Assembly: GCF_000963885.1 (NCBI RefSeq)
Contig: NZ_BALE01000010.1
Location: forward strand, 62,001 to 126,000
Length of the DNA stretch: 64,000 nucleotides
DNA from: Tanticharoenia sakaeratensis NBRC 103193
GTDB taxonomy: Bacteria > Pseudomonadota > Alphaproteobacteria > Acetobacterales > Acetobacteraceae
Reading direction: 5' to 3'
Positions 1 to 64,000 of this stretch are shown piece by piece. Each line of letters opens with the position of its first letter. The first letter of the stretch is position 1. Below the pieces are notes generated by a model that was not told the DNA's origin, did not search any database, and was given only the letters and a program-made list of their open reading frames with translations. The position numbers and the translations under genes were made by a program.

Positions 1-918
1 GGGGCGGTTGACGTCCCAGGCCCAGTCGAACTTGCCGGTCTCGGCGTCGTAACCGCGGATGACGCCCGACGGTGCCCAGCGACGCTGGCCGTCCAGCACT
101 TCCTGGTTGGTGACGATCACGCCGTTGACGATCGGCGGCGGCGCCGTCTCGGACACGAAGCCCGGCACCGACTCGCCCATGCCCTGCATGAGGTTGATCT
201 GGCCGTGGAAGCCGAAGGCCTCGCAGGCCTTGCCGGTATCGGCATCGACTTCGATCAGGCGCTCGTCCAGCGTCGCCTCGAGGATGCGGTTATGGCAGGG
301 CTGGCCTTCCGGCACCGTCGACGACGTGTAGTAGACGACGCTCTTGCAGGCGGCGGTATAGGGAATGGAGTGGTATTTGACGCCCGCGTTGAAGCGCCAC
401 AGCTCCTTGCCGGTCGCCGGGTCGAGCTTCATCATGTCGTTCATGGCCGAACACGTATAAAGCCCGTCGCCGACCTTGATCGGCGTCGTCTCGGCCGCCC
501 ACTTGTTCTGCTGGCCGGGGGCCGGCTTGCTGCCTGTGTGATAGATGAAGGCGCGCTGAAGCTGGCCGACATTGGCCGGCGTGATCTGGTCGAGCGGCGA
601 ATAGCGTGTCGCGTCGTCGTCATGCCCGTAGGCCGACCAGTCGCCCGGTGCCGGATTGGCGCTCTGCTGCGGCACCATCGGCGTCGCCTGGCTCATGTCC
701 ATCTGCGGATCGTCGGGCAGGTTGGCGGCATTGACGCCCGGTGCCTGCGGCGCGGACGGAGAAGGACCGGCAAACCTGTTGGCTTCGCCAGGAGACTGGT
801 TGCCGCCTTCCTGGGCGCCGGTGCCCGGAACGGACGAGCTCTTGGACGCAACCTGCGCATGGGCGGTGGAAATCAGGCCGGCAGCCAGGGCGGTCGCGAT
901 CAGAAGGGACGGGCGCAT
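1..918 (-). CDS. sldA: PQQ-dependent polyol (glycerol/sorbitol) dehydrogenase large subunit, N-terminal part
   Basis: This is the first 306 codons of a quinoprotein dehydrogenase; the rest lies beyond the left window edge. The family oxidises polyols such as glycerol, sorbitol and arabitol in the periplasm and passes electrons to membrane ubiquinone. A signal peptide (MRPSLLIATALAAG, ending near AHA) is followed by a Ser/Pro/Gln-rich linker. The PQQ propeller then begins (DWSAYGHDDDATRYSPL, TPANVGQL, a CKSV segment, RILEATLDERLIEVDADTGK). The ATG overlaps the sldB stop by one base (TGATG), so translation is probably coupled. The SldBA assignment rests mainly on the upstream partner, which matches the small SldB membrane subunit. 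A membrane glucose dehydrogenase is less likely because there the membrane and PQQ domains form one chain. Exact polyol specificity cannot be read from this fragment. Confidence 0.85.
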   Translation of the reverse strand, partial: MRPSLLIATALAAGLISTAHAQVASKSSSVPGTGAQEGGNQSPGEANRFAGPSPSAPQAPGVNAANLPDDPQMDMSQATPMVPQQSANPAPGDWSAYGHDDDATRYSPLDQITPANVGQLQRAFIYHTGSKPAPGQQNKWAAETTPIKVGDGLYTCSAMNDMMKLDPATGKELWRFNAGVKYHSIPYTAACKSVVYYTSSTVPEGQPCHNRILEATLDERLIEVDADTGKACEAFGFHGQINLMQGMGESVPGFVSETAPPPIVNGVIVTNQEVLDGQRRWAPSGVIRGYDAETGKFDWAWDVNRP

Positions 919-1322
919 CAGACGGCTCCTCGCGCGGTTGCGGGCGTGCGTCCGGACATGGCGCGGGCGCGGTCCTGACGACGCAGAACCGGAATGGTCA
1001 GGAGGACGAGGATCGCGAGGATCGTGGGGCCGAACAGGCGGGGCAGCAGCCCCCAGCCGTCGAAACCGACTTCCCACAGGGACCAGACCAGCGTGCCGAA
1101 CCAGGCGAGGAGATAGAGGGCGGCGCCGAGGCTGCGGCCGAGAAGAATGAAGACGCCGGATGCGACGACAAGCGCGCCGCAGATGGCGTAATACCAGGAG
1201 CCTCCCAGGCTGATGAGTTCGATCCCGCCGATCACCATCGGCAGACCCAGAAGCGTGACGATCACGCCCAGAACGATTGTGGCCCAGTCACTTGCGCCAC
1301 TGGGCCAACGGGCGACAGACAT
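918..1322 (-). CDS. sldB: Polyol dehydrogenase small membrane subunit SldB
   Basis: This 134-residue protein is almost entirely hydrophobic, with four to five membrane segments. Recognisable stretches are LGVIVTLLGLPMVIGG, YYAICGALVVASGVF, WSLWEVGFDGWGLLPR and FGPTILAILVLLTIPVLRR. It resembles both SldB of acetic acid bacteria and the N-terminal membrane domain of PQQ glucose dehydrogenase. It anchors the SldA quinoprotein and provides the ubiquinone-reacting part. I chose the ATG at 1322 because a GGAG lies about 6 bases upstream; a TTG four codons earlier is the alternative. The stop overlaps the sldA start by one base, so the two genes form a coupled sldBA pair. Confidence 0.88.
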   Translation of the reverse strand: MSVARWPSGASDWATIVLGVIVTLLGLPMVIGGIELISLGGSWYYAICGALVVASGVFILLGRSLGAALYLLAWFGTLVWSLWEVGFDGWGLLPRLFGPTILAILVLLTIPVLRRQDRARAMSGRTPATARGAV

Positions 1323-1365
1323 ACGGTTCTCCAAGAATGCATGTCCGTGCTCCTTGGCATACAGT

Positions 1366-1395
1366 GTATCACACCCGAAAAAACAAAACTGTGAA
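1366..1395 (-). promoter_or_regulatory. Candidate sldBA promoter
   Basis: Reading the minus strand, TTCACA (1395-1390) and TGATAC (1371-1366) are separated by 18 bases. Transcription would start about 35 bases before the sldB ATG. The -10 is preceded by TG, and the spacer is T-rich, which stands out in this GC-rich sequence. This is pattern matching only. Confidence 0.3.
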
Positions 1396-1424
1396 CTTTG
1401 TGTCTACTATGTGTCTCGCGTCTT

Positions 1425-2654
1425 TTACCCGGCCGGGATCGTAATGATCGCACCCGGCGTATGACTGGTCGCGGCGAGGGCTGCGAGTACCTGAACCATG
1501 GTGAAGGCGAGCTTGGAGCGGAAATCGTTGTTTTCGATCCAGAACCACCAGTCGTGGTATTCTACAGCTGCATAGCTGTCCTTCGGCGGGTGTTTACCGT
1601 AGTGGATCGCCACATCCGGGCGAGTCTCGATGCCAACCGGATCGATGGTCGGCAGCGTTCGGTTGCTGTCGATATCCGCCTGCGGCACGTCCATCTGATA
1701 GGCGAGCTGACTGAGCACGCCGAGCATCGAGCGCGTCAGTACCGCGATCTGGCCGACCTTGATCGGGTAGGGGCCATAGACCAGTTCGGCTTCGGTCTCG
1801 TTGGGCGGCAGGTGAAGCATCTGCCGCACCGCGTTCTGCAGGACGTTCAACCCCCGGTCGCTCGTGCGCGACAGGACGAGATAGACGTGCTCCTGCGGTG
1901 ACGCCTTTCCGCTGTTCGCCGATTTCGAGCCCTGCGGCTGCGCATGGGCCTGGTCCGTCGACAGCCGCACGCTCAGCGCACCTGCCATCTGCAATGCCCG
2001 CAGATCCCGCAACAGCAGATAGAACTTGATCGAGCCGCCGTTCATCTCGCCGCTGGACAGCGCACGGACGTTCGACAGGCCGGCGATCGACTGGGCCGTC
2101 AGACGCAGCAGCATGTCGATCGGCAGTCCGCCGAGCGACAGCGGGAGCAGCACGACGGGGGCAATCGGCCGGATGATGTTCTCGGCGTACTGTTCGCCCG
2201 TCACCGGCTGATAGGTGAAGGTCGGGCTTTCCTGTGTCTGGATGGAGCCAGAGCCGAACAGATAGCTGCCGATGCCGCCATTGCCCGGATAGGCGTAAAG
2301 ACCGCCGCTTGCGTTGCGCTGGAGCTGATAGCCCGCGATGACCTGTGTTGTATCCAGGAAGGTCGGCGGATCGGCATAGCGAATCCGCACGATGTTGAGC
2401 AGCATCTCGCGCTTCTGCGCTTCGCCCAGTGCGCGCGAATAATCGAGTTCGTCCCGGCCGAGCTTGGTCGGGCCGAGCGGCGCGCAGCTACTCAGGCAGA
2501 GGCTGACCAGCAGGAGCGCAACGCTGCCGAGTGGGGCCACGGATCGGAACAGAACGTCACAGGAGCGAATAGGCAGGGTACCCCGGCGGCGCGGTGGCCA
2601 CGATGGAGAAATCGAATGCGGATCGTGCGCGCGCTTCGAGAGAGGCAGCGACAT
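1425..2654 (-). CDS. Uncharacterised outer-membrane-type lipoprotein
   Basis: I do not recognise a characterised family. The open frame codes for about 409 residues from the ATG at 2654. A lipoprotein signal sits at roughly residues 40-60 of that reading (VALLLVSLCLSSC followed by APLGP), so the true start may be a GTG or CTG close to 2535. The mature part begins GRDELDYSRALGEAQKREMLLNIVRIRYADPPTFLD and is predicted to be soluble and anchored by the acylated Cys. It contains a Gly/Tyr-rich stretch (GLYAYPGNGG) and a C-terminal VGQIAVLTRSMLGVL segment. It lies upstream of sldBA on the same strand but about 100 bases away, so a functional link is unproven. Confidence 0.7.
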   Translation of the reverse strand: MSLPLSKRAHDPHSISPSWPPRRRGTLPIRSCDVLFRSVAPLGSVALLLVSLCLSSCAPLGPTKLGRDELDYSRALGEAQKREMLLNIVRIRYADPPTFLDTTQVIAGYQLQRNASGGLYAYPGNGGIGSYLFGSGSIQTQESPTFTYQPVTGEQYAENIIRPIAPVVLLPLSLGGLPIDMLLRLTAQSIAGLSNVRALSSGEMNGGSIKFYLLLRDLRALQMAGALSVRLSTDQAHAQPQGSKSANSGKASPQEHVYLVLSRTSDRGLNVLQNAVRQMLHLPPNETEAELVYGPYPIKVGQIAVLTRSMLGVLSQLAYQMDVPQADIDSNRTLPTIDPVGIETRPDVAIHYGKHPPKDSYAAVEYHDWWFWIENNDFRSKLAFTMVQVLAALAATSHTPGAIITIPAG

Positions 2655-3078
2655 TCCGGTTCGCACATTCGCGACAGGCGCGCCGATGCGCAACACCCCA
2701 ACCGCCTGCAACCGGTTCAATCATCATCCCCGGTGGCGTTCTTTTCACCCGTGCGAGAGATGGTGGAGACGATCGCGGCCCCGCTCGCATGCGGTGCATG
2801 CGAGCGAATCGTCGTGGCTCAGGTGAAACGAATCCGGGGCCAGTCCGCATCCGGACGTCGCTTCCCGCATTTCATGGCAAGGTTCGCAGTCAGCGTGATG
2901 ATCGAAGAATCGCCTGCTTTCAGACATCGGTCGCCGTTCGGAGGAACAACCGGATTGGCGCTCCGCATTTCGGGGCGATGCGTCAGCGCTGCTCACGTTA
3001 GGTAGCATTGTCTCCGGAGCGGGTGCTTCAGGCGGGTGAGTCCCAGGGCATGACGCCAACCATTCAGCGGGGCAGGGC
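2655..3078. other. Intergenic stretch without a convincing gene
   Basis: About 420 bases lie between the lipoprotein start and the SDR gene end. Short open frames exist on both strands, but their composition is Arg/Ala/Pro-rich and looks like out-of-frame GC-rich DNA. The only structured element I see is the perfect inverted repeat at 2782-2806. The promoter of the lipoprotein presumably lies here, but I cannot place it. Confidence 0.5.
2782..2806. repeat. Perfect 11-bp inverted repeat with 3-nt loop
   Basis: The arms CGCTCGCATGC (2782-2792) and GCATGCGAGCG (2796-2806) are exact reverse complements around the loop GGT. There is no T-run on either side, so a classical intrinsic terminator is unlikely. 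It may be a terminator without a U-tract for the minus-strand SDR gene, or a protein binding site. Confidence 0.6.
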
Positions 3079-3978
3079 TCAGGAACGGTCGTTGGTTGCT
3101 CCCAAGCCGGGCGCTGCCTCGGATGCTCCCGCGACGCTCTCCTGACGCAGGAGCGCGGTCAGCCCGTCGCGACAGTTCGGATAGATCCAGTCCAGCCCCA
3201 GCGCGGCCTTGGTCCGGGTATTGTCCACGACACGGCGGTCGGCCCAGAAGCTGCGCGCCATCGGCGACATTGTGGGCCATGCCTCTTCGAGCGTATGGGC
3301 CGCAGGCGGCGCAACTCCGAGAAGAGCGGATGCATATTCGGTGACGACGTAACTCGGGCTCGGTTCGTCGTCGACGAGGTTGAGGATGCGCGTGCCCTGC
3401 GTTGCCGTAGCCATGGCGGCCAGCGTAGCTTGGGCGATGTCATCCCGATGAATGCGGCTGAAGACGTGGCCGGGTGCTACGGTGCGGCGCGCGGTTCCGG
3501 CGCGCAGCGCATCGAATGCAGATCGGCCCGGGCCGTAGATTCCGCCGATGCGCATGATGTCGAGCGGAATGGCGTGACGGGAGGCGACCTCCTGCCAGAA
3601 CGCCTCGGCGGCCAGACGGGCCTGACCGCGCGGGCCGCACGGATCGGGCGTCGTCGTCTCGTTCACCCGGGCGCCCTGCGCGTCGCCATAGACGCCGGTC
3701 GTCGAATAATAGCCGATCCAGCGCAGGTTCGGCGCGGCCATCAAGGCATCGCGGAAGCAGAGGGCGGGATCGACACCGTCTTTCGGCGGCAGGCTGACCA
3801 GAAGATGTGTCGCGCGGGCGATCGCAGGCGCTGCCGCATCGAACGCAATCCGGTCCAGCCCATCCGCCGCGTGCGCGTCCGGATCGCGCACCGTTCCGGA
3901 GACTGCAAAGCCCGCCGCCTGCGCCGCTACCGCGCGACCGCAATAGCCCAGTCCCAGAATCAGGAGTGTCTTGTCCAT
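3079..3978 (-). CDS. SDR-family NAD(P)-dependent epimerase/dehydratase-like protein
   Basis: This 299-residue protein has an N-terminal Rossmann motif (LLILGLGYCGRAVAA, Gly residues around 9-14) and the extended SDR signature of YeeZ-like proteins. Further matches are LVSLPPKDGVDP, the GYYSTTGVYGD segment near residue 90, LDIMRIGGIYGPGRSAFD near 145, and FSRIHRDDIAQ near 180, typical of NAD-binding epimerases. The substrate is unknown; the group is often annotated as NAD-dependent epimerase or nucleoside-diphosphate-sugar epimerase. It is divergent from the glycosyltransferase at 4056, so a role in surface sugar metabolism is possible but only suggested by context. Confidence 0.8.
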   Translation of the reverse strand: MDKTLLILGLGYCGRAVAAQAAGFAVSGTVRDPDAHAADGLDRIAFDAAAPAIARATHLLVSLPPKDGVDPALCFRDALMAAPNLRWIGYYSTTGVYGDAQGARVNETTTPDPCGPRGQARLAAEAFWQEVASRHAIPLDIMRIGGIYGPGRSAFDALRAGTARRTVAPGHVFSRIHRDDIAQATLAAMATATQGTRILNLVDDEPSPSYVVTEYASALLGVAPPAAHTLEEAWPTMSPMARSFWADRRVVDNTRTKAALGLDWIYPNCRDGLTALLRQESVAGASEAAPGLGATNDRS

Positions 3979-4055
3979 GAATGCGAGGGTGGGCGTGTCG
4001 TCGGGCGCACGTCAACGATTTCGGCCCGCGCCGTGACTGCAGTATGGAAGGCGCC

Positions 4056-4973
4056 ATGAGCCACAGGCCTTCCTCGATCCTTGTCATCCGCCACGGTGCG
4101 TTCGGTGACTTCGTCCAGTCCTTCGCACCCTTCGAAGCCGTGCGCGCCCATGCGCCGCAAGCCCGCATCACGCTGCTCACGACGCAGCCTTTCGTGTCGT
4201 TCGCCGCGCAGAGCCCCTGGTTCGACACCGTGCTGGCGGATCCGCGTCCTGACTGGCGCGATCCGGTGGGGCTGTGGCGTCTGAGGCGTATCCTGCGCGG
4301 GGCCGATCTGGTGGTCGATCTGCAGACCTCGCGTCGGACGCAGACATATTTCCGCCTGGCCGGCCGGCCGGTCTGGTCCGGGCATGTTCCCGGAAGCGCT
4401 CTGCCGCATGACAATCCTCGGCGCGACGACATGCACACGCGGGCACGTCAGGCCGATCAATTGCGTCGTGCCGGGATCACGCCGGTCGAGCGAGCGGATA
4501 TCTCGTGGCTCCAAGGGCCGTCCGGCATGCCGCAGGACCGGCCCTATGCGCTGCTGGTCCCGGGAGCGGCCCCGCATCGGCCGGCGAAACGCTGGCCCGT
4601 TGCCCGGTTCGCGGCCCTTGCGACGGCGTTTGAGGCCGCAGGCATTCGTCCCGTGATCGCAGGCGCGGCCCATGAGACGCCGCTTGCAGACGCCATCCGG
4701 GCGGTGTGCCCGTCGGCGCTGGACATGACGGGCCGGACCGACCTCGTGGGGCTGGCGCGGCTGGCAGCCGGCGCTGCGTTCGCCGTTGGCAACGATACCG
4801 GCCCGATGCATCTCGCAGCCGAGATGGGCACGCGCAGCGTCGTCCTGTTCTCCGGCGACAGCAATCCCGCCCTGACCGCGCCGGTCGGGCGCATGGCGGG
4901 GCAGGTGAGCATCCTGAGGTCCGACGATCTGGCGCGGATTTCCGCCGAAAGGGTTGCAGCTCTCCTGCTTTGA
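4056..4973 (+). CDS. Glycosyltransferase family 9 (heptosyltransferase-like)
   Basis: The 305-residue protein starts SSILVIRHGAFGDFVQSF, the N-terminal motif of ADP-heptose:LPS heptosyltransferases, and contains ARITLLTTQPF, LVPGAAPHRPAKRWP and the C-terminal nucleotide-sugar site VGNDTGPMHLAAEMG. Such enzymes add heptose or a related sugar to the LPS inner core on the cytoplasmic face of the membrane. I prefer the ATG at 4056 because GGAAGG lies 4 bases upstream; an in-frame ATG at 4044 is the alternative. It is followed 62 bases later by thrS and may share its transcript. The exact sugar and acceptor are not determinable here. Confidence 0.88.
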   Translation: MSHRPSSILVIRHGAFGDFVQSFAPFEAVRAHAPQARITLLTTQPFVSFAAQSPWFDTVLADPRPDWRDPVGLWRLRRILRGADLVVDLQTSRRTQTYFRLAGRPVWSGHVPGSALPHDNPRRDDMHTRARQADQLRRAGITPVERADISWLQGPSGMPQDRPYALLVPGAAPHRPAKRWPVARFAALATAFEAAGIRPVIAGAAHETPLADAIRAVCPSALDMTGRTDLVGLARLAAGAAFAVGNDTGPMHLAAEMGTRSVVLFSGDSNPALTAPVGRMAGQVSILRSDDLARISAERVAALLL

Positions 4974-5035
4974 CGCCATGAAAAGGGCGCCACCGCCGAC
5001 CGTATGGCGGACCACGCTTGATCTGGAGAGTTCCG

Positions 5036-6958
5036 ATGCCCGCGATCACCCTTCCCGACGGTTCCGTCCGCACATTCGAGGGGCCGGTCACGGGAACCAC
5101 GATCGCGGCCAGCATCGGCCCGGGCCTTGCCAAGGCGGCACTGGCCATGATCGTCGACGGCGCCGAGCGCGACCTGTCGACCGAGATCGCGCAGGATGCC
5201 TCCGTGCGGTTCATCACCCGCAAGGACGAGGCGGCGCTGGAGATGATCCGGCATGATGCGGCGCATGTGCTGGCAGAGGCCGTGCAGTCTCTCTGGCCGG
5301 GCACGCAGGTCACCATCGGTCCGCCGATCAAGGACGGCTTCTACTACGATTTCTTTCGCAACGAGCCGTTCACGCCCGAGGATTTCGAGGCGATCGAGGC
5401 GCGCATGCGCGAGATCATCGCAGCCAACGCGCCGTTCGAGCGCGAGGTCTGGGACCGCAACGAGGCGATCGCGTATTTCGAGGACAAGGGCGAGCGCTTC
5501 AAGGCCGAGCTGATTCGCGACCTGCCGGAAAGCGAGGCGATCTCGATCTATCGCCAGGGCGCATGGCTCGATCTCTGCCGTGGGCCGCATATGCGCGGGA
5601 CGGGCGATGTCGGCTCCGCGTTCAAGCTGATGAAGGTCGCGGGCGCCTACTGGCGGGGCGACCATCGCAATCCGATGCTGACGCGGATCTATGCGACGGC
5701 CTGGCGCGACGGCAAGGAGCTGGATGCGTACCTGACCCGTCTGGAAGAGGCGGAGCGCCGCGACCATCGCCGGATCGGCCGCGAGATGGACCTGTTCCAT
5801 ATCCAGGAAGAGGCGACCGGCTCGATCTTCTGGCACCCGAAGGGCTGGCGTCTCTACACCACGCTGACCGACTACATGCGTCGTGCGCAGACACGGGGCG
5901 GATATCAGGAGGTGCGGACGCCGCAGCTCGTGGATCGCTCGCTGTGGGAGGCGTCAGGCCACTGGGACAAGTATCGCGAGCACATGTTCATCGCGACGGT
6001 GGAGGACGAGGACAAGACCCTCGCGCTGAAACCCATGAACTGCCCGTGTCACGTGCAGATCTTCCGCCATGGCCTGCGCTCCTATCGTGAGCTGCCGCTG
6101 CGCATGGCGGAGTTCGGCGCCTGCCATCGCTATGAGCCGTCGGGCGCCCTGCACGGCATCATGCGCGTGCGCGGCTTCACGCAGGACGATGCGCATATCT
6201 TCTGCACGGACGACCAGATCGCGCCGGAGACGGCGAAGTTCGTGGCGATGCTGAGCGAAGTATACACCGACCTCGGTTTCGAGAGCTTCCGCGTGAAATT
6301 CGCCGACCGTCCGGAACAGCGGGCCGGCAGCGACGAGAGCTGGGACAAGGCGGAGCAGGCATTGAAGGATGCCTGCGCGCTGGCAGGCGTCGAGTACGAA
6401 TACAATCCGGGCGAAGGCGCATTCTACGGCCCCAAGCTCGAGTTCGTGCTGACGGATGCGATCGGCCGTGACTGGCAGTGCGGCACGCTGCAGGTGGATT
6501 ACGTTCTGCCCGAGCGTCTCGATGCGTCCTATATCGGCGAGGATTCCGCGCGCCATCGGCCCGTCATGCTGCATCGTGCGATCCTGGGCAGCTTCGAGCG
6601 CTTCATCGGCATCCTGATCGAACAGTTTGCCGGCAAGTTCCCGCTATGGCTTGCGCCTGTGCAGGTGGTCGTGGCGTCGATCGTCACCGATGCGGCCCCT
6701 TATGCGGAGGAGGTCGTCGCGGCGCTCAAGGCGGCCGGCCTGCAGGCCGAGGCGGACGTGCGCAACGAGAAGATCAACGCCAAGATCCGCGAGCACAGTC
6801 TGGCCCGCGTGCCGGTCATCCTCGTCGTCGGCCGTCGCGAGGCCGAGAATCGACAGGTCGCTCTGCGCAGGCTCGGCGGCGCGGCACAGGAGGTTCTGGA
6901 CCTCGATGCGGCCATCGCAGCGCTGGGTGCGGAGGCTACGCCGCCCGATCTGCGCTGA
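5036..6958 (+). CDS. thrS: Threonine--tRNA ligase
   Basis: This 640-residue class II aminoacyl-tRNA synthetase charges tRNA-Thr. It has the N-terminal TGS domain ([17 protein letters not shown]), the editing/SAD domain ([12 protein letters not shown] around residue 80 and [15 protein letters not shown] around 180), the catalytic core with the zinc-binding Cys in [33 protein letters not shown], and the anticodon-binding domain at the C-terminus ([32 protein letters not shown]). Length is normal for bacterial ThrRS. The ATG at 5036 has GGAGAG 6 bases upstream; an earlier in-frame ATG at 5018 lacks this. The thrS-infC order is widely conserved. Confidence 0.97.
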
Positions 6959-7144
6959 CATGTGCAGAATGCGGCACGGGCGCGCGGAGTCTCGCCTTGC
7001 ACGCCGGGCAGCGGCGCATTATGTCCGGCGGGTCAGGCCATGTGCTGTCGCGCGTGCGTGCCGTTGAAGTAAACCTTCGGTGAACGGCAAACCCGGAACG
7101 GGTTTCGTGCGATAGGCATTGCCGGACAGAGTTTGACGACCGAC

Positions 7145-7158
7145 AGGAGCCGACCATA
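7145..7158 (+). promoter_or_regulatory. Shine-Dalgarno and AUA start of infC
   Basis: AGGAG at 7145-7149 lies 6 bases before ATA at 7156-7158, in frame with infC. The first in-frame ATG (7171) has no purine-rich sequence at a useful distance. IF3 genes are known for rare start codons (AUU in E. coli), which let IF3 repress its own translation by rejecting non-canonical starts. Confidence 0.7.
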
Positions 7159-7692
7159 GCCAGACCGCCGATGCAAGCCGCGCCTACTCGTGAAGGGCCG
7201 CGCGTCAATGAAGAAATCCGCGTGCCGCAGGTGCGCCTGATCGATGCCGATGGGGAAATGATCGGCGTGATGCAGACGCGCGACGCGTTGGCCCAGGCCT
7301 ATGGCGTAGGCCTCGATCTGCTTGAAATCAGCCCGACGGCCGAGCCGCCTGTCTGCAAGATCCTCGACTACGGCAAGTTCAAGTACGAACAGCAGAAGAA
7401 GCGGAACGAGGCGCGCAAGAAGCAGAAGGTCATCGAGATCAAGGAAGTCAAGGTTCGTCCGAATATCGACGAAAATGACTACATGGTTAAGATGAAGGCG
7501 ATGAATACGTTCATCGACGACGGCGACAAGGTCAAGGTCACGCTTCGCTTCCGTGGTCGCGAAATGGCGCATCAGGAACTTGGCATCAAGGTTCTCGAGC
7601 GCATTCGCGTTGCCATGGACGAGAAGGCGAAGGTCGAGCAGATGCCGCGTCTTGAAAATCGCCAGATGGTCATGGTCCTTGCGCCGCGCTGA
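7156..7692 (+). CDS. infC: Translation initiation factor IF-3, probable AUA start
   Basis: IF-3 binds the 30S subunit, keeps it free of 50S and checks start-codon/initiator-tRNA pairing. The protein (about 178 residues) has the N-domain ([22 protein letters not shown]), the Lys-rich linker ([25 protein letters not shown]) split by GKFKY, and the C-domain ([32 protein letters not shown]). The reading from ATA at 7156 adds five residues (Met-Ala-Arg-Pro-Pro) before the ATG at 7171 and is supported by the Shine-Dalgarno. A terminator follows 31 bases after the stop; rpmI and rplT, which follow infC in many bacteria, are not present here. Confidence 0.95.
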
Positions 7693-7722
7693 TCGCACGC
7701 CGGTCATGAAGATCTGAAAAAA

Positions 7723-7748
7723 GCCCGGGCTTCACCCCGGGCTTTTTT
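7723..7748 (+). terminator. Intrinsic terminator after infC
   Basis: GCCCGGG (7723-7729) and CCCGGGC (7736-7742) form a stem with a six-base loop, followed by six T (7743-7748). The A-run just upstream (7717-7722) pairs with the T-run and could make it work in both directions. Confidence 0.92.
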
Positions 7749-8261
7749 ATTGTCTGGCTGGCCGTCGAAACGAGCGTGACGCAGCTCTTCATGTCGCGCA
7801 GCAGGCCGAGGCAGACATCGCGCACGCCCTCTGCACATCTATTGCTAAGGAACCTCAATCGTCGTTCGGCAATCGAATGATGCTGATAATCGCAAAGCAG
7901 TATGCGGTGGATGAGACGGCTTCCTGTTCACGGAACATCGACTCGCCCGGTCTGATGCACAGAAGCCGCCTTTTTCAGATGAATAGGCGCCCGTTCAGGC
8001 ATTGGCCGCTACCTGGAACAGCCGGGCCGGATAAACAGGAAAGCCTGATACAGAGCAGAACGCTTCCGCATCCGAACATGCTTTTTATCTGGCATCTGAT
8101 CGGTTTCGCTCAACGCTTGGGATGACGCGTATGCCACCGCGATATCATCGATCCTGAGCGTATCCCGCTTCTTGCGGACGCTGCGGAAAAAACAGGCAGA
8201 AAGTTGCGGGCGACAGCTCTGAACCACGCCCGCACATCAAGGACCACATTCGACGGATGGA
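7749..8261. other. Intergenic stretch without a recognised gene
   Basis: Roughly 510 bases separate the infC terminator from the DUF3072 gene. Composition is somewhat less GC-rich than the neighbours. Short frames on both strands give no recognisable protein and no good ribosome-binding sites. It may be decayed coding DNA; a minus-strand reading around 8010-8250 alternates between frames in a way that could reflect an old frameshifted gene, but I cannot name a parent family. Confidence 0.45.
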
Positions 8262-8498
8262 TCAGTGCGAGTGACCGCGGCCCGTCTTGTTCTGCAGCGC
8301 ATCGATCTTCTTCGATGCACCCGCCTTGCTGAGATCGGGCTCGAACAACTCGCCCGCTTCCTCGCATAGCGTCTTGAGATAGGACGCCTGTGCACCGGTC
8401 ATGCTTTCGCCGCCCGTGCTCCAGTCGTCAGGGTTTTTCTCGGTGTTGGACGGCAGATCCTGCTCGTCCGCGGCCGGTACTTTCGGGTTCTTGCTCAT
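8262..8498 (-). CDS. DUF3072 domain small protein
   Basis: This 78-residue, acidic, soluble protein carries the DUF3072 signature MTGAQASYLKTLCEEAGELF followed by PDLSKAGASKKIDALQNKTGR. The function of the family is unknown. The ATG at 8498 fits the family; the frame stays open 12 codons further upstream. It is the last member of a minus-strand series after the SIMPL protein (39 bases apart) and may be co-transcribed with the two-component genes, but its Shine-Dalgarno is weak. The C-terminus ends in Arg-Gly-His-Ser-His. Confidence 0.75.
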   Translation of the reverse strand: MSKNPKVPAADEQDLPSNTEKNPDDWSTGGESMTGAQASYLKTLCEEAGELFEPDLSKAGASKKIDALQNKTGRGHSH

Positions 8499-8537
8499 GA
8501 AGGCACAACGCGTATGTTCGCATTGTGTTCCCAAAAA

Positions 8538-9233
8538 TCACGGAGCCAGGATCGCCGTGCCTGAGGCGGTGACCTGAACATCCTGGGTCTGCGGCGTGCT
8601 TTGTGGCGAGGCGAAACGGGCGGCCATCATGACCTGCGGTCGAAAGCCCCCTGATGTCGCAAGGTTGACCGTCTTGAACCGCACGACATGCAGCCCAAGT
8701 GCTTCTGCCGCCGCCCGCGCCTGCGCCTGCAGTGCATGAATCGCGTTCAGGCGCGCCGTGGCGACCAGCGCGTCGCGATGCTCCGGCGAGATCGACCAGT
8801 CGAGGCCGGAAACCCCCAATCCCTGTGCCTGGAGCGCTGCCACGGTCTCGAGAACGACCTTGCCGTCGTCCTTCTGGCCTGTGCTCCTGATGCGGATCGT
8901 CTGCTGCGCGACCCAGTGCGCGGGCTTGTCGGTATTCTGGGAGGCCTCGTATTCGGCGCGCGTGACATCAATGCCGGGATGACCCTTTGCCGTCGTCATC
9001 GCCCGATCGACCATCGTGTTCAGCGTGCCCTGCGCTGTCGACAGGCTCGCGGATGTCGCCTGCGCGAAGAGGGTAGCCGTGAAGGTATCGGGACTGGCAT
9101 CCGCCCGCCCTTCGGCATCGAGGCTGAGTTCGGTGGAGGGATCCGTGGGCGTAGCCTGTGCCCAGACAGTGACGGGCATGGCGATGAGAACGCCGCCGAC
9201 GGCGACCCTCGACAGCAGGGACAGGAACAGCAT
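8538..9233 (-). CDS. SIMPL-domain (DUF541, YggE-like) periplasmic protein
   Basis: The 231-residue protein has a Sec signal peptide (hydrophobic residues 3-25, ending VWAQA) and a SIMPL domain: LSLDAEGRADASPDTFTATL near residue 38, the Tyr-Glu-Ala-Ser segment near 97, a central IRIRSTGQKDDGKV, GLDWSISPEHRDALVATARLNAI near 145 and the closing QVTASGTAIL. YggE of E. coli is linked to reduced oxidative stress, but the biochemical role of the family is unclear. It lies 18 bases after the small secreted protein and is probably part of the same operon as the two-component system. Confidence 0.85.
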   Translation of the reverse strand: MLFLSLLSRVAVGGVLIAMPVTVWAQATPTDPSTELSLDAEGRADASPDTFTATLFAQATSASLSTAQGTLNTMVDRAMTTAKGHPGIDVTRAEYEASQNTDKPAHWVAQQTIRIRSTGQKDDGKVVLETVAALQAQGLGVSGLDWSISPEHRDALVATARLNAIHALQAQARAAAEALGLHVVRFKTVNLATSGGFRPQVMMAARFASPQSTPQTQDVQVTASGTAILAP

Positions 9234-9251
9234 TGTGTAAAAAACCGTGCG

Positions 9252-9545
9252 TTATGAATGACGAAGCAGTTGCAACGCACGGCGCAGCCGGTCGATCCCC
9301 GGTCTTACATGTCCTGAATCGCACAGGCGGGCCCCTTGGGTCTCCAGCAGGCGGACATTCTGGAACGAGGCGGGAGCGCGGGTTTCAATGGTGCGCTCGA
9401 GCGTGTGACAGTAGGCGAGACTGTCGGTCGTCACCACGACGGCGTCGCTCGCCGGGTGCCAGCCGAGCTGTTCCGCATCCGGCGCTGCGGCACATAGCAG
9501 CACGACGGACGTGGCACTCACGAAAATCAGGGATCGCACCATCAT
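9252..9545 (-). CDS. Small secreted protein with two cysteines, coupled to the histidine kinase
   Basis: I do not recognise a named family. The 97 residues begin with a signal peptide (MMVRSLIFVSATSVVLLC). The mature part has two Cys (in SLAYCHTLE and ARLCDSGHV), about 30 residues apart and able to form a disulfide, then an Arg/Leu-rich helix (GIDRLRRALQLLRHS). Its ATG overlaps the kinase stop (ATGA), so it is translated with the kinase. The location suggests a periplasmic partner of the sensor domain, or a target whose synthesis is tied to it. That role is an inference from position only. Confidence 0.75.
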   Translation of the reverse strand: MMVRSLIFVSATSVVLLCAAAPDAEQLGWHPASDAVVVTTDSLAYCHTLERTIETRAPASFQNVRLLETQGARLCDSGHVRPGIDRLRRALQLLRHS

Positions 9546-11026
9546 GCGCTGCCTGATACCAAAACGGGGGTTGCGGACAGATGGGACGCGGATGAATCCT
9601 GCGTCATGCTGTTGCGATCCGTGCGAGGCGGCGGCTTGGTGGCGAGCGGCAGGACGAGGGCCACCCGCAGGCCGGGATTACGCCGCGACAGCTCCAGATG
9701 TCCGCCATGGAGCTGGGCGATGGCCTGAACCAGCGACAGGCCAAGGCCCGCGCCGGGTGTATTGCGCGCCGTCTCGGCACGGAAAAAGCGCTCCGAAGCC
9801 CGCGCGAGATCGCTCTCGTTCATGCCGATCCCTTCATCGGACACGGCAATCGTGACCCGACGCTGCGGCGCCGATTTCGAATCCACGGCGCAGGACAGCG
9901 TGATCGTCGAAGCCTGCGGCGAAAACTTGATCGCGTTGTCCAGCATGTTGGCAACGGCCTGCTGGATCATCCTCTGATCGCCGTAGAATTGCTGCTCGCC
10001 GGGCAGGGCGGTCGTCAGTGTGAGATGCGCGTCCTCGGCGGCGGCGCTGTAGAGTTCGCCGATATCCGTCAGCACCGTCGCCAAGTCGAACGTCTCGAAC
10101 GCCGCGCGTCGCGCGCCCGCCTCGATCTGCGCGATACGCATCAGGGCTTCGAAGACCGCGGTGACATGATCGAGATCGCTGACGGCGCGTTCGATCGCGC
10201 CGCGCAGCTCGTCCGTCGTGTGGCAGTTCAGCGCCGCGTCCTCGAGCTGGGCGCGTGCGCGCGAGATCGGCGTGCGCAGGTCGTGGGCGATGGCATTGGA
10301 AACCTGCCGGACGCCGTCCATCAGACGGACGATGCGGTCCAGCATCTCGTTGACGACGACCGCCACGAGATCGACCTCGTTGCCCATCAGCGGCACGCGC
10401 TGCGCCATGTCGCCATGGGTGATCGCGGCCGTCGTACGGGCGATGGAGGAGACGATGCGCTTGAAGATGCCGCGCACGACAAGCGCGCCGCCGACCGCCA
10501 GCAGCGTCACCATCACCCACGACCAGACCAGCGTGTCCGCCAGCAGCGGCCGCAGGATCGCGCGGCCCCGGATGTCGCGCCCCACGATGATCCGGCAGCC
10601 GCCCGGCAGGTCGTAGGCATGCAGCAGCGACGTCGCCTTGACGCCGTCGCGCAGGATCGCGCGTTCGTAGTTCACGTCCGTCCGGGTGACGTTCCGGGGC
10701 CAGCTGACGAGATTGCCCTCGATCTTGCGGCCGTCGGGTGCGACCAGCAGATAGATCGCATCGTCATCGACGTTCTGCTCGAGCCGGTCCTGGATCGCGA
10801 GCACGAGTCCGGGCAGGCCATCCTGCACCCAGTGCTCGGCCAGCGCATGGTAGTCGGCATCGACCGCCTGCTCGACCTGACGTTCCATGAGACCTGTGGT
10901 CCGCCACCACAGGAACGACAGGAACAGCGCCGACGACAGCGCGTACAGAAGCCCGTAGGCCAGCGAGAAGCTCAGGCCCGCCGAGCGCAGCCTGAGCCGG
11001 ACGAAGGCTACGATGGTGCGCATCAT
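9542..11026 (-). CDS. Two-component sensor histidine kinase
   Basis: This 494-residue membrane kinase has two membrane segments (about residues 17-41 and 165-186) flanking a periplasmic sensor region of some 120 residues. A HAMP linker follows near 186-240. The HisKA domain has the phosphoacceptor His248 in AIAHDLRTPISRARAQ, and the HATPase domain has an N-box (MLDNAIKFSPQA), G1 (VSDEGIGM) and G2 (GAGLGLSLVQAIAQLHGG). It follows the response regulator by 16 bases and should phosphorylate it. The signal is unknown. The architecture resembles envelope or metal sensors of the EnvZ/QseC group. Confidence 0.93.
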   Translation of the reverse strand: MMRTIVAFVRLRLRSAGLSFSLAYGLLYALSSALFLSFLWWRTTGLMERQVEQAVDADYHALAEHWVQDGLPGLVLAIQDRLEQNVDDDAIYLLVAPDGRKIEGNLVSWPRNVTRTDVNYERAILRDGVKATSLLHAYDLPGGCRIIVGRDIRGRAILRPLLADTLVWSWVMVTLLAVGGALVVRGIFKRIVSSIARTTAAITHGDMAQRVPLMGNEVDLVAVVVNEMLDRIVRLMDGVRQVSNAIAHDLRTPISRARAQLEDAALNCHTTDELRGAIERAVSDLDHVTAVFEALMRIAQIEAGARRAAFETFDLATVLTDIGELYSAAAEDAHLTLTTALPGEQQFYGDQRMIQQAVANMLDNAIKFSPQASTITLSCAVDSKSAPQRRVTIAVSDEGIGMNESDLARASERFFRAETARNTPGAGLGLSLVQAIAQLHGGHLELSRRNPGLRVALVLPLATKPPPRTDRNSMTQDSSASHLSATPVLVSGSA

Positions 11027-11042
11027 GGCGGAGTGTCGCGTC

Positions 11043-11723
11043 CTATTCCGCGCGCAGGATGTAGCCGGCGTTGCGGATCGTGTGGATCAGTGCGGTATCG
11101 AACGGCTTGTCCACCTTCTGCCGCAGGCGTGAGACATGGACGTCGATTACGTTGGTCTGCGGGTCGAAGTGATAATCCCACACCCGCTCCAGCAGCATCG
11201 TGCGGGTCACCACCTGGCCTGCATGACGCATCAGGAATTCCAGCAGGCGGAATTCGCGGGGCTGGAGATCTATCCTCTCGTTGCCGCGCTTGACCGTGCG
11301 CGAGAGCAGGTCGATCTCGAGATCGGCGACGCTCAGCTTCGTCTGCGGTGCCTGTTCGGCCCGGCCGCGACGCGCGAGCGCCTCGACACGCGCCAGCATC
11401 TCGGAAAAGGCGAACGGCTTGGTCATGTAGTCGTCGCCGCCCGCCTTCAGGCCGGCCACGCGTTCGTCCACGTCGGCCAGTGCCGAGAGAATGAGGACGG
11501 GCGTCGCGTTGTTCTGCGACCGCAGGGTCTGGAGAATACGCAGGCCGTCGATCCCGCCGGGCAGCATCCGGTCAAGGATGACGAGATCGAAGTTCTCGCT
11601 GACCGCCATGAACAGGCCGTCCTTGCCATTGTCCGATTCCTCGACCACGTGTCCCGCTTCACGCAGGCCCTTGGCGGTGAAGCTCCGAACGGTCGGATCG
11701 TCCTCGACCAGCAGAATACGCAT
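11043..11723 (-). CDS. OmpR/PhoB-family response regulator
   Basis: The 226-residue protein has a receiver domain (RILLVEDDPTV with acidic residues 8 and 9, phosphoacceptor Asp51 in VILDRMLPGG, the conserved Lys in DDYMTKPFAF) and a winged-helix DNA-binding domain (LQPREFRLLEFLMRHAGQVV, NVIDVHVSRLRQKVD, IRNAGYIL). It is the first gene of the minus-strand operon and is followed by its cognate kinase. I take the ATG at 11723, with GGGAG about 10 bases upstream, rather than the in-frame start eight codons earlier. Target genes are unknown; autoregulation of its own operon would be usual. Confidence 0.93.
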   Translation of the reverse strand: MRILLVEDDPTVRSFTAKGLREAGHVVEESDNGKDGLFMAVSENFDLVILDRMLPGGIDGLRILQTLRSQNNATPVLILSALADVDERVAGLKAGGDDYMTKPFAFSEMLARVEALARRGRAEQAPQTKLSVADLEIDLLSRTVKRGNERIDLQPREFRLLEFLMRHAGQVVTRTMLLERVWDYHFDPQTNVIDVHVSRLRQKVDKPFDTALIHTIRNAGYILRAE

Positions 11724-11976
11724 GAAATCGTCCGCTCCCTCGATCACGCGTGCGGCGGCGATCGGCCGTCGCTCATGCGCCCGGCTCTCAAATTAGTCCG
11801 TTACGCAGCGCTCCGATAGGGCGCACAGGGATCGACGGGAGCGGTGCATGGCCCGCAGGCGATCGAAACCGTTATCCGCAGGCCGCAGCTGCGGCGGTTT
11901 CGGGCGGACGGCGGCGTGCGATATGGAACGGGACCATCGTCTTGCCCACGTCGTCCCACAGCGTGTGGCTGGCGAT

Positions 11977-12936
11977 CTAGCGGACGGCTTCGCGAAAGCC
12001 GATCGTCTTGACGTTCTGAAACACCGCATGGGCCTCATGACAGTCGGCAAGGCGATAGTTCGGAATGCCGGGCGCTGCATGGTGGATGTGATGCAGACCG
12101 ATGCTGCCGGAAAACCAGTTCAGGACGGCGGGCAGGCGCAGAAACGAACACCCGGTCAACGAGGCCTCGAAAGGGTCCCAGGCGTCCTGCCCGACCCAGT
12201 GAACGCCTTCGAACTTATGCTGCACGAGAAACAGCCAGACGCCGATGATGCTCGCCGGATAGATCACACAGAGGGTGACGAGGCCGACGGTCGCAAATCC
12301 GAACGCATATCCGAGGCCGCCGTACAGAAGGACGAGGCACAGATTGGTCAGATGAACCCCGAGACGCTCGCGCCGCCAGGCGCTGGGTGTGTCGAACGGG
12401 ATGCGATACACGATGAAGAAGATGATAGGCGGCATCAGCAGCAATGCAATGACGGGATGCTTCGACAGGCGATAGACCGCCTTCTGCATCGAGGTCATGG
12501 CATGATATTCGGAGATCGTGATGCAGTCCGAATAGATGTCGGACAGGCGCCCGCGGCTGTCGATGTTGTTCCATCCGGCGTGATGGAGCGCATGATGGCT
12601 CCGCCAGTGGTCGTATGGTGTCAGCGTGAGCAGGGAACACAGACGTCCGACCAGCGCATTGGCGCGCGCGCCCGGGAACAGCGAGCCATGTCCGCAATCG
12701 TGCTGCAGCGTGAAGGTCCGGATCGCAAGGCCGGTCGCGACCGGTGCGAGCAGCAGAACCATGCGGTGCCCATGCGCGAGACCCACGAGCAGGACCGCGT
12801 AACAGACGAGCAGGGCGCCGACGGTCGAAACCGTCTGGCCGATGCTGGTCAGCAGGTCGGGGCGCTGGAAGCTCTTGACCGAACGGATCGTCTCCGCGCG
12901 CTCGATCGGGCAGAAGGGGGATGCCTCGGCATTCAT
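11977..12936 (-). CDS. Membrane fatty acid desaturase
   Basis: The 319-residue integral membrane protein carries the three His boxes that bind the di-iron centre: HDCGH at residues 79-83, HHALHH at 114-119 and HHIHH at 282-286. Several hydrophobic segments lie between them. Enzymes of this family insert double bonds in acyl chains of membrane lipids using oxygen and electrons from ferredoxin or cytochrome b5. The nearest functional classes are delta-12 and omega-3 type desaturases, but position specificity cannot be read from sequence alone. It stands alone; the response regulator start lies 253 bases away on the same strand. Confidence 0.85.
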   Translation of the reverse strand: MNAEASPFCPIERAETIRSVKSFQRPDLLTSIGQTVSTVGALLVCYAVLLVGLAHGHRMVLLLAPVATGLAIRTFTLQHDCGHGSLFPGARANALVGRLCSLLTLTPYDHWRSHHALHHAGWNNIDSRGRLSDIYSDCITISEYHAMTSMQKAVYRLSKHPVIALLLMPPIIFFIVYRIPFDTPSAWRRERLGVHLTNLCLVLLYGGLGYAFGFATVGLVTLCVIYPASIIGVWLFLVQHKFEGVHWVGQDAWDPFEASLTGCSFLRLPAVLNWFSGSIGLHHIHHAAPGIPNYRLADCHEAHAVFQNVKTIGFREAVR

Positions 12937-13072
12937 GCAGACCTCAAAATCCGGAAACGCCGATTTCGGTCTGTGTTAATGAGCACGCCCCGGTGTGGCA
13001 AGCAGAACGCCGGGGTGAGATTTGAATTGTCACATTTCACGCGGCGTCGCGTGCCGCGCGGGGGAGCGTCTC

Positions 13073-14293
13073 TTATTCGTTGGCGTCTGCCGGCCGGCTG
13101 CCGACCTTGACCGGAACGTCGCGCTTCTGACCGTGGCGGGAGATGTTCAGCGTCAGCGTCGCCCCGGGGCGGGCGGCGGCTACGTCGCGCAGGAGTGCCC
13201 GGGCACTGTCGACAGCGGTGCCATTGACGCTGAGCACGACATCGGAGCGTTTGAGGCCGGATTTCATCGCAGGCCCTCCGTCATCCAGCCCTACAATGGT
13301 CACGGCATTGTCGCCGTCATCCAGCACGACGCCGAGCCAGCCATGGTCGATGTGACCGTGGCGGCGCAGTTCCTCGACGATGGGTGCCACGTATTCGGAC
13401 GGAATGCTGAACCCGACGCCGACCGATCCGCCGGTCGGCGAGACGATGGCCGTGTTGATGGCGACGACCTGCCCGCGCATGTTGAAGGCCGGTCCGCCCG
13501 AATTGCCGGGATTGATCGGCGCGTCGAGCTGCAGGAAGTCGTCGAGATCGCCGGCCTCGATATCGCGTCCACGGGCCGAGACGATGCCGGCCGTGACCGA
13601 CGAGCCGAAACCGAACGGGTTGCCTGCCACCAGAATCCAGTCGCCGACCTCGACGGAGCGGCTGTCGCCCCATGTGACGAAGGGAAGGGGCTTCGGACTG
13701 TCGACCTTGATGACCGCGATGTCGGTCAGCTCGTCCACGCCCAGCAGACGCGCGGGCAGTTCCTGTCCATTGTAGAGCGACACGGTCACGATATCCGCAT
13801 CGCCCACGACATGGTTGTTCGTCACGATGATGCCGGACGGATCGATGATGAAACCCGACCCCGCGCCCAGAACCTCTTCCTGACGCTGGCGCATCCGGTC
13901 GCGATAGCGCTTCTCGAACGGCGTTCCGCGCAGCTGGGCCGGCACGTGTCCCGCGTTGGCGCTGCTGTTCTGTGTGATCGCGATGTTCACGACGGCCGGG
14001 ACGACGCGCTTGACCAGCGGCGCGAAGGTCATCGGCCGGGATTCGACCAAGAGTGGCGGGGGCGGTCCGGTCACGGACGGCGCCGGTGGTGCGACCGTTG
14101 GCGGAAGCGTATCCGGGGACGGCAGGTGCGCGGCGGCAGGGGGCTGCGATGGATCGACAGCGGGTTGCGGCGCGGCGGACGCCGGAGCGGGCGCGTCGGC
14201 GGCGCGAGGCTCCGTGCCCCAGACAGCCAGGCCCGCAGCGCAACCTGCCAGAGCAACCAGTCCGGCCGTCAGGGAGAAACGGAAGGAACTCAT
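13073..14293 (-). CDS. HtrA/Deg-family periplasmic serine protease with one PDZ domain
   Basis: The 406-residue protein degrades or senses misfolded envelope proteins. An N-terminal hydrophobic segment contains a possible lipobox (LAGC at 15-18) but continues hydrophobic, so it may be an uncleaved anchor instead. A long Pro/Ala linker covers about residues 30-82. The trypsin-like domain has the triad His161 (TNNHVVG), Asp191 (LTDIAVIK) and Ser265 (NPGNSGGP). One PDZ domain (HGWLGVVLDD to MKSGLKRSDVVLSVNG) ends the chain. A single PDZ resembles DegS or HhoB rather than DegP. I start at the ATG at 14293 to include the hydrophobic segment; the Shine-Dalgarno is unclear. Confidence 0.9.
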   Translation of the reverse strand: MSSFRFSLTAGLVALAGCAAGLAVWGTEPRAADAPAPASAAPQPAVDPSQPPAAAHLPSPDTLPPTVAPPAPSVTGPPPPLLVESRPMTFAPLVKRVVPAVVNIAITQNSSANAGHVPAQLRGTPFEKRYRDRMRQRQEEVLGAGSGFIIDPSGIIVTNNHVVGDADIVTVSLYNGQELPARLLGVDELTDIAVIKVDSPKPLPFVTWGDSRSVEVGDWILVAGNPFGFGSSVTAGIVSARGRDIEAGDLDDFLQLDAPINPGNSGGPAFNMRGQVVAINTAIVSPTGGSVGVGFSIPSEYVAPIVEELRRHGHIDHGWLGVVLDDGDNAVTIVGLDDGGPAMKSGLKRSDVVLSVNGTAVDSARALLRDVAAARPGATLTLNISRHGQKRDVPVKVGSRPADANE

Positions 14294-14533
14294 CGAGAAT
14301 GCGGTGCCGTCATGCCCGGAACGATAGCGCACCTGTCCGAAAGCGCCATATCTATCCGAAGGGACGGTTCCGGATGCCGATACGGCACGACCCGCGCAGG
14401 TGCCGGAACACTGTTCCGCCGGCTGTGTCTGCGAGTGGACGCAGGGCGGTCGATTGGCTAGAGAGCGCTCCCCGCCCGTCCCGGCTGCGGGATGATGTTT
14501 TCCTTCTGCCGTGCGAGGTGGCTTCAGTTGGGT

Positions 14534-15376
14534 ATGCCCGCGACAACACCCATGACACGCCCGGATCTCGCACGCCGGATCGCGGGCGCCTCTGCGATGC
14601 CCATGATCATGGGCATCCTGAACGTGACGCCGGATTCATTTTCCGATGGCGGCCGGTTCGACGACGTGTCGCGCGCGCTCGACCATGCCCGCGAGATGGC
14701 GGCGGACGGCTGCGACCTGCTCGATCTCGGCGGCGAGTCCACCCGTCCCGGCGCAACGCCGGTCAGTGCCGAGGAAGAGGCGGCCCGCGTGCTGCCGGTC
14801 CTGCGGGCGCTTGTCGCCGCTCTGGACGTCCCCGTCTCCGTGGATACCAGCAAGGCCAGCGTCGCCCGGGCGGCGCTCGAGGCCGGTGCCGCGATCATCA
14901 ATGACATCTGGGGCCTGCAGGGCGACCCGGACATGGCCGCCGTCGTCGCAGCCGGCAATGCCTGGGTCGTCGTCATGCACAACCGCCATGACATCGATCC
15001 TGCCTGCGACATCGTGGCTGACATGCGCCGGTTCTTCGATCGTACGCTGGAGATCGCGGATCGTGCGGGGATCGCACGGGACCGGATCATCCTCGATCCC
15101 GGGATCGGCTTCGGCAAGACGCCGACACAGAACCTGCGCTGCATCGCCCGCCTTGACGATCTGTCGGATTACGGTTTGCCGATCCTGCTGGGAGTTTCGC
15201 GCAAATCCTTCATCGGTCACGTGCTGGGGCGCGATGTCGGTGCGCGCCTGTGCGGGACATTGGCCGCGGGCCTCGCGGGTGTCGGGCGTGGCGCATCGAT
15301 CCTGCGGGTGCACGATGTGGCAGCGCATGTTGACGCTGTTCGCATGACGGCCGCGATTGCGGAGAGCGCATCATGA
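14534..15376 (+). CDS. folP: Dihydropteroate synthase
   Basis: FolP condenses 6-hydroxymethyl-dihydropterin pyrophosphate with p-aminobenzoate to dihydropteroate and is the sulfonamide target. Signatures are MGILNVTPDSFSDGG, LLDLGGESTRPGA, VSVDTSKASVA, ILDPGIGFGKT and GVSRKSFIG. Length (about 280 residues) is normal. Alternative starts lie at 14492 and 14552; I chose the ATG at 14534. The stop overlaps the start of folBK (ATGA), so the folate genes are translationally coupled. Confidence 0.95.
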   Translation: MPATTPMTRPDLARRIAGASAMPMIMGILNVTPDSFSDGGRFDDVSRALDHAREMAADGCDLLDLGGESTRPGATPVSAEEEAARVLPVLRALVAALDVPVSVDTSKASVARAALEAGAAIINDIWGLQGDPDMAAVVAAGNAWVVVMHNRHDIDPACDIVADMRRFFDRTLEIADRAGIARDRIILDPGIGFGKTPTQNLRCIARLDDLSDYGLPILLGVSRKSFIGHVLGRDVGARLCGTLAAGLAGVGRGASILRVHDVAAHVDAVRMTAAIAESAS

Positions 15377-16263
15377 CGGATACGGGGTTTGCCCGCACGA
15401 CGCGCCTGAGGGTGCGCGATCTGTGCGTGTTCGCGCGTCATGGCGTGATGCGGGAGGAGACGCGCCTCGGCCAGCGGTTCTTCATCGACATCGACGCGGA
15501 GGTTGAGATCGACGCCGCCATCCGCGACGACGATTATGTGCAGGCCGTGTGTTACAGCGCGTTAAGCGATCTGGCGGTCAACATCGCCCGAGATCGTACG
15601 TTCCGTCTTATCGAGACGCTGGCCGATCGCATCGCGGATGCGGCCTTGGCCGCGCAGGCACGCATCGTCTGGATCGAGGTCGGCGTGCGCAAGCCCGGTG
15701 CGGCGGTGCCGCATGCGCTCGACCATGTCGCGGTGTCCGTGCGGCGGCAGCGGGCCCGGCTGGCCGCCTTTTCATTCGGCAGCAACCAGGGCGAGCGGGA
15801 GACGATCCTCCAGTCGGCGCTGGCCCTGCTCGGCACGGCTGAGGGCGTCAGGATCGCGCACGTGTCCTCCCTGTATGACACGGTGCCATGGGGCGGCGTG
15901 GCGCAGGAGGGGTTCGTCAATCTCTGCGTGACGGCGCGAACGACGCTCGGCCCCCATGCGCTGCTCCGGCTGTGCAAGGAGATCGAAGCCTCGCTCGGGC
16001 GGGCGCCGGCGGTCCGGTGGGGCCCGCGCGTCATCGACGTCGATCTGCTGTTCCTTGACGATATCGCCTGCGCCGACCCGGTGCTGACGCTCCCCCATCC
16101 GCATCTGGGTGGTCGCGCCTTCGTCCTGGCCCCGCTGGCCGAAATCGCGCCCGATCATCGTGTCGCGGGACGCACGGTTGCGTCTCTGCTCGCGGCATTG
16201 CCGCGCAAGCCCGGCGATGCCGAACGACGCTCCATGGAGGCAGACATATCCCATGAAGACTGA
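15373..16263 (+). CDS. folBK: Bifunctional dihydroneopterin aldolase / hydroxymethyl-dihydropterin pyrophosphokinase
   Basis: Two consecutive steps of folate synthesis are fused in one 296-residue chain. The N-terminal part (about 1-125) is FolB: VRDLCVFARHGVMREE, QRFFIDIDAEVEI, FRLIETLADRIAD, VGVRKPGAAVPHALDHV. The C-terminal part (about 130-285) is FolK: FSFGSNQGERE, LYDTVPWGGVAQEGFVNLC, the ATP and metal motif RWGPRVIDVDLLFLDD, and LPHPHLGGRAFVLAPLAEI. The start overlaps the folP stop by four bases, and the end overlaps folE by 11 bases. The fusion delivers the pyrophosphorylated product directly upstream of FolP in the pathway. Confidence 0.95.
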   Translation: MTDTGFARTTRLRVRDLCVFARHGVMREETRLGQRFFIDIDAEVEIDAAIRDDDYVQAVCYSALSDLAVNIARDRTFRLIETLADRIADAALAAQARIVWIEVGVRKPGAAVPHALDHVAVSVRRQRARLAAFSFGSNQGERETILQSALALLGTAEGVRIAHVSSLYDTVPWGGVAQEGFVNLCVTARTTLGPHALLRLCKEIEASLGRAPAVRWGPRVIDVDLLFLDDIACADPVLTLPHPHLGGRAFVLAPLAEIAPDHRVAGRTVASLLAALPRKPGDAERRSMEADISHED

Positions 16264-16861
16264 AGGATTGCGGCCGCTGGGGCCGATCGATCGCCCGGCC
16301 GACGCGGACGTGCGCATTGCGCGCGCCGTGCGCGACCTGCTCGAGGCACTGGGCGAAGACGTCTCGCGTGAAGGATTGCACGACACGCCGCAACGTGTGG
16401 CGCGGATGTATCTCGAGGCGCTGGGGGGACTGCACGCGGATCCCCGTGAGCCGCTGCGCACCCGCTTCGTGGCCGATCACCACGAAGGACCGGTGATCGT
16501 GCGCGATATTGGCTTTCACGCGATGTGCGAGCATCACCTGCTGCCGTTCTTTGGCCGCGCGCATGTGGCCTACCTGCCGGATGCCGGCGTCCTGACGGGG
16601 TTGAGCAAGATAGCCCGAACCGTCGAGGTATTGGCACGGCGTCCGCAGCTTCAGGAGCGCCTGACGGATCAGATCGCGCAGGCTCTGGTCGAGACGCTGG
16701 CTCCGCGTGCCGTTCTCGTCGTGGTCGAGGCCGAGCATCTGTGCATGGCGATGCGCGGCGTGCGCGCACATGGCGCGCGCACGATCACGATGAAGGCGCG
16801 TGGAATCTGGGCTGACGATCTGGCGGCCCGTGCGGAAATCATGGCGCTGCTGAAGGCGTGA
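16253..16861 (+). CDS. folE: GTP cyclohydrolase I
   Basis: FolE converts GTP to 7,8-dihydroneopterin triphosphate, the first step of folate synthesis. The 202-residue protein has the zinc-binding motifs MCEHHLLPFFG and EHLCMAMRGV, LTGLSKIARTVEV and the C-terminal ARTITMKARGIW region. GGAGG at 16236-16240 precedes the ATG at 16253. The start lies inside the 3' end of folBK (11-base overlap), so folP-folBK-folE is one coupled operon. As a type IA enzyme it is zinc dependent. Confidence 0.96.
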   Translation: MKTEGLRPLGPIDRPADADVRIARAVRDLLEALGEDVSREGLHDTPQRVARMYLEALGGLHADPREPLRTRFVADHHEGPVIVRDIGFHAMCEHHLLPFFGRAHVAYLPDAGVLTGLSKIARTVEVLARRPQLQERLTDQIAQALVETLAPRAVLVVVEAEHLCMAMRGVRAHGARTITMKARGIWADDLAARAEIMALLKA

Positions 16862-16888
16862 CCGGGAGGGCCGATCGCGCCCGACCGA

Positions 16889-17710
16889 TCACCGACCGAC
16901 TTTTTCAAATTTCAGCACGAAATTGTCGGCTTCCCCGATCGCCTGATATTTCGCGCGGTCCTTGTCGCCGAGCGCGAGTGACGGGGGAAGCGTCCACACG
17001 CCCTTAGGCCAGTTCGCCGTATCGCGCGGATTGGCATTGATTTCGGATGTGCCGACCAGCCTGAATCCGGCCTTCTCGATCATCCGGATAGCATAATCCT
17101 GTCGGACGTAACCGTCGGCAGCCTTCGGGTCCTGCGGGGCTCGTGTGTTGCCGCGATGATCCTCGATGCCGAGAATACCATGCGGTTTCAGTGCATGATG
17201 GATGCCGCGCAACAGTGTCTGCGCGTCGCCTTCGCTCATCCAGTTGTGCAGATTGCGAAACGTCAGGACGAAATCGGCGCTGCCCGCTGGAGCGGGCGCC
17301 GGATGGTGCAGACCGAACGCGGTGAGATGTACATGGTCATAGACCGCAGGCGCCCCATCCAGCATCGCTTTCAGCTTGGGCGAAAGACCGAACTCCCGTT
17401 CGATCGGCGTGCCGTCCGGCTGGCCGAGTGCCAGGTCATAGGTGCCGTGATCGTGCAGGTAGGGTGCAAGGATCTGCGTCCAGTATCCGCCGCCCGGCCA
17501 GATTTCGACGACCGTCGATGACGGTGTGATGCCAAAGAACGACAGTTCCGCGACCGGATGCCGTGCGCCATCCCGATCGACGAGTTTCGGGGACCGGGTG
17601 GGCGCATGAACGGCCTGCGTCAGTGCCGGATCATCGGCATGGGACGCGACGGGAAACGCCAGGATGCTCAGGGCGACGGCCCCGGCCGACAGGAAGGCGC
17701 GATGCGACAT
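16889..17710 (-). CDS. Secreted methyltransferase-like protein (COG4798-type)
   Basis: The 273-residue protein begins with a signal peptide (MSHRAFLSAGAVALSILAF, ending SHA), unusual for a methyltransferase fold. The body has a Rossmann-like SAM site variant (STVVEIWPGGGYWTQILAPYL near residue 67), ADFVLTFRNLHNWM near 145 and ILGIEDHRGNTRAPQDP near 185, followed by YAIRMIEKAGFRLVG. These fit the predicted methyltransferase group COG4798. Whether it still uses SAM in the periplasm is doubtful because SAM is cytoplasmic. It faces the folate operon (convergent) and is divergent from cyoA. Function unknown. Confidence 0.8.
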   Translation of the reverse strand: MSHRAFLSAGAVALSILAFPVASHADDPALTQAVHAPTRSPKLVDRDGARHPVAELSFFGITPSSTVVEIWPGGGYWTQILAPYLHDHGTYDLALGQPDGTPIEREFGLSPKLKAMLDGAPAVYDHVHLTAFGLHHPAPAPAGSADFVLTFRNLHNWMSEGDAQTLLRGIHHALKPHGILGIEDHRGNTRAPQDPKAADGYVRQDYAIRMIEKAGFRLVGTSEINANPRDTANWPKGVWTLPPSLALGDKDRAKYQAIGEADNFVLKFEKVGR

Positions 17711-17943
17711 GATTGAAGGAGCTCCGCAGGAAGGATTTCAGGCGTGGAGCATGGCACATGGTGCGCTGCGGCACATGTGACGTCCGCACCATGATCGGCA
17801 GGATAGCGACGGGCGATCACATTCCCGGCACGTTTTCGACGAACCCAACCCGGAAATGATTCGTTGCACCCCGCACGCGACAAAACGGGAAGGTGCTGTG
17901 TGAGACATTGGGACGATGACGCCATTGCGCGGAGCAGGCGGCG

Positions 17944-18843
17944 ATGAGGCGCGCATGTGGCCGGCGCATTGCATCCGGCCTCGGCGCGACACTGGCCAGT
18001 GTCTTCCTGTCCGGCTGCGGGACGCCCGGTTCGTCATTCATGTCGCCGGGCGGGATCGTTGCGGCAAGCCAGCGTCACTGGCTGATCGAGATCCTGCTGA
18101 TACTGACCGTCGTGGCCGCTCCGATCTTCATCGGACTTCCATTATGTATCTGGCGCTACCGGCGCCACGCGGGTGGGGCATACCGGCCGAACTGGGGGCT
18201 CTCCCGTCCCTTGGAATATGTGATCTGGGGCGTTCCGTGCCTGATCGTGCTGCTGCTCTCGTTGCTGGTCATCGGGCCGGAAAACCGGTTTTCGCCCTAC
18301 GATCCGCTGCCCGGTCCGCCGCCTTTGCGGGTTCAGGTCGTCGCCCTGAACTGGAAATGGCTGTTCATCTATCCGGATCAGCACGTGGCAAGCGTCGACA
18401 AGCTCGCAATCCCCGCCGGTCGTCCGGTGCGGTTCTTCCTGACCAGTGATTCGACGATGCAGTCCTTCTTCATCCCGGCGCTGGGCAGTCAGATCTATGC
18501 GATGGCGGGGATGGTGACGCAGCTGAACCTTCAGGCCATCAACCCCGGCCATTTCGACGGCAAGAACACCCAGTTCAACGGTATGGGCTTCCAGGACGAC
18601 CGGTTCGACGTCGAGGCCCTGTCGGAGAACGATTTCCAGGCCTGGATCAACCGCCTGAAAACCCAGCCGCGGCTTGATACGGCCACATACGCCGTGATCG
18701 CCCGTCAGGGTTCGGCGCAGGAAGCGGCCCACACGCTTGCCCAGGCCTCGTCACTGACCGGAATGCCGAGTTTTTCCGAAGCACCGCCGGATCTCTTCAA
18801 GTCCGTCGTCGATCGATACAGCCCGAGCATGGCCACGAAGTAA
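17944..18843 (+). CDS. cyoA: Cytochrome bo3 ubiquinol oxidase subunit II
   Basis: The 299-residue subunit II of the quinol oxidase begins with a lipoprotein signal (VFLSGC near residue 25), has two membrane helices (about 45-68 and 88-110), and a periplasmic cupredoxin domain (VVALNWKWLFIYPDQ, SFFIPALGSQIYAMAGM) lacking the CuA ligands, as expected for a quinol rather than cytochrome c oxidase. The COX aromatic-rich tail (EALSENDFQAW) follows. It is the first gene of cyoABCD, which in acetic acid bacteria is the main terminal oxidase for rapid sugar and polyol oxidation. Confidence 0.95.
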   Translation: MRRACGRRIASGLGATLASVFLSGCGTPGSSFMSPGGIVAASQRHWLIEILLILTVVAAPIFIGLPLCIWRYRRHAGGAYRPNWGLSRPLEYVIWGVPCLIVLLLSLLVIGPENRFSPYDPLPGPPPLRVQVVALNWKWLFIYPDQHVASVDKLAIPAGRPVRFFLTSDSTMQSFFIPALGSQIYAMAGMVTQLNLQAINPGHFDGKNTQFNGMGFQDDRFDVEALSENDFQAWINRLKTQPRLDTATYAVIARQGSAQEAAHTLAQASSLTGMPSFSEAPPDLFKSVVDRYSPSMATK

Positions 18844-18855
18844 GGACATCCAGCG

Positions 18856-20919
18856 ATGCTGTCACAAAATATCCGTTTCGCGGTGTTCGGAAACCTGAGC
18901 TTTTCGGCCCTGCCGTTCTACAGCGTCATTGCAACGATCGCCGCATCCATGGTCGTGCTCGGTGCGATTGCGTGTATCGTCGTCATTACCCGGGCGAAAG
19001 CCTGGACGTATCTGTGGAAAGAGTGGTTCACGAGCGTCGATCACAAGCGGGTCGGCATCATGTATGTGATCGTGGCACTGATCATGCTGCTGCGGGCCGC
19101 GATCGAGGCGATCCTGATGCGTGTGCATCAGGCGACCGCCTTTCAGCAGCAGGGCATCCTGCCGCCCGAGCATTTCGCGCAGCTTTTCACGACCCATGGC
19201 ACGATCATGATTTTCTTCATGGCGATGCCGTTCCTGATCGGGCTTTTCAATCTCATCATGCCGCTGCAGATCGGCGCCCGCGACGTGTCGTTCCCGGTCA
19301 TGAATTCGGTCAGTCTCGGCATGACGATCGGCGGCAGCGTTCTGATGATGATCTCGCTCGTCCTGGGCAAGTTCTCGACCGGCGGCTGGTCCGGCTATCC
19401 GCCCTATACCGAACTGGCCTTCAGCAATGACATGGGCGTCGATTACTGGATCTGGGCGCTGACACTGAGCTCGCTCAGCACGACCATGACCGGCATCAAC
19501 TTTGCAGCCACGATCTACAAGAAGCGCTGCGAGGGAATGACGCTGATGGCCATGCCCCTCTTCACGTGGACATGCCTGTGCACGTCCATCCTCATGATCT
19601 TCGCCATGCCGGCGATCACGCTCGCGACAGCACTGCTGGCGCTCGACCGCTATGCGGACATGCATTTCTTCACAAACGGCATGGGCGGGAACATGATGAA
19701 CTACATCAACATGTTCTGGCTGTTCGGCCATCCGGAAGTCTACATCCTGGTGCTGCCCGCCTTCGGTGTCTTTTCCGAGACGATCGCGACGTTTTCGGGA
19801 AAGACGCTTTATGGCTACACGTCGCTGATCTACGCGACGATGGTCATCGCCGTTCTCTCGTTCACCGTCTGGCTGCACCACTTCTTCACGATGGGGCAGG
19901 ATGCGAACGTGAATGCGATCTTCGGCATTGCGACCATGCTGATCGGCATCCCGACGGGCGTGAAAATCTACGACTGGCTGCTGACGATGTTCCGCGGCGA
20001 GATCCGTCTGACGGTGCCGATGCTGTATGCCATCGGCTTCATGATCCTGTTCACGATCGGCGGGTGCGCGGGCATCGTTCTGGCCAACCCGGGCGTCGAC
20101 TATCAGGTTCACAACACCCTGTTTTTGGTGGCGCATTTTCACAACGTCATCATTCCCGGAACCCTGTTCGGGATGCTGTCCGGCTATCATTACTGGTTCC
20201 CCAAGGCGTTCGGTTTCCGCCTGAGTGAGACCTGGGGACGCCGTGCCTGCCTGTGCTGGATTGCAGGTTTCGTGCTCGCATTCTTCCCGCTCTATGCGCT
20301 CGGGCTGCTCGGCATGCCGCGTCGCACGGCGGAGTATTTCGATCCGGCCTATCGTCCTTGGACGCTGATCGCGGCAGTCGGCGCGCTCATCATCGCGGCA
20401 GCGCTGGCGTGCCTCGTGATCCAGCTCGTGGTCAGCATCCGCGACCGCGCACAGCAGGCGGTGCCGATCGGCGATCCGTGGGACGGGCGCACGCTCGAAT
20501 GGTCGATCGCGGCCCCGCCACCCGAGTACAATTTCGCCGTGCTCCCGACGGTCCATGGCCGCGATGCCTTCCTCGACGCCAAGCATGACGGTTCGGCCTA
20601 TCGCGCGCCGGAGCATTACGAGGACATCGTTCTTCCGAAGAATGCCGCGATCGGCCCGGTCATCTGCGTGGCCGGGGGCGCCGCAGGCTTTGCCCTGACG
20701 TGGCACATCTGGTGGCTCGCGATCGTGGGTGTCGCCACCATGTTCGCAGCGCTCATCGTGCGCAGTTTCAACCGCGACACGGAGCGGGTGATTCCCGCCG
20801 CCGAGGTGCGCGAGACCGAAGAAGCGTGGCTGCGTCTGGCTCACAGTCTCCCGCCTCGTGACCGCAATGCGGAACTCAGCATCGAAAACGAAGGGCTTGC
20901 GACGGTGGCAGCAGAATGA
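18856..20919 (+). CDS. cyoB: Cytochrome bo3 ubiquinol oxidase subunit I
   Basis: The catalytic 687-residue subunit holds the low-spin heme, the high-spin heme/CuB site and the proton channels. All heme-copper ligands are present: the low-spin heme His in FTTHGTIMIFFM, the CuB/tyrosine motif GHPEVYILVLPAFG, the paired His in WLHHFFTMGQDAN, and the two heme His in VAHFHNVIIPG. The Glu in HPEVY marks it as a type A oxidase. About 15 membrane segments are visible. It starts 12 bases after cyoA and overlaps cyoC by four bases. Confidence 0.97.
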   Translation: MLSQNIRFAVFGNLSFSALPFYSVIATIAASMVVLGAIACIVVITRAKAWTYLWKEWFTSVDHKRVGIMYVIVALIMLLRAAIEAILMRVHQATAFQQQGILPPEHFAQLFTTHGTIMIFFMAMPFLIGLFNLIMPLQIGARDVSFPVMNSVSLGMTIGGSVLMMISLVLGKFSTGGWSGYPPYTELAFSNDMGVDYWIWALTLSSLSTTMTGINFAATIYKKRCEGMTLMAMPLFTWTCLCTSILMIFAMPAITLATALLALDRYADMHFFTNGMGGNMMNYINMFWLFGHPEVYILVLPAFGVFSETIATFSGKTLYGYTSLIYATMVIAVLSFTVWLHHFFTMGQDANVNAIFGIATMLIGIPTGVKIYDWLLTMFRGEIRLTVPMLYAIGFMILFTIGGCAGIVLANPGVDYQVHNTLFLVAHFHNVIIPGTLFGMLSGYHYWFPKAFGFRLSETWGRRACLCWIAGFVLAFFPLYALGLLGMPRRTAEYFDPAYRPWTLIAAVGALIIAAALACLVIQLVVSIRDRAQQAVPIGDPWDGRTLEWSIAAPPPEYNFAVLPTVHGRDAFLDAKHDGSAYRAPEHYEDIVLPKNAAIGPVICVAGGAAGFALTWHIWWLAIVGVATMFAALIVRSFNRDTERVIPAAEVRETEEAWLRLAHSLPPRDRNAELSIENEGLATVAAE

Positions 20920-21542
20920 GCGGGCAGGTAAAGCAGCATCCGGGTCTCAACCTGCATCGGGAGGATGCCGAGACCCGCGACCAGACCGAGGAAGTCCTGT
21001 TCGGCTTCTGGGTTTTCCTCATGAGCGACCTCGTGCTGTTTTCGCTCCTGTTTGCGACCTACGGCACGATGCTGCACTCGATGGCGGGCGGCCCGGGTCC
21101 GAAGCAGCTGTTCGACATCAGGAATGCCGGTATCGAAACGGTGGCACTTCTGCTCAGCACGTTCAGCTTCGGGCAGGCCTCGCTTGCCATGAAATATGAC
21201 GATGCTCCGGGCCGCGTACAGACCTGGCTGCTGGTGACGCTGGGCCTGGGCCTCGTCTTTCTCGGATACGAGATCTACGATTTCGTGGACATGATCGGCA
21301 AAGGCGGCCCGCCCAGCCGGTCGGGCTATCTGTCGTCGTTCTTCGCGCTGGTGGGAACCCACGGGCTGCACGTAACGTGCGGCTGTGTCTGGATCATCGT
21401 CATGATCGCACAGGTCAGGATGTTCGGGCTCGACACGCTCGTGAAGACGCGCCTGCTGCGCCTGGGCCTGTTCTGGCACTTCCTCGACGTGATGTGGGTC
21501 GGGATCTTCTCTGTCGTGTATCTGCAAGGACTGGTCGGATGA
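20916..21542 (+). CDS. cyoC: Cytochrome bo3 ubiquinol oxidase subunit III
   Basis: This 208-residue protein has five hydrophobic segments typical of quinol oxidase subunit III. Recognisable stretches are VLFGFWVFLMSDLVLFSLLF, LLLSTFSFGQASLA, GTHGLHVTCGCVWI and LGLFWHFLDVMWVGIF. It stabilises the oxidase and may supply lipid or proton pathways. Its ATG overlaps the cyoB stop and its stop overlaps the cyoD ATG, four bases each. Confidence 0.95.
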   Translation: MSGQVKQHPGLNLHREDAETRDQTEEVLFGFWVFLMSDLVLFSLLFATYGTMLHSMAGGPGPKQLFDIRNAGIETVALLLSTFSFGQASLAMKYDDAPGRVQTWLLVTLGLGLVFLGYEIYDFVDMIGKGGPPSRSGYLSSFFALVGTHGLHVTCGCVWIIVMIAQVRMFGLDTLVKTRLLRLGLFWHFLDVMWVGIFSVVYLQGLVG

Positions 21543-21856
21543 GCGCGCAGGACGCAAAGGAACGAGCGCACGACGCCCGGGTCTATCAGGTCGGGCTCGT
21601 GCTCGCGCTCGTATTGTCAGCCGTGCCTTTCGGTGCCGTCGCACTGGGGCTGCTCCCGGCATCGGGCCTGCTCTGGATGATCGCGATCTGCGCAATCGTG
21701 CAGATTCTCGTCCATTTCCGCTGCTTCCTGCATATCGACCTGTCGTCCAATCATCGGCACGACCTGCAGCTCATCCTGTTTTCGGTGTGTATCGTGATCC
21801 TGATGGCCGGCGGCACGCTGTGGGTGATCGGCAATCAGCGCGCGATGATGATGTGA
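21539..21856 (+). CDS. cyoD: Cytochrome bo3 ubiquinol oxidase subunit IV
   Basis: The 105-residue subunit IV has three membrane helices, with the signatures VGLVLALVLSAVPFGAVAL, VQILVHFRCFLHID and LILFSVCIVILMAGGTLWV. It begins at the ATGA overlap with cyoC. It closes the operon: no cyoE (heme O synthase) follows, so that function must be encoded elsewhere. Its last 22 bases overlap the convergent NifU-like gene. Confidence 0.93.
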   Translation: MSAQDAKERAHDARVYQVGLVLALVLSAVPFGAVALGLLPASGLLWMIAICAIVQILVHFRCFLHIDLSSNHRHDLQLILFSVCIVILMAGGTLWVIGNQRAMMM

Positions 21857-22293
21857 TCGCAGCCCTCGAGTGCTGCGATCGTCGCAAGGAAGGGCAGGCG
21901 TGCTGCCGCATGGCGGCTGCGTAGATCGGCGACGGGGGCCAGAGCCTGAAGCGCTTCCCAGCCGGGCGGGAGCAATGGTTGCTCCTTGCGCAGCAGGGCC
22001 TCGAGCGCATCCAGTGCGCTGCGGCAGTCGTCCAGCCCCTGATCCGGAATGGACGATGCCAGCACGGCAGCACTTGCGCGCCCGATCTGGCAGGCGTTGA
22101 GTTTGTGTCCATAGTACGTAACACGACCTGCCTCGACGCACAGGTCGACCCGGATCCGGCTGCCGCAGACGCGCGAACGTGCTTCCGCGCTGCAACTCGG
22201 CGCGGGGAGCGGACCGATGACGGCGGCGGTTCGGGCCAGATCCGCGATCTCAGCGGAGTAGGCCGGTGATGCAAGGGGCGTGTGGCCGGTCAT
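21835..22293 (-). CDS. NifU-like iron-sulfur cluster assembly scaffold protein
   Basis: The 152-residue protein matches NifU N-terminal/IscU-like scaffolds. Conserved Cys sit in APSCSAEARSRVCGSRI and LNACQIGRASAAVLA, and the C-terminal helix (RSRHAARLPFLATI-type) is characteristic of the alphaproteobacterial version. Such proteins hold nascent Fe-S clusters or zinc in the cytoplasm. The usual first Cys position reads CSAEA here, so ligand geometry differs from classical IscU. I start at the ATG at 22293; the frame stays open much further upstream but is antisense to the porin gene. It is convergent with cyoD (22-base overlap) and divergent from the porin. Confidence 0.75.
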   Translation of the reverse strand: MTGHTPLASPAYSAEIADLARTAAVIGPLPAPSCSAEARSRVCGSRIRVDLCVEAGRVTYYGHKLNACQIGRASAAVLASSIPDQGLDDCRSALDALEALLRKEQPLLPPGWEALQALAPVADLRSRHAAARLPFLATIAALEGCDHIIIAR

Positions 22294-22321
22294 GGAGCGT
22301 GATCGTTCATGGACATTAAAC

Positions 22322-23539
22322 ATGGATGCGCCCGCGCGTTTGACAATCCATGTCATGTGCATGGCCGCGTCGCTTTCGATCGTGCCGGCACATGCAGCGT
22401 CGCCCGTGTTCAATGACATCACGTTCGGCGCCCAGATCGAGGGCGGTCTGATGGCCAATCCCGCGCGTCCGGCCGATGCCCTGGATTTTGGCCAGTTCTC
22501 CCCCGACCATGCCAACCAGCCCCAGCTCGACCAGCTCACGCTGACGCTGACCAAGCCGGTTGATGACATCGGTGGCGGCTATGGTCTGGGGGCCAATCTG
22601 CGCGTGCTCTATGGTGCGGACGCCCGGTATTACGCAATCGCCGGAATTTCGGACAAGCTGTTGAGCGGGCGCTATCAGATCATGCCGGTCTTCGCCAATG
22701 TCGCGGCACATCTGCCATGGCTGACCAAAGGCGGGCTCGACGGGCAGTTCGGCGTGCTGACCTCGCCCATGGGTGTGGAAACTCTCGATCCGACAACTCG
22801 CGCCTTCTACACCCTGGCCTATACGACCGAATATTCGACGCCGTTCGAGCATGTCGGCGCGATCTTCCAATGGCATCTGGACCCTCTGCTGGACGTTCAG
22901 TTCGGCATCGATACCGGAAACCAGACGTCGTTCGGCCGTGGAGACAACAATGCAGAGCCTGCGGGCTATGTCGGACTTTCCGGTCATGGCCTCGCCCATG
23001 GCGCGCTTGCATTCACATATCTGCTGCGCATCGGGCCGGAAAATTCCGTTCGGGCACTGGGCATGCGGGCGAACGCGGCCCAGCGCGTCTGGAACGACCT
23101 GAACGCGACCTGGCAGATGACCCAATCGCTCAACGGGACCATCGAATTCAACACCGTGCACGACGACGGGCTGCATGCATCGACCTACAGCGTCGTGACA
23201 TGGCTCGCCTGGCAGATGTCGCCCGATCTCACGCTGAACTACCGCGGCGAGCTCTATCGCGACAACAGCGGCGGTTTCGTCACGCAGTTTCAGTCCGATA
23301 CGGCCTATGCGCGCGTCCTTCTCGGGGCACCGGCGCCTGTATCGAACGCACCGGCCACGACCTATGGCGCGCTCAGCCTGAATGCGAGCTGGCGCCCGAA
23401 GCTGGGGCATGGCGTCAGGCTGTTCCAGCTCCGTCCCGAAATCCGCTTCGACCGGTCGTTGAACGGGACCGCTCCGTTCAACGGCTTCCGTAATTGCGGC
23501 ATGTTCACATTCGGCGGCGACGCGACACTCGGATTCTGA
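22322..23539 (+). CDS. Outer membrane beta-barrel porin-like protein
   Basis: The 405-residue protein has a signal peptide (hydrophobic core to VPAHA) and a long stretch of alternating aromatic and polar residues typical of beta strands, ending in the classical C-terminal Phe (TLGF). Segments such as FGAQIEGGLMANP, DQLTLTLTKPVDD, FGVLTSPMGVETLDP and EYSTPFEHVGAIF match the putative outer-membrane porin group that is expanded in acetic acid bacteria. The substrate is unknown. I use the ATG at 22322 because it sits directly before the signal peptide. Kup follows after 40 bases on the same strand. Confidence 0.8.
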   Translation: MDAPARLTIHVMCMAASLSIVPAHAASPVFNDITFGAQIEGGLMANPARPADALDFGQFSPDHANQPQLDQLTLTLTKPVDDIGGGYGLGANLRVLYGADARYYAIAGISDKLLSGRYQIMPVFANVAAHLPWLTKGGLDGQFGVLTSPMGVETLDPTTRAFYTLAYTTEYSTPFEHVGAIFQWHLDPLLDVQFGIDTGNQTSFGRGDNNAEPAGYVGLSGHGLAHGALAFTYLLRIGPENSVRALGMRANAAQRVWNDLNATWQMTQSLNGTIEFNTVHDDGLHASTYSVVTWLAWQMSPDLTLNYRGELYRDNSGGFVTQFQSDTAYARVLLGAPAPVSNAPATTYGALSLNASWRPKLGHGVRLFQLRPEIRFDRSLNGTAPFNGFRNCGMFTFGGDATLGF

Positions 23540-23579
23540 AAGACCACCTGATGCAGGGAACGACAATGGGCGACATGCG

Positions 23580-25466
23580 ATGAGCAGCGCTGAACATGAA
23601 GAGGGACGACGACTGGTCCCTGGTGCGCTGGCAGCGCTCGGCATCGTCTTCGGCGATATCGGCACAAGCCCGCTCTATACGTTCCAGACCGTGATGAACG
23701 ACACCGGGGGCGCCACCGACCCGGAGACCCTGCTGGGCGGGTTTTCGCTTCTGGTCTGGACGATGGTGATCGTCGTCGCCCTCAAATACGCAGTCCTCGT
23801 GATGCGCGCCGACAACCGGGGGGAGGGCGGCATTCTCGCCCTCCTGTCGCTGGTCGGGCCCCGTTTCGGGGCATCATGGCATTCCCGCGCGACGCTGCTT
23901 GCGGCAGCGGGCCTGTTCGGCGCGGCCCTGTTGTATGGCGACGGCGCCATTACGCCTGCGATCTCGGTCCTCAGCGCCATCGAAGGCATCGGCGTCGTAG
24001 CGCCTCACGTCCACGCCTATGTCCTGCCGGCGGCTGTCGTGGTCCTGTTCGGGATCTTCATGATCCAGCCCTTGGGCACGGCCCATATCAGCAAGGTCTT
24101 CGGGCCGGTGATGGCGCTCTGGTTCGCGCTGATCGGCATTCTCGGCATCCATGAAGCACTGTCGATGCCGCGCGTGTTCGTCGGCCTCGATCCGATCCAT
24201 GGCCTGCGTTTCCTGCTGGTCCATTACCAGCGCAGTCTGGTGATCCTCGGCGCCGTGTTCCTCTCGGTTACAGGCGCCGAAGCGCTCTATGCCGACATGA
24301 GTCACGTCGGACGGCCCAGCGTGCGTCTGGCTCTGGGTGTCGTCGTGCTGCCGATGCTGATCCTGAGCTATGCGGGCCAGACGGCCTACCTGCTGGCGCA
24401 TCCGAGCAATACCGCCAATCCGTTCTTTGCGATGTTGCCGCACCCGATGATCCTGCCGGTCGTGGTGCTTGCGACCCTTGCGACCATCATTGCAAGCCAG
24501 GCGATCATCACGGGCGCCTATACGCTCACACGGCAGGCCATGCAGCTCGGCTGGTTCCCCGGCCTCAACATCCGCCAGACTTCGGATACCGAATACGGGC
24601 AGATCTACGTGCCCGTCGTGAACTGGATACTGATGATGGTGACGCTGGCCGTCGCCCTGTTCTTCCGGTCGTCCGACAATCTGTCCGGGGCCTACGGCAC
24701 CGCTGTTTCCACCACGATGCTCATGACGACGATCCTGATGTTCGACGTCATGCGCAAGAAGTGGAACTGGCCGTTTGTCGTGGCCGGCGGCATCGCGCTG
24801 TTCTTTGGCGCGATCGACATGGTGTTCTTCGTGGCCAACCTGATGAAGATCGCCCGCGGCGGCTACGTGCCGCTGGCGATTGGGCTGGCGATCTTCATCA
24901 TCATGACGACATGGCGGCGCGGCGTCGATCTCATGCGCGAAGGCTTCGCCCCGCTGGGAGAGCGGGCGAGCGATGTGCTGGCGCAACTCGATAACGGCAC
25001 GCTCATGCGCACGCCGGGCAGCTTCGTGTTCCTCTCTCGCTACGACAGCGCGGTGCCGCCGCTGGTCGCGCGCCATGTCGCGGATTTCCAGTCGCTTCCC
25101 GAGGTCACGGTCGCACTCAACGTCAGCTTCGAGTCGGTGCCCCGTATCCTCGAACAGGACCGGATGCAGGTCCGTCGCACGGCGGAGAAGATGTGGCAGA
25201 TCGGCGTGAAGTTCGGCTTCGTCGAGATCCCGAACCTGTTTGCCGTGCTGCGCGAGGCCAAGGAGCTGGGCTGTCAGGTCGATCTGTCCGAGGTGCTGTT
25301 CATCGTGGGGGATGACGACATCGTGGCCAGTGATCAGAAAACCCGCATGAACATGTTCCGCAGGCTGCTGTTCGGCTTTCTCTACCGCAACGCCGTGCGT
25401 GCGCCGGACCGCTTCACGCTGCCGCGCGAGCGCCTGATCGAGATCGGGCATCAGGTCGGGATCTAG
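23580..25466 (+). CDS. kup: Kup-type potassium uptake transporter
   Basis: This 628-residue protein imports potassium, probably with protons. The N-terminus carries the family signature ALGIVFGDIGTSPLYTFQ, followed by about 12 membrane segments (for example LYGDGAITPAISVLSAIEG, VTGAEALYADMSHVG, SQAIITGAYTLTRQAMQLG) and a cytoplasmic C-terminal domain from about residue 480. Length is normal for the family. It shares direction with the porin upstream and is convergent with nuoN. Confidence 0.95.
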   Translation: MSSAEHEEGRRLVPGALAALGIVFGDIGTSPLYTFQTVMNDTGGATDPETLLGGFSLLVWTMVIVVALKYAVLVMRADNRGEGGILALLSLVGPRFGASWHSRATLLAAAGLFGAALLYGDGAITPAISVLSAIEGIGVVAPHVHAYVLPAAVVVLFGIFMIQPLGTAHISKVFGPVMALWFALIGILGIHEALSMPRVFVGLDPIHGLRFLLVHYQRSLVILGAVFLSVTGAEALYADMSHVGRPSVRLALGVVVLPMLILSYAGQTAYLLAHPSNTANPFFAMLPHPMILPVVVLATLATIIASQAIITGAYTLTRQAMQLGWFPGLNIRQTSDTEYGQIYVPVVNWILMMVTLAVALFFRSSDNLSGAYGTAVSTTMLMTTILMFDVMRKKWNWPFVVAGGIALFFGAIDMVFFVANLMKIARGGYVPLAIGLAIFIIMTTWRRGVDLMREGFAPLGERASDVLAQLDNGTLMRTPGSFVFLSRYDSAVPPLVARHVADFQSLPEVTVALNVSFESVPRILEQDRMQVRRTAEKMWQIGVKFGFVEIPNLFAVLREAKELGCQVDLSEVLFIVGDDDIVASDQKTRMNMFRRLLFGFLYRNAVRAPDRFTLPRERLIEIGHQVGI

Positions 25467-25616
25467 CGCGCGATCCCGCCATATGCGGACGGTGCGAGCC
25501 TGCCGCGGCACCTGTCTCAGGTACCACGGACATGATCAGAGCAGTCGGAACGTCTCGAACGGCGTCACAGACCGACGCCGCGCTGCATATCACGAATTTT
25601 GGGGGGCTGATGTGAT

Positions 25617-25659
25617 GGACGCTCGGCGTCCAACAGCGCGGGCGCCTTTCGGGCGCCCG
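25617..25659. terminator. Two hairpins between convergent kup and nuoN
   Basis: GGACGC (25617-25622) pairs with GCGTCC (25626-25631) around a 3-base loop. CGGGCGCC (25639-25646) pairs with GGCGCCCG (25652-25659) around a 5-base loop. Neither has a proper T-run, but their position between two convergent genes suggests transcription termination for both. Confidence 0.5.
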
Positions 25660-25670
25660 TGCGAGCCCGG

Positions 25671-27116
25671 TCAGCGGATAGCTGTCTGCGTGGAGACGGG
25701 CAGCGTCGCCGCTTCCACGTCCGCACCGAGATGGATCGGATTGCGGGGAATCAGGAGGCTCGGATAGACGCCGAGCACCAGCGTCACCAATGCCAGTGCC
25801 GAGATCAGCACGGCGTTGCCCGGAGCGGCGATGCGTCCTGTGCTGACCTCGTCCGTGGCCGGCATCAGCATGACCCGCACGACACGCAGGTAATAGAACA
25901 GCCCCATGACCGAGCCGACGATCAGACCGGCCAGCAGCAGGTCCCGATGGGCCGAGACGCCTGCGACGGCGACATAGACCTTCGCGAAAAACCCGACGGC
26001 GGGCGGGATGCCCGCGAGCGACGCCATCATCACCGCCATGCCGAGCGCCAGCGCCGGGCGGGTGCGGAAGAGGCCCTGCAGCGAGTTCAGATGGGTATGG
26101 TTGGGGCTGACCGCCTCCATGATGGCGAACGCGCCGATCGTCGCCGCCGCATAGGCCGCGAGATAGAACCCGGCGCTGCCGAGCCCGAAGGCGCCGGGTG
26201 CCAGAAGTGCCACCATCAGGTAGCCGATATGGGCAATGGATGAACCCGCGAGCATGCGCTTGAGATCGGTCTGGCCGATGGCGAGCAAATTGCCGCCGAT
26301 CATGCTCAGAAGTGCCACGGCCGTGACCTCATCCGACACCGAACCGGGCGTCATCAGGTCGAAGCCCGCGAAATAACGCAGCATCGCGGCAAACAGGCCG
26401 ATCTTCGAGACGACCGACAGAAGAGCCGCGACCGGGATCGACGTGCCTTCCAGCACGTCCGCCAGCCACGTGTGGAACGGCACGGCGGACAGTTTGAAGA
26501 ACATGCCCGTCATCACGAGCACGGTCGCCATCGCGGCCAGAAGCGGCTCCACCGGATGAAGCGCATGGGGCGCTGCAAACACGAGCGATCCGGTTTCGGC
26601 GTAGGACAGCGCGAAGCCGAAGACCAGGATCGCCGACGATACGCCCGACAGCACGACGTATTTCATCGCGGCCTCGCCGGCCTCGATCCGGTGCTGGCGA
26701 TAGCCGATCAGGCCGAGCAGCGAGAGGCTGAGCGTCTCGAGCCCAATGAAGAACGTGATGTCGTTCCGTCCGGCCGTCATCAGGACCGCGCCGAGCGCCG
26801 ACATCAGCAGAAGCAGATAGAACTCGTCGGGCGCATGCGCCTCGCGCACGGTCGGATCACGCCATGACATCGCGAGCACGCCGATCGAGGACAGGATGAT
26901 CAGCGCGGACGAGAAACGGTGCCAGTCGTCGACTGCGAACAGGGCGCTTGGCGCCGCACCCATCGGCAGGACGGCGAGGGCCACGAGCAACGTCAGAAGT
27001 GTCAGAACCGCATCGATGATTTCGGAGCGTTTGATCGTGATGGCCAGCATCAGCACCATCGTGCCGAGCGACAGCACGACGACGGAGGGCGGGAGAGCGG
27101 AAAAGGTCGGCATCAT
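25671..27116 (-). CDS. nuoN: NADH-quinone oxidoreductase subunit N
   Basis: The 481-residue antiporter-like membrane subunit has about 14 helices. Typical stretches are FFIGLETLSLSLLGLIGY, MKYVVLSGVSSAILVFGFAL, PFHTWLADVLEGTSIPVAALLSVVSKIG with the conserved Lys, and LKRMLAGSSIAHIGY. It contributes to proton pumping by complex I. It is the last gene of the nuo operon; its ATG overlaps the nuoM stop by four bases. Confidence 0.95.
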   Translation of the reverse strand: MMPTFSALPPSVVVLSLGTMVLMLAITIKRSEIIDAVLTLLTLLVALAVLPMGAAPSALFAVDDWHRFSSALIILSSIGVLAMSWRDPTVREAHAPDEFYLLLLMSALGAVLMTAGRNDITFFIGLETLSLSLLGLIGYRQHRIEAGEAAMKYVVLSGVSSAILVFGFALSYAETGSLVFAAPHALHPVEPLLAAMATVLVMTGMFFKLSAVPFHTWLADVLEGTSIPVAALLSVVSKIGLFAAMLRYFAGFDLMTPGSVSDEVTAVALLSMIGGNLLAIGQTDLKRMLAGSSIAHIGYLMVALLAPGAFGLGSAGFYLAAYAAATIGAFAIMEAVSPNHTHLNSLQGLFRTRPALALGMAVMMASLAGIPPAVGFFAKVYVAVAGVSAHRDLLLAGLIVGSVMGLFYYLRVVRVMLMPATDEVSTGRIAAPGNAVLISALALVTLVLGVYPSLLIPRNPIHLGADVEAATLPVSTQTAIR

Positions 27117-28657
27117 TGGCCTGACACTCCGGCGGATTGAACGGGCACGGCAAAGGCAAGTCCCGTGGCGGCGGTGGCGCGGGATGCGGTCTGCAGTGCG
27201 GGAGCGGGGGCCGAAAGATCGATGATCGGCTGCGGATAGATGCCGAGCGCCAGGAGCAGCACGGTTGCGATCCCGAGGAATGCGAGATGGCCGAACGGGC
27301 CGTCAGGCATCGCGGGCGTGCGGTCGCCGGCCTTCAGCGGGCCGTAGAACACCTTCGTCATCATCGTCAGCGAGTAGATCGAGGACAGGATCAGGCCCGT
27401 CGCCGCGAAGAACGTCATGATGTGGCTGACATGCCAGACCGCGAGCAGCACGAGAAACTCGCCGATGAAGTTCCCCATGCCGGGCAGGCCGAGAGATGCT
27501 GCGGCAAACACCATGCCCATGGCCGACAGTTTCGGCATCCGCGCCCACAGGCCGCCCATCTCACGCATGTCGCGCGTGCCAAGACGCTCTTCGAGGGCGC
27601 CCGCAATCAGGAACAGCGCGCCGGTGCTCAGACCGTGCGCCACCATCTGCACGATGGCGCCCTCCATGCCGATGGCTGAGCCCGAGAATACGCCAAGCAG
27701 CACGAAACCGAGATGGCTCACGCTGGAATAGGCGATCAGGCGCTTGAGGTCGGTCTGGGCGGCCGCAAGCCATGCGCAGTAGAGGATGCCCGCGACACCC
27801 AGCGCCATGGCGAGCGGCGCCAGGTGATGCGCGGCTCCGGGGAAGAACAGGACCACGAACCGGATCAGTCCGTAGCCGCCGGTCTTGGCGAGAATGCCGG
27901 ACAGGAGGACGGATGCTGCGGTCGGCGACTGCACATAGGTTTCGGGCAGCCACAGATGCAGCGGCATGACCGGCAGCTTGACGGCAAAGGCAAGTGCAAA
28001 CCCCAGCATCAGCAGCGGAGCCGCAGGTGACGTCGCGGCAGTCGTGGCCAGTGCGAAGTAGTCGAAGGTCAGCGTGCCGGTGGTGCGTGCATTGACCAGA
28101 ACGAGCGCCAGGATCGCCACCAGCATCACGAGGCCACCGGCCTGCGTGAAGAGGAAGAACTTGATGGCGGCGCGGGCGCGCTCTTCATGCCCCCAGATCA
28201 GGATCAGCACGAACATCGGCACCAGCATCAGTTCCCAGAAGAACAGGAACAGGAACAGGTCGGTCGCGATGAACACGCCGTTGATCCCGGCGATCCCGGT
28301 CAGGATGAGGAACTGATAAAGACCCGGACGATCGCCCGCTTCGCGCCTCGACAGCGCAACGCAAGGGACCGCGATCACCACCGTCAGCCACAACATGATG
28401 AGGCTCAGCCCATCCATGTCGAAGCGCAGCGAAATGCCGAGGTTCGGGATCCAGGGCGCATCGAAATGCGCGCGCCAGCCACCGGTGTCCGCAGGAGATG
28501 CGGACAGCATGACCAGCAACGCTGCATCGACGACCAGCGTCGCAAGCGCGATGAGCCACGGAAGGCGGTTCGCACCGCCGGGAGACACGCGGCCCGCGGC
28601 CCAGGCGAGCAGGCCGCCGGCGATGGGGAGGAAGACGAGGGCAGGGAGAGCAAGCAT
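27113..28657 (-). CDS. nuoM: NADH-quinone oxidoreductase subunit M
   Basis: The 514-residue antiporter-like subunit shows the family motifs LFFWELMLVPMFVLILIWG (with the conserved Glu), FFLFTQAGGLVMLVAI, PLHLWLPETYVQSPTAASVLLSGILAKTG and LKRLIAYSSVSHLGFVLLG. It lies in the membrane arm of complex I. The ATG at 28657 follows the nuoL stop by four bases; an earlier in-frame start would extend into nuoL. Confidence 0.95.
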   Translation of the reverse strand: MLALPALVFLPIAGGLLAWAAGRVSPGGANRLPWLIALATLVVDAALLVMLSASPADTGGWRAHFDAPWIPNLGISLRFDMDGLSLIMLWLTVVIAVPCVALSRREAGDRPGLYQFLILTGIAGINGVFIATDLFLFLFFWELMLVPMFVLILIWGHEERARAAIKFFLFTQAGGLVMLVAILALVLVNARTTGTLTFDYFALATTAATSPAAPLLMLGFALAFAVKLPVMPLHLWLPETYVQSPTAASVLLSGILAKTGGYGLIRFVVLFFPGAAHHLAPLAMALGVAGILYCAWLAAAQTDLKRLIAYSSVSHLGFVLLGVFSGSAIGMEGAIVQMVAHGLSTGALFLIAGALEERLGTRDMREMGGLWARMPKLSAMGMVFAAASLGLPGMGNFIGEFLVLLAVWHVSHIMTFFAATGLILSSIYSLTMMTKVFYGPLKAGDRTPAMPDGPFGHLAFLGIATVLLLALGIYPQPIIDLSAPAPALQTASRATAATGLAFAVPVQSAGVSGQ

Positions 28658-28661
28658 CGGT

Positions 28662-30488
28662 TCAGATCGCCAGACAGAGGGCAATGACGGTGCCGGCTGC
28701 GATCCAGCCGGCGTAGCGGCGGACCTGTCCGCTCTGCATCCGTGCGAGCACCTGGGAGCCCCCGTGCATGACCCAGGTGATGCCGTCGGAAATGCGGTCC
28801 AGCCCGTCGCGACGATTCAGTGCGCCGAGTGTGAAATACGGGTGCACCAGCAGCCAGTTGTAGATCGCATCGAAGCCCCAGTTGGCCCGCATGACCTGCT
28901 GGACGGGATGATTGGCAGGTGCGGGCACGGCATCGCGCGGCTTCCAGATCGTCCATGCCAGCGCCACGCCGATGATCGGCACGAGCGAGCCGATCAGCAG
29001 GAGACCCGTGCCGCCGACTTCGCGCATCGGGCCGAAAACCGGCGAGAGCAGGTTGGCGAACATGTTGATGCCGCCGATCTCGGCCGGCGTCTGCATGTAG
29101 CCGCCGAAGATCGCGAGGACCGCAAGGATGCTCATCGGGATCGCCATGGCGAGTCCCGTATGACCATGCGCATGACCGCGCGCGGTGCCGAAGAAAGTCA
29201 GGAACACGCAGCGGAACGTATAGAGCGCGGTCATGAACGCACCCGACAGCGCGCCGAACCACAGGAGCGGGCTCAGGTTCCACGCGTTCGACAGGATCAG
29301 CTCTTTCGAGAAATAACCTGCCGAGATCAGCGGCAATCCGGCGAGCGCCACGGAGCCTGCGAGAAATGCGTAGAACACGCCGGGCATGTCCGCCTTCAGG
29401 CCGCCCATCCTGAACATGTCCTGTTCATGATGCATCCGCAGGATCACGGCCCCCGCGCCCATGAACAGCAGCGCCTTGAAGAACGCATGCGTCACGAGAT
29501 GGAAGATGGCGCCCTGCCAGCTGCCGCACCCGAGCGCCAGATACATGTATCCGAGCTGGCTCATCGTCGAATAGGCGAGCACGCGCTTGATATCGGTCTG
29601 CGTCAGAGCACTGCCGGCTGCAAGCAGGAGCGTCACCGTGCCGACGATCGCGCAGGCGACCATGGTGAACGGGCTCGCCAGGAACAGATCGTGCAGGCGG
29701 GCGATCATGTAGACGCCGGCCGTCACCATCGTTGCCGCGTGGATCAGCGCCGAGACCGGCGTCGGTCCGGCCATCGCGTCCGGCAGCCAGGTCTGGAACG
29801 GCACCTGCGCGGACTTGGCCATGGCACCGCCCAGCAGCAGCAGGCAGCCGAGCGTCGTCTGTGGTCCGGCGTGGATGGTGTGCAGGACCGTCGGGATATC
29901 GAGCGTGCCGACGTCCGTTGCGATCAGGGTCAAACCAACGAATAGAAGCGCATCACCGATACGCGTGACCACGAATGCCTTGCGGGCGGCGAGCGCGTTG
30001 TTCAGCTCGCCATACCAGAACCCGACCAGCAGGTAGGAACACAGGCCAACGCCTTCCCAGCCCACATAGAGCGCCAGCAGGTCGGAGGCGAGGACCAGCA
30101 GCAGCATCGAAGCCACGAACAGCGTCATGTAGGCGAAGAAGCGGCAGATATCCGCATCGTCGTCCATGTAGGCCGCGGCATAGACCAGGATCAGAAATCC
30201 GATGCAACTGACGACGAGCATCATGACGAGCGAAAGCTGGTCGAGGCTCAGGGCGATCTGGGCCGCGAAGCCCGGCAGGGTCAGCCAGTGCCACAGCACG
30301 ACATGAAAGCTGCCGGACACCGGCGGATCGCTCAGAAACGATGATGCCAGAAACAGCGCGCACAGGGCGGACAGTCCGACACTGCCCGGGCCGATGAGTT
30401 GTGTTGCCCGCCTCGGCATCTCGCCGGCCGAGAGCAGGAGGATGATCGAGCCCGCCAGCGGGAAGGCAATGACCATCGGCAGTAGCAT
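28662..30488 (-). CDS. nuoL: NADH-quinone oxidoreductase subunit L
   Basis: The 608-residue distal antiporter-like subunit has about 16 helices including the long lateral helix near the C-terminus. Motifs include LVLASDLLALYVGWEGVGLC, KAFVVTRIGDALLFVGL, PFQTWLPDAMAGPTPVSALIHAATMVTAG and IKRVLAYSTMSQLGYMYL. It contributes to proton translocation. The ATG at 30488 lies 13 bases after the nuoK stop. Confidence 0.95.
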   Translation of the reverse strand: MLLPMVIAFPLAGSIILLLSAGEMPRRATQLIGPGSVGLSALCALFLASSFLSDPPVSGSFHVVLWHWLTLPGFAAQIALSLDQLSLVMMLVVSCIGFLILVYAAAYMDDDADICRFFAYMTLFVASMLLLVLASDLLALYVGWEGVGLCSYLLVGFWYGELNNALAARKAFVVTRIGDALLFVGLTLIATDVGTLDIPTVLHTIHAGPQTTLGCLLLLGGAMAKSAQVPFQTWLPDAMAGPTPVSALIHAATMVTAGVYMIARLHDLFLASPFTMVACAIVGTVTLLLAAGSALTQTDIKRVLAYSTMSQLGYMYLALGCGSWQGAIFHLVTHAFFKALLFMGAGAVILRMHHEQDMFRMGGLKADMPGVFYAFLAGSVALAGLPLISAGYFSKELILSNAWNLSPLLWFGALSGAFMTALYTFRCVFLTFFGTARGHAHGHTGLAMAIPMSILAVLAIFGGYMQTPAEIGGINMFANLLSPVFGPMREVGGTGLLLIGSLVPIIGVALAWTIWKPRDAVPAPANHPVQQVMRANWGFDAIYNWLLVHPYFTLGALNRRDGLDRISDGITWVMHGGSQVLARMQSGQVRRYAGWIAAGTVIALCLAI

Positions 30489-30501
30489 GCCACCCAAGAC
30501 T

Positions 30502-30813
30502 CTATCCTCCGAGACGGTTGCCGCTGTCGGCGTCGAGGGTCGGACGGCCGGCGGCATGCATGCGCAAGATGATGGCGAGGCCGACGGCGGCCTCTGCGGC
30601 GGCGAACGTGATGATCATGATGAACATCACCTGGCCGGACGGATCGTGAAACCGCGCGCCTGCGGAGACGAAGGCGAGGGCGGCCGCGTTCAGCATGATC
30701 TCGACCGAGACCAGCATGAACAGGAGGTTGCGGCGAACCAGAACGCCCGTCAGCCCGAGGGCGAAGAGTATGACGGCGACATAGAGGCCGGCTGAGGGAT
30801 CGGCGGCTGACAT
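30502..30813 (-). CDS. nuoK: NADH-quinone oxidoreductase subunit K
   Basis: The 103-residue protein has three membrane helices with the conserved Glu in [19 protein letters not shown] and the second in [16 protein letters not shown]. It belongs to the proton path at the base of the membrane arm. The ATG at 30813 follows the nuoJ stop by four bases. Confidence 0.95.
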
Positions 30814-30817
30814 GGCT

Positions 30818-31327
30818 CTAGCGTTTCTCCCCGAGTGCGCGCCCGATGTGAAAGGCGCTGACCAGGCCGGCAAGCAGCAGGAACGAGGCAAGCTCGACGG
30901 TCAGCATGTAAGGCCCGAATAGGCTCATCCCGACGGCGGTGGGTCCGACTTCCGTGATGTTCGGGCCGGTGGCGGCATCACCGTGGCCGAGCGCGAAGAT
31001 CAGGGTCGTGAGCAGAAGGGCCGCCAGCACGCTCGGTCCGAACCAGTTGCTGGGCGTGATCCAGCTACGCTCGCGTGTTTCGTCCGGCTGACCGAGGTTG
31101 ATCATCATGACGACGAACACGAACAGGACCATGATCGCGCCCGCATAGACGATGACATCCAGCATGGCCGCGAACGGCGCGCCGAGGCTGTCGAACAGGC
31201 AGGCCAGCGCAAGGAGGGCGACCACCATGTACAGCAGGGCATGGACGGGCCTTGCACGCGTGATCACCATGGCGGTGGCGGCGATGGCGATCAGGCCATA
31301 AAGGCCTACGGAAAAGTCAACGCTCAT
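30818..31327 (-). CDS. nuoJ: NADH-quinone oxidoreductase subunit J
   Basis: The 169-residue protein has five membrane helices. Landmarks are [21 protein letters not shown] and [21 protein letters not shown], the latter containing the pi-bulge helix that couples quinone chemistry to pumping. Its ATG overlaps the nuoI stop by four bases. Confidence 0.94.
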
Positions 31328-31836
31328 GGCAGCAGCGCATGGATATCGATCGGAGCCGCTTCGCGTTCGGCTTCGCCCTTGTCCTTGCCGGGAATCGCGA
31401 GCCCGGACACGTTATAGAAGCTGTAGTCGGGGTATTTCCCGGTTCCGCTGATCAGCAGGTCCTGTTTTTCGTAGACTAGGTTCTGCCGGACATATTCACT
31501 CATCTCGAAATCCGGCGTGAGCTGAATCGCGTATGTCGGACAGGCCTCTTCGCAGAACCCGCAGAAGATGCAGCGGGAGAAATTGATCTGGAAGAACTCC
31601 GGGTACCACCGGCCGTCCTTCTCGCCCTTCTGCAGGCTGATGCAGTCGACGGGGCAGGCGGCGGCGCACAGATTGCACGCAACGCAGCGTTCCTCACCGT
31701 TCGGATCGCGCGAGAGAATGATCCGTCCGCGATAACGCGGGGAGAGATACGGCTTGGTCTCGGGATAGGGAACGGTATCGTTCTTGTGGAACAGATGCAG
31801 GAACGTGAGCCACAATGTGCGGATGATGCCGATCAT
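31324..31836 (-). CDS. nuoI: NADH-quinone oxidoreductase subunit I
   Basis: The 170-residue ferredoxin-like subunit carries two [4Fe-4S] motifs, [15 protein letters not shown] and [15 protein letters not shown] (clusters N6a and N6b). An amphipathic N-terminal helix ([14 protein letters not shown]) contacts the membrane. It transfers electrons from NuoG towards NuoB. It starts 16 bases after nuoH. Confidence 0.96.
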
Positions 31837-31852
31837 GGCACGGTTTTTCCTT

Positions 31853-32809
31853 TCACGCGCCGGCCTGCCACAGCAGGATCGCGCCGGTCAGGACAATATT
31901 GATCAGGGATACGGGCAGCAGGATCTTCCAGCCGAACGACATCAGCTGGTCGTATCGCGGGCGGGGAAGGGCTGCGCGCAACAGGATGAAGAAGCAGATC
32001 AGGAACACGACCTTGATCGCGAACCAGAGGAACGGCGGCAGGATCGGGCCGCCCCATCCGCCGAGATACAGCGTGGTGATCAGGGCCGAGATCATGGCGA
32101 CGCCGGCATACTCCGCGAGGAAGAACATGCCGAATTTCATCCCCGAATATTCGGTGTGAAATCCCGCGCCCAGCTCGTTCTCGCCTTCCGGAAGATCGAA
32201 AGGCAGGCGGTGCGTTTCGGCAATCCCCGCGATCAGGAAGACGATGCAGCCCAGGAACTGCGGGATCACGAACCAGCATCTGGACTGGGCGAGGACGATG
32301 TCATGCAGGCTGAAGGAGCCTGCCGTCATCACGACGCCCAGAAGCGACAAGCCCATGAAAACTTCATAAGAAATCATCTGGGCCGCCGCGCGCATGCCGC
32401 CGAGAAGCGCGAACTTGTTGTTCGACGACCAGCCCGCCAGCACCACGGAATAGACCGCAAGCCCCATCATCGCGAACACGAACAGCAGGCCGACATTCAG
32501 GTCGCCCGCGATGCTCCAGTGCGGCGTGATCGGAATGACACCGAACTCGAGCAGGACGGCCATGAAGCCGACGATGGGCGCCAGCAGGAAGACCGGCTTG
32601 TCCGCAAATGGTGGCACCCAGTCCTGCTTGAACAGCATTTTGACAGCGTCGGCCACGACCTGGAACATGCCGAACGGCCCGACACGGTTCGGCCCCGGCC
32701 GATCCTGGAAAAAGCCCAGAAGCCGGCGTTCGACCATCGTCGAGACGGCGGCAACGCCCATCACGGCCGCGAACGTCACGACGATGATGATTGGCATCGG
32801 CACGATCAT
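31853..32809 (-). CDS. nuoH: NADH-quinone oxidoreductase subunit H
   Basis: The 318-residue membrane subunit forms much of the quinone chamber. It has about eight helices and the family signatures [55 protein letters not shown] and [20 protein letters not shown]. Its ATG overlaps the nuoG stop by four bases. Confidence 0.96.
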
Positions 32810-35502
32810 GCCAGTGCCTCCGCGGTTTCGAGCGACACCCAGACGGGAGCCGCAAACGCGCGCAGCGTCATGTGTGCAGGATAGAACGCAAGACCCGGCG
32901 GCAGGCTGTCGTCCCGCAGGACGGGCAGACGATGGCGGATGCCGTCCAGCGTCAGCGTCACTTCCGAAGGTCCGTCGCCCGCCATGCGGACGACAGCCGG
33001 CTCGGCCCGCTCGGCGATGGCAGGCGCCAGGGCGCTGAGTTCCTCACTTCCGAAAATACGGCTTTCGGGCAGCAGAAGGATCGATCCGTCGCGCGGAGCA
33101 AACGTTTCCGGCAGGTCCGTCGAATAGTGCGCGGACGACCAGACCGCCTCAGCGGCATCCACAAGCCGGACGCCCGGATAGCCGCCGCGCATCGGGCCGC
33201 CGATTTCCTGCTGGAACCGGTTGAGCGACTGCTCGGAGTTCCAGCCGGGTGCGTGGTAGTAGGGCACGAGCGCGCCGGGCATCGACGTGCTGTAGGTGCC
33301 TTCCATGGTCGGGCTGAGCGGGGAATCCGGCATCGGCGGGACGGGCTGATCGCGCACCGAGATATGCGAGCGGATCGCCGTCCGTCCGCTGACCCGAGCG
33401 GTCTGGCTGCGGATGTGACCACTTTCCAGCATGTATTGTTCGCTCGGCGCGGCTTCTCCGATACGGGCGAACACCGTAAGCTCGCGGGCGATCGCCGCCA
33501 CGACGTCATCCAGTGTCTGCCACGCCATGCGGTCGTCCTGACCGATGCTTTCGGCAAAATCGCGCAGCCAGCGCCACGACACTTCCACCGGGCCTTCGGG
33601 GAAGGCCACCGGCAGGAACCGCTGTGCGCGCCCTTCCATGTTGACCATCGTGCCGCCCGAATGAGTGATGGGGGCCGCAGGCAGCACAAGCTCCGCCCGT
33701 TCGATCAGCGGGCTCTCGCTGTGATCGATCAGGACGAAATGCCTGACCTGTCCAAGAAGGGCCTCGACCCGTTCCGGCGCGAGCTGCCGCGTCAGGTCGG
33801 CCTCGGCCACGATAAGCGTTCCAACCTTGCCATCTCGCGCCATGTCACACACGGCGTCGAGCGACAGGCCGCCCATGAGTGCGACGCCCATGCTGTTGGC
33901 ATCCGGCAGCACAAGCGACAGGGCGGCGGGCTTGCCGCGCACCATCAGCGCCGCTGCGATGCTGGCCGCGGCCTGCATGAGGGCGGCGGATCCGAGCTGC
34001 GTGCCGGACACGACCAACGGCTTGTCAGCCGCCAGAAGCGCTTCGGCGATCCGGCCTGCAACTGTGCTTTCCGCTTCCGTCAGGCCCGGCACCGCCGGTG
34101 CGGCCTCGTCGATCAGATGGGCGACCGCAAAGCCGAGCCGCGCGAGATCGTCCGGCGCTGCGTGCTGCGTCAGGACAGCGCAATCATCGAGGCCTGTTGC
34201 GGCAGGTGTTGCGATCATCAGCGGAGAGATGAAATCCTGCCCCATCATCCGGACCGAGGCATCCATCCAGCGCGGAATACGGTTGCGATCCGCGTTCAGG
34301 AACGATGCATGACGCGTCGCCTGCCGCATGGACAGGCCCAGGCGCGGCGCCGTCGAAAGCGCATCCTCGCCCAGCATGAACACGGCATCGCACTGTTCGA
34401 CGTCATGGAGCGAAGGTGTATGCGCAGGTGTCGTGCGCAGGATGTCCGCCGCAAGAAGCGTCAGGCCATGAGCAGGCTCGGCAAGCCCGGTCGAGAACTG
34501 CGCCGCGCCAACCAGCGAGCGCAGGGCGTAATTGGTTTCGAGCGACGCGCGGGCCGAGCCGATACCGATCACCGGGCCGTCTTCGGCGAACGTCGCAAAG
34601 TGCGAAATTGCCGCCTGTGACGGCACCTGATGATGCACGCCGTCGATCAGCTGGCCGACCACGCGGATGCGCGTATCCGCGTTGGCGTAACCGTGCCCAT
34701 AGCGACCGCGATCGCACAGGAAGTAGCGATTGACCTCGTCGTTGTAGCGATTGATCGTCCGGCGCACCGTGCCCGCGCGCTCGTTGACGATCGTGTTGCA
34801 ACCGACCGAGCAGTGCGCGCACACGGACGGTGCGCCGCGCATATCCCACTTGCGGCTGTAGGTTTTCGAGAACTGCTTGTCGGTGAAGACGCCCGTCGGG
34901 CAGACCTCGATAAGGTTGCCGGCAAAGGGGCTTTCGAGCGTGCCGCTCTCGGCGCGGCCGAAATACATGTTGTTGTGTGAGGCGAACGCCGCGAGATCCT
35001 GACCGCCGGCATAGTCACGGTAGAAACGCACACAGCGATAGCAGGAAATACACCGGTTCATCTCGTGCTTGACGAACGGCCCCAGATCCTGATTGCGATG
35101 CGTGCGCTTTTCAAAACGATAGCGGCGCGCACGATGGCCGGTCATGACCGTCATGTCCTGAAGGTGGCATTCGCCGCCTTCCTCGCAGACCGGACAGTCA
35201 TGCGGGTGGTTCGTCATCAGCCACTCGACAACCTCGCCACGAAATTCCTTCGCTTCCGGGTCCGAGACGGAAATGATGGCGCCCTCGGTCGCGGGCGTCA
35301 TGCAGGCCATGACGATACGGCCGCGCTTGTCGTCGGGGCCGTTGAACTGCTTGACCGCACACTGTCGGCAAGCGCCGACCGAGCCGAGTTCGGGGTGCCA
35401 GCAGAAATAGGGGAGGTCGACGCCTGCTTCCAACACGGCCTGAAGCAGGTTTTCGCCATCACGTGTCTCGTGCGGCTCGCCGTCGATATGGATCGTTGCC
35501 AT
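32806..35502 (-). CDS. nuoG: NADH-quinone oxidoreductase subunit G
   Basis: The 898-residue peripheral subunit holds several Fe-S clusters. N-terminal motifs are the [2Fe-2S] ligands in FCWHPELGSVGACRQC, the His/Cys [4Fe-4S] motif HPHDCPVCEEGGEC near residue 100, CISCYRCVRFYRDYAGG near 145, and the N7-type motif CAHCSVGCNT near 220. A molybdopterin-oxidoreductase-like domain without cofactor function follows. AGGAG precedes the ATG. The length is close to E. coli NuoG (about 908), longer than the usual alphaproteobacterial version of about 690. Confidence 0.95.
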   Translation of the reverse strand: MATIHIDGEPHETRDGENLLQAVLEAGVDLPYFCWHPELGSVGACRQCAVKQFNGPDDKRGRIVMACMTPATEGAIISVSDPEAKEFRGEVVEWLMTNHPHDCPVCEEGGECHLQDMTVMTGHRARRYRFEKRTHRNQDLGPFVKHEMNRCISCYRCVRFYRDYAGGQDLAAFASHNNMYFGRAESGTLESPFAGNLIEVCPTGVFTDKQFSKTYSRKWDMRGAPSVCAHCSVGCNTIVNERAGTVRRTINRYNDEVNRYFLCDRGRYGHGYANADTRIRVVGQLIDGVHHQVPSQAAISHFATFAEDGPVIGIGSARASLETNYALRSLVGAAQFSTGLAEPAHGLTLLAADILRTTPAHTPSLHDVEQCDAVFMLGEDALSTAPRLGLSMRQATRHASFLNADRNRIPRWMDASVRMMGQDFISPLMIATPAATGLDDCAVLTQHAAPDDLARLGFAVAHLIDEAAPAVPGLTEAESTVAGRIAEALLAADKPLVVSGTQLGSAALMQAAASIAAALMVRGKPAALSLVLPDANSMGVALMGGLSLDAVCDMARDGKVGTLIVAEADLTRQLAPERVEALLGQVRHFVLIDHSESPLIERAELVLPAAPITHSGGTMVNMEGRAQRFLPVAFPEGPVEVSWRWLRDFAESIGQDDRMAWQTLDDVVAAIARELTVFARIGEAAPSEQYMLESGHIRSQTARVSGRTAIRSHISVRDQPVPPMPDSPLSPTMEGTYSTSMPGALVPYYHAPGWNSEQSLNRFQQEIGGPMRGGYPGVRLVDAAEAVWSSAHYSTDLPETFAPRDGSILLLPESRIFGSEELSALAPAIAERAEPAVVRMAGDGPSEVTLTLDGIRHRLPVLRDDSLPPGLAFYPAHMTLRAFAAPVWVSLETAEALA

Positions 35503-35513
35503 GGGCGGCTCCT

Positions 35514-36809
35514 TCAGGCTGCGTCTTGATAGGTGCAGCGACGTTCGCGGATGTGCGCCTCGAAATCCTCGCGGAACAATGCCAGTCCGCTGGCGAGGGG
35601 AGCGATCGCGCCTGGTGCATGAGCGCAGAACGTGCGGCCCATGGGGCCGAGCAGCCGGACATGGTCGGCGAGGCGATCCATGTCTTCCTGCTCTCCTTCG
35701 CCTTCATCGATGGCATTCAGGAGACGTTCGACCCACGGCAGCCCGTCGCGACACGGCGTGCACCAGCCGCAGGATTCCTGCGCAAAGAAATGTTCGAGAT
35801 TGCGGATCATGCCGACGGGGCAGGTCCGGTCGTCCAGCAGGATCGCAAGGCCGGTGCCAAGACGCGATCCGGCTTTTTCGACGGTCCCGTAATCCATCAC
35901 GATATTCTCGTGCTCGGCACCCAGGAACGCAGTCGATGCGCCGCCCGGCAGGAATGCACGCAGCTTGTATCCATCCTGCATGCCGCCTGCGCGGTCCATG
36001 ATCTCGCCCAGCGTGACGCCGAGCGGCAATTCCCATGTGCCGGGACGCTTCGCACGGCCGCTGACACCATAGAGCTTGGTGCCCCCGTCGGCGCAGGCCG
36101 AAAGGCCGAGATACCAGTCCGCACCATTGGCGATGATGTGGGGAATATTGCAGAAAGTCTCTATATTGTTCACGACGGTCGGCGCGCCCCACAGCCCGCC
36201 GACCTGCGGGAATGGCGGCTTGCTTCGCGGGTTGGCGCGGCGGCCTTCCAGCGCGGTCAGCAGCGCTGTCTCTTCACCGCAGATGTAGCGCCCGGCACTC
36301 GGGTGAACGTGGATGTCGAAATTGAAGCCGGAGCCGAGAATGTTCTCCCCCAGCCAGCCGCGTTCGCGTGCTTCCAGAACGGCGTTTTCAAGACATTCAA
36401 GGCCGCGATGATATTCGCCGCGCAGGAAGATCACGCCAAATGACGCCTGAATGGCGAAAGCGGAGATGATCATCCCCTCGACAAGCTGAAGCGGATTGCC
36501 TTCGACCAGAAGGCGGTCCTTGAACGTGCCCGGCTCCATCTCATCGCCGTTGGCAACAAGATATTTCCGGCGCTGGCTCGCGGGATCCTTGGGGACGAAG
36601 CTCCATTTCGGGCCGGTGCCGAAACCCGCGCCACCACGTCCGCGCAGCTTGGATTTGGTGACTTCCTCGATCACGTCGCCCGGGCTCATGCCCGACAGCG
36701 CCCGGCGTACGCCACGAAATCCGCCCATGCGCTCATAAGCGGCGCAGTCCGGCGGCCCGGCCGCGCGGTCGATCATTGCGGTCAGGGGGCGGCGTTCTGC
36801 CTCGTCCAT
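35514..36809 (-). CDS. nuoF: NADH-quinone oxidoreductase subunit F
   Basis: The 431-residue flavoprotein oxidises NADH. It has the FMN/NADH loop GRGGAGFGTGPKWSFVP, YLVANGDEMEPGTFKDR, the GRYICGEETALL segment, and the [4Fe-4S] N3 ligands ESCGWCTPCRDG plus the later Cys in RTFCAHAPGA. The ATG at 36809 overlaps the nuoE stop by one base (TGATG). Confidence 0.96.
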   Translation of the reverse strand: MDEAERRPLTAMIDRAAGPPDCAAYERMGGFRGVRRALSGMSPGDVIEEVTKSKLRGRGGAGFGTGPKWSFVPKDPASQRRKYLVANGDEMEPGTFKDRLLVEGNPLQLVEGMIISAFAIQASFGVIFLRGEYHRGLECLENAVLEARERGWLGENILGSGFNFDIHVHPSAGRYICGEETALLTALEGRRANPRSKPPFPQVGGLWGAPTVVNNIETFCNIPHIIANGADWYLGLSACADGGTKLYGVSGRAKRPGTWELPLGVTLGEIMDRAGGMQDGYKLRAFLPGGASTAFLGAEHENIVMDYGTVEKAGSRLGTGLAILLDDRTCPVGMIRNLEHFFAQESCGWCTPCRDGLPWVERLLNAIDEGEGEQEDMDRLADHVRLLGPMGRTFCAHAPGAIAPLASGLALFREDFEAHIRERRCTYQDAA

Positions 36810-37348
36810 CACGACTCTCCCCTCACGGAGCCATTCTTCATCTGGTCGATCACCCGATCGACTGTTTCGGTATCGACATTGCCGTAAAGCTCTTCGTTCA
36901 CAAGCATCGCAGGTGCGTGATCGCAATGACCGAGACAGACGATCGGCAGGAACGTCACCTTGCCGTCCGGCGTCGTCTGGCCACGCTTGATTCCGAGTTT
37001 CTCGCAGAAACGGGCGCGAACCTTTTCCTCGCCCATCAGCCAGCACGATACGCTGTCGCACAACATGACGACGTTTTCGCCGACCGGCTTGCGAAACAGG
37101 AGGTTGAAGAAGGTCGCGATCCCGTCGAGGTCGGCCATGGACATCGAGCACAGCTTCGCGATCTCGCGCATATGCGCATCGCACAGCCAGCCGAAGCGCT
37201 TCTGCGTCAGGCGCATCGCCTCGATGGCAGCGCCGCGCGCATGATGCTCATGGGCGACCATGTCGGCGATCTTGTCCCGCAGGTCCTGCGGAAATTCGGG
37301 CGGCGTTCCGGCGGGGACGCCGGACGCAGGTGTTTCAACGATCGACAT
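36809..37348 (-). CDS. nuoE: NADH-quinone oxidoreductase subunit E
   Basis: The 179-residue thioredoxin-like subunit binds the [2Fe-2S] cluster N1a. Ligands are visible in [13 protein letters not shown] and [13 protein letters not shown]. It pairs with NuoF in the NADH-input module. The start overlaps the nuoCD end by 14 bases. Confidence 0.95.
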
Positions 37349-39116
37349 CGGCCATCACGAAATCAATGCTGCCGATGATCGCGATCAGATCGGCAATCAG
37401 GACGCCGCGGCTGAGCAGCGGCAGCATCTGCAGGTGAGCGAAAGATGGAGTTCTGATCCGCGTTCGATACGACATCGTGCCGCCGTCACTGACGAGGTGG
37501 TAGGAATTGATGCCCTTGGTCGCCTCGATCATGCAGCGTGCCTCGCCCGCCGGTACGACAGGTCCCCAAGTGACGCTGACGAAGTGATGGATGAGGGTCT
37601 CGATGTCATGCATCGTGCGCGCCTTGGGCGGCGGCATCGACAGGGGATGCTCCGCCTTGAACGGGCCGCTCGGCATGTTGTCGACGCATTGGCGAATGAT
37701 CCGCAGGCTCTGGCGGATCTCCTCGATATGCACGGCCACGCGGTCGTAGCAGTCGCCATTGACGGCGGTCGGAATATCGAACTCGAGCTGGTCGTAACAG
37801 GCATAGGGCTGGACGCGCCGCATGTCCCACTCGAGCCCGGTCGCGCGAAGGCCTGGACCCGTGATGCCCCAGTCGATCGCCTCTTCCGTTGTGTAGGCGC
37901 CGATACCCTTGGTGCGCGCCTTGAACAGCGGATTCTGCATCACGAGCTTGTCGTATTCCGCAAGCCGGGGCGGCATATAGTCCAGGAACGCGCGGATTTT
38001 CTCGTCCCAGCCGTTCGGAAGGTCGAGTGCGACGCCGCCTATACGGAAGAAGGCAGGATGCATCCGGAAGCCGCAGATGGCTTCGATGATTTCGAAAACC
38101 TTCTCGCGGTCTGTGAAGATGTAGAAAACCGGAGACAGCTGACCCAGATCCTGGACCATCGTCCCGTAGAACACGAGATGGCTCGCGATCCGGAAGAACT
38201 CGGCCAGCATGACGCGGATCATCTGGGCGCGATCCGGCACCGTGATCCCGGCGAGCTTCTCCACCGCCATGACGTAGGGGAAGTTGTTCATCACCCCACC
38301 GACATAATCGACGCGGTCGGTATAGGGGATGAACGTGTGCCAGGACTGGCGCTCGGCCATTTTTTCGGCGCCGCGATGATGGAACCCGATATCGGGCACC
38401 GCATCGACGATTTCCTCACCTTCGAGCTGCAGGACGACGCGGAACACGCCATGCACGCTGGGATGGTTCGGGCCGACATTGAGGAACATGAAGTCGCTGT
38501 TGTCGGAATGCTTCCGCATCCCCCAGGCCGAGGGGTCGAACCGCAGTGCTTCCTGTTCGTGAAAGACCTGATCCTCGCTTAATGTATACGGAGGACGCTC
38601 GGTCGCACGTGCATAATGGTCCTTGCGCAGCGGATGACCGACCCAGGTCGGCGGCGTCAGGATCCGTGTGAGATGCGGGTGCCCGTCGAACACGACACCG
38701 AACAGGTCCCAGACCTCGCGTTCGAACCAGTTGGCACTCGGCCAGATGTCGGAGGCGGTCGGAACGTGCGGATCGAGCCCGAGCAGCGGTACCTTCAGCC
38801 GGATCTCGTCATGCGGACCAGCGAATGCCACGAGGTGGTAGGACACGGTGAACGTGCTGTCGGGCAGGCCATCGCGATGTTCGCGCTGGCGCTCGTCGAG
38901 GGCCGTGATGTCGTACAGCATGCGCAGGCGCGCCGCCGGCTGTTTCAGCGTGAAGAGCACGGTCCGGATGTCCGAGGCGGACACCCAAAAATTTACCAGA
39001 CCGTCCTTGGCGATTTCCTCATGAAGAATGACGTGCGCCATGCCGCGCATCGTCTCCGCCATCAGGGCGTCGCGGACGACCGCATCGCCGCGTGAAGTTT
39101 CGATCGTCTCGCTCAT
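37335..39116 (-). CDS. nuoCD: NADH-quinone oxidoreductase fused subunits C and D
   Basis: The 593-residue protein joins NuoC (about 1-180: [30 protein letters not shown]) to NuoD (about 195-593: [54 protein letters not shown]-terminal FVMADVDR). NuoD forms the quinone site together with NuoB. The fusion is the E. coli arrangement; most alphaproteobacteria have separate nuoC and nuoD. It starts 10 bases after nuoB ends. Confidence 0.96.
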
Positions 39117-39126
39117 GACCTTTGTC

Positions 39127-39765
39127 TCACACGCTGTCCGGTGTGCGCAGGGTTGTCGCCGCCCGGCGCTCCTCGCGCTTCAGGTCGCGCATGCTCGGCG
39201 GCGTCACGCGTTCCACACCCTGCGGGCCGACCATCCAGCTGAGCGGGCGGCGCTGCTGGCCGATCGAGTTCTGCAGCAGCATCAGCCCCTCGAGCAGGGC
39301 GTCGGGGCGGGGGGGGCAGCCGGGCACATAGACATCCACGGGCAGGAAGCTGTCGACACCCTGGACGACGCTGTAGATGTCGTACATGCCACCCGAATTG
39401 GCGCAGGACCCCATGGAGATCACCCAGCGGGGCTCCAGCATCTGGTCGTAGAGATATTTGACGATCGGGGCCATTTTCCGAAAGACGGTGCCCGCGATCA
39501 CGATGAGGTCGGCTTCGCGCGGGGTCGCGCGCAGCACTTCAGATCCGAAACGGGCGATGTCGTAGCGGCTGGTGAATGCGGTTGCCATCTCGACGTAACA
39601 ACAGGACAGGCCGAAATTGAACGGCCAGACCGAATTCTTCTGCCCCCAGGAAATGAAGTCCTGCAGACGACCGACGACGAGATTGCTGCGAAGCTCGTCC
39701 ATGCTGGTCGCCTCGTCGGGACGCGAGGGCAGGGTGGCCGTGGCCTTGCTGAGCGACCATGTCAT
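39127..39765 (-). CDS. nuoB: NADH-quinone oxidoreductase subunit B
   Basis: This 212-residue subunit carries the terminal [4Fe-4S] cluster N2. Ligands lie in [24 protein letters not shown] and [14 protein letters not shown]. The sequence closely follows the E. coli NuoB layout, ending in LRTPDSV. I start at the ATG at 39765 (MTWSLSK), which overlaps the nuoA stop by four bases. Confidence 0.95.
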
Positions 39766-40232
39766 GGCGCGCGGGCTCCTTCGGAAAATGCCTGACCGGG
39801 CAAGACGTGTCCTGGAAGAGGGCGTGACGGATCCCGCGCTCCGGCGGGCCGGCGACGCAGACCCCATTCAAGGGCACCGCTGCGCCAGAGATAGGCCAGT
39901 GCCACGCCGAGGAAGGCGATGAACACGAGCACCGTGGCATAGGCCGCCCAGCCGGCGCGCACGGCGACCGTGGACCAGGAAAAAAGGAAGACGCCCTCGA
40001 CATCGAAGATCACGAAGAACATCGCGATCAGGTAATACTGGACGGGAAGGCGAATCCTTGAAGATCCGGACGGCAGAATTCCCGATTCGTAGGGAATGCT
40101 CATCGAACGTCCGCGGGCCGCGCCAACGCGCCTGGGACCAAGGACGGACGACAGCGCCACGACAATGCAGAGCAGGGCCGTCACAAAAACAATGTAAATC
40201 GCCAGTGAATGACTATTGAAGAATTGTGTCAC
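39762..40232 (-). CDS. nuoA: NADH-quinone oxidoreductase subunit A, GTG start
   Basis: This 156-residue subunit has three membrane helices with [20 protein letters not shown] and [19 protein letters not shown]. It is the first gene of the operon. A GTG at 40232 preceded by AGGA six bases upstream is the best start; it places the first helix ([13 protein letters not shown]) at the expected distance. In-frame ATGs further upstream would add about 50 residues not found in NuoA. The C-terminal tail is Arg/Pro/Gly-rich. Confidence 0.9.
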
Positions 40233-40430
40233 AACTGATCCTGACACGTCTGCGAGCCAGCAATAACGACGAAGCAATGGCGCCGCGTCTTGAACGGCTC
40301 CAGTCCCCGCCAGGTGGGATCGGAACATCACTGATCTTAGATTAGAGTTTCGCGCCGCGCATCCGCCATATCGAGGGTACACACAGAGGTGAAGACCAAG
40401 CGGGTTCAGTTAAACCGGGATGGTTACTTG

Positions 40431-40482
40431 TTGAGAACCATTCTCAAACACGGATGGCGCGTTTGTGTGAGCGATGTATAAT
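40431..40482. promoter_or_regulatory. Fur-like palindrome and -10 box before the AbrB-type gene
   Basis: TTGAGAA (40431-40437) and TTCTCAA (40441-40447) form a perfect palindrome around CCA. Its core GAGAA-N3-TTCTC is close to Fur-type operators (GAGAATnATTCTC-like). A TATAAT at 40477-40482 could be the -10 of the plus-strand promoter. The site lies in the 268-base gap shared by divergent nuoA and the transporter gene, so it could influence either. Confidence 0.4.
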
Positions 40483-40500
40483 GCGAGGACAGTCTCGCAA

Positions 40501-41583
40501 ATGGTCTGCTCGATGAATTTTCCGCCTGTCTCAAAATCCGCTCTGCGGTGGGTCTGCCTGGTCGCATCATCGATCGCGGCAGTCGTGCTGCTCGAAACAT
40601 GCCGTCTCCCGGCGGCGCTTTTGCTCGGCCCGATGTTCGCGGCCGTCATTTTTGCGGTGAGGGGGCAGGACGTCCGCATTCCGAACGCCGCGTTCATTGT
40701 CGCGCAGGGTCTGATCGGCTGCATGATCGCGCGCACCCTGCGTCTGTCGATCGTCACCGAGATCGCCCATGCATGGCCGATGTTTCTGATGGGCATCCTT
40801 TCGGTCGTCGCCATCAGCACGCTTCTGGGCTGGGTCATGACCCGCCTGCAGGTGCTTCCGGGCACGACCGCGCTATGGGGTTCGTCTCCGGGGGCTGCCG
40901 GCGTCATGGTGATCATGGCGGAGGCATTCGGTGCCGACATGCGGCTCGTCGCATTCATGCAATATCTGCGCGTCGTGGCCGTGGCGATCGTCGCGTCCGT
41001 CGTGCCCCTTTTCTGGGTGCATGGCGCATCCCATGCATCGGCACACGCCCTGTGGTTTCCGCCCGTGCAACTGTCCCATCTCGCCCAGACGGGGGCGCTG
41101 GTGGCGCTGGGCTATGGCGCGGCGCGGCGCAAGCTGATCCCGGCGGGCGGCCTTCTGGTGCCGATGGGATGCGGTGCGATCGCGCAGGATGTCGGCTGGA
41201 TCGCAATCGATCTGCCGGCCTGGCTCCTGGCCATGGCCTATGCAACTGCGGGCTGGAGCATCGGCGGGCGTTTCTCGCCTGACATCCTGCACCATGCCCT
41301 GCGCGCGCTCCCGAAAATCCTGCTGTCGATCGGCGTTCTGATCGGTCTTTGCGGTGGCATGGCCGCCGTCCTCGTGACCTGGGGCGGGATCGACCCGCTG
41401 ACTGCCTATCTCGCGACAAGTCCCGGCGGTGCCGACACGGTCGCGATCATCGCGGCTTCGGCCCATGCCGACATGCCATTCATCGTCGCGATGCAGGTCG
41501 GGCGATTTCTGGTGGTCATGCTCACGGCGCCCTTGATCGCGCGGCGACTTGCCAGACAGCATCTGGCGCGTGTCAAAACATGA
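40501..41583 (+). CDS. AbrB-family membrane transporter (putative)
   Basis: This polytopic protein of about 360 residues has two homologous halves of membrane helices with short Gly/Pro loops, as in the AbrB/AmoA-like membrane family (PF05145; not the transcription regulator). Landmarks are LLLGPMFAAVIFAVRG, VLPGTTALWGSSPGAAGVMVIM and the repeat GIDPLTAYLATSPGGADTVAIIA. The substrate is unknown; some members are annotated as ammonia monooxygenase by old error. Possible starts are 40474, 40501 and 40513; GAGGA 11 bases before 40501 slightly favours that one. It is divergent from nuoA. Confidence 0.8.
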   Translation: MVCSMNFPPVSKSALRWVCLVASSIAAVVLLETCRLPAALLLGPMFAAVIFAVRGQDVRIPNAAFIVAQGLIGCMIARTLRLSIVTEIAHAWPMFLMGILSVVAISTLLGWVMTRLQVLPGTTALWGSSPGAAGVMVIMAEAFGADMRLVAFMQYLRVVAVAIVASVVPLFWVHGASHASAHALWFPPVQLSHLAQTGALVALGYGAARRKLIPAGGLLVPMGCGAIAQDVGWIAIDLPAWLLAMAYATAGWSIGGRFSPDILHHALRALPKILLSIGVLIGLCGGMAAVLVTWGGIDPLTAYLATSPGGADTVAIIAASAHADMPFIVAMQVGRFLVVMLTAPLIARRLARQHLARVKT

Positions 41584-41656
41584 CAATCAGTGACAGCAGA
41601 ACTTTGAAAGATTGCCGACGTTAGGGGATCGTAACTGCTTTCAGGTGAGCATCCCC

Positions 41657-41809
41657 ATGGGAACCATTCTTCTTATTGTTCTGATTCTGCTCCTGATCGG
41701 CGCGTTGCCGACCTGGCCCTACAGCACCAACTGGGGTTATTTCCCTTCGGGCGGCCTGGGCCTCATCGTCGTGATCATCGTGATCCTGGTTCTGATGGGG
41801 CAGATATAA
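41657..41809 (+). CDS. DUF3309 small membrane protein
   Basis: This 50-residue protein has two hydrophobic helices (GTILLIVLILLLIGALP and GLGLIVVIIVILVLMG) joined by the conserved WPYSTNWGYFPSGG loop. This is the typical DUF3309 layout; the function is unknown. The ATG at 41657 has AGGTGAG about 7 bases upstream. A strong terminator follows 14 bases after the stop, so it is a single-gene unit or the end of the upstream transcript. Confidence 0.85.
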   Translation: MGTILLIVLILLLIGALPTWPYSTNWGYFPSGGLGLIVVIIVILVLMGQI

Positions 41810-41823
41810 TTCTGTCCGATGCA

Positions 41824-41852
41824 CCGCCCGGTCTCGTGCCGGGCGGCTTTTT
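41824..41852 (+). terminator. Intrinsic terminator after the DUF3309 gene
   Basis: CCGCCCGG (41824-41831) and CCGGGCGG (41839-41846) form an 8-bp stem with a 7-base loop, followed by C and five T (41848-41852). Confidence 0.9.
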
Positions 41853-41865
41853 CATGTCTGGCGGC

Positions 41866-42642
41866 TCAGGTTCGAGCGTGGGCGATTTCCGCTTCCATAT
41901 CGTCGCGTGACAGCGCGCCCGGCGCGATTCCAGCCGTGCCGAAGACGAAGGTCGGTGTACCGTCGAGGCCGATCCCCTGCGCCTGTGCCATGTTGGTCTC
42001 GATCGTCTTCACAACGTCAGGCGACTTCATATCCGCGTCGAGCCGCGCGGTATCCAGCCCTTGCGCACGTGCCAGTTCGTGCACCCGCTCGATCGTGGGA
42101 TGCTGCGTATCCGTCATTAGGGCCGCGCGCAGGTGCTCTGCGCCTCCCTGCCTGGCGGCGGCCATGATGGCCTGTGTTTCCAGCACGCTGTCCTGTCCGA
42201 GGATCGGGATGAGTTTCTGGACAAAGCGCACATCGTGATCGCGGGCCAGCAGATCGTTCACGATCGGCTCCATCCGACGGCAATACGGACACCGCGGGTC
42301 CAGATACTCGACGACCGTCACCCGTCCTGCGGGATTGCCCCTGATATATTGTGCATCGGCACTCTGGACCGCGAGCTGGTTGGCGCGGACATAAGCCAGC
42401 GCCTTGGTCTGGGCATTGCCCTCCTGCTGGGCGCGCAGGGACGTAATGGCGTCCGCAAGGATCGATGGATCGCTTTTCAGCGCGTCCCGCACGATCGACA
42501 CGATCTGGGCGCGCTGGGCGGCCGTGAACTCCGATCCGTCGGCATGGGCCGGCCGGTCGAGCGTGAGGCTAGCCGCCAGGGCGACGCCGAGACCCAGCGC
42601 GCAGGCGCCCGGAATCCAGCGGGTAAGGGTGAAACGTGACAC
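41866..42642 (-). CDS. DsbA-like thioredoxin-fold periplasmic protein, GTG start
   Basis: This protein of about 258 residues has a signal peptide (WIPGACALGLGVALAASL, ending AHA), a helical region (IVSIVRDALKSDPSILADAI), and a thioredoxin fold with the redox motif CPYC in EYLDPRCPYCRRM and the cis-Pro loop GLDGTPTFVFG. It probably acts as a thiol oxidase or isomerase in the periplasm, like the DsbA/Com1-type proteins of alphaproteobacteria. The GTG at 42642 is preceded by AGGAG about 10 bases upstream. It is divergent from the GGT-like gene. Confidence 0.87.
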   Translation of the reverse strand: MSRFTLTRWIPGACALGLGVALAASLTLDRPAHADGSEFTAAQRAQIVSIVRDALKSDPSILADAITSLRAQQEGNAQTKALAYVRANQLAVQSADAQYIRGNPAGRVTVVEYLDPRCPYCRRMEPIVNDLLARDHDVRFVQKLIPILGQDSVLETQAIMAAARQGGAEHLRAALMTDTQHPTIERVHELARAQGLDTARLDADMKSPDVVKTIETNMAQAQGIGLDGTPTFVFGTAGIAPGALSRDDMEAEIAHART

Positions 42643-42891
42643 GAAACAGGTCTCCTGCGATCTTTTCGGATCGATGACGCCCGAGGCATCCGACCAGGGC
42701 CTTCTAGCCCAAAGGCCGGGAGGCTGGGAAATCTTCGGTAGCGCTTTGCCGTGTTGCCGCAGGACCGTAACGACGCTAAGTGCGATGGGCCACGCCCTGT
42801 GGCCAGCGGCTGGCTCACTGGTCGACCCGGACGACATCGTCTGAACAGAAACAACGCGACGGCATCTGAAAGCGACGGAGTACAACTGGAC

Positions 42892-44343
42892 GTGGCGCAG
42901 ACCCAAAGACGGCATCATTCCGCCTCACGCCGTGGCAGACGGCAGGGCGCCGCCGCCGCAGGCCTTGCGATCGTAGCCTCCTTGAGCGGATGCGCCTCGG
43001 TCCCGACCGGCATTCAGACCATCGGCCACGACCTGTTCGGCCATTCGACCCTGGCGCTGAGCGGCTATGTCGGCACTGTCGTCACCGACGAGCCCCAGGC
43101 GGCCCTGACGGGACGCGAGGTTCTGGTGCGTGGCGGCAATGCGGCCGATGCGGCCGCCGCCGTCGGTCTGGCGCTCAGCGTCACCCTGCCGTCCCGCGCA
43201 TCGCTCGGCGGTGGCGGTGCCTGTATCGCGGCCAAGCCCGGCGAGCCTGCACAATCGTTCCTGTTCCTCCCGGTTGCAGGGTCCGCGCCCAATGCCGGCG
43301 ATCGTCCGGCTGCGGTACCGATGCTCGCGCGCGGTCTGTATCTCATGCAGTTGCGCTACGGCAGCGTCGACTTCAGCGATACCGTGGCCCCGGCCGAATC
43401 CTTGGCGCGCAACGGCATCACCGTCAGTCGCGTCTTCGCGGGCGATCTCGCGGCCGTGCAGTCCGCGCTTCTCGCCGATGACAACATCCGCAGCACGTTC
43501 ACGCGTGCCGACGGTTCCGTGGTCCAGTCCGGCGACACGCTGGTGCAGCCCCGGCTTGCCGCGTTCCTGAGCCGTCTGCGCGCGCAGGGCGTTGGTGATC
43601 TCTACGATGGTCCGCTGGCCCATCTGTATGCCCAGGCGGCCACGGCCTCCGGCGGCGGCCTTGATGCCAGTGACCTGCGACGTGCACTGCCGTCCCAGAC
43701 CAGTACCCTTCATGTCACCGAAGGCTCCGTCACCGCGGAATTCGTTGCACCGCCCGCCGATGGCGGTCTGGGTGCGGCCAGCGTGTTCGCAAGTCATGGA
43801 GCCCGGAGCGCCGACGGCGTCATCGCCGCATGGCGTGCCGCGCACCCCGAGAGCCAGTCCGGGGCCGCCGCCGTGAATACCGATGCCGCGGCACTGACAA
43901 GCGCGGCGCAGGCCGCTCTCGATTCGGGGGCAGGTGGTTCAGGCGCGCTCCCGGCGCTGCCGGCCACTACATCGTATGTCGTGGTCGATCGGTCCGGAGA
44001 AGCCGTCGCCTGCGCGCTGAGCGATGGAAATCTGTTCGGCACCGGTCGTATGGCCGGTTCGACCGGGATCGTGATGGGCGCCTCGCCGGCTCATGCGCCG
44101 GCCCCCGTGCTGCCTGCCGCCATCCTGCGTCGCGGCAGGGCGCTGAGCGCCGTGCTGGCGGCGTCCGGGCAAGGATCCGCCGCAACGGCCCTGGGCCATG
44201 CCGCCGTGTCCGAAGCATCCGGCGACACTCCGGAGCACACGGGACTCGGCCGCGTGAACAGCGCGATCTGCACCGGCAACGAACAGTGCCGTGGCGATAC
44301 CGATCCGCGTGGTGATGGCCTTGCGACGGGTGACGCTCACTGA
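42892..44343 (+). CDS. Gamma-glutamyltransferase-like lipoprotein with altered active site
   Basis: This 483-residue protein starts with a lipobox (ASLSGC, Cys34) and then follows the GGT fold: VVTDEPQAALTGREVLVRGG, AADAAAAVGLALSVTLPSRA, SLGGGG, and the autoprocessing site region PATTSYVVVDRSGEAVA with Thr359-Thr360. Classical GGT has TTH followed by an aromatic residue; here the third residue is Ser, and the later substrate-binding MDDF-type motif and paired Ser are not visible. The segment after the Thr is about 125 residues, shorter than the usual small subunit. It may be a diverged or inactive GGT. The GTG at 42892 has CGGAG about 11 bases upstream. Confidence 0.75.
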   Translation: MAQTQRRHHSASRRGRRQGAAAAGLAIVASLSGCASVPTGIQTIGHDLFGHSTLALSGYVGTVVTDEPQAALTGREVLVRGGNAADAAAAVGLALSVTLPSRASLGGGGACIAAKPGEPAQSFLFLPVAGSAPNAGDRPAAVPMLARGLYLMQLRYGSVDFSDTVAPAESLARNGITVSRVFAGDLAAVQSALLADDNIRSTFTRADGSVVQSGDTLVQPRLAAFLSRLRAQGVGDLYDGPLAHLYAQAATASGGGLDASDLRRALPSQTSTLHVTEGSVTAEFVAPPADGGLGAASVFASHGARSADGVIAAWRAAHPESQSGAAAVNTDAAALTSAAQAALDSGAGGSGALPALPATTSYVVVDRSGEAVACALSDGNLFGTGRMAGSTGIVMGASPAHAPAPVLPAAILRRGRALSAVLAASGQGSAATALGHAAVSEASGDTPEHTGLGRVNSAICTGNEQCRGDTDPRGDGLATGDAH

Positions 44344-44354
44344 ACTGCGAGAAT

Positions 44355-44376
44355 CGGCCGCCCTGCGGCCGTCTTT
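44355..44376 (+). terminator. Intrinsic terminator after the GGT-like gene
   Basis: CGGCCGC (44355-44361) and GCGGCCG (44365-44371) form a stem with a 3-base loop, followed by TCTTT. Confidence 0.7.
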
Positions 44377-44488
44377 CGATTGACTCTCCTGCCTGCTGCC
44401 GGTAAATGCGCGGGCTCTTGCGGGCCGTTCCCGGTTCGCGTCTTTTGTTTTCGTTACGAAATCGCCGACGATAGGGGCCCGAACCGTT

Positions 44489-44614
44489 ATGAAGATCCGC
44501 AACAGCCTGAAGTCGGCCAAGGTCCGCGACAAGGATTGCCGCGTCGTGCGCCGTCATGGCCGCATCTATGTCATCAACAAGAAGAACCCCCGCATGAAGG
44601 CGCGCCAGGGCTGA
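44489..44614 (+). CDS. rpmJ: Ribosomal protein bL36 (41-residue type)
   Basis: The 41-residue basic protein reads [19 protein letters not shown], then [19 protein letters not shown] at the C-terminus, the pattern of the longer, zinc-independent bL36 (ykgO-like). It is a component of the large ribosomal subunit. AGGGG lies about 12 bases upstream of the ATG. Flanked by terminators on both sides, it forms its own transcription unit. Confidence 0.93.
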
Positions 44615-44640
44615 AGCCCGGCGCATTCGATGCGATGAAA

Positions 44641-44677
44641 AAGGCCGCGGCAGGACCATCCTGCCGCGGCCTTTTTT
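44641..44677 (+). terminator. Strong intrinsic terminator after rpmJ
   Basis: A 15-bp perfect stem (44641-44655 with 44659-44673, core GGCCGCGGCAGGA) closes a CCA loop and is followed by T to 44677. The upstream A-run makes it potentially bidirectional. Confidence 0.95.
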
Positions 44678-44704
44678 CATGATGCATTCGGCCCTATCGT
44701 CCCG

Positions 44705-45376
44705 ATGATGATGTCCAGAGCCGTTTGCCTCGTCCCGATCCTGGCCTGTCTTTGCGCCGTGAGCTCTGCGGTCCACGCACAGCCGTCCGCGCACTCCTCT
44801 TCGGCCGCTCCGGCGCCGGTCCCAAGCAAGCCACAGCCCCAGCCGCCGGCACAGGCCAAGACGTCAGGGCAGGGCAAGGCACCCGCAAAACCTGCGATTC
44901 CGCCCTTGCAGGATGCCGAACAGAAACTCGCCAACGCGACAGACTCGCAGCAGGCGCAGACGCTGGCGCGGCAGGCGGAGGCCCTGCGGCAGCGTGGGGT
45001 TTCGCCAACGGCCCAGCTTTTGATGCGCGACGCGCAGCATGCGCTCGAACAACATGACATGAAGACGGCCGAAGCCAGCATGGACGATGCGATCGTCCTG
45101 CAGCCCGATGCCGAAATCCTGTGGCGCTCGCGGGCCCAGGTGCGTGCGGATGCGGGTGATTTCGCAGGCGCCATCGCCGATCTGGGTGTGGCGCTGCAAC
45201 ATGATCCGGGCGACATCAATGCCTGGACGATGCTTTCGGATACGGAGTCCGACCGGCATGACTTCTCGGCGGCCTACGATGCCTACGAACATGTCCTGAC
45301 CCTCAATCCGTTGGTCAAGGACGGGCACAGGCGACTGGACAAGCTGAAGGTCGCCCGCGACGGCCAGCCGCTCTGA
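44705..45376 (+). CDS. Secreted tetratricopeptide-repeat protein
   Basis: This 223-residue protein begins with a signal peptide (CLVPILACLCAVSSAVHA) and a Pro/Ala/Ser-rich spacer (to about residue 65). Two to three TPR-like helical pairs follow (AQLLMRDAQHALEQHDMKTA, ILWRSRAQVRADAGDFAGAI and SAAYDAYEHVLTLNPLVKDG). Such repeats mediate protein-protein contacts in the periplasm. The partner is unknown. Three consecutive Met codons (44705-44713) make the exact start uncertain. Confidence 0.8.
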   Translation: MMMSRAVCLVPILACLCAVSSAVHAQPSAHSSSAAPAPVPSKPQPQPPAQAKTSGQGKAPAKPAIPPLQDAEQKLANATDSQQAQTLARQAEALRQRGVSPTAQLLMRDAQHALEQHDMKTAEASMDDAIVLQPDAEILWRSRAQVRADAGDFAGAIADLGVALQHDPGDINAWTMLSDTESDRHDFSAAYDAYEHVLTLNPLVKDGHRRLDKLKVARDGQPL

Positions 45377-45432
45377 AACGGAACCCGAGACCATTGTCGC
45401 CTGTTTCAGTTCCCGTCACACAGGAGTAGCCG

Positions 45433-45660
45433 ATGTTCTTTCGTAAAAAGTCCGCCCCGCCGGCACCGCAGCCGACAGTTACGCCAGGCAACGCCAAGCC
45501 GGCCGCTGGTCGTCACATCGGTGGCCTGACCACGATCAATGTCGGCCTCACCGCGTTGGCCAGCATCGGGCCGCGCCGGTTCCGCCCCCATGCGCAGGCA
45601 GCCCTCGCCATGATCGCCGCCGCCCAGGCTCTCTGGACGCTGATCCGCAAGTCGTCCTGA
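45433..45660 (+). CDS. Hypothetical small protein
   Basis: I do not recognise this 75-residue protein. It has a basic N-terminus (MFFRKKSAPPAPQP), a Pro-rich linker and an Ala/Leu-rich C-terminal half (LTTINVGLTALASIG, AQAALAMIAAAQALWTLI) that could form one or two membrane-associated helices. AGGAG lies 9 bases upstream of the ATG, which supports translation. It follows the TPR gene by 56 bases in the same direction and may share its transcript. Confidence 0.6.
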   Translation: MFFRKKSAPPAPQPTVTPGNAKPAAGRHIGGLTTINVGLTALASIGPRRFRPHAQAALAMIAAAQALWTLIRKSS

Positions 45661-46148
45661 TCGGGCTCAGGGCACTGAGGCGTAATGCGCCGCCCGGTGC
45701 CCAATCGACTGTCAGGTCGTCTCAGGGGGCGGGATCGGTCATGGCTTCTATGCTTCCCTGTTCGATACGACGCATCCAGCTCTGTTCTCCTCCGGAACGA
45801 AACGGCCGGATACAGTAAGCTGACGCGCTTCGTTCATGGACACATTGTTGGCAGGCGCACGGGGCAGCGCAGGTCCATGTCAAAGTCGGGCAGAATTGTC
45901 TGGCAGTTTCTTCATGATCTCCGCGTTTACGGCGTCTCCCAAGCATATTCACACGGTCTGCAGGAGCTGCGAGACGCAAGCGCCATCGTCACCAGATCCA
46001 GGTCAGGGCGAGCGAACAGCATGCAGCCAGCTGCAACGAGAGGTGCGGCGCGGATCATGATGCTGGCCTTCGAATATATCTGTGCGCTTCATCTCATGCG
46101 GCGTCGCGGATCACATCGAGAGCCATAATAACGGCCGCCGGCCCGCCC
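45661..46148. other. Intergenic stretch without a recognised gene
   Basis: About 490 bases between the small hypothetical gene and the end of priA. Composition is less GC-rich than the surroundings. Short frames on both strands give mixed-composition peptides that match no family I know. No hairpin with a T-run is visible. It may be decayed coding DNA, but there is no direct proof of a mobile element. Confidence 0.45.
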
Positions 46149-48425
46149 TCACAGGAACGATACCGGGTCGATGTCGATGTCCACGCGGGCCTGAGCGGGG
46201 ATCGTGACCCGTGCGCGCCAGGCCCGCAGGATCGGCTGCAGTGCGACGTTACGCGGGGCGCGCAGCAGCAGACGTCGCCGGTGGCGTCCGCGCAGCATGG
46301 CAAGCGGCGCCGGCGCCGGGCCGAGCACAGCAATGCCCGGCTGATCGGGCGCCGCATCGCCCAGCGCATTAGCCAGCGTGTCCGCGACGTCCGCGCTCGT
46401 CGCACTGACGATGAGGGCAGCGAGGCGACCATAGGGCGGCCAGTGCCCGGGGCGGCGCTGGGCAGCCTCCTGATCCATGAACGCGCGGAAATCCTGGCTG
46501 GCCAGCGCCAGCATGACCGGGTGATCGCAGGCATAGCTCTGCAGAAGCACATGCCCCGGCGCGGACGCGCGGCCCGCACGTCCCGCGACCTGATGAAGCA
46601 GCTGCACGGTGCGCTCCGCCGCGCGCAGATCGCCGCCGCCCAAGCCCAGATCGGCATCGACGACACCCACGAGCGTCAGATGCGGAAAATGCCAGCCCTT
46701 GGCGACGATCTGCGTGCCGATCACGAGATCGACTTCCCGATTGGAAATCTGATGCACCGCATGCGCCGTGGCATCCGGGGATCCCAGCGTGTCGGATGCC
46801 ATGACCAGAATACGCGCGTCCGGGAAGCGGGCGCGCGCTTCCTCGAGGACTCGCTCGATCCCCGGCCCGATCGGCGTAAGGCTGCCGGCGGCTCCGCAAC
46901 TCGGGCAGGTTTCCGGGATCGGCTCGACATGGCCGCAGTGATGGCAGGTCAGGATGCCCCGGGCGCGGTGCTCGACCAGCCAGGCCGTGCAGTTCGGGCA
47001 CTGCATCCGATGGCCGCAGGACCGGCACAGTGTCAGCGGCGCATAGCCGCGACGATTGAGGAACAGCATGGCCTGTTCGCCCCGCGCCATCGTTTCCTCC
47101 ATTGCCGTGACGAGGACGGGGGAGAGAAACGTCCCGCGTTCGGGCGGGTCGATGCGCATGTCGATCAGGGTGACGCTGGGCAGGGTCGCGCCGCCATGGC
47201 GCGATGTCAGGATCAGATGCCGGTACCGGCCGGATTCGACATTGGCGAGCGTCTCGAGGCTGGGCGTCGCCGACACGAGAATCGCGGGCACGCCGGAGAG
47301 GGAAGCGCGCACCACGCCCATGTCCCGGCCATGGTAGAAAAATCCGTCCTCCTGCTTGAACGCCGTCTCGTGCTCCTCGTCGATCACGACGACGCCCAGA
47401 TCCCTGAACGGCAGAAACAGGGCCGATCGCGCGCCGACTACAACGCGCGCCTCGCCCGACAACACACCGTGCCACGTCGCGCGCCGCAGTCCCGGCGACA
47501 GGTCGGAATGCCACAGGGCCGGTGCCGTGCCGAAACGGCGCGCGAAGCGATCGACCCACTGGGCGGACAGCGCGATTTCCGGCAGCAGCACGAGCGCCTG
47601 ACGGCCGGCCCGCAGCGCCTCGGCAACCGCCTCCAGATAGACCTCCGTCTTGCCCGAGCCGGTGACGCCTTCCAGAAGGATGCCCTGAAAGCGATCGGCT
47701 TTGACGGCATCAACCAGTACCTGCGCGGCCTCGGTCTGCTCCGTGGACAGGTCCGGCGGGGCGAATTCCGGATCGGGACTCGGGCTGCTTCCCACAGGTG
47801 CCATCGGCACCGATCGAAGGCCGCCCGCATCGGCCAGTCCGCGCACGACGCCTGAACTCACGCCCGCCATGCGGGCGAGATCTGTAGTGGTGAGCGGCAC
47901 CGCCGACGCCTGCGCCAGGACGGCACGCCGACTGTCCGTCAGGCGCAGGTCGGGCGGCATTTCGCACCGGACCCACCCCAGCGCCGGCCTGGGCGCAGGC
48001 GACACCTGCATGCGCAATGCGGTCGCCAGCAGCAGGCCCGGCGGGGCAAGCGTGTAGGCCGCAACCCAGTCGATGAAGCGGCGCCAGCCGGGCGGAAACG
48101 GAGGCGCATCGCTCCGGGTGCACACGGCACGCAACTTGCTCGCCTCCACGACGCGCGCGGGTGGCGGGGCAAAGTCGGGCGGTGCCGCGCTCTCGTCGTC
48201 CCAGACGCAGCCGAGTTCCTCGCGCCGCCCCAGTGGCACGACGACGATCTCGCCCGGGGACAGCACCATGTCGTCCGGCACGCGATAATCGAGCGGACCC
48301 GGAAAAGGCAGCGGGAGCAGAACCTTGACCCGTGCGATGTCATCGACCGACAGTGACGGTTGCGCCGGTGTTGCGGTGCGCTTCGGCTTTTGCGCGCGCG
48401 GCGGTTGATCTAGGCTCGAAATCAT
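46149..48425 (-). CDS. priA: Primosomal protein N' (replication restart helicase PriA)
   Basis: The 758-residue helicase restarts stalled replication forks. It has an N-terminal DNA-binding domain (VKVLLPLPFPGPLDYRVPDD), Walker A in EGVTGSGKTEVYLE near residue 260, the DEEH box in VVVIDEEHETAFKQEDG, motif GRDMGVVRASL, zinc-binding Cys clusters (CRSCGHRMQCPNC and CHHCGHVEPIPETCPSCG), and VIGTQIVAKGWHFPHLTLVG. It is divergent from xerC, a common neighbour in alphaproteobacteria. Confidence 0.96.
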   Translation of the reverse strand: MISSLDQPPRAQKPKRTATPAQPSLSVDDIARVKVLLPLPFPGPLDYRVPDDMVLSPGEIVVVPLGRREELGCVWDDESAAPPDFAPPPARVVEASKLRAVCTRSDAPPFPPGWRRFIDWVAAYTLAPPGLLLATALRMQVSPAPRPALGWVRCEMPPDLRLTDSRRAVLAQASAVPLTTTDLARMAGVSSGVVRGLADAGGLRSVPMAPVGSSPSPDPEFAPPDLSTEQTEAAQVLVDAVKADRFQGILLEGVTGSGKTEVYLEAVAEALRAGRQALVLLPEIALSAQWVDRFARRFGTAPALWHSDLSPGLRRATWHGVLSGEARVVVGARSALFLPFRDLGVVVIDEEHETAFKQEDGFFYHGRDMGVVRASLSGVPAILVSATPSLETLANVESGRYRHLILTSRHGGATLPSVTLIDMRIDPPERGTFLSPVLVTAMEETMARGEQAMLFLNRRGYAPLTLCRSCGHRMQCPNCTAWLVEHRARGILTCHHCGHVEPIPETCPSCGAAGSLTPIGPGIERVLEEARARFPDARILVMASDTLGSPDATAHAVHQISNREVDLVIGTQIVAKGWHFPHLTLVGVVDADLGLGGGDLRAAERTVQLLHQVAGRAGRASAPGHVLLQSYACDHPVMLALASQDFRAFMDQEAAQRRPGHWPPYGRLAALIVSATSADVADTLANALGDAAPDQPGIAVLGPAPAPLAMLRGRHRRRLLLRAPRNVALQPILRAWRARVTIPAQARVDIDIDPVSFL

Positions 48426-48539
48426 GGACGCATCTTACCCGATCGCACGCATCCGTCTCCTGAAGGTCTGCCGGAAACATGTGCGGCGACCGAGGGGCAA
48501 ATCTCCAGCGGATGGTTCGGCGGCGGAGGCGCGCGCTTC

Positions 48540-49535
48540 ATGATGGCCGAGGATACCGTCGCGGGCTGGATCACGTTCCTCTCGCAGGAGCGTCGCGCCA
48601 GCGCAGCCACGGTCGCGGCATATCAGCACGATCTGTCCCGCGCTCTGGCGTTCCTGACGGAGCATCTCGGCGGTCCGCCGGATCTGGCGGCAATGGGACG
48701 CCTGTCGGTCGCGGATCTGCGCGCCTGGCTCGCGCACGAGAGCACGGCGCCCGGCAAGGCGCGATCCAATTCCACGCCGGATGCCCGAACCCGTACCCGC
48801 GCGCGTCGGCTGTCCGCGCTCCGGGCGTTCTATCGTTATCTCAACCAGCGGCATGGTATCGAAAATACGGCTGCCAGCCTGCTGCAGATGCCGCGCACCA
48901 AACGGCGGCTGCCGCGTCCGCTCGACGCGGACACGGCGCGCGCTGCACCGTCGGAAATCGCGGAACTCGGTCATACGCCGATGGCGCGGGCCCGCGATGT
49001 CGCGCTGTTCACATTGCTCTACGGCGCGGGTCTGCGCATTGCCGAAGCACTGGCGCTCGACATCGGCGATCTGGCACGACACGGCACGGGCATCCTGCGA
49101 ATCCGGGGCAAGGGTGGCCGTGAGCGTCTGGTGCCGCTGCTGCCCGCCGTCTCCGACGCGTTGCGGGACTGGTGCACGCGGCATCCGAATCCGCAGCCCG
49201 ATGCGCCGTTGTTTCCGGGCGTGCGCGGCGGCCGCCTGCAACCAGCCATTGCCCAGCGGGCGATGCGGGAATGGCGGGCACTGTCGGGTCTCGGCGGCCA
49301 TGTCACGCCACATGCACTGCGGCATTCGTTCGCCACGCATCTGATGGAAAATGGCGCCGACCTGCGCTCGATTCAGGAATTGCTGGGCCATGTCAGCCTC
49401 TCTACGACGCAGACCTACACGCTGGCTGATGAAAAGCGGCTTCTGAAGGTCTGGTCGGACGCTCATCCGCGTGCCCATGGTGCACGCGATGCCAATGCCA
49501 GCCCTGGTGCGGGAACCGGAGAGCACGGCACGTGA
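48540..49535 (+). CDS. xerC: Tyrosine recombinase XerC
   Basis: This 331-residue site-specific recombinase should resolve chromosome dimers at dif together with XerD. The N-terminal SAM-like domain (WITFLSQERRASAATVAAYQ) is followed by the catalytic domain with Arg in GAGLRIAEALAL, Lys in RGKGGRERLVPL, HALRHSFATHLMENG, GHVSLSTTQTYT (His and nucleophile Tyr). XerC is preferred to XerD because of its position next to priA. The start may be either of two adjacent Met codons at 48540. The C-terminal tail of about 25 residues is Gly/Ala-rich. Confidence 0.9.
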   Translation: MMAEDTVAGWITFLSQERRASAATVAAYQHDLSRALAFLTEHLGGPPDLAAMGRLSVADLRAWLAHESTAPGKARSNSTPDARTRTRARRLSALRAFYRYLNQRHGIENTAASLLQMPRTKRRLPRPLDADTARAAPSEIAELGHTPMARARDVALFTLLYGAGLRIAEALALDIGDLARHGTGILRIRGKGGRERLVPLLPAVSDALRDWCTRHPNPQPDAPLFPGVRGGRLQPAIAQRAMREWRALSGLGGHVTPHALRHSFATHLMENGADLRSIQELLGHVSLSTTQTYTLADEKRLLKVWSDAHPRAHGARDANASPGAGTGEHGT

Positions 49536-50482
49536 AGAAACTGCCGCGCGTCGTCGGTATTCTGGCGGCGCTGGGTCTCATGGCTGCGGCCCCGCCGCGA
49601 TGTGTGCTTCAACAGATCGCCGACGTGCCGCTGCGTGACGACGGTGGCTATCTCAGCATTCGCGTGCGGATCGGCGATCATGCCGCGAGCCTGCTGGTCG
49701 ATACCGGTTCCGAAGGCAGCCTGATCACGCCCGAAGCCGCATCCGCGTTTGGTCTGACGCAGGACGCGGCGCATCAGACACGCGTGACCGGCACCGGCGG
49801 CATGACACGCATGGTGCCCAATGTCATGGTGCCGAATCTGGCTTTGGCAGAGAACCTGCAGCTCGGTCCGCTGTCACTGCCGGTCGGTGCCTTGCCGGGA
49901 AGTCCACGCATCGTGCCGGCTATTGCGGGATTGCTGGGTGGCGACGTGCTTGGCCAGTTCGACATCGTATTCGACGTGAAACGCCAGACACTCGCGTTCT
50001 GGCGGGTCAGCACGCCGAACGCGGCCTGTCGTTCGCCACCCGACTGGCATGGCCGCTATACGACGCTGATGCCGGAACGCGACGGCGCGCGCCTTTCGGT
50101 CGCGTTCACACTCGACGGGCAGACGGGGCGCGCATTGCTCGACAGCGGGGCGCGGTCGCGCATCGTGTCGATCCAGTTCGCGGCACGCGCAGGCGTGGAT
50201 TCGGAGCAGCTTGCTCGCGACCCGGGCGGGACCACGAGCGGGATCGATTTTCGAGAGGCGCTCTATCACTGGCACCGGTTCGGAAGCCTGCGGATCGGCG
50301 ACGATGCGCCGGTCCGCAGGCCGGTCCTGACCGTGGCGCCGCTGCATGACGATGCCGACATGCTGTTGGGCGCGGACTGGTTCGCGGAACGGCCCGTGTG
50401 GCTGTCCTATGCGACAAACCGCGTCTTCGTCGCACAGATGACGGAACGCGCGGCCGGGCAGGGCGCGCGCGTCAGCCCTTGA
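49532..50482 (+). CDS. Secreted retropepsin-like aspartic protease with two domains, GTG start
   Basis: This 316-residue protein has an N-terminal signal segment (VVGILAALGLMAAAPP) and two aspartic-protease-like halves: LLVDTGSEGSLITPEAA near residue 55 and RALLDSGARSRIVSIQF near 200. Each half carries the D-(T/S)-G signature, so the two could pair into one active site as in pepsin, or act separately. FDIVFDVKRQTLAFW and MLLGADWFAE are typical of the family. Translation starts at a GTG that overlaps the xerC stop (GTGA). The substrate is unknown. Confidence 0.8.
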   Translation: MKKLPRVVGILAALGLMAAAPPRCVLQQIADVPLRDDGGYLSIRVRIGDHAASLLVDTGSEGSLITPEAASAFGLTQDAAHQTRVTGTGGMTRMVPNVMVPNLALAENLQLGPLSLPVGALPGSPRIVPAIAGLLGGDVLGQFDIVFDVKRQTLAFWRVSTPNAACRSPPDWHGRYTTLMPERDGARLSVAFTLDGQTGRALLDSGARSRIVSIQFAARAGVDSEQLARDPGGTTSGIDFREALYHWHRFGSLRIGDDAPVRRPVLTVAPLHDDADMLLGADWFAERPVWLSYATNRVFVAQMTERAAGQGARVSP

Positions 50483-51011
50483 GCTTGGCGTTGCACTGGC
50501 TGTAGTAGCCGCCGCCCTTCTGGATCCACTTCAGGCCGCCATTGCCGCCGGATTCCTTGTTGGCGTGATACTGGTCGAGGCAGGTCTTCATGCGGGCCTT
50601 GCCGGCCGACAGCTTGCTGTACTGCGCAGAAACACTGGTCGGGAAGACGGCATTGCCCGATGCGACCGCGGCCGGCTTCGTGCCCAGCCCCGGACCCGGC
50701 TCGGCGGTCGCGGCCGGTGCCGTCGTGGGCTTTGCCGGTGCCGATGCCGCCGTGTCGGACGCCGTGGATGCGCCGGCGGCCGTCGGCGGGCTCGACGGCG
50801 CCGAAGCCGCGGCCGGTGTCGTGGCGGCGCACTGGCTGGCCTTGAAAGCCTTGTAGCTCTGGCCATTCAGCGTCTTGTCGGCTTTCGCCGCCTGGAACTT
50901 CGCGTGGCACTCCTTGGCGGTCAGGCCTGCGGCATGAGCCGGAAGGAGAGCCAGCGCGCCTGCGAACAACGTCACGGCGCTCAGTCGCGTGAGAACGGAA
51001 GATGTGGGCAT
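50472..51011 (-). CDS. Secreted Cys-containing protein, PsiF-like repeat region
   Basis: This protein of about 179 residues has a signal peptide (VTLFAGALALLPAHA), then a module AKECHAKFQAAKADKTLNG with a second Cys in AFKASQC, resembling the PsiF repeat, a long Ala/Pro/Ser/Thr linker (about residues 60-125) and a C-terminal module with Cys in KTCLDQYHANK and YYSQCNAKLKG. The two pairs of Cys suggest disulfides in the periplasm. Function is unknown. Its end overlaps the end of the protease gene by 11 bases (convergent). I start at the ATG at 51011. Confidence 0.7.
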   Translation of the reverse strand: MPTSSVLTRLSAVTLFAGALALLPAHAAGLTAKECHAKFQAAKADKTLNGQSYKAFKASQCAATTPAAASAPSSPPTAAGASTASDTAASAPAKPTTAPAATAEPGPGLGTKPAAVASGNAVFPTSVSAQYSKLSAGKARMKTCLDQYHANKESGGNGGLKWIQKGGGYYSQCNAKLKG

Positions 51012-51110
51012 CGTCGGTCGATTTCCTGTCGGGGTGGCATGAAGCGTGCGGGCGCGTGGTGCCGTCTGCAACATCACAGGATTACGCGCCGCCCACGAAG
51101 ACACACAATG

Positions 51111-52923
<1,813 letters not shown>

Positions 52924-52984
52924 CTTGCGAACCGGCTTGCGCGCCGCCTTGGCGCGGGCCCGCGTTGGTGAGACAAGCGTGCGC

Positions 52985-54178
52985 ATGACCGAGATCTGCA
53001 TCAATGGCGCCGGCCCCGTCGGCGCAGCACTCGCCTGCCGCCTCGCCGCGTCGGGCTGGCGTGTCCTCGTGGTCGATCGGGCGGGCCTGGCCGAAGCCGA
53101 GGACCCGAGCCTCGACGGGCGCGCCTATGCGATCGCCGAAGGGGCGCGCCGAATGCTTGAGGCAGCCGGCGTCTGGCAGCATCTCGGCGCGATCCCGCAG
53201 CCGATCACGGAAATCCGCGTGGCCGACGGCCGCCCCGGCGAGCGGCCATCCGCCCTTGGCCTGCAGTTCGCATCCGACGATCGCCCGTCCGACGATGTGC
53301 CGTTCGGCTGGATGATCGAGGCGCGTGACCTGCGAACCGCCCTGAACGCCGCCTTGCGCACGCAGCCGCTCATCACTGTCGCGGCTCCTGACCAGGCCCG
53401 TTTTTCATTCGGGCGGGACGGCGTGTCGGTCGCGCTCAATTCGGGCGCGACCCACGAGGTCAGGCTCGCCATCGCGGCGGAAGGCCGCCGCAGTCCCCTG
53501 CGCGAGCAGGCCGGGATTGCCGTCACGCGCATTCCCTATCACCAGTGCGGACTGGTCGCGATGATCGGCCATGAGCGCCCCCATGACGGAACGGCACTCG
53601 AGCAGTTCCTGCCGCAGGGGCCCTTCGCCCGGCTGCCTATGCGCGGCACGGATGCCCATCCGAACCGTTCCGCGATCGTCTGGGCCGAAAGCGAGATCCG
53701 CGCGCGTCGTTATTACGATCTTCCCGATGCTGCATTCGCCGCCGAAATCGCCGAACGGCTGCGGGCCGAGGACACGGGCGCGATCACAATGGCGGGGCGT
53801 CGCTGGATCTATCCCCTGTCGGCGCAATATGCGCATTCCTATATCGCCGATCGGATGGCGCTCGTGGGCGACAGTGCCCATGGTATTCATCCGATTGCAG
53901 GCCAGGGGCTCAATCTCGGCTTTCGTGACGTGATCGCGCTCGCACGCACCCTGGGTGAAGCGCGAGGTCAGGATCCCGGAAGCCGCGACTGCCTCATGCG
54001 TTATCAGCGCGCGACACGGCCCGGCAATCTCGCCATGCTGGCGGCAACCGACGGGCTAGAGCGGCTGTTCGGCAACGACAACCCGGTTCTGCGCCTGGGC
54101 CGCGATCTCGGCATGGCGGCGGTCAACCGGCTCCCCCGCCTGCGTCGCGCCTTCGCGCGCCGGGCGATGGGTCTGTAG
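52985..54178 (+). CDS. UbiH/UbiF-family FAD-dependent monooxygenase
   Basis: This 397-residue flavoprotein hydroxylates the ring of ubiquinone precursors. It has the N-terminal FAD motif CINGAGPVGAALACRLA, the middle DG-type region and the C-terminal signature ALVGDSAHGIHPIAGQGLNL with GFRDVIALA. The ring position (UbiH, UbiF or UbiI type) is not clear. The ATG at 52985 matches the family start; an in-frame start at 52925 would add 20 Arg/Ala-rich residues. It is divergent from glnK. Acetic acid bacteria rely heavily on ubiquinone for periplasmic oxidations. Confidence 0.88.
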   Translation: MTEICINGAGPVGAALACRLAASGWRVLVVDRAGLAEAEDPSLDGRAYAIAEGARRMLEAAGVWQHLGAIPQPITEIRVADGRPGERPSALGLQFASDDRPSDDVPFGWMIEARDLRTALNAALRTQPLITVAAPDQARFSFGRDGVSVALNSGATHEVRLAIAAEGRRSPLREQAGIAVTRIPYHQCGLVAMIGHERPHDGTALEQFLPQGPFARLPMRGTDAHPNRSAIVWAESEIRARRYYDLPDAAFAAEIAERLRAEDTGAITMAGRRWIYPLSAQYAHSYIADRMALVGDSAHGIHPIAGQGLNLGFRDVIALARTLGEARGQDPGSRDCLMRYQRATRPGNLAMLAATDGLERLFGNDNPVLRLGRDLGMAAVNRLPRLRRAFARRAMGL

Positions 54179-54193
54179 AAGGAAACGCGGACC

Positions 54194-55027
54194 ATGGGCA
54201 ACACGGTGCGCCTGATCTCGGATGCGAACCCGGACGGCGTGGATCTCGCAGCACTCTGGCGCGTGATGCGGACGCAGGCCAATGTGTGCTGCGACGTGCT
54301 CATCCAGGGCGTGTTCGCGACCGGCATCAACGATCATGCGACGTTCGCACAGGCCCTGTCGGCACTGCTCGGTGACAAGCTGGCGGATCGGGCGATTGCG
54401 GCCCCCGCGCTGGCGTCTCTCGTCAGTTCATGCCTGGCCGACGAACCGGCCATCGCCGATGCGGCCGCCTGCGACATGATTGCGACGTGCGAGCGCGATC
54501 CGGCGTGCCCGGACTACGTGACGCCGTTCCTGTTTTTCAAGGGATTCCACGCGATCCAGAGCCAGCGCGTGGCCAACTGGCTATGGCGCAACGGGCGCCG
54601 TCATCTCGCCTACCATCTGCAGAGCCGGATGTCGGAGCGCTTCGGTGTCGACATCCATCCTGCCGCAACGCTCGGCCGTCGTCTGATCTTCGACCATGGA
54701 ACCGGGATCGTGATCGGCGAGACCTCGATCGTCGAGGATGACGTTTCGATGCTGCAGGGTGTCACGCTGGGCGGCACCGGCAAGGAGATCGGCGATCGTC
54801 ATCCGAAGGTGCGGCGCGGCGTGCTGATCGGCGCCGGCGCCAAGGTTCTGGGCGCGATCGAGGTGGGCGAGGGCGCGAAGATCGGCGCGGGCTCGATCGT
54901 GCTCGAAAACGTGGCGCCTTTCACGACCGTGGTCGGCAATCCCGCGCGGCGCGTCGGAACGCGGCATACGGCATTGCCCGCGCTCACGATGGATCAGAGG
55001 CTGCCGCCCGTCGATTATGTGATCTGA
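54194..55027 (+). CDS. cysE: Serine O-acetyltransferase
   Basis: CysE makes O-acetylserine, the direct precursor of cysteine. The 277-residue protein has an alpha-helical N-terminal domain (DPACPDYVTPFLFFKGFHAIQ) and C-terminal hexapeptide repeats forming the left-handed beta helix: RLIFDHGTGIVIGETSIV, LQGVTLGGTGKEIGDRHPKV, GVLIGAGAKVLGAIEVGEGA and TVVGNPARRVG. It starts 15 bases after the UbiH-family gene and may share its transcript. Confidence 0.95.
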   Translation: MGNTVRLISDANPDGVDLAALWRVMRTQANVCCDVLIQGVFATGINDHATFAQALSALLGDKLADRAIAAPALASLVSSCLADEPAIADAAACDMIATCERDPACPDYVTPFLFFKGFHAIQSQRVANWLWRNGRRHLAYHLQSRMSERFGVDIHPAATLGRRLIFDHGTGIVIGETSIVEDDVSMLQGVTLGGTGKEIGDRHPKVRRGVLIGAGAKVLGAIEVGEGAKIGAGSIVLENVAPFTTVVGNPARRVGTRHTALPALTMDQRLPPVDYVI

Positions 55028-55121
55028 TCCGGCTCGGCAGGGGCGCGCAACCGCCTCCACCCGCCGCCCGTTGGCCGTCCGACGCCCGCGCCGGGTGACG
55101 AAGGTGAGGAATGCGAGCCTC

Positions 55122-56297
55122 ATGAGCGATGATCTGCCCGTATCGGGCGCCAACCTGCCGCCGTCTCCCTTGGACGTGGGCACGGTCCGGAACGGACGTG
55201 TGACCTTTCCGAACTGGCGAGGGGATGCGGATCCGCCCGAGCCAGAGCCTCCGGCCCCGTTGCCGCCGGACGAGCGGGTCGGCTTTGCGATCATGGGTCT
55301 CGGGCGACTGGCGCTCGGACAGATCCTGCCTGCCTTTGCACAATGTCGCCTTGCGCGCCCGGTCGCCCTCATTTCCGGAGATGTGGAGAAGGCGCGTGTG
55401 GTCGCCGCACAGTACGGCATCCCGCCTGATGCCGTGTATGGCTACGACGAATGCGACCGGCTTTCGCGCAATGATGCCGTTCGTGCGGTCTATGTCGTGA
55501 CGCCGAACGGCCTGCATCGCGAGCACGTCCGTGCGGTCGCGGCGACGGGACGGCATGTCCTGTGCGAAAAGCCGATGGCCAATACCAGCGACGAAGCCCG
55601 GGCGATGGTGGCTGACTGTGCGGCGGCAGGCGTGAAGTTGATGATCGCCTATCGCTGTCAGTACGAGCCTTACAATCGTGAACTGGCCGAGCACGTGCAA
55701 TCGGGCCGGTTCGGCCGTCCCCGTCTAGTTGTCGCGACCAACACGCAGGTTCAGGGTGCTGCCGATCAATGGCGACACAAGCCGGCACTTGCCGGAGGCG
55801 GGGCGCTGCCGGATATCGGGCTCTAATGCCTCAACGGCGTGCGCACACTGCTCGGCGAGGAACCGCTGGAGGTCTCCGCACAGATGGTCCGCGGGGACGA
55901 GCGGATTGGCGAGCTCGACGAGACGATCGCCTTCACGCTGCGATTTCCCTCAGGCGCCATCGCCCAGTGCAGCGCCAGCTACGCCGCCTACGAAACCAAG
56001 GATCTCCGCCTCTACAGCGAGGACGGCGCACTCGAACTGGAAAATGCGTTTGCCTATACCGGGCAGCGTCTGTTCACCCGTCATCGTCTTGGCGATGCGC
56101 GTGGCGTGGAAGAGACGCGCCTGGCGCACGCAAGCGCGTTCGCTCAGGAAATCGATCATTTTGCCGATGCGATCCTGCATGATCGCGCACCGCAGACGCC
56201 GGGCGAGGAGGGCGTTCGGGATCATCTGCTGATGGAAGCGATCTACCGCGCAGCAGGGCTCGGGCATCCGGTGGATGTATCGGACATCAGCATATGA
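55122..56297 (+). pseudogene. Gfo/Idh/MocA oxidoreductase (glucose-fructose oxidoreductase-like) interrupted by an in-frame stop
   Basis: The reading frame runs through a single TAA (55824-55826) and continues in the same frame to 56297, giving 391 residues if the stop is ignored. The N-terminal half has the NAD(P) fold (VGFAIMGLGRLALGQILPAF), YVVTPNGLHREHV, the catalytic-Lys motif LCEKPMANTSDEA and LMIAYRCQYEPYN. After AGGGALPDIGL comes the stop, then CLNGVRTLLGEEPLEV. Relatives such as Zymomonas glucose-fructose oxidoreductase have Tyr at this exact place, four residues after the Asp, and that Tyr is catalytic. TAC or TAT to TAA needs one base change. No Tat signal is present. It overlaps the YdcZ-type gene by four bases. 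Confidence 0.85.
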
Positions 56298-56728
56298 AGA
56301 TGCTGATGCTGGCACTTGCCGTGCTGGCTGGAATAAGCAACCCGATCCAGTCGGCGGCCAACGCGGCGCTGAGCAAGACGGTCGGCCCGATCCTGACGGT
56401 GGCGGCGGTCTATGCCGTGGCGATCGTGACGCTGGTCCTGGTGGCGCCGGTTCTCGGTGTCGGGAAGCCCGCGAAATTCGCCGAGGTGCCGTGGTGGGCA
56501 TGGACCGCCGGCCTCTGCAACATCATCTTCGTGCTGGTCGGGACGACGGTCACGCGCAAGATCGGGTCCGCGACCTTTGTCGTGACGACGCTGACGGCCG
56601 CGGTCATCGTCTCGATCCTGCTGGATCAGTTCGCAGTCATGGGCCTGCCACAGCGGTCCATCACGCTGTGGCGTGTCCTGGGCGGTGGCCTTGCAGTCGC
56701 GGGCGTCGTCATGGTGGCCCGAGGATAG
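56294..56728 (+). CDS. YdcZ/DUF606-type DMT-superfamily small membrane transporter
   Basis: This 144-residue protein has five hydrophobic segments (LALAVLAGISNPIQSAANAAL, TVAAVYAVAIVTLVLVAPVL, WWAWTAGLCNIIFVLVGTTV, FVVTTLTAAVIVSILLDQF and VLGGGLAVAGVVMVARG). This matches the YdcZ/DUF606 half-size DMT proteins, which usually act as dimers. The substrate is unknown. The ATG overlaps the stop of the oxidoreductase frame (ATGA), so premature termination of the upstream gene may reduce its translation. Confidence 0.8.
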   Translation: MKMLMLALAVLAGISNPIQSAANAALSKTVGPILTVAAVYAVAIVTLVLVAPVLGVGKPAKFAEVPWWAWTAGLCNIIFVLVGTTVTRKIGSATFVVTTLTAAVIVSILLDQFAVMGLPQRSITLWRVLGGGLAVAGVVMVARG

Positions 56729-56732
56729 GAGG

Positions 56733-58007
56733 TCAGGTGACCTCCCCTTCCATTTCCTCGCCCGGCAGATGGGCAGGCTCGGCCAGGGCGACCGCTGCCG
56801 ACAGGATGCTCGAGCCGATGACGAAGCCTTCCGCCGACAGCGGCAATGCCGCGCCGCGGCCGAACAGCGAGATTGCCTGGGCTGCGACACCCTGACCGAT
56901 CGAGCCGATGGCATAGCCGAGACCCATGCCGAACGAGCGCGTTTCCGACGGAAACCGCTTGGACAGGTAATGCGGCACGAGCGCGAACACGCCCGACGCG
57001 GCGGCGCCGATGGTGAAGGACGCAGCGCACAGGATCGCATAGGTCGGTCCGCTCATGAACGGCCAGGCAACCAGCACGACGATGGCCAGCGCCACCAGCA
57101 TGACCCGTACATCGCCGAAACGTTCCGCGATTCGCCCGCAAACCAGCTTCCCGCAGAGTGATCCGATGCAATACAGCCCGACCGGCCAGAAAACCTGCGC
57201 CGGGGTGAGGTGGTGGGGACCGCGCAGGATGGTCGGATAGAACGTGAAGATCGCGGCCTTCTGAAATTCCAGAAGCGTCATGATGACGACGGCCTGAATC
57301 GCGGCGGCATCGAAGCGGAAACGAACGCGCGGTTTCCTGGTCGCGGCCAGCTTGTCGCGCGTCTTCAGCCAGACCGGGCTTTCACCCACGCCTGCGCGGA
57401 TGAACAGGGCGAGCAGGGCCGGCGCCAGTCCGATGACGAACAGCCAGCGCCAGCTGTAATGCGGCAGCACGATCGCCTGAACCCCGGCCGCGACGAGATA
57501 GCCGACCTCGTAGCCCGACATCATGAGGGCCGAGGCCATCGGGCGCGCCCGCGCCGGCACGCTTTCCATCAGCAGGGTCGCGGACGCGGTCCATTCGCCG
57601 CCGAAGCCGATCCCGAACAGGAACTGCACGAGCACCAGAACCGAATAGGTCGTGGCGATGGCCGTCGCGCCGGAGAATGCGGCGAACCACAGGACGCCCG
57701 CCATGAACGCGATCCGGCGGCCGTAGCGATCCGAAAGCCAGCCCCAGCCGGTGTTGCCGATCGCGCGCCCGATGCTCTGGATCAGGAGCACGGTGCCCAT
57801 GGCCTTGAGCGGGACGCTGAAATCATGGGCGATGTCGGGCATCGCGAGCATGAGCGCGGTCTGGTCGAACGCGTCGAGAAACCATCCCATGAAGGCTGCG
57901 AACGTCACGCGCCAGTGGGGACGCAACAGGGTCAGGGACCCGACGTCCTGCCTTCCGTGCGAGTCGGTGCGGGACATGGGCGGGGATACGGCAGTCTGGT
58001 CCGTCAT
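56733..58007 (-). CDS. MFS transporter, metabolite:H+ symporter type
   Basis: The 424-residue protein has 12 membrane helices and the MFS signature GWGWLSDRYGRRIAFMAGVL between helices 2 and 3. The N-terminal FLDAFDQTALMLAMPDIA and the EWTASATLLMESVPARARP loop resemble the sialate/aromatic acid/shikimate symporter group (NanT, ShiA-like). The substrate is not determinable. The ATG at 58007 has AGGA about 9 bases upstream. It is convergent with the YdcZ-type gene, whose stop lies 4 bases away. Confidence 0.85.
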   Translation of the reverse strand: MTDQTAVSPPMSRTDSHGRQDVGSLTLLRPHWRVTFAAFMGWFLDAFDQTALMLAMPDIAHDFSVPLKAMGTVLLIQSIGRAIGNTGWGWLSDRYGRRIAFMAGVLWFAAFSGATAIATTYSVLVLVQFLFGIGFGGEWTASATLLMESVPARARPMASALMMSGYEVGYLVAAGVQAIVLPHYSWRWLFVIGLAPALLALFIRAGVGESPVWLKTRDKLAATRKPRVRFRFDAAAIQAVVIMTLLEFQKAAIFTFYPTILRGPHHLTPAQVFWPVGLYCIGSLCGKLVCGRIAERFGDVRVMLVALAIVVLVAWPFMSGPTYAILCAASFTIGAAASGVFALVPHYLSKRFPSETRSFGMGLGYAIGSIGQGVAAQAISLFGRGAALPLSAEGFVIGSSILSAAVALAEPAHLPGEEMEGEVT

Positions 58008-58284
58008 GGCGAGAAATCCTGTCTGGCGGGCCGAAAGAGGGGCATGCATGGCGGAAAACCATGCGCCGTTAGGGGAGTGTTATCTTTTGCTCCCGCATAC
58101 CGGGGCGATTGAGGGGCTGTGCCGGAAGCGGCGTCGCTCACCAACGCTCACGGGTCCGGCCAGATGCCGGGCTCCCTGTCATGAACGAGGTTGCCGCTTG
58201 GACGCTCTGGCTTGGGATGAAACACCTTCGCATCTTGCGGAGCCGCACGATAGACCGCCGCCCGATGAACCTGCGACCCGTTCC

Positions 58285-59193
58285 ATGGACCCGGCAATCC
58301 TGTCGGAAGCGACTGCCGGATCGCACGGGACGTTTGCCGCGACCCTGCGCCGCAGGCGGGCGCGCAGCCGGGCACATCCGGGCACGCTCAGCTTCCTGCC
58401 TCGCCTGGACGCCGTCGGCGGCCATCTGATCGGCGTGCAGGCGGACCTGCAGGCGATCGATCCGCTTCCGCGCCTGGCCTCGACGCGCGCCATCGGTCGC
58501 GCCACGGGGGCGAGGGGACGCCGGACTGCCGCATCGCTCCAGCAGATTCGCGATCGCGATGTGCTGCGCCTTGCCTGCCGTGCGGCGGCGTCCTGGCCGG
58601 AGGCGGTGCGCCTCATGATCGCATTGTCCGATCACGCGGCACCGCATTCGGATTTCGCATCCGAACTGCGCGACATGCTGCAGGAGACCGGCCTGCCGCC
58701 CGCACGGCTCGATCTCGCCTTTGCCGAGGACGGATTGGCAGCGGACGATCCCGCGCTGCATCCGATGCTGGCGGCCATGCGTGATTGCGGCATCGGCATC
58801 TTCTGGTCGGGTTTCGGCGGCGGCACGTCCAGCCTGACGTTGCTGCGCGATCTCGCGGATGCCGGCCTCATCAGCGGTGTCCAGCTGGACGCAGGCGTCC
58901 TGTGCACCAGCCCGGTCCAGTGGCGCGACAAGGCGCTGTTGGGTGAAGACGCGCCGTCGGCTGCGTTCTTCGCAGCCGAGATCGCGGCCATCCGTGCACT
59001 GGGCCTGCGAATACGCCTGGTCGGTGTCGATCGGCCACAGGCACTGGCCTTTGCCGGCAGCACCGGGTTTGACGAAGTTTCGGGCATGCTGGTCGCGCCG
59101 ATGCAGAGCGAGACCGATTTTCTGGCTGAGGTGAACGGGGATGCGGACGCAGGCAAAGGACCTGCAAGGCGGAAATCTCGCAGGCCTGCGTGA
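58285..59193 (+). CDS. Degenerate EAL-domain protein
   Basis: About 302 residues. The C-terminal 190 residues follow the EAL fold of c-di-GMP phosphodiesterases, but key motifs are lost. The EAL/ELT-type position reads DLAFAEDGL. The usual DDFG metal site reads WSGFGGGTSSLTLL. The AEGVE motif reads VGVDRPQ, while the late DEVSGMLVAPM keeps the GYxxxxP-like pattern. It therefore probably binds partners or nucleotide without hydrolysis. The N-terminus is Arg/Ala-rich. The start is uncertain; the ATG at 58285 is the first good candidate and a TTG near 58198 is possible. A terminator follows at 59285. Confidence 0.65.
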   Translation: MDPAILSEATAGSHGTFAATLRRRRARSRAHPGTLSFLPRLDAVGGHLIGVQADLQAIDPLPRLASTRAIGRATGARGRRTAASLQQIRDRDVLRLACRAAASWPEAVRLMIALSDHAAPHSDFASELRDMLQETGLPPARLDLAFAEDGLAADDPALHPMLAAMRDCGIGIFWSGFGGGTSSLTLLRDLADAGLISGVQLDAGVLCTSPVQWRDKALLGEDAPSAAFFAAEIAAIRALGLRIRLVGVDRPQALAFAGSTGFDEVSGMLVAPMQSETDFLAEVNGDADAGKGPARRKSRRPA

Positions 59194-59284
59194 ACAGGGT
59201 CGATGTTCACCGTGCCCGCTGCATGAGCACGAGGCCGAAGCGCGAACAATACATCGTTCCGGCATGTGATAACGCAGAGGGTGT

Positions 59285-59317
59285 CGCTGGCCCCCTCGCA
59301 TGTGGGGGCCAGCGTTT
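59285..59317. terminator. Terminator between the EAL-like gene and pirin
   Basis: CGCTGGCCCCC (59285-59295) pairs perfectly with GGGGGCCAGCG (59304-59314) around an 8-base loop, followed by TTT on the plus strand. It lies between convergent genes and can serve both. Confidence 0.8.
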
Positions 59318-59325
59318 GTGCGGCC

Positions 59326-60051
59326 TTAGAGCGGCGCGCTCTCGACAAGCACGATCTCCGCATCATCAAGAGCACGGAGCGCTATGAACGACGTCTCCGC
59401 GATCGCCGCTCCGTCGCGCGGGTTCAGTGTGGCTGATGCACCTTCGACCTCGATTGCAACGCGACCCACCGACGGCACGAGATAGGCCAGCCTGTCGCGG
59501 TCGAGTTCGTAGCGAACCTGCTCTCCCTGGCGGAGACGTACGCCTGACAGCCGTGCATCCGAACGGATCGGAAGGACATCCGGATCTCCCGCATCGCGCG
59601 GATCACCCGAAGCCAGCAGCGCGAAGCGCCCGTTGCGCGCGTCCTTCGGAAACGGCCGCGTATCCCAGCGCGGTGCCTCGCCCGCACGATCCGGCAGCAG
59701 CCAGATCTGGAACAGGGTCGTCGGTTCCGCTTCGGCATTGGCCTCGCTGTGAACGATCCCCGTTCCCGCCGACATCACCTGCACGTCGCCGGCCAGCGTC
59801 CGGCCCTTATGGCCCAGGCTGTCTTCGTGCGTGATCGCGCCGGTCCGCACATAGGTGATGATTTCCATGTCCCGGTGCGGATGTGGCGGAAAGCCGGTGT
59901 CGGGCGCAATCTCGTCATCGTTCCAGACGCGCAGCCGGCCCCAGTTCATCCGGTTCCGGTCGTGATAGCTGCCGAACGAGAAATGGTGGCGTGCGTGCAG
60001 CCAGCCGTGATCGGCACCGCCGAGAGAGGCAAAAGGTCTGATGTCCAACAT
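59326..60051 (-). CDS. Pirin family protein
   Basis: The 241-residue bicupin has the pirin metal motif GFPPHPHRDMEIITYV with His residues near 56-60, ITHEDSLGHKGRTLAGDVQVM, and SAGTGIVHSEANAEAE completing the metal site. Related proteins such as E. coli YhhW can oxidise quercetin, but the physiological substrate is mostly unknown. It is divergent from a LysR regulator 110 bases away, a frequent pairing that suggests control by that regulator. Confidence 0.92.
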   Translation of the reverse strand: MLDIRPFASLGGADHGWLHARHHFSFGSYHDRNRMNWGRLRVWNDDEIAPDTGFPPHPHRDMEIITYVRTGAITHEDSLGHKGRTLAGDVQVMSAGTGIVHSEANAEAEPTTLFQIWLLPDRAGEAPRWDTRPFPKDARNGRFALLASGDPRDAGDPDVLPIRSDARLSGVRLRQGEQVRYELDRDRLAYLVPSVGRVAIEVEGASATLNPRDGAAIAETSFIALRALDDAEIVLVESAPL

Positions 60052-60104
60052 GAGGGCAATCCTCCGTCGCGTTTCGATCCTGCGGATATAGGCGCTTGGG
60101 TATC

Positions 60105-60150
60105 GTCAAGAAACGGCAATCACGCTACCAAACAGTTTCCATTTCTTGAC
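60105..60150. promoter_or_regulatory. Inverted repeat in the pirin/LysR divergent promoter region
   Basis: GTCAAGAAA (60105-60113) and TTTCTTGAC (60142-60150) are exact reverse complements, 28 bases apart, centred between the two divergent genes. Each arm also contains a TTGAC that could serve as a -35 element. The LysR protein is the obvious candidate to bind here. Confidence 0.5.
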
Positions 60151-60161
60151 AGGTGGTACGC

Positions 60162-61085
60162 ATGGCCCGTTTGCCGGATCTCGAGGCGTGGGCGATCTTC
60201 GCCAAGATTGCCGAAACAGGATCGTTCGCCGCTGCGGCGCGGGCGCTCAGCCTGTCGCGGCCAACGGTGTCCAAGGCGATCGCACGGCTCGAACACCGGC
60301 TGCGTGGCGCGTTGTTCGTGCGGGGCGCGCGCCGTGCCACGCTGACACAGGCCGGACGCGCCGCCATCGCGCATGCAAGCGCCTTGCTTCATGAGGGGGA
60401 GGTTCTGGAAGCCACCCTGCGTGACGATCTCGCCTCACCCGCAGGGCTCGTGCGGCTGACCGTCCCCGTCTCCTTCGGAATCGCGCACGTTGCGCCTTTG
60501 ATCGCGGGATTTCTGCGGGCCTATCCGGGTATCGAGCTCGACGTCGACCTGCGCGACGAAACCGTGGATCTCGGCACCGGCGCCTTCGATCTCGCGGTCC
60601 GGATCGGCCGCCCTGAGGCCGCCAATCTCCCACCGCCGGTCTGCACGGTTGCGCGCCTGCTGGTGGCAAGCCCTCTCTATCTTTCGAGATATGGCACGCC
60701 GCAGATGCCTGAGGATCTGGCGCAGCATGCGGCGATCGGGTTCAGCCAGACACAGGCCCCGGACCTGGTGCGCCTGCATCATGCTCGTCTTGGCGAACGC
60801 AGCATGCGGCTGCGCACGCGGATGCGCGCCAATAACGGTGACGTCGCGCTCCCTGCCTTGCTGGATGGGGTAGGGCTGGCCGTGCTCCCCCATTTCATGG
60901 TGGCGGAAGCCCTGCGCGACGGCCAACTGGTGCGTCTGCTACCAGAGTGGCGGATCGCACCGCTGCATCTGCGGCTGCTGGTTCCGGGCGACAATCCAAG
61001 CGCTCCGGTCATCCCTGCACGCATACGCGCCCTGCGTGATTGGCTGGCACGCGGACTGGCCACAGATGAAATCCCCGTGTCATAG
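60162..61085 (+). CDS. LysR-family transcriptional regulator
   Basis: The 307-residue protein has an N-terminal winged helix-turn-helix (LEAWAIFAKIAETGSFAAAA, LSLSRPTVSKAIARLEHRLR, GALFVRGARRATLTQAG) and a LysR substrate-binding domain (LVRLTVPVSFGIAHVAPLIAG, PGIELDVDLRDETVDL, LDGVGLAVLPHFM). AGGTGG lies 5 bases before the ATG at 60162. It probably controls the divergent pirin gene and itself; the effector is unknown. Confidence 0.93.
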   Translation: MARLPDLEAWAIFAKIAETGSFAAAARALSLSRPTVSKAIARLEHRLRGALFVRGARRATLTQAGRAAIAHASALLHEGEVLEATLRDDLASPAGLVRLTVPVSFGIAHVAPLIAGFLRAYPGIELDVDLRDETVDLGTGAFDLAVRIGRPEAANLPPPVCTVARLLVASPLYLSRYGTPQMPEDLAQHAAIGFSQTQAPDLVRLHHARLGERSMRLRTRMRANNGDVALPALLDGVGLAVLPHFMVAEALRDGQLVRLLPEWRIAPLHLRLLVPGDNPSAPVIPARIRALRDWLARGLATDEIPVS

Positions 61086-61129
61086 TCACGGGCAATTGTT
61101 CTGAAGCTCGCTGAAAGACCGCCGAAGCC

Positions 61130-62335
61130 ATGGATTACGACGCCTATTTCCGCTCAGCACTCGATGGTCTGCGTGCTGACGGCAGCTATCGCTACTTTGC
61201 GGAGCTGGAGCGACGTGCCGGGAACTTCCCTCGGGCATTCCACCATGGGATCGGCCGCGAAGTGACGGTCTGGTGCTCGAACGACTATCTGGGCATGGGA
61301 CAGCATCCGGCCGTTCTCGAAGCCATGCACAAGGGCCTCGACGAAGGCGGCGCCGGTGCCGGTGGAACGCGCAACATCTCGGGCACCAACCACTATCACG
61401 TGGCGCTCGAGGCCGAACTCGCCAGCCTCCACGGCAAGGAAGCGGCCCTCCTGTTCAACTCGGGTTATCTGTCGAACTGGGCGACACTCGGCACGATTGC
61501 CGCGCGACTGCACAACTGCGTTGTCCTGTCGGATGCGGCGAACCACGCTTCCATGATCGAGGGCATCCGTCATTCCCGCGCCGAGAAGCAGATCTTCCGC
61601 CATAACGATGTGGAGGACCTGGAAGCGCGCCTGAAGGCGCTGCCGCGCGACGTGCCCAAGATCATTGCCTTCGAATCCGTCTATTCGATGGATGGCGATA
61701 TCGCGCCGATCGAGCAGTTCTGCGATCTGGCCGACCAATATGGCGCGATGACCTACCTGGACGAGGTGCACGCCGTCGGTCTCTACGGCCACCAGGGCGG
61801 CGGCATCGCCGAGCAGCGCGGTATCGCGCACCGTCTCGATGTGATCGAAGGGACGCTGGGCAAGGGCTTCGGCGTGGTCGGCGGGTATATCAGCGGCAGC
61901 GCCGCGCTGTGCGATTTCGTGCGCAGCTTCGCATCAGGCTTCATCTTCTCGACGGCACTTCCTCCGATGATCGCGGCCGGCGCGCTTGCCAGCGTGCGTC
62001 ATCTGCGCAGCAGCCAGGCCGAGCGTGACGGCCACGCCCGCGCCGTCGCGTCCCTGCGTGCGAGGCTGGACGCGGCGCGCATCCCGCATCTGGCCAACCC
62101 GAGCCATATCGTGCCGGTCATCGTGGGCGATGCGGAACGCTGCCGGATGCTGTCCGATCGGCTGCTGGAGCGGTTCGGCCACTATATCCAGCCCATCAAC
62201 TACCCGACGGTTCCGCGCGGTACGGAGCGCCTGCGCATAACGCCGGGTCCCTTGCACACCGATGCCGATATCGAGGATCTGGCGCAGGCTCTCGCGACGT
62301 TGTGGCAGGAACACGATCTGGCCCTTGCGGCGTAA
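61130..62335 (+). CDS. hemA: 5-aminolevulinate synthase
   Basis: This 401-residue PLP enzyme condenses glycine and succinyl-CoA to 5-aminolevulinate, the first step of heme synthesis by the C4 route of alphaproteobacteria. Motifs are [52 protein letters not shown] with the PLP-contacting Asp and His, and [17 protein letters not shown] with the PLP Lys. The C-terminal [19 protein letters not shown] fits the family. It supplies heme for the cytochromes of this window. Confidence 0.96.
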
Positions 62336-62749
62336 AAGGCATCACGCGTCATAACGAGAATGAACTCTCTGTAACCTTCTCACGTTCTTCTTTTGATGAC
62401 ACTGCGGATCGGGCTTTCCGGTCCGCCAGATCGAAGGAGACGTGATCGCGATGTGCATGTTCTTCTTTCAGGTGCTTGGCGAATATCGCGCTCACCAGAC
62501 GCACCAAAAAAACAGACAGGCCCCGACACGGCCTGTCGCGCGCGCCCGCATCGTGCTTGTGAATGATGCAGTGGCGGGATCAATAGCGATGACATCGCGG
62601 CATGATTTCGATGCGGAGGCCGGGCACAAGCCGAAAAGGACCGGCGGCAGACCGAAACCGGCAGCTGTTGCCTAGTGCATGACGCGATCTGTATCTGATC
62701 GTTTCGGAATCGTTTGACGGTCTGGTCTCGCCGCGCCCATGGTCGTGCG
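62336..62749. other. Intergenic stretch with a minus-strand terminator
   Basis: About 410 bases without a convincing gene. A plus-strand frame (62442-62675, GTG or ATG at 62451 after AAGGAG) exists, but its peptide is of mixed composition and runs through the terminator hairpin at 62506-62537. I therefore do not call it. The minus-strand terminator suggests a transcript coming from higher coordinates. Confidence 0.4.
62506..62537 (-). terminator. Intrinsic terminator on the minus strand without an associated gene
   Basis: Reading the minus strand, GACAGGCC (62537-62530) pairs with GGCCTGTC (62522-62515) around a 7-base loop, followed by TG and seven T (62512-62506). There is no U-run on the plus strand, so it does not serve hemA. 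No minus-strand protein gene ends just before it. Confidence 0.75.
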
Positions 62750-63076
62750 ATGCATGCCTCCACCCGAGAGCCGTCATCACCGTTCCACGCGTCCGAGATC
62801 CGTGAACTGGCGGAGCGTTTTGGCAAGGCGGCCACCCTGTGCGTAGGCCTCGCGGCGGAGAACCAGCACGACGAGCTGGTGGACGCCAGTGCCGAGCTGA
62901 TCCTCATCCTGCGCCGGATCTGGCGGATTCGTCATGTTGCGCCGGAAGAAGTCTGGACGGAACTCGATCACCGCCTGCAGCTCGGAACCCTGTTGCTTCG
63001 ACTTCAGCAGGACGCGAGACGCCTCCCGCGCCGAGGCAAGGGCCACTGGCACCCTGGCTCGACCAAGCTGCCTTGA
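62750..63076 (+). CDS. Hypothetical small protein
   Basis: I do not recognise this protein of about 108 residues. It has a helical, amphipathic character with a Leu/Ile/Arg-rich centre (ASAELILILRRIWRIRHV, LDHRLQLGTLLLRLQQDARR), which differs from the Arg/Ala/Pro composition of spurious frames. The Shine-Dalgarno is poor and the start is uncertain. It lies between hemA and cvpA in the same direction. Confidence 0.45.
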   Translation: MHASTREPSSPFHASEIRELAERFGKAATLCVGLAAENQHDELVDASAELILILRRIWRIRHVAPEEVWTELDHRLQLGTLLLRLQQDARRLPRRGKGHWHPGSTKLP

Positions 63077-63279
63077 GCCCTCCGAGAGAGGCAGATCAAC
63101 TGCGTATCCGTAGTGTCCGAAGCATCGTTGCCGGCGCCGGTGCTGGCTTCTGACACGCGCGACACGATGCGGCTGTTATCGCCAAGGCCGTACCATTCCA
63201 CCCCCGTCGCTCGACTGATGGTGTCAGTGCTGATCTCTTCCTATATCGACGTCATGAACCGGATGGAGAGGGTGACGGC

Positions 63280-63813
63280 GTGATTGTGACGAGTGCCGAT
63301 GCAGTGGCGCTGACGATCCTGGCCCTTTCAGCGATCTGGGGGCTGGTCCGCGGCTTCGTGACCGAAGCACTGAGCCTTGGGGCGTGGATCGGGGCCATCG
63401 TCTGCGCGTTCTGGTTCTATCCGCTGACGCTTCCCTACATCACGCCTCATCTGCCGGACCATCCAGTTGCCGTGGGCGTGGGGTTCGCCGTAGTCTTCGT
63501 GCTTGCCCTGATCCTGCTGTCCATGATCGCCAATGCGGTCGGGCAGGGGCTGCGCGTCGTGCTGGCCGGTGGACCGGATCGCCTTCTGGGGGCCGTCTTC
63601 GGCATCGCGCGCGGCTACATGGTCCTTGTCGTGCTGTTCATCGCACTCCATCTGGTATCTCATGGATGGCTCGACGCCCTGATGAGCGGGAGCCAGCTCG
63701 GCCCCTACATCGCGCGCGGTGCCGCCTGGCTGCAGGCTTCAGCCGGCGGGTGGATCCCGACATCGATCAACGCGCCGCCGCTGTGGTCGTCAGGCATCTG
63801 GAGTCACGGATAA
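63280..63813 (+). CDS. cvpA: CvpA-family membrane protein, GTG start
   Basis: The 177-residue protein has four membrane helices (VALTILALSAIWGLVRGFV, LSLGAWIGAIVCAFWFYPL, VGVGFAVVFVLALILLSMIA, IARGYMVLVVLFIAL) and the CvpA signature GGPDRLLGAVFGIARG. The E. coli homologue is needed for colicin V production; its normal role is unclear, with links to envelope stress. It precedes purF by 93 bases, the conserved cvpA-purF order. GAGAGGGTG lies upstream of the GTG. Confidence 0.9.
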   Translation: MIVTSADAVALTILALSAIWGLVRGFVTEALSLGAWIGAIVCAFWFYPLTLPYITPHLPDHPVAVGVGFAVVFVLALILLSMIANAVGQGLRVVLAGGPDRLLGAVFGIARGYMVLVVLFIALHLVSHGWLDALMSGSQLGPYIARGAAWLQASAGGWIPTSINAPPLWSSGIWSHG

Positions 63814-63906
63814 GCTTGCGTTCAGCCGGACGCTGGGCCATGACGCGCCCTTGGCGCGGCGCAGGCCGCCAACCGTTGCCCGCAATGTCCCGGGGAGTGT
63901 TGCACG

Positions 63907-64000
63907 ATGACCGTCAGTCAAGTGTCGTCCGATATCGGTCGACCTTACGAGGAATGCGGGGTCTTCGGCGTCTGGGGCGCGCCCGATGCGGCGGCCCTTG
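63907..64000 (+). CDS. purF: Amidophosphoribosyltransferase, first codons only
   Basis: Only the first 31 codons are in the window. They read RPYEECGVFGVWGAPDAAAL, with the nucleophilic Cys of the glutaminase domain in ECGVFGV after a short propeptide. PurF commits PRPP to purine synthesis. Position after cvpA supports the call. Confidence 0.88.
   Translation, partial: MTVSQVSSDIGRPYEECGVFGVWGAPDAAAL

Follow-up and report, generated by a model that had tools for sequence, protein, structure and literature searches.

A glucose-fructose oxidoreductase (GFOR)-like accessory gene of Tanticharoenia sakaeratensis NBRC 103193 has most probably been inactivated in this strain by a recent nonsense mutation, and the resulting stop falls exactly on the codon of the catalytic tyrosine. 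The gene occupies positions 55122–56297 on the forward strand of the window, the 64,000-nucleotide stretch of DNA that was analyzed. As judged from the reading frame, the read-through translation, Pfam matches, and alignment, it consists of 391 codons and a terminal TGA with one interruption, an in-frame TAA at codon 235 (55824–55826, forward strand), whose position was assigned from the frame, the alignment, and the corresponding column of the homologues. Annotation should label the locus a broken gene of GFOR-like type and should not predict GFOR-type activity on its basis. The mutation, if real, provides a small example of an accessory sugar oxidoreductase lost in one strain, with little significance beyond annotation.

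The TAA shares its frame with the ATG at 55122 and the terminal TGA at 56295–56297, and reading through it yields one protein of 391 residues, as expected from the sequence-only reading, in which the frame had been described as intact on both sides of the stop. A Pfam search of the read-through protein gave matches to PF01408 (8.3e-24), PF22725 (2.3e-24), and PF02894 (3e-17), all above the cut-off, showing the Rossmann domain (PF01408) together with a Gfo/Idh/MocA C-terminal domain. The PF01408 match lies before the TAA, that of PF22725 spans it, and PF02894 matches on both sides. Because either side of the TAA matches its own part of the Pfam domains, the locus represents one interrupted gene and not two adjacent genes. 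The closest solved relative of the read-through protein was the GFOR of Zymomonas mobilis (PDB 1h6a; E 2.5e-82, residues 35–386), in agreement with the assignment, already made from the letters of the DNA, to the glucose-fructose oxidoreductase type of the Gfo/Idh/MocA family. Judged by these matches, the gene descends from that family and, as read, would encode an incomplete member of it.

The catalytic set was examined along the 1h6a alignment, in which residue equivalences to the precursor of the Zymomonas enzyme were counted by hand. Lys150, the lysine of the EKP motif, and Asp231 of the GFOR-like gene align with Lys181 and Asp265 of the precursor, respectively; the conserved Lys and Asp of the family have been described (PMC5969746). 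Residue 235, the site of the stop, aligns with Tyr269 (1h6a precursor numbering), four residues after Asp265, just as residue 235 follows Asp231 by four, so that the spacing claimed in the sequence-only reading was reproduced, and a TAA stands where the tyrosine codon is expected. We take Tyr269 to be the catalytic residue of Zymomonas GFOR; a literature search on Tyr269 of GFOR found no paper. All three catalytic positions, with the stop in the place of Tyr, thus align with Zymomonas GFOR (PDB 1h6a, 1ofg, and 1ryd), from which the window gene differs in carrying TAA for the Tyr codon and in a modelled start without an obvious export signal, as judged by eye. The next closest characterized enzyme was the aldose-aldose oxidoreductase of Caulobacter crescentus (PDB 5a02–5a06; E 2.4e-77 for 5a02), whose gene, unlike the window gene, is intact; this enzyme oxidizes and reduces aldoses and holds NADP tightly bound (PMC9795676).

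Column 235 of the alignment was Tyr in all 99 distinct homologues (at least 40% identical, with duplicates and partial matches removed), encoded by TAC or TAT, which verified that the in-frame TAA occupies the catalytic Tyr codon. The coincidence of the stop with the catalytic residue looks fortuitous: it needs no special cause, because Tyr codons belong to the few that a single substitution can convert into TAA, and attention was drawn to it because the catalytic Tyr is a well-known residue. In the same alignment, residue 165 of the GFOR-like gene (55614–55616) is Asp, whereas it is Ala in 98 of the 99 homologues.

Both parts of the gene were well preserved, as had been supposed, in frame, in codon bias, and in the conserved residues kept downstream of the stop. 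The upstream and downstream halves each scored best in the true frame when assessed by the genome's own codon usage, and their GC3 values (0.71 and 0.72) were slightly under the mean of 0.76. At columns conserved in at least 95% of the homologues, the GFOR-like gene deviated at 2 of 39 upstream and at 0 of 24 downstream, and with column thresholds of 90% and 80% it stayed within the range of the other homologues. The terminal branch in the tree was longer for the downstream half than for the upstream half (0.63 vs. 0.24), and lineage-specific changes in relative-rate counts were more numerous downstream (e.g., 25:12) than upstream (15:14), suggesting that the stop could be not very recent; similar branch ratios were observed in at least two other taxa (L007 and L125). 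The downstream/upstream identity ratio was 0.82, inside the control range (0.85 ± 0.08). Accelerated decay of the downstream half, toward which the branch lengths and relative rates lean, is thus suggestive only, as the conserved-column and identity-ratio controls do not point the same way. These data are read as indicating a gene that would be little decayed, whose constraint may have relaxed slightly either before the stop or after it. The combination of an in-frame stop missing from the homologues with an otherwise conserved frame is that of a nonsense pseudogene. Bacterial pseudogenes with a single nonsense mutation likewise have one in-frame stop, a conserved remainder, and an accessory distribution in their family, and the sole difference in the window gene is that the stop sits on a catalytic residue.

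According to the mechanism proposed here, a single substitution would have turned the Tyr codon (TAC or TAT) of the accessory gene into TAA, and translation would end after residue 234. By the normal code, the frame at 55122–55826 (forward strand) gives a product of 234 residues with an N-terminal extension, the whole Rossmann domain (54–177), and the beginning of the C-terminal domain (about 50 residues). The suggestion that a truncated product would keep the NADP domain only therefore stood as far as the complete Rossmann domain is concerned, but had left out the extension and the roughly 50 residues of the C-terminal domain. The fragment would retain the NADP-binding domain but lack the catalytic Tyr as well as the greater part of the C-terminal domain, and would not be expected to be active as an enzyme. 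The early stop may also lower translation of the next gene on the forward strand, a ydcZ-like DMT transporter gene (56294–56728) for a YdcZ-type exporter, because the start codon of ydcZ and the terminal TGA of the broken gene share bases in the sequence ATGA and ydcZ thus starts inside the last codons of the GFOR-like gene; on the grounds of this overlap, a drop in ydcZ translation would be a plausible by-product of the stop. In four other loci (L010, L039, L060, and L117, of which L039 and L117 look like one genome), the GFOR-like gene is likewise followed directly by a ydcZ relative, but none of the four has the ATGA overlap.

The main rival to a real mutation, which we regard as unlikely, is a base-call or assembly error that has put the TAA into the consensus alone, the organism itself carrying an intact gene. 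The assembly is a draft of 94 contigs, no second genome of the genus was found among those searched, and the gene carries one substitution and no further lesion, with normal conservation. Two observations speak against an error: the TAA does not lie in a homopolymer, and the region is present as a single copy in the assembly. Moreover, in short-read isolate assemblies wrong substitutions in the consensus are less common than genuine nonsense pseudogenes, and it is for this reason that we place a real mutation well ahead of an error. It is far less probable that a new role is filled by the 234-residue product or by two pieces that are translated independently. The residual downstream frame is open and conserved, and its first possible start, a GTG at 55839 a few codons past the TAA, would give 152 residues comprising most of the C-terminal domain (55839–56297, forward strand). 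Neither this piece nor the 234-residue piece contains the catalytic Tyr, no relative was found with the gene split at the same place, and recency of the mutation explains the conservation on both sides equally well.

The reading of the TAA as Tyr or another residue, by means of a suppressor tRNA or programmed readthrough, fits the locus formally, with the frame intact on both sides and the stop at a Tyr position, and is nevertheless scarcely credible. TAA is an ordinary terminator in this genome, ending 18 (approximately 14%) of 130 confident gene ends in 400 kb, as compared with 102 for TGA and 10 for TAG. A search with the Rfam model found 42 tRNA genes, to all of which ARAGORN assigned sense anticodons, including a single tRNA-Tyr (GTA), and no ochre-reading tRNA was detected among them; genome-wide reassignment of TAA was rejected on the stop usage together with this tRNA set. 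The 100 bases after the TAA folded no better than shuffled sequences (z −0.38), and an Rfam search downstream of the stop gave nothing above the threshold, the only match being a sub-threshold one to sR22 well downstream; a cis-acting readthrough element was rejected on these results. No homologue had a stop at residue 235. Normal use of TAA, no ochre-reading tRNA among those found, no unusual RNA structure, and no shared stop together make both reassignment and programmed readthrough very improbable. Recoding had been ranked below a recent mutation or a sequencing error from the start; it is now much less likely than could be said at that stage. That an unrecognized lineage-specific mechanism reads through the TAA, restoring the catalytic Tyr and regulating enzyme activity, is an equally remote prospect, and recoding, if true, would be a major surprise. 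A survey of 400 kb for other intragenic stops returned nine candidates, which look like adjacent genes in one frame; the survey missed the TAA at 55824–55826 itself, because the 40 codons before it score slightly better antisense, and its finding of no other clear cases in the 400 kb is therefore not evidence of absence.

The distribution of the gene is in line with the loss of an accessory function by nonsense mutation. Close homologues (E ≤ 1e-90) were present in 52 of the 398 genomes of the family Acetobacteraceae, corresponding to 17 of 102 genera, an occurrence that marks it as a gene which members of the family can do without. The nearest homologues were scattered among Roseomonas and its relatives, Pantoea, Paraburkholderia, and Methylobacterium, which fits an accessory gene that may move between lineages. 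A stop at residue 235 was shared by no relative among the family genomes or the named genomes checked; a search of viral contigs gave none, and a plasmid search gave relatives only up to 62% identical. One homologue, in another genome of the family (L011, G026:C105; 47% identical), is independently broken in a different way: the Trp codon of its QW motif is replaced by TAG, and the match to its C-terminal part sits in a separate stretch. A paralogue in the same genome (L003, G000:C78:184670-185701; 35% identical) has Tyr at the catalytic position. Upstream of this paralogue, an extended alignment revealed an NGxxxFP/NW peptide with a stop inside.
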